Virus record (IMG/VR): IMGVR_UViG_3300037245_004212
Coordinates: 1-21,665 of that record
Length of the DNA stretch: 21,665 nt
Source of the DNA: a virus
Strand: one strand, 5' to 3'
Shown here: positions 1 through 21,665 of the stretch, one piece after another
Position numbering within the stretch: the first letter of the stretch is position 1
Layout of the letters: every line of letters begins with the position of its first letter
The notes under the pieces: generated by a model
Told to the model about the DNA's origin: nothing
The model's database searches: none
Seen by the model: only the letters and a program-made list of their open reading frames with translations
Position numbers and translations under genes: made by a program

Positions 1-43
1 TCGGATGATCGAAATGACAATCAGCAGTGAAAAACGTCTTCAT
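1..43 (-). CDS. Metallophosphoesterase, N-terminal 14 codons only (runs off window)
   Basis: An ATG at 43-41 on the minus strand is preceded by AGGAG (55-51) at 7-base spacing, as good a ribosome binding site as any here. The 14 visible codons read MKTFFTADCHFDHP. A start of this kind, short beta strand then a D-x-H motif (ADCHFDH), is typical of calcineurin-like phosphoesterases, where the Asp and His bind the first metal. That is family knowledge applied to very few residues; the other motifs (GD, GNH, GHxH) would lie outside the window. The gene is the next one downstream of the tRNA pair on the same strand. It would be a second phosphoesterase besides the gene at 4171-5481. Any protein with a DxH start could mimic this. 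Confidence 0.55.
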   Translation of the reverse strand, partial: MKTFFTADCHFDHP

Positions 44-59
44 TCTCTCTCTCCTAAAA

Positions 60-133
60 TCAGAGCGAGAGGACTCGAACCTCCGACCCCGTGGTCCCAA
101 ACCACGTGCTCTACCAAGCTGAGCTACGCTCTG
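60..133 (-). tRNA. tRNA-Pro (anticodon TGG)
   Basis: The reverse complement folds as a canonical 74-nt tRNA. It has a 7-bp acceptor stem CAGAGCG/CGCTCTG, a D arm with GCTC/GAGC, a 5-bp anticodon stem CGTGG/CCACG with loop TTTGGGA (anticodon TGG, U33 present), and a T arm with loop TTCGAGT. CCA is not encoded after the discriminator A. It is 1 base from tRNA-Asn and presumably cotranscribed with it. Confidence 0.95.
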
Positions 134-767
134 GCTGTACGGGGAGGACTCGAACCTCCAACCATCGGCTTAACAGGCCGGCGCTCTGCCATTGAGCTAC
201 CGTACACTGAGTCCAAACGCCTCGATTATCGCAGCCGCTTTCATCGAATTGACGCTCCATAACAGCGGCAGCTTTCACTAAGCGCTCTACTGTCCGTATT
301 AGTTCGCTGAGACTTTTGCTTCGTTGAATCAAGTCCGCATCAGTTTTGACGCCATGCATCAATTGTTCAATAGCCACGCGGATAATGGCAATTTCGCCAC
401 GCAACGAAATGTGCGCGAACCGGGACTCAGCAGGCTTTTGTGCGGCCAACTCATCCGCATCCCATGCGTTAGGAGTCACGGGGGACTTATCACCCGGCCG
501 TGTACCGGCTGGCACACGATCCTCACAGTAACAAGGCGCAAACTGCCCGTTGCGATCAAACGATGCAATAGCGGCCACAGCCAAAGTTGCTGCCCTCAAC
601 ATGTTCTTCCGCTGAGCCTCGGGCGAGGCATCCATTTCGACAGCTTGACCCGCGTTGATCATAATGTGTGCAACCGGGTCATCGTTGTCATCAAATTCCA
701 TTCTCCACTTGCCATCCTGGTATTCACATTCGGCGCGAATTTCTTCAAATATTATCTGAAAACTCAT
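111..767 (-). CDS. Hypothetical protein whose 3' end overlaps two tRNA genes
   Basis: This is an open frame of 218 residues. The start is the ATG at 767 because GTAGGAG sits about 11 bases upstream; a longer frame to 821 has no such site. Residues 1-85 are a mixed acidic stretch with an Ala-rich helix. Residues 120-165 are a charged helical region (LRGEIAIIRVAIEQLMHGVK, then RSKSLSELIRTVERLVKAA). No family is recognised. The last 30 or so residues are a translation of tRNA-Asn and the start of tRNA-Pro, and the stop falls inside tRNA-Pro. Either the coding end truly overlaps the tRNAs, or the tRNA pair was inserted near the 3' end and replaced the native terminus. A promoter-like sequence lies at 807-835. 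Confidence 0.6.
   Translation of the reverse strand: MSFQIIFEEIRAECEYQDGKWRMEFDDNDDPVAHIMINAGQAVEMDASPEAQRKNMLRAATLAVAAIASFDRNGQFAPCYCEDRVPAGTRPGDKSPVTPNAWDADELAAQKPAESRFAHISLRGEIAIIRVAIEQLMHGVKTDADLIQRSKSLSELIRTVERLVKAAAVMERQFDESGCDNRGVWTQCTVAQWQSAGLLSRWLEVRVLPVQPERSSAW
135..206 (-). tRNA. tRNA-Asn (anticodon GTT)
   Basis: The reverse complement folds as a 72-nt tRNA. It has a 7-bp acceptor TGTACGG/CCGTACA, D stem GCTC/GAGC, anticodon stem CCGGC/GCCGA (outermost C-A pair mismatched) with loop CTGTTAA (anticodon GTT, U33 present), T stem GGAGG/CCTCC and discriminator G. CCA is not encoded. It lies immediately before tRNA-Pro on the same strand, and the reading frame of the gene at 111-767 runs through it. 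Confidence 0.95.
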
Positions 768-806
768 AGTAAAAAGACTCCTACAAAAAACTCGGGCATT
801 GAGAAT

Positions 807-835
807 CCAATACTCGTTCAATCTGGGTGTGCCAA
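807..835 (-). promoter_or_regulatory. Putative sigma70-like promoter
   Basis: On the minus strand TTGGCA (835-830) is followed after 17 bases by TATTGG (812-807), ahead of the gene at 111-767 and the tRNAs. The ACGAGTATT ending in this -10 region is also present in both copies of the repeated element at 11018-11181. The -35 match is good and the -10 match mediocre, so this is tentative. Confidence 0.3.
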
Positions 836-846
836 GTCGCTAGGAA

Positions 847-1104
847 TCAGTCGTCGTCATCCCAATCGTCGTCATCCTCGTAGTTGTATTCAAGATCATC
901 GTCGTCGAGATCATCGAGATCATCGAGATCATCGTCGTCGAGATCGTCGAGATCATCGAGATCATCGAGATCATCGAGATCATCGAGATCATCATCAAGA
1001 TCATCATCGAGATCATCATCGAGATCATCATCGAAATCATCGTCAAGATCATCGTCAAGATCATCGTCCTCGAAATCGTGCTGAAGGTCGTTGTTCTCAG
1101 CCAT
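847..1104 (-). CDS. Extremely acidic Asp-Leu repeat protein
   Basis: An 85-residue protein, 53 of whose residues are Asp. Residues 12-71 are an almost pure run of L-D-D-D, then L-D-D, then L-D-D-D-D units; the C-terminus is rich in Glu, Tyr, Trp and Asp. Two adjacent ATGs occur at 1107 and 1104; the second is preferred because AGGAG (1115-1111) lies 6 bases before it. That strong site and the intact frame argue for a real gene rather than a shadow of repetitive DNA. Leu every 3-4 residues could make an amphipathic, heavily negative helix. Candidate roles such as DNA mimicry or binding basic proteins or divalent cations are inference only; no homologue is recognised. The DNA is a slippage-prone 9/12-bp tandem repeat, so length may vary between relatives. 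Confidence 0.7.
   Translation of the reverse strand: MAENNDLQHDFEDDDLDDDLDDDFDDDLDDDLDDDLDDDLDDLDDLDDLDDLDDLDDDDLDDLDDLDDDDLEYNYEDDDDWDDDD
895..1075. repeat. Tandem 9/12-bp repeat inside the Asp-Leu gene
   Basis: On the plus strand the unit is gagatcatc (9 bp, encoding one LDD on the other strand), with expanded 12-bp versions gagatcatcatc and variants using gtc for atc. The units alternate without unique spacers, which rules out a CRISPR array. All length changes are multiples of 3, so the reading frame has been kept, consistent with selection on the protein. Confidence 0.85.
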
Positions 1105-1150
1105 CATTCTCTCCTCTTAGAGGGACGGGATAAGTCGTTCAAAATCGTAA

Positions 1151-1444
1151 TCAGCGGCACAGCTCAAACACAAGTTTCCGCATATCCTTCAAATGCCGTT
1201 CCGTGGCGGCAAGGGCTCCTGCACTCCCCTTACCCTCAGTCGGCCGAAGGCCAGCCATCCACAATTTGTCCATCAAGTCTTGAGCTTGACAATCCTGTAG
1301 TTGCAAAGCAACTGGTGGTATTGTGCCTTCATCAACCTGAACGCACTCAAAGTCCTGAACCCAGGCTCCGTTATGCTTAATGTACAAGTCTACGGCTGCG
1401 GCACAAACATTCGGCTGCACAAAAATGCGGAGATCGTCTCCCAT
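1151..1444 (-). CDS. Small phage hypothetical with GLRPTEG-GSAG motif
   Basis: A 97-residue protein. The ATG at 1444 has CAGGAG about 7 bases upstream, placed inside the end of the preceding gene, whose stop lies just before it; a longer frame to 1672 has no support. The N-terminal half looks like beta strands (LRIFVQPN, AVDLYIKHN). The C-terminal half has a helical segment with GLRPTEGKGSAGALAATERH followed by LKDMRKLVF. From memory a closely similar motif recurs in small hypothetical proteins of many phages, often near tail or accessory genes, but no function is known to me. It sits in a run of minus-strand genes (3835 to 1151) with overlapping or near-touching ends, so probably one transcript. 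Confidence 0.8.
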   Translation of the reverse strand: MGDDLRIFVQPNVCAAAVDLYIKHNGAWVQDFECVQVDEGTIPPVALQLQDCQAQDLMDKLWMAGLRPTEGKGSAGALAATERHLKDMRKLVFELCR

Positions 1445-1445
1445 T

Positions 1446-1799
1446 TCAGTCTCCTGTAGTAATGATCTTTGGCGAATCAGGCGGCAGTGGTTCAAGTGGC
1501 AGTGGTTCAGTTGGCGGTGGCTCGGGCCCGGCTGCTGTAGGCGGAGCCATCGGACGCACGCGCGGTTTGATCGAGTACCAATGCAACAACATCTTGAAAA
1601 TGTCGTCGGGCTGCAACCCCTCAAAGCAAGCCAATGGAAATTGGAGAGTGTTGCCTGAGAAAAAGTTGACATGATACTGAACGATGAGACCGTTAGGTAG
1701 AGTCACCTTAATAGACGTTTGAGTTATTGGACTAATGGTCTCGTCCACGTCCTTCATCTGCCCATCAATTGGACCGCCGAGAAAAAGAATTTGGGGCAT
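1446..1799 (-). CDS. Small phage hypothetical with GGPIDG motif and Pro-rich tail
   Basis: A 117-residue protein starting at an ATG preceded by GGGAG at 7-base spacing. It opens with MPQILFLGGPIDGQMKDVDE, a start seen in a recurring group of small phage proteins of unknown function (LFLGGPxDG). Beta-rich sequence runs to about residue 75 (TSIKVTLPNGLIVQYHV). A Pro-rich, probably disordered tail follows from residue 82 (PMAPPTAAGPEPPPTEPLPL). Its stop is followed at once by the start of the gene at 1444, whose ribosome binding site lies in this gene's last codons. Function unknown. Confidence 0.8.
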   Translation of the reverse strand: MPQILFLGGPIDGQMKDVDETISPITQTSIKVTLPNGLIVQYHVNFFSGNTLQFPLACFEGLQPDDIFKMLLHWYSIKPRVRPMAPPTAAGPEPPPTEPLPLEPLPPDSPKIITTGD

Positions 1800-1800
1800 A

Positions 1801-2436
1801 TTAGTCTCCCTTTTGTGAATCCCTTACAGGACATTGCTGACATTGTTCGTGAGTCACTTCCTCGCCATTCAATTCAGAATCCGAGTCCAAACACTTCATA
1901 GTCACTTGAATGCAACCGCAACTTTCTGAACGACGGCCTCTCGGAAATCGCCGCAAGCACTTCGGCCACAGCGGTATAAATCGCCAAGGATTTTCAAGAT
2001 TGCGGTGATAGCCTTTAATGTCACGTGGTGGCTCCCATTCGCCATCCTCTTGCTCGTATACAATACTACCGTCTAATTCCATCGTGAAACGACGATCTTT
2101 TCCAGGTCGATGAGGCGGTAACGACGAGCGGATCGCTTGCAAATCGGGTCGTTCTTCAGTCGAATGCTTAATAACCCAATTCTGAAGACTTTCAGGTGGA
2201 CCAAGCGGGAGTCGTCTGGCAACGAAATTCGGATCAGGTGTTTCGCTAAAGTAGCACGTTTCTAATTGCCCTCCCTCTGTCTCCAAAGTCACTAGAGACC
2301 CTTGCTCCACTGCCACCGAAGGACACGACACACACTCCTCGTGAGTACAGTCGTCTCGCTTCAAGAAGCAATGCAACCTCAGAAGCCCAGGTCGTCGCGT
2401 GTAACGTCGATATTTGCATTCAGGGAGATCAGTCAC
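1801..2436 (-). CDS. Cys-module protein, paralogue of 15157-15504 and 15501-15980
   Basis: A 211-residue protein with 12 Cys. Residues 7-39 hold a short module: C7, then a basic stretch, C23, C30 and the pair C35-x2-C38-P. Residues 114-202 hold a longer module with these steps: DRRFTMELDGSIVYEQEDGE, then WEPPR, GYHRNLENPWRFIPLWPKC, CGCI, a lone Cys, and VTHEQCQQCP. The longer module is shared with both downstream genes of the plus-strand operon. Pairs of Cys at C-G-C and C-x2-C spacing suggest metal binding, probably a zinc-ribbon-like fold; no named family is recognised. The start is a GTG at 2436 overlapping the end of the upstream gene by 8 bases. GGGGAAGAG lies close upstream, so translational coupling is likely. 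Role unknown. Confidence 0.8.
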   Translation of the reverse strand: MTDLPECKYRRYTRRPGLLRLHCFLKRDDCTHEECVSCPSVAVEQGSLVTLETEGGQLETCYFSETPDPNFVARRLPLGPPESLQNWVIKHSTEERPDLQAIRSSLPPHRPGKDRRFTMELDGSIVYEQEDGEWEPPRDIKGYHRNLENPWRFIPLWPKCLRRFPRGRRSESCGCIQVTMKCLDSDSELNGEEVTHEQCQQCPVRDSQKGD

Positions 2437-3646
2437 AACACTCTTCCCCGCCGGGATATGGTTCCGGATAATATACAGCCAATTTAACTTCTCGCTCTAA
2501 GTAGAACACACAACCTGATGCGCACGTCCACTCGCTAGCTTCACAAACTCCACCACCACACGCATAGCCAGGGATACCACTACAATCCGCGATGCTGGAC
2601 ACATAAGGTGAACCAGCCATTGTATATCCGCCGCCCATTACACCAATCCAGTTACCGTGCCACTCTCCACCCGCACAACGATACTGGTGACTTTTTGTGT
2701 AAACAACCCACAAAACACGGCATCGAGCAGGGTCCCTACCCAAGCACTCTGGACCAAGTTCATCACAGGCTGTATTCGTCCACGGTTCACTACCAGGTAG
2801 AGAGGAAAAATAAAGCTGGCAACCTGGCGGAGCAGCGCCATCGGCAAGTGCCATGCTACTAGCGGCCTCTGCTTCTGCTATTGCTTCGGCCGCGTCTGCT
2901 TCCCCCTTTTTGGCATCCCGTTCTGCTTCCTTAGCGTCCAATTCTGCTTGTTTGGTATCGACTTCAGCTTGCTTCGCGTCTACTTCGGCTTGTCTTTGCG
3001 CACAACGATTAGGTGGCGGTTTTGCACATTCTACATCTCGGGCTGCTTCAAGAACAGCAAGTTCCTCTTCAAGTTGCTCCAACTCTTCTTCTAACTCCTC
3101 GACTTCTTCAACGAGGACACAATACTCCCCCCAATAGCCGGTCCAGGCGTATATCGCAACTCCTGCGCGATCACCAGCATCCTCTGCCGCTCTCGCTTGC
3201 TCCTGACTACATGGCGGCCAAGCACCCGCAAGACATTCAGTAATTGTGTACGAGCCAATGTAAAACTCAACTATCCCTTGAGCATTGTCGCAATCGGGGA
3301 GGCATTCTTCTTTACAACATTCGCCTTCATCGCCCCAGCCACCCCATTCCCGATTAAGAGCCTCCTCTATCTCTGTGAGAATTGCATCTTTCCAATAGGT
3401 CAAGTCCTCTGTCCATGCATAAGCACACATCTCATCAATGGCGCTACGAAAATCTTCTACATCAGTCTCAGTCCAAATATGATCTTCTTCAACCTCCCCA
3501 ATTGGATTAAGTGTCTCGCAATTTGTATCCTCCGGCGGATTCGCGCGTTCATCGTTGACTTTACGAATTGCGGCATTCCACGCTTCGTGAAGGTCTTCAG
3601 GTGTGTCGCGTTTGTAGACGTTTCCGCCAGGATTAGGAATCGGCAT
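2429..3646 (-). CDS. Cys-rich coiled-coil protein, possible virion component
   Basis: A 405-residue protein from the ATG at 3646 (a GTG at 3649 is the alternative; TGA-GTG-ATG follows the previous gene directly). Residues 1-100 are acidic and helical. Residues 178-203 form an acidic coiled coil rich in E-E-L. Residues 216-262 carry clear heptads (QAEVDAK QAEVDTK, QAELDAK, EAERDAK) grading into an Ala/Glu stretch. The C-terminal 130 residues are Gly- and aromatic-rich with many Cys. There are 23 Cys overall, concentrated either side of the coiled coil. This coiled-coil-plus-compact-end architecture suits an oligomeric fibre, spike or head/tail decoration protein, but nothing identifies it. No signal peptide or membrane segment is seen, so disulfides in the cytoplasm are doubtful and metal binding is an alternative. 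Confidence 0.8.
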   Translation of the reverse strand: MPIPNPGGNVYKRDTPEDLHEAWNAAIRKVNDERANPPEDTNCETLNPIGEVEEDHIWTETDVEDFRSAIDEMCAYAWTEDLTYWKDAILTEIEEALNREWGGWGDEGECCKEECLPDCDNAQGIVEFYIGSYTITECLAGAWPPCSQEQARAAEDAGDRAGVAIYAWTGYWGEYCVLVEEVEELEEELEQLEEELAVLEAARDVECAKPPPNRCAQRQAEVDAKQAEVDTKQAELDAKEAERDAKKGEADAAEAIAEAEAASSMALADGAAPPGCQLYFSSLPGSEPWTNTACDELGPECLGRDPARCRVLWVVYTKSHQYRCAGGEWHGNWIGVMGGGYTMAGSPYVSSIADCSGIPGYACGGGVCEASEWTCASGCVFYLEREVKLAVYYPEPYPGGEECCD

Positions 3647-3649
3647 CAC

Positions 3650-3835
3650 TCATCTTACGTAGGTGTAAGTTAGGCGTAGCTCGTCATTCATCGCAATCAC
3701 CAATCCACCTGCCATCTCATGCGGCGGAAAGGTAATCACAACTGTGCCGTCTCTGTGTTGGATCATCCCCTCCATGAACTCCATTCTCCGAATCTCTTCC
3801 CCATCTCGCCATTGCTCTACAATCCACTTGTACAT
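3650..3835 (-). CDS. Small hypothetical protein, 61 aa
   Basis: Starts at an ATG with GAGGTG about 4 bases upstream and stops just before the next start at 3649/3646. The sequence looks like two or three beta strands (KWIVEQWRDGEEIRRMEF, DGTVVITFPPHE, LRLTYTYV). No family is recognised. Its spacing suggests translational coupling with the coiled-coil gene. Confidence 0.7.
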   Translation of the reverse strand: MYKWIVEQWRDGEEIRRMEFMEGMIQHRDGTVVITFPPHEMAGGLVIAMNDELRLTYTYVR

Positions 3836-3856
3836 GGCTCACCTCTATCGAGTCGA

Positions 3857-4030
3857 TTAGAGGTGGGGTCTGATTCCCTGTCGTCGGGCTATTGCGACCC
3901 CTTGCGCTCGGGCTCTTGCTTTCGCGCGCTCACGACTCGCTTTGTTACCGGGTATGTAAGAGTAACACTTGCCATCTTTACCGTAGCGGTATCCCGGCTT
4001 ACCTCCCACAGTACAACGTTCGACTGGCAT
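3857..4030 (-). CDS. Small basic phage protein with KPGYRYG-GKCY motif, 57 aa
   Basis: A 57-residue gene with AGGAG 7 bases before its ATG at 4030 and a TAA at 3857. It begins MPVERCTVGGKPGYRYGKDG, continues KCYSYIPGN, then has a highly basic helical tail (KASRERAKARARAQGVAIAR). From memory, small proteins with an N-terminal 'C.VdGKPGYrwG..GKCY.Y.pG' pattern and a basic Lys/Arg/Ala helix recur in phage genomes; their function is not known to me. The basic tail would suit nucleic-acid binding, which is inference. It heads the run of genes down to 1151 after a decayed HNH gene. Confidence 0.8.
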   Translation of the reverse strand: MPVERCTVGGKPGYRYGKDGKCYSYIPGNKASRERAKARARAQGVAIARRQGIRPHL

Positions 4031-4057
4031 CACAAACTCCTCAAACTGAATTCAAAA

Positions 4058-4171
4058 CTACAAATTCCCATGGCCATTGTCAGTAATTTGCCACTTCTAT
4101 CGCATTGGGTAATCGAAATCCTGACTGTCCACTAAGGCTTCCATGCCTTTTGTCAATAGAATTCGTTTCAT
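4058..4171 (-). pseudogene. Remnant of an HNH/AP2-type endonuclease N-terminus
   Basis: From an ATG at 4171, overlapping the stop of the phosphoesterase gene, the frame reads MKRILLTKGMEALVDSQDFD, then YPMR, a TAG stop at 4099-4097, then KWQITDNGHGNL and a second stop at 4060-4058. The pattern 'I-L-T-K-G-x-x-A-L-V-D-x-x-D-F' followed by 'K-W' is the usual start of phage HNH homing-type endonucleases carrying an AP2-like DNA-binding region. The nuclease part is entirely absent and the frame is interrupted, so this is called decayed. It aligns with the plus-strand fragment at 14395-14550. It could still be expressed as a 24-residue peptide. Confidence 0.6.
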
Positions 4172-5481
4172 CAATCTACCCAAATGGGGCCTACATCACG
4201 ACCATTATCAATCAAATAGCGCTTCGGTCCAAGCTTCTCGTTCGGATGACGCAGCTTACAATTGAGCCGCCACGTAATGCCATGCCGGGGATTCACTCCA
4301 TGAAGCCACTGTGCAGGTTCTCGGTATCCTGCCAAAGCATTATAGACAAATGGATCGGTCGCCAACCAAGAGCCGTTGACCATCAATTCACCATCAATGT
4401 CGGAAAGCGTGCTGGCCGTGTGGTGGTGGCCAACACAGAAGTAACGAACTCGTGTAGCTCCGGCGGCTGCGCCAAGCGCCACAAGACCCTTCTGTCGTCG
4501 CACCATCCCGTACCAAGGTATACCCAATTGACTTCGCGCATCATCACCGTGCGAGATGTTGAATCCCACACCATTGATGTCCACATTGGCACTCCAAGCA
4601 TCCGGAATCAGAAACGAGACATTGGGCAATTCGCGGCAATGCAAACGTGCCAACTCGGCGCAAAGGTAATCCCAATTCTCATGGGCCCCCTTATAGTCTT
4701 TCTTCCTCGTGCGGCGACCATGATTGCCCGCAAGGTACAGTACATTCACTCGCTGAAAATAGGCCGCCAAGTCGCGAATCATCAAAGCGTGAAGCTGACC
4801 GATAGCAAGGCAATTGCGGAAAATGTTCCGGTAGTGGGATCGCGGCGCGTGACCATGAATCTCGCCACTAGTAAAGTCGCCGTAAGCCAGAATCCACAGC
4901 GTCGGGAAACAAACCTTCGGGGCCAAGGTATCCTGAGTCCACTCCACTACCGTGTCAACATAACGTTCCGCTCGACAACACGAAACAGGGAAGTTGTAAT
5001 CTTCAAGGTTGCCAACCTCCTCTGGTCGGACAACTTGATCGTGATGCCCATCACTCAGATGCATGACAAGATGTTCAGTGATCTCAGCCTTTCGCGGGTA
5101 CTCAACTACCGAAGGCAGCGCCTCAAACGGGCGGACTCGCCGATCCATCTCCTCCACAATAGCTTGGTGAATGCCGACCTCGCGGGCACCAGCTTTCGAT
5201 CTGCGACGTTCAAGTAGCAATTCATCACGGAGACCAACAACTTCAACCTCCAAATCCTGTACTCGTTGGTCAGTGGGATCATAAGCGGCCTTACGCTGGC
5301 CGCCTTGTGCATTAGCAGGTTGGTGGCCTTCAGGCCAAGGTACGTTTTTATGTATTCGATTGGTCGCGATGTCCGAAATGACCGACCGACCCACCGGATA
5401 ATCCTTCGCTATACTCGGTTGAGTCTCTCCCCGGGCCAGCCGTACTTTGATCTCACCGACTTGCTCTTTTGTAACTTTCAT
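4171..5481 (-). CDS. Metallophosphoesterase with N-terminal helix-turn-helix
   Basis: A 436-residue protein from an ATG with GAGG about 8 bases upstream. Residues 1-50 look like a helix-turn-helix of the kind found in phage HNH proteins (SIAKDYPVGRSVISDIATNR, then WPEG). Residues 70-100 are a charged helix. From residue 137 the calcineurin-like phosphoesterase motifs follow in order: SDGHHD (D144, H146), GDFTSGE (D202), GNH (N253, H254), SHGDD (H311) and GHHH (H352, H354). The set is complete, so two-metal hydrolysis of a phosphoester is expected. Nucleic acid is the likely substrate given the DNA-binding-like N-terminus, which is inference; a nuclease related in mechanism to Mre11/SbcD is the best guess. 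It follows a terminator-like hairpin and probably begins a new transcript. Confidence 0.88.
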   Translation of the reverse strand: MKVTKEQVGEIKVRLARGETQPSIAKDYPVGRSVISDIATNRIHKNVPWPEGHQPANAQGGQRKAAYDPTDQRVQDLEVEVVGLRDELLLERRRSKAGAREVGIHQAIVEEMDRRVRPFEALPSVVEYPRKAEITEHLVMHLSDGHHDQVVRPEEVGNLEDYNFPVSCCRAERYVDTVVEWTQDTLAPKVCFPTLWILAYGDFTSGEIHGHAPRSHYRNIFRNCLAIGQLHALMIRDLAAYFQRVNVLYLAGNHGRRTRKKDYKGAHENWDYLCAELARLHCRELPNVSFLIPDAWSANVDINGVGFNISHGDDARSQLGIPWYGMVRRQKGLVALGAAAGATRVRYFCVGHHHTASTLSDIDGELMVNGSWLATDPFVYNALAGYREPAQWLHGVNPRHGITWRLNCKLRHPNEKLGPKRYLIDNGRDVGPIWVD

Positions 5482-5511
5482 TGTGTGCCTCGTCTGTTAG
5501 AGTGAAAATCA

Positions 5512-5540
5512 GTGAAAGGGCGGCTCGGCCGCCCTCTCAC
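5512..5540 (-). terminator. Probable intrinsic terminator hairpin
   Basis: AGGGCGGC-TCG-GCCGCCCT (5517-5535) is a perfect 8-bp GC-rich stem with a 3-base loop. It extends to 5512-5540 with GTGA/TCAC across one mismatch. Read on the minus strand it is followed by TTTCACTGATTTTC, a moderate T tract, and it sits between the protease stop (5577) and the phosphoesterase start (5481). The tract on the plus side is pyrimidine-rich without a T run, so minus-strand termination is favoured. Confidence 0.6.
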
Positions 5541-5576
5541 TCTCCCTCTCCCGACGTTATTCCCCCTCATCACAGG

Positions 5577-6569
5577 TCAAGGCGCAACGATGTGAAGCAG
5601 CTTCTCGACCTTAAAAAGCGACTTCAGACCATCCTTGGGCAATATCCACTTATCAATGCCACAACTGTCCACCGGCTTCTTGTAGACACCGCCACCCATG
5701 TTCCGAAAACCGGCAGGAATCGAGCCGAGTTCTTCAACAGGGATCGCGTCAATCTCAGCCATCGACGGCATAGGTACCGAAGGATCAAGAGCCCATTCAA
5801 TATCGGAAGCCTTTGCCCACGAATGGATTCGACGCACGGGAACAATGAAATTGAATCCCTGGAGGTCTTTAACACCTTGAGTCAACATGCCGATATAAAC
5901 GCCATCTTCCTTCAAATAGACACCGCCGCCAGAGGACCCAGGAAAAGCGATTGCCGTCACCTGATCGAAAACAGGCTTATTCGCGCCAGACTCTTGCAAA
6001 AGACGCCCTGTCTGACTGAGAACACCTGTCGTATAGCTGTTGGCACCAAACTGACCGAGCAAACTACCGCAGTGACTCAAATCAGCACCAATCGGCGGAA
6101 TGTAGTTGGCATCAGGATGAAACTTCGCACTAGTGCCGAGCGGATAGGCACCTCGCAAACGAATCATCAGAACAGCGAGGTCTTCACCGTAATTCACATC
6201 ACTATACTTAATGACCTTGCAATCCAATGTTTGCTGACCGACTCGACGACCACTCTGATAGCGCTCGGCGACAATCTCGGGGTCTTTGAACTCGACAAGA
6301 ATCTTCGAGCCACCCTTATCGTTGATAACCTTACGAATGGTGCGAAGATTGTCAACAACGTGACCGGCTGTCCACACAAACGTCACGGTCTCGTCGCCGA
6401 TTTTACGGGTGACAAGCGTACCGGAACCTTGTGCATGTCCTGACTTGACAGTGACACTGATCTTCTGCAATTGCTTAGGGACAGACGCCAACGGCGCGTC
6501 AGCAGCGAACGTCGTCACAGTTCCAAGAGCTAGTGCAAGAAGCAGAACCAAAAGAACACGAAACTTCAT
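5577..6569 (-). CDS. Exported trypsin-like serine protease
   Basis: A 330-residue protein. The start is the ATG at 6569, chosen because GGAGGTG lies 4 bases upstream and the resulting N-terminus is a textbook signal peptide: KFR, a Leu/Ala/Val core, then TTFA-ADA as the likely cleavage site near residue 22. The S1 chymotrypsin-like triad is complete: H70 in WTAGH, D130 in GEDLAVL, and S213 in FPGSSGGGVY. The Gly-Ser-Ser-Gly-Gly context matches HtrA/trypsin-2 type proteases. No PDZ domain is evident in the last 80 residues. It would act outside the cytoplasm. A signal-bearing protease is unusual for a phage; roles in lysis, envelope remodelling or defence against other phages are possible but unsupported. 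It lies 25 bases after the SNF2 gene. Confidence 0.92.
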   Translation of the reverse strand: MKFRVLLVLLLALALGTVTTFAADAPLASVPKQLQKISVTVKSGHAQGSGTLVTRKIGDETVTFVWTAGHVVDNLRTIRKVINDKGGSKILVEFKDPEIVAERYQSGRRVGQQTLDCKVIKYSDVNYGEDLAVLMIRLRGAYPLGTSAKFHPDANYIPPIGADLSHCGSLLGQFGANSYTTGVLSQTGRLLQESGANKPVFDQVTAIAFPGSSGGGVYLKEDGVYIGMLTQGVKDLQGFNFIVPVRRIHSWAKASDIEWALDPSVPMPSMAEIDAIPVEELGSIPAGFRNMGGGVYKKPVDSCGIDKWILPKDGLKSLFKVEKLLHIVAP

Positions 6570-6594
6570 AAAACACCTCCAAAACTGAAAAGGG

Positions 6595-8565
6595 TTAAGA
6601 AACGTCAACTGAAAGCAATTCCCCCTCCGTGCCTTTTAAGCCGTCCCAGTCAATGTCAAGTTCACCCATCGACATCAATTCCAGACGACGATTAGCGCGA
6701 ATGACTTCCAACACACGTTCGTCACTCGGCAGGTGAATGAGATCAACAATTTGGACGCCCAAGTTCAAATTAGTGCCGATCCTATGCAACCGATCCTCAG
6801 ACTGCACCCGGTACTCAGGCTTCCAAGAATTGGACCAGTAAATCGCCATGCGGGCTTCTGTCAACGTCAGACTCATGCCGCCACTCTCTGGATGCGCCAC
6901 AAAAGCGACCCGAGGAATAGAAAGATCAGCCCAATAATCAAGTGGCTCAACATCCGTGATGACTTCGCCCTCATGCGTCGTGACATGAAAACCACGCCCA
7001 TCACAGCGGACAACATGCCAAGCTTCTTCTCGACAGAGACGTTCACAACGATCTACTGTGCCAGTGAATCCTCCGAATATAACTACACGCCCGTGCTCTT
7101 CGTTTTCTTCCAACAAAGTTTTGAGAGCTTGGTCCTTTGGACATGGGACCTCGCGGGTATGGCGAACACGACGTGGCATCTGTTGCGAGCCGTTGCACGC
7201 CGAGCAAGTAACCTCCGTCTTTTGAAGCCGGTCCACAATCTCAGGATTCACGAGATCAATGGCCCGGTACGTTCTGTTTAGATTATCCGGATCGACCCAC
7301 TCTGCGACTTTGCCTTCCTTACAATGAGTACAGTGCGTCGTTCCTTCCTGCACTTCACGGTATTGGAAACCATCACTCAACTCACGCAGTAATGTCATAC
7401 CAGTCACCGCATTTGGTGACGATGACGCCAATACTTGAGCAACACGTAGTGTGCTTGGATGCGGCTTGCAATAAATTCGCCGGTATCGTTTATCTGGCAA
7501 ATCAAGACAATCTTTCTTGTGCTTAATAACAACAAGACCCTTCAACCGTCTCGGCAGCAAAGCAACTTCGTTGACACTCGACTTGTACACATGGAAATCA
7601 TCAGGGTCCTCGCACATGTCCCCTTCATGGTTGGGGTGGTCTTCAAACTGACCGCACTCGTGGCACTTGCATTCATTATCACGCCAGCCCTCAACCTTGT
7701 AGACACCCACGCCACTATCAAACTGATGCAACTTCATAAACGAAAGGCGTCGGCGGAATGCCTTATCACTGCCCTCTGCTAAGAAGCCCGGATACGCGAT
7801 CTCTGCTTGCGACCACCAGTCCACTGGGGTCTTCGGAGATGGAGTGCCCGTCATCAGAATCACGTAGCCATCATAACCATATTCCTTCCGAATCAAATCG
7901 GCAAGTTTAGCAGTGGCTTGCGTCCGCTGTGAATTCCAGTTTTTCAGTTTCGACGACTCATCGCCAATAAAACCAAATGGCAACGGGTCACCTGGCCTCC
8001 AGTCATCCATGCGACGAACCAGCCGCTCGTAGGTCATAAACTCGATATTGAATTGGTCAAACGGGAAATCCCATTTACGGAATTCGCGCTGAATGTTCGG
8101 TAAGCTAGTCTTTGGACCAGCCCACCACCATTCTTTGTGTCCGGAGTGTTCAATCACTTCCTGTGCAGATAACGTCTTGCCCAGACCCATCTCTGCGCCC
8201 CAGATTTGGAAATGATACGTGAGTCCCGCATCCGACATATCCACTTGGTGCGCCATCAATGGTCGAATGTAGTCGAAATGCCGTAACTCCTGATCGAAAT
8301 GTGCGTAAATGTCTTCGCCCGCCAAATACCGAATCGTCATCCAATTGCGATGGCAATCTTCAACTGACCACATCCTTCTCGGATTCTCGTCATCAAAGCC
8401 ATGATACTTAGAGCCCCGCATAGCTTTAATTTGATCTTTGAAACAGAAGTCACTTTTAACAAAAAGGATTCGTCCGCCCTTCGCCTCAAAGATAATCGGA
8501 GCCTCACGCTTACGACCAAGGTTATCTTTCTTGAACCACTTAACGGTATGCAATTGAGTCGGCAT
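6595..8565 (-). CDS. SNF2-family DEAD/DEAH-type helicase with Cys-rich inserts
   Basis: A 656-residue superfamily 2 ATPase. ATG 8565 is used (GGGGA 5 bases upstream, one-base overlap with the preceding stop); a TTG at 8568 is the alternative. Motif I is GAEMGLGKT (123-131), motif II GDESS (201-205, a DEAH variant), motif III TGTPSP (239-244), motif V SGGMSLTLTEA (561-571) and motif VI SEDRLHRIG (589-597). The 'QxxDRxHRIG' type ending and the MGLGKT box point to SNF2 proteins, which translocate on duplex DNA. Two Cys clusters, CKCHEC (299-304) with C318, and CTHC...CSAC (412-457), probably bind zinc and are inserted in and between the ATPase lobes. Phage members of this group are assigned to replication or recombination; the exact job here is unknown. 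Confidence 0.92.
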   Translation of the reverse strand: MPTQLHTVKWFKKDNLGRKREAPIIFEAKGGRILFVKSDFCFKDQIKAMRGSKYHGFDDENPRRMWSVEDCHRNWMTIRYLAGEDIYAHFDQELRHFDYIRPLMAHQVDMSDAGLTYHFQIWGAEMGLGKTLSAQEVIEHSGHKEWWWAGPKTSLPNIQREFRKWDFPFDQFNIEFMTYERLVRRMDDWRPGDPLPFGFIGDESSKLKNWNSQRTQATAKLADLIRKEYGYDGYVILMTGTPSPKTPVDWWSQAEIAYPGFLAEGSDKAFRRRLSFMKLHQFDSGVGVYKVEGWRDNECKCHECGQFEDHPNHEGDMCEDPDDFHVYKSSVNEVALLPRRLKGLVVIKHKKDCLDLPDKRYRRIYCKPHPSTLRVAQVLASSSPNAVTGMTLLRELSDGFQYREVQEGTTHCTHCKEGKVAEWVDPDNLNRTYRAIDLVNPEIVDRLQKTEVTCSACNGSQQMPRRVRHTREVPCPKDQALKTLLEENEEHGRVVIFGGFTGTVDRCERLCREEAWHVVRCDGRGFHVTTHEGEVITDVEPLDYWADLSIPRVAFVAHPESGGMSLTLTEARMAIYWSNSWKPEYRVQSEDRLHRIGTNLNLGVQIVDLIHLPSDERVLEVIRANRRLELMSMGELDIDWDGLKGTEGELLSVDVS

Positions 8566-9092
8566 CAACGTCCCCGTTTGTCTTCGAGTAAAAAAGTTAC
8601 TTGATCCGTAGCTTGCCGCTGCCGAAAGTCTGCCCAGAGATTGAGCCCTTCATCTCGAAACAGCCCATAAATCGCATTGTAGGCAATCCGCACAGTTGAT
8701 TCTGTCTCCGGTACTGAGCCGGCCAAAACTGCGGCTTTCCACTGAGCAAGTGTGCCCGTCATCACGGCCATCAATGCGCCCAACTCCACCGTCTCGGCCA
8801 CCACAAATGGTATCCCACCAGAGCATTCCATTATATCCAGTATATCTGCTTCGGCCGCTACAATCAGAACACCATACGTGACGTGAGGCAACAGCTTCGG
8901 ATTCAAATCGACCGCGGCATTCGAGTCTCGCATCGTTGCTAAGCAGCTAAGGAAGCGCTCAGCATCAGTCAATTGTTTCGTCGTGGCGTCGGCGGCCGTC
9001 GCCAAGCTATGACCCAAAACCTTCAACGCAATACCCAAAAATACTGAAAAATCAATGCTCGGTCGGTGTATAATGACAGCTTCAGGTTTCAT
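8565..9092 (-). CDS. Hypothetical protein, 175 aa
   Basis: The open frame extends to 9164, but its first codons there translate the tRNA-like element, so the start is placed at the ATG at 9092 (MKPEAVIIHRPSIDF). No good ribosome binding site precedes it, which is unusual here and leaves the start uncertain. The protein is largely helical and Ala/Val/Leu-rich. It contains AETVELGALMAVMTGTLAQW followed by KAAVLAG near residues 100-127, then a helical C-terminus with AYNAIYGLFRDEGL. I do not recognise the family. It overlaps the SNF2 helicase start by one base (TGATG), so the two are probably translated together, which hints at a DNA-metabolism role. Confidence 0.75.
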   Translation of the reverse strand: MKPEAVIIHRPSIDFSVFLGIALKVLGHSLATAADATTKQLTDAERFLSCLATMRDSNAAVDLNPKLLPHVTYGVLIVAAEADILDIMECSGGIPFVVAETVELGALMAVMTGTLAQWKAAVLAGSVPETESTVRIAYNAIYGLFRDEGLNLWADFRQRQATDQVTFLLEDKRGR

Positions 9093-9130
9093 TTGAAAAG
9101 CCAACAGCGTGTAAACAGAGGAAAAGAAAA

Positions 9131-9220
9131 GAACGTTGCCGGGCCTTGAACCCGGGACCCACATTGCATTTCGCGTCTCACGGCTTTATCAGCCGGGCGG
9201 CGGCGTCCAGCCCAACGTCC
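9131..9220 (-). tRNA. tRNA-like element, abnormal anticodon arm (type II size, undetermined identity)
   Basis: A 90-nt minus-strand element. It has an 8-bp acceptor-like stem GGACGTTG/CAACGTTC (one G-T pair) and a perfect T arm, CCGGG-TTCAAGG-CCCGG, directly joined to the acceptor strand. A D-like hairpin GGGC/GCCC follows the acceptor. The arm where the anticodon should be is CGGC-TGATAAA-GCCG or CGGCT-GATAA-AGCCG. The 7-base version has G instead of the universal U33 and would read ATA; a GAT anticodon would need a mispaired stem. A long segment of about 24 bases precedes the T arm, as in Ser/Leu/Tyr/Sec tRNAs, but no standard identity fits. It may be a degenerate tRNA, an attachment-site relic, or another tRNA-like RNA. 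Confidence 0.5.
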
Positions 9221-9223
9221 TCT

Positions 9224-9265
9224 ACTATTAGATCGTCAAAACAAGACCAACCCCGACAGAAAATC
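9224..9265 (-). promoter_or_regulatory. Possible diverged relative of the 41-bp element, before the tRNA-like gene
   Basis: On the minus strand GATTTTCTGTCGG begins at 9265 and TAATAGT begins 35 bases later at 9230. The duplicated element at 11018-11181 has GATTTTGTCGG and TATTAGT with the same 35-base offset. Sequence between the two boxes is not conserved, so this may be chance. Confidence 0.2.
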
Positions 9266-9279
9266 CGGAAAAATCCGAA

Positions 9280-10029
9280 TTATCTGGCCCGGGCATCTGA
9301 ATCACTCTCCCCTGCCCCGGGCTCTTGCACCACTGCGGCACCCTCTCGCTTCACATCCAGAAACTTCGCGATTTCCTTGACAATTGCCTCAGTCGGTGGC
9401 AATTTGGTGAACGGAGTCGAGCACTTGACAGCAACAGGAACGTGCCACGACCACTGGCCTTTCTCGACCAGCCTCGACTTCATCGTGACCGGCAAAGCGT
9501 TACGAGGCTCTTGACCGGCTTGAGCCGGATTAGCGTCAATCTTCGCCTGCGTAAGCGGCAGATAAGGGAAAATACGCTTGGCTTCCGTCCGAGAGGATTT
9601 CGTGCCGCAGAAAAACTCCAAAAACAGTCCAGTGCTGCGCTCGATGACAAGGAAACTGGGGCCATACATGCACCCACTTTCCTTCTCACCCGACTGAACT
9701 TGGATACGTTTGAACTCGGGATCATTAACATCGTAAACAGCGACAATGTTCTCCGAGTCCTTCAAGTCAATGGCTTTGGGCCGACGAGCGAGCGGCAGAA
9801 GATCAATCTGATCACCCAAGTCGGTCACTTCGTCATCGGTCACCGGAATCCCGTAATTGCCAGGCTGCACAAGCTTCCTGTTGACAGCCTTACCTTTAGT
9901 GAAGAGTTGAAGCCGAGGCAAGAAGTCAGAAGACTTGGCGATGGCGTCAAAATCTGCATCAGTGCCAACCTGCGTCGAAGGCAACTGCTCTACAAAGTCA
10001 ACCGGGACTAAAGCGTTCTCGTTAGACAT
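9280..10029 (-). CDS. Phage hypothetical protein, 249 aa, possible DNA-metabolism accessory
   Basis: A 249-residue protein with AGAGGTG about 5 bases before its ATG. It begins with an acidic leader (MSNENALVPVDFVEQLPSTQ). A compact mixed domain follows to about residue 225, with LPRLQLFTKGKAVNRKLV, then GNYGIPV, FFCGTKSSR and KGQWSWHVPVAV. The C-terminus is acidic and low-complexity (GAGESDSDARAR). The layout of a beta-rich core plus acidic tail, next to a ParB-like and a helicase gene, would suit a single-strand DNA binding or recombination accessory protein, but this is inference; no motif proves it. It is separated from the ParB-like gene by a heptamer repeat. Confidence 0.8.
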   Translation of the reverse strand: MSNENALVPVDFVEQLPSTQVGTDADFDAIAKSSDFLPRLQLFTKGKAVNRKLVQPGNYGIPVTDDEVTDLGDQIDLLPLARRPKAIDLKDSENIVAVYDVNDPEFKRIQVQSGEKESGCMYGPSFLVIERSTGLFLEFFCGTKSSRTEAKRIFPYLPLTQAKIDANPAQAGQEPRNALPVTMKSRLVEKGQWSWHVPVAVKCSTPFTKLPPTEAIVKEIAKFLDVKREGAAVVQEPGAGESDSDARAR

Positions 10030-10051
10030 ACAACACCTCTCTCAAACTGGG

Positions 10052-10096
10052 ATCAGGAATCAGGAATCAGGAATCAGGAATCAGGAATCAGGAATC
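10052..10096. repeat. Tandem heptamer repeat ATCAGGA, 6 full copies
   Basis: Six exact head-to-tail copies of ATCAGGA (10052-10093) and a partial seventh. On the minus strand this is TTCCTGA. A 7-base period puts TGA in all three frames, so it acts as a universal translational stop. It supplies the last codons and stop of the ParB-like gene and most of the gap to the next start at 10029. It is likely slippage-generated; a protein-binding role is possible. Confidence 0.9.
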
Positions 10097-11001
10097 AAAA
10101 CAACCTTTTCAGCTTTCACTCGCTGTACAATACGCTTTCTCAGGCGTTGAAAAATACGCGCGCGTTGGCGTTCAACACTTTCAGAATCAAGATGAATAGC
10201 CCATACCAACGCGCAATACCATCCGTCTAGCGCTGTTCCACAATTAGCCGCAACTACAGCCAGTGGTCCAACTCGCCGAACGTCAATCTCGTCGAGATAA
10301 TCAGTAAGCGACCGCAAGAACGGTGTCGGCTCAAGATCAGGTATCAACTCCGCTCTCAACGAACCCTCATTTAGCTCCATCCGCCGCTGTCGTAACACCA
10401 CCATCATCAATGCTTTGAACTCCCGCAATGATAATACTGTCGCTTCAGTGAGATATTCGCCCCATTGCGCCGGAGAAAGTTTAGAAAGATAATAGGCAGC
10501 CTCAAGTGACAACTCTCCACGATCAATGGCAGGGCGGAAGACTTTATATCGAGCCAGCTTCGCCATGCCAAGCATCCTGCGAACCCAGCGAGGATTCTTG
10601 TGAAGAATCTGGCATAGCTCTGCCTGCGTCATCCCTTCTTTACTCTTCAGGAGGCGACGAATCTGCCTTGCAAACTCTGAAGGTTTGGTGGTTGGCCGTA
10701 ACGCCTGGGCTGTGACTTGCATCGCCAAGACATCTTTATCTGTGAGTCCATGCTTCACGATACAGGGAATCTCAACAATGTTGGCCTCTCTGGCAGCAAA
10801 TGTTCGCCACCGACCATCAACAATCTCAAACTTCTCGGGTTGTCGCTTCGAGGGCCGAACACAAATCGAATTCAGGAAACTAGTCTGGGCCAACGAATCC
10901 CGCATCTCAACGTACTCAACACTCCGCTGATTCACCTGCCGAAGCACGAAGGGCGGGTCAATCAAATCAGATGCCGGAATCAGTCGAAGATCGTCAGCCA
11001 T
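10081..11001 (-). CDS. ParB-like DNA-binding protein
   Basis: A 306-residue protein. GGAGG lies 7 bases before the ATG. Residues 7-95 match a ParB/Srx N-terminal domain: a prolyl start (LIPASDLIDPPFVLRQV), a helix, then EIVDGRWRTFAAREANI at 59-75, equivalent to the GERR.RA box where ParB proteins bind CTP and ATP-like nucleotides in related folds. Residues 118-147 form a helix-turn-helix (TQAELCQILHKNPRWVRRML). The remaining 150 residues are helical and unassigned. No ParA gene is next to it, so a partition role is not shown; phage ParB-like proteins also act as regulators or nucleases. It is transcribed divergently from the primase-helicase across the paired 41-bp element, which is its natural candidate target (inference). 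Confidence 0.82.
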   Translation of the reverse strand: MADDLRLIPASDLIDPPFVLRQVNQRSVEYVEMRDSLAQTSFLNSICVRPSKRQPEKFEIVDGRWRTFAAREANIVEIPCIVKHGLTDKDVLAMQVTAQALRPTTKPSEFARQIRRLLKSKEGMTQAELCQILHKNPRWVRRMLGMAKLARYKVFRPAIDRGELSLEAAYYLSKLSPAQWGEYLTEATVLSLREFKALMMVVLRQRRMELNEGSLRAELIPDLEPTPFLRSLTDYLDEIDVRRVGPLAVVAANCGTALDGWYCALVWAIHLDSESVERQRARIFQRLRKRIVQRVKAEKVVLIPDS

Positions 11002-11017
11002 TCATCCGCCTCCATAA

Positions 11018-11181
11018 CTAATACTCGTGTTTCCGGCGCGTTTCCATCCAACAAAATCAAAAAACATGGAAAAACCGGCGCAATCGGACACCCCAAACAA
11101 GGGTAAGTCTCTCCCCGATACGGAATTTTCCGAATTTCCCGATTTTGTCGGATGGAAACGCGCCGGAATCACGAGTATTAG
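11018..11181. repeat. 41-bp inverted repeat in the divergent control region
   Basis: The left arm is 11018-11058 and the right arm 11141-11181. As reverse complements they match at 39 of 41 positions. Each arm has the same orientation relative to the gene it precedes: it runs from GATTTTG through GGATGGAAACGCGCCGGAA to ACGAGTATTAG, then reaches the start of the ParB-like gene (left) or the primase gene (right). Each contains TGGAAA-N17-TATTAG, a weak sigma70-like pair. For the ParB-like gene the implied transcript would begin almost at its ribosome binding site, so an operator or origin role is as likely as a core promoter. The 82-bp spacer holds further AT-rich and CCGGCGC sequence. Confidence 0.85.
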
Positions 11182-11197
11182 TCTATAGAGAGACTGA

Positions 11198-13948
11198 ATG
11201 CACACGGTCTCATTCGCACGCTGGAGTCCACCCATGCCGACAGTGACCGAAGGGTTTCGGCGCTTCCTGACAATCAGGCAGCCCGATCTTCCCGGCGCAG
11301 ACCTGATAGAACGGTACCTTCGCTGGGGCTCCGAGAATCTTGAAACACAAGTCAACGTCGCGGCCGATGGCGGCAATCCTGTGGAAGGCCGGCGCAATAC
11401 CTGGACCGATGGTACCTGTAATTGGTTCCATATCCGGATTCCCAAAAATGCCTTCGATGTGCCCGAGTGGAACGACTACGAGCTACGTTGGGCTCCCGAG
11501 GAGCACGCCGAGGCTATCGGCAGCACCGGCTGGGACTGGACAGCACTCCGGTCGCGCTGGGTAGGCTTCGACTTCGACGAAATCACCGACCACGCCAAGG
11601 GAGTCGGTGTAAACAACGACGAGTTGGAACGAGTCAAAAAAGCTGCCCAAGCCCTCCCCTATGTCGAAGTCCGCAGAAGCACTGGCGGTAAAGGCATCCA
11701 TCTCTACGTCATCTTCAACAGAGAAGGCATCCCAACTGCCAACCACACCGAACATGCCGCCCTAGCCCGCTGTATCCTCGGGATGATGACCGCCGAGGTG
11801 GGATTCGACTTTGCCAGTGCGATCGACGCCTGTGGCCACAACATGTGGATTTGGGCCCGCCGAATCACCAAAGAGAACCAAGGGCTCAAACTGCTGAAGC
11901 CATCTACTAAAATGCTCGGTGTCTCTGAGTTGCCAGCCAATTGGCGAGATCACATCGCCGTCGTAACACGCCGAGCCAACAAAATCAAACTCCAAGGCGT
12001 CACCGACAAGAACCGCGATCCCTTTGAGGAACTCACCTCAGCCCGTCGTCTCATCCCACTTGACAATAAACACAAGTCCCACATTGAGGCTCTGATGGAA
12101 ACAGGCTTCTCGACCATCTGGGTCTCAGATCACCATCTCCTACAGACGCACACTCAGGCACTTACAAAACTGATAGATGATCCGCAGGCTAGGTCCAAAT
12201 TCAACCTTATTGGCCACTTTCAAACCAATAGTCTGGGTAAAGACCCTGGCAACCCCAATTGCTTTCTCTTCCCACTGGACAATGGCGGGTGGCGAGTTTA
12301 CCGATTCTCTCCCGGCGTCACGGAAGCCGAGACCTGGGTACAAGATGGTGCCGGCTGGACCACTTGTTACTTCAATCGTCTCCCTGACGTAGACACAGCG
12401 TGCCGAGCCTACGGAGGTCTGCGCACTGAAGGAAAGCAGCATTACACCTTCCCAAGCGGAGGCGACGCAATCAAAGCGGCTGAGGCTCTTGGTCAAAAAC
12501 TTGACATTCATCCTGAGTTGCGTGAGCGGACAACTGAAATTCGTGTCAACAACGGCTATCTTACTGTCTATCTTGAAAAAGATAAAACAGCCGACAAAGG
12601 GCGTGACATGAAAGGCTGGGTCGAGAAGCGCGGCCATTGGGTACGCGATCTCGATAAACGCATCGTACCAGATGACACCAGCGATATGGGCGAAGCCGAC
12701 TATGACGGTTTCTTACGCTCGATGCGTTCTCCATCTGGTGAAGTCAATGGATGGGAGTACCGAACAGAACAAGGCGATTGGTCTTCAGGGACATCTTCTA
12801 TCGTCAAAATGGTCCTCCAAGGTAAAGGTCAACCTAAGCCTGAAGCCGAAATTATCATGGGTAAATGCGCTGTCAATCCTTGGAAAATCGTCACCCAACC
12901 TTTCAAAGAAGAATACCCAGGGGGCCGACAATGGAATCAAAAAGCTCCACAACTCTGCTACGCACCCGCGCAACTCAGCGATGCTAATGAAGCCCATCAT
13001 CCGCACTGGGATATGATTTTCAATCATGTCGGCATTGAATTGACTCCAGTGCTTCGAGAACATGCTTGGGCAAAACGTCACGGCATCATTACAGGGGCTC
13101 AATATCTGCTACTTTGGATCGCTTCTCTCTTCCAGGAACCATACCGCCGTACACCCTATCTCTTCCTACACGGCAAAGAAAATTGCGGCAAATCCATCTT
13201 CTACGAGTGTATTCAATTGTTAATGACGAAGGGTGTTGTGAATGCCGGGCGCGCACTGATAACAACAAACGACTTCAATGGTGAGTTGATTGGTGCAATC
13301 CTTTGCTACGTTGAAGAAATTGACCTGTCGCACCACAAGGTCGCTTTGCCGCGTATCAAAGATTGGACAATGGCTGAGTTCATCTCGATACGCCAGATGC
13401 GAAGAGACACTTACGATCTAGCAAACACAACACATTGGATTCAAATCGCCAACTTCCAAGAGTATTGTCCAATCGTCGGCGGCGACACACGAATCACGGC
13501 AATCCAAGTGCCAGATTTATCTGACCGACAAGAGATAGCAAAAGAGAAAATGCTGGAGTATCTTCGGGAAGAAGCTCCACACTTTCTCTACACGGTACTC
13601 AACACAACAATACCACCGGCCATTGGTCGTTTGCGTATCCCAGTTATTGAAACTGAAAGCAAACTAGACGCCATCGAATTGAACAAATCAGCACTTGACG
13701 AATTTGTCACTGCATATTGCGTGCAAACCGAAGGACAAAAAGTAAGCTTTGCCCACTTCTGTGATATATTTGTCAAATGGCTTCCAAACGATGCAAAAAA
13801 GGCTTGGCCAATCCACCGCATCTCCCAAAAACTTCAATGGGCCGACCGGTCCAGAGAGAAAACACAACGGTACCTCGACAACATGATTCTACACGACCCA
13901 TCGGAGGCACGTGATGGCAAAAAAGAAAGAGAAGAGCGACCCAGATAA
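11198..13948 (+). CDS. AEP primase fused to SF3 (D5-like) helicase
   Basis: A 916-residue replication protein. The N-terminal part has archaeo-eukaryotic primase motifs: WVGFDFDE (121-128, metal-binding Asp pair), STGGKGIHLYV (161-171, nucleotide-binding S-x-H type motif) and a third motif around DACGHNMWIWARR (210-222). The C-terminal part is a superfamily 3 helicase: Walker A GKENCGKS (659-666), Walker B ILCYVEEIDL (701-710), the sensor-like IQIANFQEY (748-756) and R765 as a possible arginine finger. This is the arrangement of phage and plasmid primase-helicases that prime and open DNA at forks. The start at 11198 has GAGAGA upstream; an internal ATG at 11234 has GGAG at 7 bases and could be the true start. 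It leads the operon. Confidence 0.93.
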   Translation: MHTVSFARWSPPMPTVTEGFRRFLTIRQPDLPGADLIERYLRWGSENLETQVNVAADGGNPVEGRRNTWTDGTCNWFHIRIPKNAFDVPEWNDYELRWAPEEHAEAIGSTGWDWTALRSRWVGFDFDEITDHAKGVGVNNDELERVKKAAQALPYVEVRRSTGGKGIHLYVIFNREGIPTANHTEHAALARCILGMMTAEVGFDFASAIDACGHNMWIWARRITKENQGLKLLKPSTKMLGVSELPANWRDHIAVVTRRANKIKLQGVTDKNRDPFEELTSARRLIPLDNKHKSHIEALMETGFSTIWVSDHHLLQTHTQALTKLIDDPQARSKFNLIGHFQTNSLGKDPGNPNCFLFPLDNGGWRVYRFSPGVTEAETWVQDGAGWTTCYFNRLPDVDTACRAYGGLRTEGKQHYTFPSGGDAIKAAEALGQKLDIHPELRERTTEIRVNNGYLTVYLEKDKTADKGRDMKGWVEKRGHWVRDLDKRIVPDDTSDMGEADYDGFLRSMRSPSGEVNGWEYRTEQGDWSSGTSSIVKMVLQGKGQPKPEAEIIMGKCAVNPWKIVTQPFKEEYPGGRQWNQKAPQLCYAPAQLSDANEAHHPHWDMIFNHVGIELTPVLREHAWAKRHGIITGAQYLLLWIASLFQEPYRRTPYLFLHGKENCGKSIFYECIQLLMTKGVVNAGRALITTNDFNGELIGAILCYVEEIDLSHHKVALPRIKDWTMAEFISIRQMRRDTYDLANTTHWIQIANFQEYCPIVGGDTRITAIQVPDLSDRQEIAKEKMLEYLREEAPHFLYTVLNTTIPPAIGRLRIPVIETESKLDAIELNKSALDEFVTAYCVQTEGQKVSFAHFCDIFVKWLPNDAKKAWPIHRISQKLQWADRSREKTQRYLDNMILHDPSEARDGKKEREERPR

Positions 13949-14408
13949 TTACTACGCCGAGGGCGACATCAACAGTCAAAAGCGAGGCTCAGGAGCCCGG
14001 GCTAATCGTGGAAAAGTATCTTTGTCTTTGGTACCACTGCATCTCTTCGCTGGAGCAGCGAGAGTCTTTATGGGCGGCAAGCTAAAATATGCACCATTCA
14101 ACTGGTGTAAAGGAATAGCATGGAGCACTTGTTTCGATTGTCTGCTTCGCCACCTCTTCAAATGGTTCTATTGCCACGAAGAATTAGACGAGGAGAGTGG
14201 TGAGCACCACTTAGATCATGCCATTGCAAATCTATTGATGTTGCGCCATTATCACATTACATACAAAAATGGTGACGACCGACCGCCTACTTTCACTGGA
14301 TTCGCTGAGGCATTAAAAGACTTCAATACCTGTTTCAATGAAGAAGCATATTTGAAACGAAATCCCGAAATTCAGGCGTTAATTGAAACAAGAGATGAAA
14401 AAGATTAA
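13914..14408 (+). CDS. MazZ/DUF5664-like dNTP pyrophosphohydrolase
   Basis: A 164-residue protein. The ATG at 13914 has GGAGG 6 bases upstream, inside the end of the primase gene; GTG at 13911 is less well placed. The pattern matches what I know of the phage dATP/dGTP diphosphohydrolase N-terminal family (DUF5664, MazG-like fold, including MazZ of cyanophage S-2L): SGARANRGK (26-34), LKYAPFNWCKGI (57-68), LLRHLFKW (77-84), ELDEESGEHHLDHAIANLLM (90-109). The Glu/Asp cluster would bind metal. Enzymes of this group hydrolyse dNTPs, for example dGTP to dGMP, either to clean pools or to feed synthesis of modified bases. Assignment is by motif only; substrate cannot be read from sequence. Confidence 0.75.
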   Translation: MAKKKEKSDPDNYYAEGDINSQKRGSGARANRGKVSLSLVPLHLFAGAARVFMGGKLKYAPFNWCKGIAWSTCFDCLLRHLFKWFYCHEELDEESGEHHLDHAIANLLMLRHYHITYKNGDDRPPTFTGFAEALKDFNTCFNEEAYLKRNPEIQALIETRDEKD

Positions 14409-14550
14409 ATTGACACAAGGCCGATTTGCCTGCGTTGATAATGAAGATTTCAAGTGGTTATCACAGTGGAAATGGCATTATCATCGTCAAAAGAAAACAG
14501 GTTACACTGGCGAGTGTCCTGATTGTGCTGCCCGTTTGGAGGAATTATAA
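14395..14550 (+). CDS. Truncated HNH/AP2-type endonuclease head, 51 aa
   Basis: A short intact frame beginning inside the end of the preceding gene: MKKIKLTQGRFACVDNEDFK, WLSQWKWHYHRQKKTGYTGE, then CPDCAARLEEL and TAA. The first 37 residues have the standard N-terminal pattern of phage HNH endonucleases with AP2-like DNA-binding regions (IKLTxGxxAxVDxxDF...WKW...TGY). The HNH catalytic part is missing and is replaced by a C-x2-C tail. It is either the remains of a homing-type gene cut down by deletion, or a domesticated DNA-binding peptide. Its last bases supply the GGAGG ribosome binding site of the exonuclease gene, which may explain why the frame has been kept. The decayed copy at 4058-4171 is its paralogue. 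Confidence 0.65.
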   Translation: MKKIKLTQGRFACVDNEDFKWLSQWKWHYHRQKKTGYTGECPDCAARLEEL

Positions 14551-15167
14551 TGTCCAAGTTATACTCCGGCATGACACACCTAGCTGGCAATGTGCTGGCG
14601 GCCATTGACTTCGAGACAACAGGACGAAGACCAGGGTTTCACGAGATTGTTCAAATTGCAATCCTCCCTCTGGACCACGATCTCCAGCCACATCCCGACG
14701 TGCCAACCTTCTACATGAACATTCGCCCCGAGCATCCGGAACGCTGCGAACGTAGTGCCTTCGCCATCCACGGCCTCGATGTAGACCTATTGATGCTGCA
14801 CGCTCCGAGTCAGGACCGCGCAATTGACTTGCTATGCGAGTGGTTCAATCGACTCGACTTACCCCAGAATCGGGTCGTGATACCACTGGCTCACAACTGG
14901 CCTTTCGAGTCAGCTTTCTTGAAGGGGTGGCTCGGCGTTGAACTCACGGATCAAATGTTTCACAGTCACGGCCGCGATTCCATGCAACTCGCAATCAACA
15001 TCAATGATCGGGCTTTCTTTACCGGAGAATCCATACCATTCTCTAAAGTGAGTCTCCCCGCCCTGTGCAGGCAGCTAGGAATCGAATACACAAAAGCCCA
15101 TGACGCTCTGGCCGACTGCCAAGCGGCGACCGAACTCTACAAACGGCTCTTGACCTATGGCGACTGA
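14550..15167 (+). CDS. DnaQ-like DEDDh 3'-5' exonuclease
   Basis: A 205-residue protein. The ATG at 14550 overlaps the previous TAA (TAATG) and has GGAGG about 7 bases upstream; an upstream in-frame ATG at 14523 lacks one. Exo I is AAIDFETTG (D20, E22). Exo II is LAHNWPFESAF, where the expected aspartate of 'HNxxFD' is Glu (E120). Exo III is KAHDALADCQAA (H184, D189), typical of the DEDDh group (DNA polymerase III epsilon, RNase T, oligoribonuclease-like). It probably removes nucleotides 3'-5' for proofreading or end trimming in phage replication. No fused polymerase is present. The Asp-to-Glu change may alter metal binding and is worth noting. It overlaps the next gene by 11 bases. Confidence 0.88.
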   Translation: MSKLYSGMTHLAGNVLAAIDFETTGRRPGFHEIVQIAILPLDHDLQPHPDVPTFYMNIRPEHPERCERSAFAIHGLDVDLLMLHAPSQDRAIDLLCEWFNRLDLPQNRVVIPLAHNWPFESAFLKGWLGVELTDQMFHSHGRDSMQLAININDRAFFTGESIPFSKVSLPALCRQLGIEYTKAHDALADCQAATELYKRLLTYGD

Positions 15168-15504
15168 TTTAACTACCCAAATTGAAGATACCCTACCTCC
15201 CTTTGTAGAGGGGCGAGACCGGCGACTCCATTTCGAGCCGAACGGCACATTGGTCTACGCGCGGGAAGAAGGCGACTGGGAGCCTCCCAGAGGGATCGAC
15301 GGCTTCGAGATCGACCCCGAAGACCCGTGGCGTCTGAAGCCGCTCTGGAGCCTTTGTGCGGCCCGTCTGCAAACGGCAGTCCGATTCCAAGCCTGTGGCT
15401 GCATTGGCCTTATATCGCGCTGCAACGAGCCCAAAGCCCGTTTCATGCAGCGCGTGACATTCGAGGTATGCGAGCAGTGTCCATTCCAGGAAACCGCGCC
15501 ATGA
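15157..15504 (+). CDS. Cys-module protein (short paralogue)
   Basis: A 115-residue protein starting at an ATG 11 bases inside the exonuclease gene without a clear ribosome binding site, so probably translationally coupled. It consists almost entirely of the module shared with 1801-2436: RDRRLHFEPNGTLVYAREEG, then DWEPPR, GFEIDPEDPWRLKPLWSLC (C67), ACGCIG (C80, C82), C89, and FEVCEQCP (C105, C108). Against the paralogue, DRR, G-x-x-VY, GEW/GDW-EPPR, PWR, PLW, C, CGCI, C and C-x2-CP all align. The spacing of Cys suggests a zinc-binding knuckle. Function unknown; linkage to the replication operon hints at a nucleic-acid or protein-adaptor role. Confidence 0.82.
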   Translation: MATDLTTQIEDTLPPFVEGRDRRLHFEPNGTLVYAREEGDWEPPRGIDGFEIDPEDPWRLKPLWSLCAARLQTAVRFQACGCIGLISRCNEPKARFMQRVTFEVCEQCPFQETAP

Positions 15505-15980
15505 CCGCCGAGACCGCCGAGACCGCCGAGGCCGCCAAAGCCGCCAAACCCGGCCCCGAGCCCTGTAAAGGCTGCCCCGAACACGCTGCCCCTGACAATC
15601 CGCTGGGCACCTCTTTCATCGTCTACACGGGCGGACCGCCACACGCCCTCTTCGCGAATGTAATCCGAGCCCTCTCAAACGATCAAGAGGGAATCGTAAC
15701 CAAATGGAGCAAACCCACAGTCCACCCAGACGGCGCGATCGAATACCAACAAAATGAAGCGGAGCCATCAGAGATTGAAGGCTATCAACATGACGCCTCC
15801 AACCCCAGATTACTCCGCCCTATCTGGCCTCACTGTGCTTGGCGATCTCTTCGTGTTTGGCGAGCCGACGACGGCTCAGTCAAAATTGCCGCTGTCTGTT
15901 TGACACCTGCCTCTGAAATTCCCGTCTATGAAACGCTGACTCTTGCTCGATGTAAAAAGTGTCAGCATCTTACCGACTAG
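15501..15980 (+). CDS. Cys-module protein (long, divergent paralogue)
   Basis: A 159-residue protein. ATG 15501 overlaps the previous stop (ATGA) and has CAGGA upstream. Residues 1-20 are an Ala/Glu/Thr/Lys repeat (AET, AET, AEAAKAAK) ending in CKGCP (C22, C25). A middle region, residues 37-70, has FIVYTGGPPHALFANVIRAL. Residues 71-156 are a diverged form of the module in 1801-2436 and 15157-15504: HPDGAIEYQQNEAE, GYQHDASNPRLLRPIWPHC, then AAVCL and LARCKKCQ. The Cys-Gly-Cys element is reduced to a single Cys, so metal binding may differ. Function unknown. Its stop lies 4 bases from the stop of the convergent SPFH gene, leaving no room for a separate terminator. Confidence 0.78.
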   Translation: MTAETAETAEAAKAAKPGPEPCKGCPEHAAPDNPLGTSFIVYTGGPPHALFANVIRALSNDQEGIVTKWSKPTVHPDGAIEYQQNEAEPSEIEGYQHDASNPRLLRPIWPHCAWRSLRVWRADDGSVKIAAVCLTPASEIPVYETLTLARCKKCQHLTD

Positions 15981-15984
15981 ACGC

Positions 15985-16557
15985 CTACTCCTCTTCCTTG
16001 AGATTAGCGGTCGGTAATGCTTGGCTATCCATAACAACCTTGTAGACTTGGCAGTCTGCAAAATCAGTCAGCTTGCAGCGGGAGACAAACACTCCAAACT
16101 GCCGCAATTCCCTCCGCGTAGCCTTTGTCAAGGCGTCATTCAAAGCATCAGTCATCACCATGTCAAGCAACTCTTGGAGCGTATGCCGCGCAATTACGCT
16201 TACCACGGCTGCTTGTGTGATGTCATTGATCGTCGTGTCCACATCCCAGTTGGTCTTGCCAATCGCCTGAACCACATCCCTGATCTTATAGACTACAACA
16301 ATCCCCACCACGACCTTCTTGTTATCCTTAGTCATTAACACTTGCTTCAGGAGAGCAAGTGTCTGCCGCGCAGTGACAATAACTTCAAGCTCAGTCACCA
16401 ATGGCCAATAGACATGGAGGCCGGGCATCAACGGATAAACATCACTACCGTACCGCCACTTGACTCCACCATGTGTCGCGCGCACAATCAGGATTCGAGG
16501 CACAAATCTTAAAATGGCGTCAAAAATCTGGCCAAGCCAAGCAAAAGCAGTTTCCAT
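15985..16557 (-). CDS. SPFH/band-7 (stomatin-prohibitin-like) membrane protein
   Basis: A 190-residue protein; the ATG has GCGGGGTG about 5 bases upstream. Residues 5-25 are a hydrophobic hairpin or membrane segment (FAWLGQIFDAILRFVPRILI). The SPFH pattern follows: VRATHGGVKWRYG, YPLMPGLHVYWPLV, EVIVTARQT, then the core strand KVVVGIVVVYKI and the helix with ITQAAVVSVIARHTLQELL. The protein ends soon after the SPFH core (FGVFVSRCKLTDFADC) and lacks the long C-terminal coiled coil of cellular stomatins, so it is short for the family. Such proteins form membrane-bound rings or scaffolds. In a phage it may modify the host membrane or lysis; that is speculation. It lies at the end of the tail block. 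Confidence 0.85.
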   Translation of the reverse strand: METAFAWLGQIFDAILRFVPRILIVRATHGGVKWRYGSDVYPLMPGLHVYWPLVTELEVIVTARQTLALLKQVLMTKDNKKVVVGIVVVYKIRDVVQAIGKTNWDVDTTINDITQAAVVSVIARHTLQELLDMVMTDALNDALTKATRRELRQFGVFVSRCKLTDFADCQVYKVVMDSQALPTANLKEEE

Positions 16558-16582
16558 AGCACACCCCGCATAAAAGACACCC

Positions 16583-16601
16583 CCAGAGCATTCTGCTCCA
16601 G
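16583..16601 (-). terminator. Hairpin with weak T tract, possible terminator
   Basis: On the minus strand CTGGAGCA-GAA-TGCTCTGG forms 8 bp including two G-T pairs, followed by GGGTGTCTTTT. It lies between the 66-residue gene and the SPFH gene. It could attenuate late transcription before the SPFH gene. The weak tail makes this uncertain. Confidence 0.35.
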
Positions 16602-16619
16602 AACATTTGTTGTAGAAAT

Positions 16620-16820
16620 CTATCCCTTCTTCTTTCTCTGACGGCCAAGCTTCTTCAGCGTTTTCGCCAAGTTGATCTGTCTCCGTGTCTGCGCTGTAAT
16701 GTCTTTTGGCGGATTAGCGATGAACTCTGACACCGACATTCCAGCAGCCTTCGCCTTGCGCGTCAGCACGCCTGGGCGTTTAATCGCGCCAGCAATCCAC
16801 TTCTTTTTCCTTTTGGCCAT
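16620..16820 (-). CDS. Small basic phage protein, 66 aa
   Basis: The ATG is preceded by AGGAGG at 8 bases. The protein is very basic (MAKRKKKWIAGAIKRPGVLT, then RKAKAAGMSV) and ends in a Lys/Arg helix (RRQINLAKTLKKLGRQ). From memory, small proteins with this 'KRKKKWI..AIKRPG.LtrKAK.AGMS' start recur widely in phage genomes, often in the structural region; no function is known to me. The charge suggests nucleic-acid contact. It is 31 bases downstream of the tail-tip gene and likely cotranscribed. Confidence 0.85.
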   Translation of the reverse strand: MAKRKKKWIAGAIKRPGVLTRKAKAAGMSVSEFIANPPKDITAQTRRQINLAKTLKKLGRQRKKKG

Positions 16821-16851
16821 TAGAAATTCCTCCTATTGAGGGTCGCAGGTA

Positions 16852-19689
16852 TTACGAATCATCTCGCAAGAATGCCGTTCCAGCGGCCCACAATTCGTAG
16901 TCATCGGCCCACTTGAAGTCGAATATCTCACCTTGCGGATGTTCCTCATCAGCAATCAACATATCCTTCCGCATCATCAATTGCCCATTTTCATTGAGAC
17001 CTTTGAAAACATGGCTCAGATAGGCGTACCGATTCGGTGAATCCCGGCTGTCAATGATGTGCGTCTTGCGAATATCAATAACAAGACCAGTTTGTAAATT
17101 CGACGGGGGAGATGGATTTGTAGGCTCCGCCATAAACGTGCGAAGATTCAAACGCGGTTTTGGACCAATAGTCACTTCCGCATAGTTCTCCAACACTCCG
17201 ATGTCTTGAGCCGAAAAGCCAATATCAGTCGGGTGGCGATCACCAATGTCACTTTGAGGTCGAAAGACTACATTAGGACCACCAACAATCACAATGTCGT
17301 CACCCCAATCCTCAAAGTAGCCAATTGGCAAGGCTCCACTAGCATCCATACCTTCGCCACCACCGCCAGCATCTCCAGCAGCAAACTCATCCGGTGGCGG
17401 CCACGTCAAATGGAAAGAGAGGCCGGCTGGCCAGAACCAATTGTATTTCTCCATCTGACCCGCCTTAACTGGGACGAGACACGTGAAGTCGATGCGATTT
17501 GTTTCCGAATTGTAAGTGGCTTCTTCTACAAGTGCTTTAATCGCACCGTCCGCTACATACCCCTGCGTGAAGTCAAGCAGCACACAATCAAACGTTTCAA
17601 GATTCAACTTGTTCAGAAACGTGCTGAAACTGATTCGTTTCCACGTATTTGACTTCCGAATCAACCAGAATGTTGCACATTTATAAACGATGTCAGGTTG
17701 ATTGTAAATGTACCAGTTATAGTCCTTCTCTTGAACACCATAACGATTGACATTATGACGCAGGATAATGGTCTTTTCACTTTTGTCTTTTTCGCGGTCA
17801 GTAATGCCAGGTGACCAGCGCATACGCCACCCGATCCGCATTTTTGTCACGATGTCTTCCGTTGTAGTCAACTCTGTCTGCACACCACTTTCAGCATCAA
17901 TATCACTTACCGTGATCGTGTCGATGCTATCCGGCTCCTCGGGAAGGTACTTAATGTAAAACTTTCCATTGCTGATCCACAAGGCGCAACGAGCCTGGAA
18001 AGCGATCTCTTGAAGTATTTGAACAGTATTCTTTCGTTCCAACACCGGAAAGTTCACTGGAAACGGCGTCAACTTGGTTCGCACAGACTCGAACGAATCT
18101 AAATCACACGCCAAGTCCGTGAAATGCTGAATCAAATAGACCAAAGTATCGACCATGTCCGGACCAACCGCAGAGTGTGACTTGAACGTCACGTAAAGAT
18201 CATCAGTCCACCCCTGATCGGCGTATGAACTCAACGGACGTTGTGTAACAATCTGAACTGTCCTAAGATTACCGTAAGCCACATTGTGTATCGAGTAATA
18301 GCTTGACGGCACATCAACTAAACGCCGTTCTCCGGGAAACTCTTTATAAGCTTTCACAGCCAATACTGTACCAGGCCAGTAGGTGTAGAGAGCCGCCACA
18401 ATATAAGTGATTGGTTCGTCACTATAGATACGTACTGTGGCTCCAGGCTCCGCCCAAAACTGTTGCGAAATTGGATCATCTGAAATACGCGATGCTCGAC
18501 CTGTATCAGTCTGAATGATGCGACCATGAAACCGACAAAGACAGTCAGTGAAAAACTGATTCCCGCACCCGCATGGAACAGGAATTCGATAATCGAAATC
18601 AGTCGCACCGCCACCTGAAGAAATCGAATAAGGGCACGTTTCCTCTCGATCAGCCGCTTGATTATCAGCTTCAGCATCACCGTCTGGCCACGACCGACTT
18701 GAAATATGGAAATTTTGACCCGAGAAGTAGCCAACAAAATGTGCGCCATTGATCTCAAGAGTAAGTGTTTGACCTTGTGGAAAATCCTCGCCACCAAGAA
18801 TCTGCACTGGATTACATCCATTGCCTCTAGATGTAATGTCAGCAATCTGCTTACTGCGCTCCCACTCTGCACACATTTGCTGCGTGACAGCGCGAGAAAC
18901 AATCTCGGCTCGTTGCCGATTCAATTCGTTAATTTGATCCAGTATTTCGGATACTTTACCATTGTCATAGCCCCGGTAACAGCTTTCAGCACACCAGAGT
19001 GCGCTGGCCTGGTACGAGATCGAAACAAGCGAAACAGCGACGCTCGTATCAGTATTCGTACCATTGCTAAAAAGTGACATTGACGATAGGTAATCCAAAC
19101 CGGCAATCACCCCTATACCGCACAAGGTCGTACCGGATACTGCCTCATTCATCTGAAGAGCAGGACAATCCAGCACTTTCCCAAAAATCATTGGCCATGG
19201 CTTCCCTACCATCGCCGCCGGCAGCCATTCAAACTGACCTTCTTCGGGACTAAAACCTACTTCTTTGTCTTCAAGCTGTGAGACGATTGTAAACTTTACA
19301 GTTCGGTCACGCTCGTCCCAAATGATAGGCGAACTAATCTTGCCCGCGAAAAGAAGAAACTTGTCATCCAGGTCCAATCCTTCAAACCATTGGTACACAC
19401 GAGCAGTTCGCTTATGAATATCCGTTCCGTCAAAAATCGCCTTGATGCTACCGTCTGTATCATCCAAGACAACATCAATCTGCTGCGATGAGTTATTATT
19501 TGAAACGCCAACCACATTGTCCAAGTTGCCAACTTCCAAAATCCTACCTGGAATGCTACCCACAGTGCGATCGCCGTACCAGCGTGGCGCACCAGAAGGT
19601 ATCCAATCAACTTCTATCAAGATGATTGGCTCATTCCCATGCGTCTGAGCTAGCTTCGTCAAGCCGGCGGCTGAAATCTGACGTGCCAT
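16852..19689 (-). CDS. Large tail-tip/hub-like structural protein, 945 aa
   Basis: The ATG at 19689 overlaps the previous stop (TAATG), with GAGGAG 5 bases upstream. The N-terminal 160 residues are beta-rich (IILIEVDW, SQQIDVVLDDTDGSIKAIFD, KFLLFAGKISSPIIWDERDR), the pattern of a tail-hub or baseplate-hub first domain. The segment near residues 550-640 (NTVQILQEIAFQARCALWIS, then GKFYIKYLP) resembles hub proteins of siphophages. An insertion at about 340-390 carries CGCG and CLC Cys pairs (C373, C375, C383, C385). The C-terminal 200 residues are beta-rich with Gly/Asp linkers. With the two tail genes before it, it is probably the central tail-tip protein contacting the host; the exact homologue is not recognised. 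Confidence 0.75.
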   Translation of the reverse strand: MARQISAAGLTKLAQTHGNEPIILIEVDWIPSGAPRWYGDRTVGSIPGRILEVGNLDNVVGVSNNNSSQQIDVVLDDTDGSIKAIFDGTDIHKRTARVYQWFEGLDLDDKFLLFAGKISSPIIWDERDRTVKFTIVSQLEDKEVGFSPEEGQFEWLPAAMVGKPWPMIFGKVLDCPALQMNEAVSGTTLCGIGVIAGLDYLSSMSLFSNGTNTDTSVAVSLVSISYQASALWCAESCYRGYDNGKVSEILDQINELNRQRAEIVSRAVTQQMCAEWERSKQIADITSRGNGCNPVQILGGEDFPQGQTLTLEINGAHFVGYFSGQNFHISSRSWPDGDAEADNQAADREETCPYSISSGGGATDFDYRIPVPCGCGNQFFTDCLCRFHGRIIQTDTGRASRISDDPISQQFWAEPGATVRIYSDEPITYIVAALYTYWPGTVLAVKAYKEFPGERRLVDVPSSYYSIHNVAYGNLRTVQIVTQRPLSSYADQGWTDDLYVTFKSHSAVGPDMVDTLVYLIQHFTDLACDLDSFESVRTKLTPFPVNFPVLERKNTVQILQEIAFQARCALWISNGKFYIKYLPEEPDSIDTITVSDIDAESGVQTELTTTEDIVTKMRIGWRMRWSPGITDREKDKSEKTIILRHNVNRYGVQEKDYNWYIYNQPDIVYKCATFWLIRKSNTWKRISFSTFLNKLNLETFDCVLLDFTQGYVADGAIKALVEEATYNSETNRIDFTCLVPVKAGQMEKYNWFWPAGLSFHLTWPPPDEFAAGDAGGGGEGMDASGALPIGYFEDWGDDIVIVGGPNVVFRPQSDIGDRHPTDIGFSAQDIGVLENYAEVTIGPKPRLNLRTFMAEPTNPSPPSNLQTGLVIDIRKTHIIDSRDSPNRYAYLSHVFKGLNENGQLMMRKDMLIADEEHPQGEIFDFKWADDYELWAAGTAFLRDDS

Positions 19690-20084
19690 TACTGCTCCTC
19701 TCCCTCGAATTCAATATCGATGCTGACCGTCTCGCCACGAGGCATCGGGGTAATCGCTGGGTACGCTCGACTCTGTGCTTCAAACTCAAATGGATTGCTT
19801 GTGAAATTACCAATCCAAATACGGTCTCGGTGGTCAGTGATCTTGATTTTTGAGGCAAAGTATGACATGAAGAAAGCCCGCACCTCCAAGGCTTTGTTCC
19901 GTGTCAATCTGAATGTCCATTGAAGCTTACGACGGGAACGACGTTTCACATAAGTGTAACGTGTCCCATCCATGGCTGTGCGCCGCGAGACGATATTCAA
20001 ATTCGTCTCTTGATCCGAAAACTGTGGATTCGGCATTACAGTCAATGTTTGCAACGTCGGGTATGGTGCTGTCATCCGAAACAT
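19689..20084 (-). CDS. Tail protein, 131 aa (distal-tail-like domain)
   Basis: The ATG at 20084 has AGGTG about 5 bases upstream. The order of elements is a short leader, basic strand-rich YTYVKRRSRRKLQWTFRL, a helix (ALEVRAFFMSYFASKI), then DHRDRIWIGNFTSNPFEFEA and a final strand SIDIEFEGE. The last 100 residues run parallel to the C-terminal domain of the next upstream gene: helix, 'DhR-x-W-x-G', an aromatic strand, then a closing EFEGE. Both probably belong to one beta-rich tail domain family of the distal-tail or minor-tail kind. This is inferred from pattern and position before the 945-residue tail protein. Confidence 0.75.
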   Translation of the reverse strand: MFRMTAPYPTLQTLTVMPNPQFSDQETNLNIVSRRTAMDGTRYTYVKRRSRRKLQWTFRLTRNKALEVRAFFMSYFASKIKITDHRDRIWIGNFTSNPFEFEAQSRAYPAITPMPRGETVSIDIEFEGEEQ

Positions 20085-20107
20085 GCTTCACCTACTTTAG
20101 AAGCTAC

Positions 20108-21665
20108 TTATGGACCGGGATCATACGTCGTCAACTCACCTTCAAACTCGAAGCCGACTGTGTACTTACAACCTGGGCCATCTTGTACAATTGGTTTGTT
20201 TTGCTCTGTGATAACACCCCTCCAGAATCGGTGCTCCCAGTCGAGTATCCCAATTTCCAAGCCAAGATGCATATCCATAAACGTATAAAGTCCGCTTGCT
20301 TCGGCCCAAGTTAAGCCGGAGAAATCGAGTGCCAATGTCTGAACCTTTGGCCACATCGGATCGGCATAGACAATGAGTGTACCGCCCCGAGTCTCGCGAC
20401 TGATACGATTCATTTGAAGCCGGTCACGATTACCAAGATTCGGGGCCCGTAACACCAGCGTATCATCAAACGGGCCAGTTACCGGATAAACCAATTTGAA
20501 CGGGTCTGTGATACCGGAAATTGGTCCTTCAAGTTCTTCATCCGGTGGGTCGGGAATTTCACCGGAGCCTTCACCGACAAATGGGTGATAGACATAAAGA
20601 AAATCTTCCAGTCGATTGTACCACAGAACCGTTTCACCAAGTTCAAGTGTGTCGCTGGCAGAGAGGTTGTTCCGATTGATACTGAAATTTGCCTCATCAG
20701 ACAAGGCCAATCCATCGGTCAATAACTTAGAGGCAACTACTTCGGCCGCATCACTGAGAGCAGCGAAATCAGCAGCACTGGCAAGAAGATTCGTGTGAAC
20801 CTCCTCAGTCAATAAGAAACTGTCACTCGCGTTAGCCGCGATCGCATCCGCTCGAATCTTGATGCAAATCGCCCGTTCACCAAATGACAAATGATCTTCA
20901 ACTTCCTTTGGCGCAGCATAAATGACTGATGTTACAGCCGAATCCTGAAGCCCAATATACACAACAGTCTCTTCGTATGTGTATGGATCATATTCCGTGT
21001 ATGATGTTTGAAGTTCATCAGATGCGAGCACCCGATGAAAACCTGGCCAAGCCCGCTCGGTAAAGGCTGCAATGAAATCGTATGCCGCTACATTCCTAAT
21101 AACATTGACTGTAGCTGCCTCTGTAAGAATCAATTCGTCCGAGGCTTCGTACCGATCCCTTGTCACTCCAGCAAGTTCAATAAGAAGCAACTCATCAGAC
21201 GCTATCCGACAGTAGTCCGCTACGGCCGAATCACCCAAACTAAGCGTATCAGATGCCTCGAAAATCAACGAAGCTTCGTCCGTTAAGCTAATAGCGTCGC
21301 TTGCCCCGGCGTCAACTTCACGTTCTAGGTGTACTTCGTCAACAAGAACAATAAACTCGTGAGCCTCGCGCTGAAACACGCCAACAAAACTAGCTTCATC
21401 AGTAAGAACCAACTCGTCAGCAATGCGACGTACAAACTCAAAAGTAGCCTCATCAGACAAAGCCAAAGCATCTTCAACAACTTTACAAGAATCGCCAATT
21501 GCCGTCTCACCCAGGCTCAACGCATCCGTAGCTCCACGCGATGCAGTGAATCCAGGTATCACAGTCTCGTCAAGAGTCAACGAATCATCCGCGACTCTCG
21601 AATAAATCGTAACAGCAGACGCCTCATCATCCAAGACTAATGTATCACTGACACCAAGAATCCGA
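20108..21665 (-). CDS. Repeat-rich tail protein, 5' end outside window
   Basis: The frame stays open through the right edge (codons before the first usable start still read as repeat, RILGVSDTLVLDDE), so the gene begins outside the window; 518 residues are visible. About the first 350 are a degenerate repeat with period roughly 17-28 residues and consensus A-S-D-x-L-x-L-(S/T/G)-(D/E)-x-A, for example ASDELILTEAA, SDTLSLGDSA, ADELVLTDEA and ASDTLELGETV. Then comes a Pro/Glu/Gly linker (GEIPDPPDEELEGP). A C-terminal 150-residue beta domain has GLTWAEASGLYTFMDMHLGL, DWEHRFWRGVI and VGFEFEGEL, related to the downstream 131-residue protein. The repeats probably form an extended tail or decoration segment. 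Start, full length and repeat count are unknown. Confidence 0.85.
   Translation of the reverse strand, partial: RILGVSDTLVLDDEASAVTIYSRVADDSLTLDETVIPGFTASRGATDALSLGETAIGDSCKVVEDALALSDEATFEFVRRIADELVLTDEASFVGVFQREAHEFIVLVDEVHLEREVDAGASDAISLTDEASLIFEASDTLSLGDSAVADYCRIASDELLLIELAGVTRDRYEASDELILTEAATVNVIRNVAAYDFIAAFTERAWPGFHRVLASDELQTSYTEYDPYTYEETVVYIGLQDSAVTSVIYAAPKEVEDHLSFGERAICIKIRADAIAANASDSFLLTEEVHTNLLASAADFAALSDAAEVVASKLLTDGLALSDEANFSINRNNLSASDTLELGETVLWYNRLEDFLYVYHPFVGEGSGEIPDPPDEELEGPISGITDPFKLVYPVTGPFDDTLVLRAPNLGNRDRLQMNRISRETRGGTLIVYADPMWPKVQTLALDFSGLTWAEASGLYTFMDMHLGLEIGILDWEHRFWRGVITEQNKPIVQDGPGCKYTVGFEFEGELTTYDPGP

Follow-up and report, generated by a model that had tools for sequence, protein, structure and literature searches.

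Twin Divergent Promoter-Like Elements in Related Uncultured Phages and Their Probable Recognition by a Phage-Encoded Sigma Factor

Introduction

Why should a phage carry, between two gene blocks that point away from each other, two almost identical copies of one sequence, and which protein reads them? The question is raised by the window studied here, the entire 21,665-bp viral contig of its record, which is probably a phage fragment, and in which the genes for a ParB-like protein and a primase/helicase diverge from the gap that holds the two copies. The original prediction had offered three readings, namely a shared promoter, an operator for the ParB-like protein and a replication origin; the first was supported and the other two were not. 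The arms are probably two divergent promoters with one and the same sequence, recognized by a sigma70-family factor of the phage's own.

The Divergent Locus and Its Two Arms

The features of the locus are collected in Table 1. When searched by BLAST against named phages, the region and the ParB-like protein gave no matches and the primase gave weak helicase-domain matches and nothing else; a plasmid search was likewise without matches, and a 26-mer from the window had no exact match in the viral contigs. PF18909, the N-terminal family of the diphosphohydrolase-like protein, is linked to phages with modified bases. A short reading frame of Asp-rich tandem repeats (DDDLDDDL...) was also noted on the (-) strand at about 850-1110.

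Table 1. Features at and around the divergent gap, numbered along the 21,665-bp window.
Feature	Position	Strand	Remarks
ParB-like protein (ParB_N, then helix-turn-helix), heading the leftward block	10081..11001	(-)	Pfam PF02195, E 4e-6; phrog_1033, E 4e-16
Remainder of the leftward block in the window	1801..10029	(-)	Unknown genes, three named enzymes, others
Helicase, leftward block	6595-8568	(-)	
Trypsin-like protease, leftward block	5577-6608	(-)	
Exonuclease, leftward block	4171-5481	(-)	
Left arm, promoter-like element toward the ParB-like gene block	11017..11058	(-)	40/42 identical to right arm; bipartite in relatives
Left arm hexamers	11046-11041 and 11023-11018	(-)	-35-like TGGAAA, 17-nt spacer, -10-like TATTAG
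Inter-element spacer, into which the 57-nt arms extend	11059..11140	(.)	48% GC
Right arm, promoter-like element toward the primase gene block	11141..11182	(+)	40/42 identical to left arm; bipartite in relatives
Right arm hexamers	11153-11158 and 11176-11181	(+)	-35-like TGGAAA, 17-nt spacer, -10-like TATTAG
Primase/helicase (DUF5906), from the conserved start	11234..13948	(+)	Further in-frame ATG upstream at 11198
Rightward block after the primase	13911..15167	(+)	
dATP/dGTP diphosphohydrolase-like, rightward block	13911-14408	(+)	N-terminal family PF18909, E 5e-23
3'-5' exonuclease, rightward block	14523-15167	(+)	

The inverted arms described in the original prediction are real, with 39 of 41 positions identical between 11018-11058 (-) and 11141-11181 (+), and their similarity was found to reach 57 nt at 86% (11017-11073 and 11126-11182). 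Within the 400-bp region, inverted repeats scored 36 at best, against 14 or less in 40 dinucleotide shuffles, and no other copy occurs in the 21,665-bp record, in line with what had been noted by eye. The description of a duplicated control element, with both copies oriented alike to their genes, was also supported. The predicted distance of 17 bases to both gene starts agrees with the ParB-like gene (about 16 nt from the ATG at 11001) and not with the primase, the leader of which is about 52 nt long because the start common to all relatives (MPTVTEG) lies at 11234 and not at the in-frame ATG at 11198. The spacer is not AT-rich as had been claimed, since the GC content of the stretch separating the 41/42-bp cores is 48%, and that of the central 52 nt 58%, compared with 50% for the window. 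A scan of 10900-11400 for the sigma70 consensus (TTGACA-16/18-TATAAT-like) found none, this being a host-type consensus that may not follow the rules of the actual host.

Relatives and the Two-Box Constraint

In protein scans of viral contigs, the same ParB-like gene was recovered from about 60, mostly together with a divergent primase; in addition, four MAG contigs, of which three are planctomycete, have the gene. Where the divergent ParB/primase gap could be read, nearly all relatives had the elements as an inverted pair. The elements are alike within one phage and unlike between phages (e.g., TTTGGCAGTCATGTGTAGG, GGTCATTGGTTAGGGTGTC and AATTGGACATATAATGTAGG). The original prediction had counted on conservation of the arms in close relatives, which held for the arrangement and not for the sequence, the latter diverging in step with the sigma factor described below.

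When 41 distinct loci were aligned on the outer end of the element, the agreement between the two arms of one phage was 85-93% over most of a 7-bp box (~cTGAAAA), 34-56% in the next 8-9 bp, where unrelated phages agree at about 30%, and 95-100% over most of the last 18 bp. Many positions of this 18-bp box agree at only 30-60% between phages. The geometry in the relatives, TGAAAA followed by 17 nt and then a hexamer within the 18-bp box, is that of a sigma promoter, and the 41 loci thus present two constrained boxes with -35/-10 geometry and an unconstrained spacer. The same layout, TGGAAA-17-TATTAG, can be read in both arms of the window, which are identical in the spacer too, so that the bipartite constraint is visible in the relatives only.

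Side by side with the element pair, a 12-bp palindrome, GCGTTTATACGC (variants GCGTGTAAACGC, GCGTTTACACGC and GCGTATAAACGC), was noted at about 35 of 67 loci in the leader of the primase gene (for instance, in L042, L032 and L055), the clade of the window not being among them. It is confined to the primase side, in the stretch from the promoter to the gene start, and its sequence, in contrast to that of the promoter, is conserved from phage to phage; possibly, it is an operator.

A Third Copy Upstream of Gene X

A total of 22 relative contigs were scanned, each with its own 20-bp core, and the element pair was recovered in all 22. A single third copy, matching at 18-20 of the 20 bases, was found in seven of them, all large, other matches being limited to 13-16 bases. 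These seven are exactly the scanned contigs that carry the gene X family, and the copy is located 15-100 nt upstream of gene X and directed into it. The original prediction had proposed that copies ahead of other operons would favor a promoter, and their presence in 7 of the 22 relatives does support the reading as a shared promoter. Each copy faces the first gene of a block, there being two at ParB/primase and a third at gene X in these relatives and two in the window. The third copy at gene X was also detected in a distant MAG phage (L176/L179), and no matching element was found upstream of gene X in L178, also from a MAG. The 103-kb contig G010 (L087-L092) has two copies of gene X, at positions 3479 and ~77711, the element that goes with the second being of another type (GGGACTCTTCTATATGG), close to the one in contig L078. 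In two relatives a serine recombinase adjoins gene X, which suggests that some of these phages may be temperate. In the window, the reading frame at 111-821 (-) is weakly related to gene X (E 8e-4 along 54 residues) and has neither the zinc-finger-like start of gene X nor an upstream element.

The same data bear on whether the arms could be a replication origin, or a cruciform or hairpin beside the primase, and kept alike by gene conversion or by a need for pairing. The inverted arms do adjoin the primase-helicase gene, but the mismatches between arms fall between the boxes, a stretch that conversion or pairing would not spare, and gene conversion or a hairpin was rejected on this ground; the diverged middle zone indicates that the likeness of the arms comes from two recognized boxes. 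Moreover, the third copy is single, non-inverted and placed at the start of another operon, and no reversal of the GC skew was seen there, either in the window or in eight relatives. An origin, as one of the predicted functions, is thus extremely improbable.

A Phage-Encoded Sigma Factor

A divergent sigma70-family protein of about 180-280 residues, with region 2 followed by region 4, is encoded in nearly every long contig examined, including both close relatives of the window (G001 and G002). Weak Pfam matches to sigma-70 region 2, mostly below the curated cut-offs, were obtained in nine relatives. The profile of the family matched sigma factors in the PDB (sigmaF, E 1.4e-15), and the profile alignment sets the phage motif TIRLPPRS on TIRIPVH of SigA, which is the start of region 3. 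The AlphaFold model of the protein had a pLDDT of 80, and all 50 of its listed PDB fold matches were sigma factors or sigma-containing transcription complexes. In two independent collection scans, the ParB-like gene was present in 31 of the 39 viral contigs with the sigma gene. The sigma gene was mapped in G001, G002 and G014, where it shares the strand of ParB and is found 16-24 kb further downstream, within a block whose genes mostly run one way, suggesting that the left promoter may drive sigma itself. No sigma gene was found within the 21.7-kb window, which is explained by the fact that the window ends about 11 kb to the left of ParB, whereas the sigma gene of the closest relatives is 23-24 kb away. 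The phage from which the window derives would be expected to have its own sigma gene beyond the left end of the contig.

Co-Variation of the Downstream Box with Sigma

Among ten phages of one clade, the distance between downstream boxes tracked that between sigma residues 86-140, a segment whose limits were chosen after the alignment was viewed (partial rank correlation 0.69, p = 0.0003), and tracked neither the sigma N-terminus or region 4 nor ParB. A sliding window without preset limits gave a peak at sigma residues 111-140 (rho = 0.61) and low values at both ends of the protein. With 14 phages, the downstream box tracked sigma region 2.4-3.0, with a family-wise p of 0.00025, to be read in the light of the overstated certainty of Mantel-type tests on related sequences, and tracked neither the ParB-like protein nor other parts of sigma. 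The closest correspondence for the segment at the start of region 3 was with bases -12 to -8 (rho = 0.72; 14 phages). The nearest neighbor by sigma 2.4-3.0 had 9.7 of 12 bases in common, versus 7.7 expected and 8.0 for the nearest neighbor by ParB. Of the phages added later, L032, L047 and L070 fit the co-variation and L078 does not; in a second clade of seven phages, no co-variation was found. Correlating column by column over the whole of sigma and ParB did not discriminate, since deep clades dominate such a comparison, whereas a single clade analyzed with sliding windows did. As for the -35 box, partial tests against sigma region 4 gave p values of 0.024 and 0.001, with no such signal in the raw correlation, and a link between the two is only suggestive.

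Two mosaic sigma factors follow the same pattern. In L024 the N-terminus is 79% like that of L053, while segment 2.4-3.0 is closer to L042 (64% vs. 42%), and the box is L042-like (16/18 vs. 13/18). Similarly, L036 has an N-terminus 80% like that of L026 and an L053-like segment 2.4-3.0 (69% vs. 33%), and its box is L053-like (17/18 vs. 11/18). The statistical association across the 14 phages suggests that recognition specificity may be set by the sigma factor.

The ParB-like protein is always encoded next to the element and has a helix-turn-helix, and the element could in principle be its operator or a parS-like site. Nevertheless, the type of the element does not follow that of the helix-turn-helix: the ParB-like proteins of L042 and L077 are 95% identical and have the same helix-turn-helix, yet their elements differ at 4 of 19 bases, while L032 and L077 have identical elements with only 68% identity in the helix-turn-helix. 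The correlation in sliding windows along ParB was 0.25 at most. This part of the original prediction is highly unlikely to be correct, although weak non-specific binding by the protein would be compatible with these comparisons.

Lambdoid immunity operators and L5-type stoperators, located at divergent early operons, are identical within a phage and diverged between relatives. The diversity of types found here, with strict identity within each phage, resembles such operators, and the elements might therefore be sites for a phage repressor or activator acting over ordinary promoters, the association with sigma being indirect and due to co-inheritance of sigma and the regulator. The serine recombinase beside gene X in two relatives, with its hint that some of the phages may be temperate, and the occurrence of related genes in bacterial MAG contigs would fit this. 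However, no such repressor or other regulator was found. The protein that co-varies is a sigma factor, in which the match is confined to the DNA-reading segment, and two boxes with an unconstrained spacer are promoter-like. An immunity-type operator is accordingly considered rather unlikely, although less so than a ParB site.

In T7, T3 and SP6, a change of promoter type goes hand in hand with a change in the segment of the phage transcription protein that reads it. The TATAGG-like ends and the type-specific bases of the elements recall promoters of this class, which would call for a phage-encoded single-subunit RNA polymerase. No match to PF00940 (RNA_pol) was obtained in 23 records, a search in which the control genome gave none either. 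However, there are only 2-3 sites per genome, and a sigma factor is present and co-varies. The reader here would be a sigma factor for a cellular-type polymerase and not a single-subunit enzyme, and T7-like promoters are the least probable of the readings considered.

Proposed Mechanism

If the arms are a promoter pair read by the phage sigma factor, early host-driven transcription would make some sigma, and host RNA polymerase carrying it would start at both identical divergent promoters and fire them together, thereby coupling the two replication gene blocks. The left promoter would serve the leftward block (ParB-like protein, nuclease, helicase and protease), and transcription far downstream would probably reach the sigma gene, giving positive feedback. 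The right promoter would serve the rightward block with the primase and the nucleotide and DNA enzymes, and in the larger relatives a third block, with gene X at its head, would be started by the sigma holoenzyme as well. The downstream box would be read by the sigma segment comprising region 2.4 and the start of region 3. On this model, a single protein has to recognize both arms, which keeps them alike, and the joint change of sigma and its promoters makes them differ from phage to phage. It is conceivable, albeit speculative, that segment 2.4-3.0 is swapped by recombination and that all the promoter copies follow, making a rapidly radiating lock and key with many mutually incompatible types that would insulate co-infecting relatives, an analogue of heteroimmunity at the level of transcription.

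Comparison with Known Phage Sigma Factors

The sigma factor gp36 of phiEco32 has its own middle and late promoters, six of which were mapped, with the single element tAATGTAtA (PMC8948821, PMC4331800). For phage 7-11, the sigma factor SaPh711_gp47 recognizes late promoters GTAAtg-(16)-aCTA at 8 sites upstream of gene blocks (PMC8948821), and the two sigma factors, distant homologues with 15% protein identity, differ in specificity (PMC8948821, PMC4331800). The present system resembles that of 7-11 in mode and layout, as a phage sigma would redirect the host polymerase to a bipartite promoter at few sites; it differs in having 2-3 sites, two of them divergent and identical, and in its sequences. 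With phiEco32 it shares a phage sigma with its own promoters, but the promoter there is a single element, whereas here it has two boxes and its type changes among phages with ParB-like proteins 70-95% identical. The kind is thus already known from phiEco32 and 7-11, and what is new is the twin divergent arrangement and the hypervariable, recombining and co-diversifying specificity among close relatives.

Significance

Private promoters served by a phage sigma factor have been described in a few phages, which share little sigma identity. Here, dozens of related phages have matched sigma and promoter types, including natural mosaic sigma factors that changed their DNA-reading segment in concert with the promoter. 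They constitute a natural experiment in changing promoter recognition, in which the sigma residues that set specificity become directly testable. The same holds for the way in which a regulon with only two or three promoters can change type and still work, and for a possible isolation of relatives from one another by their transcription. Elements that match within a genome and not between relatives also offer a route to hidden promoters in uncultured phages.
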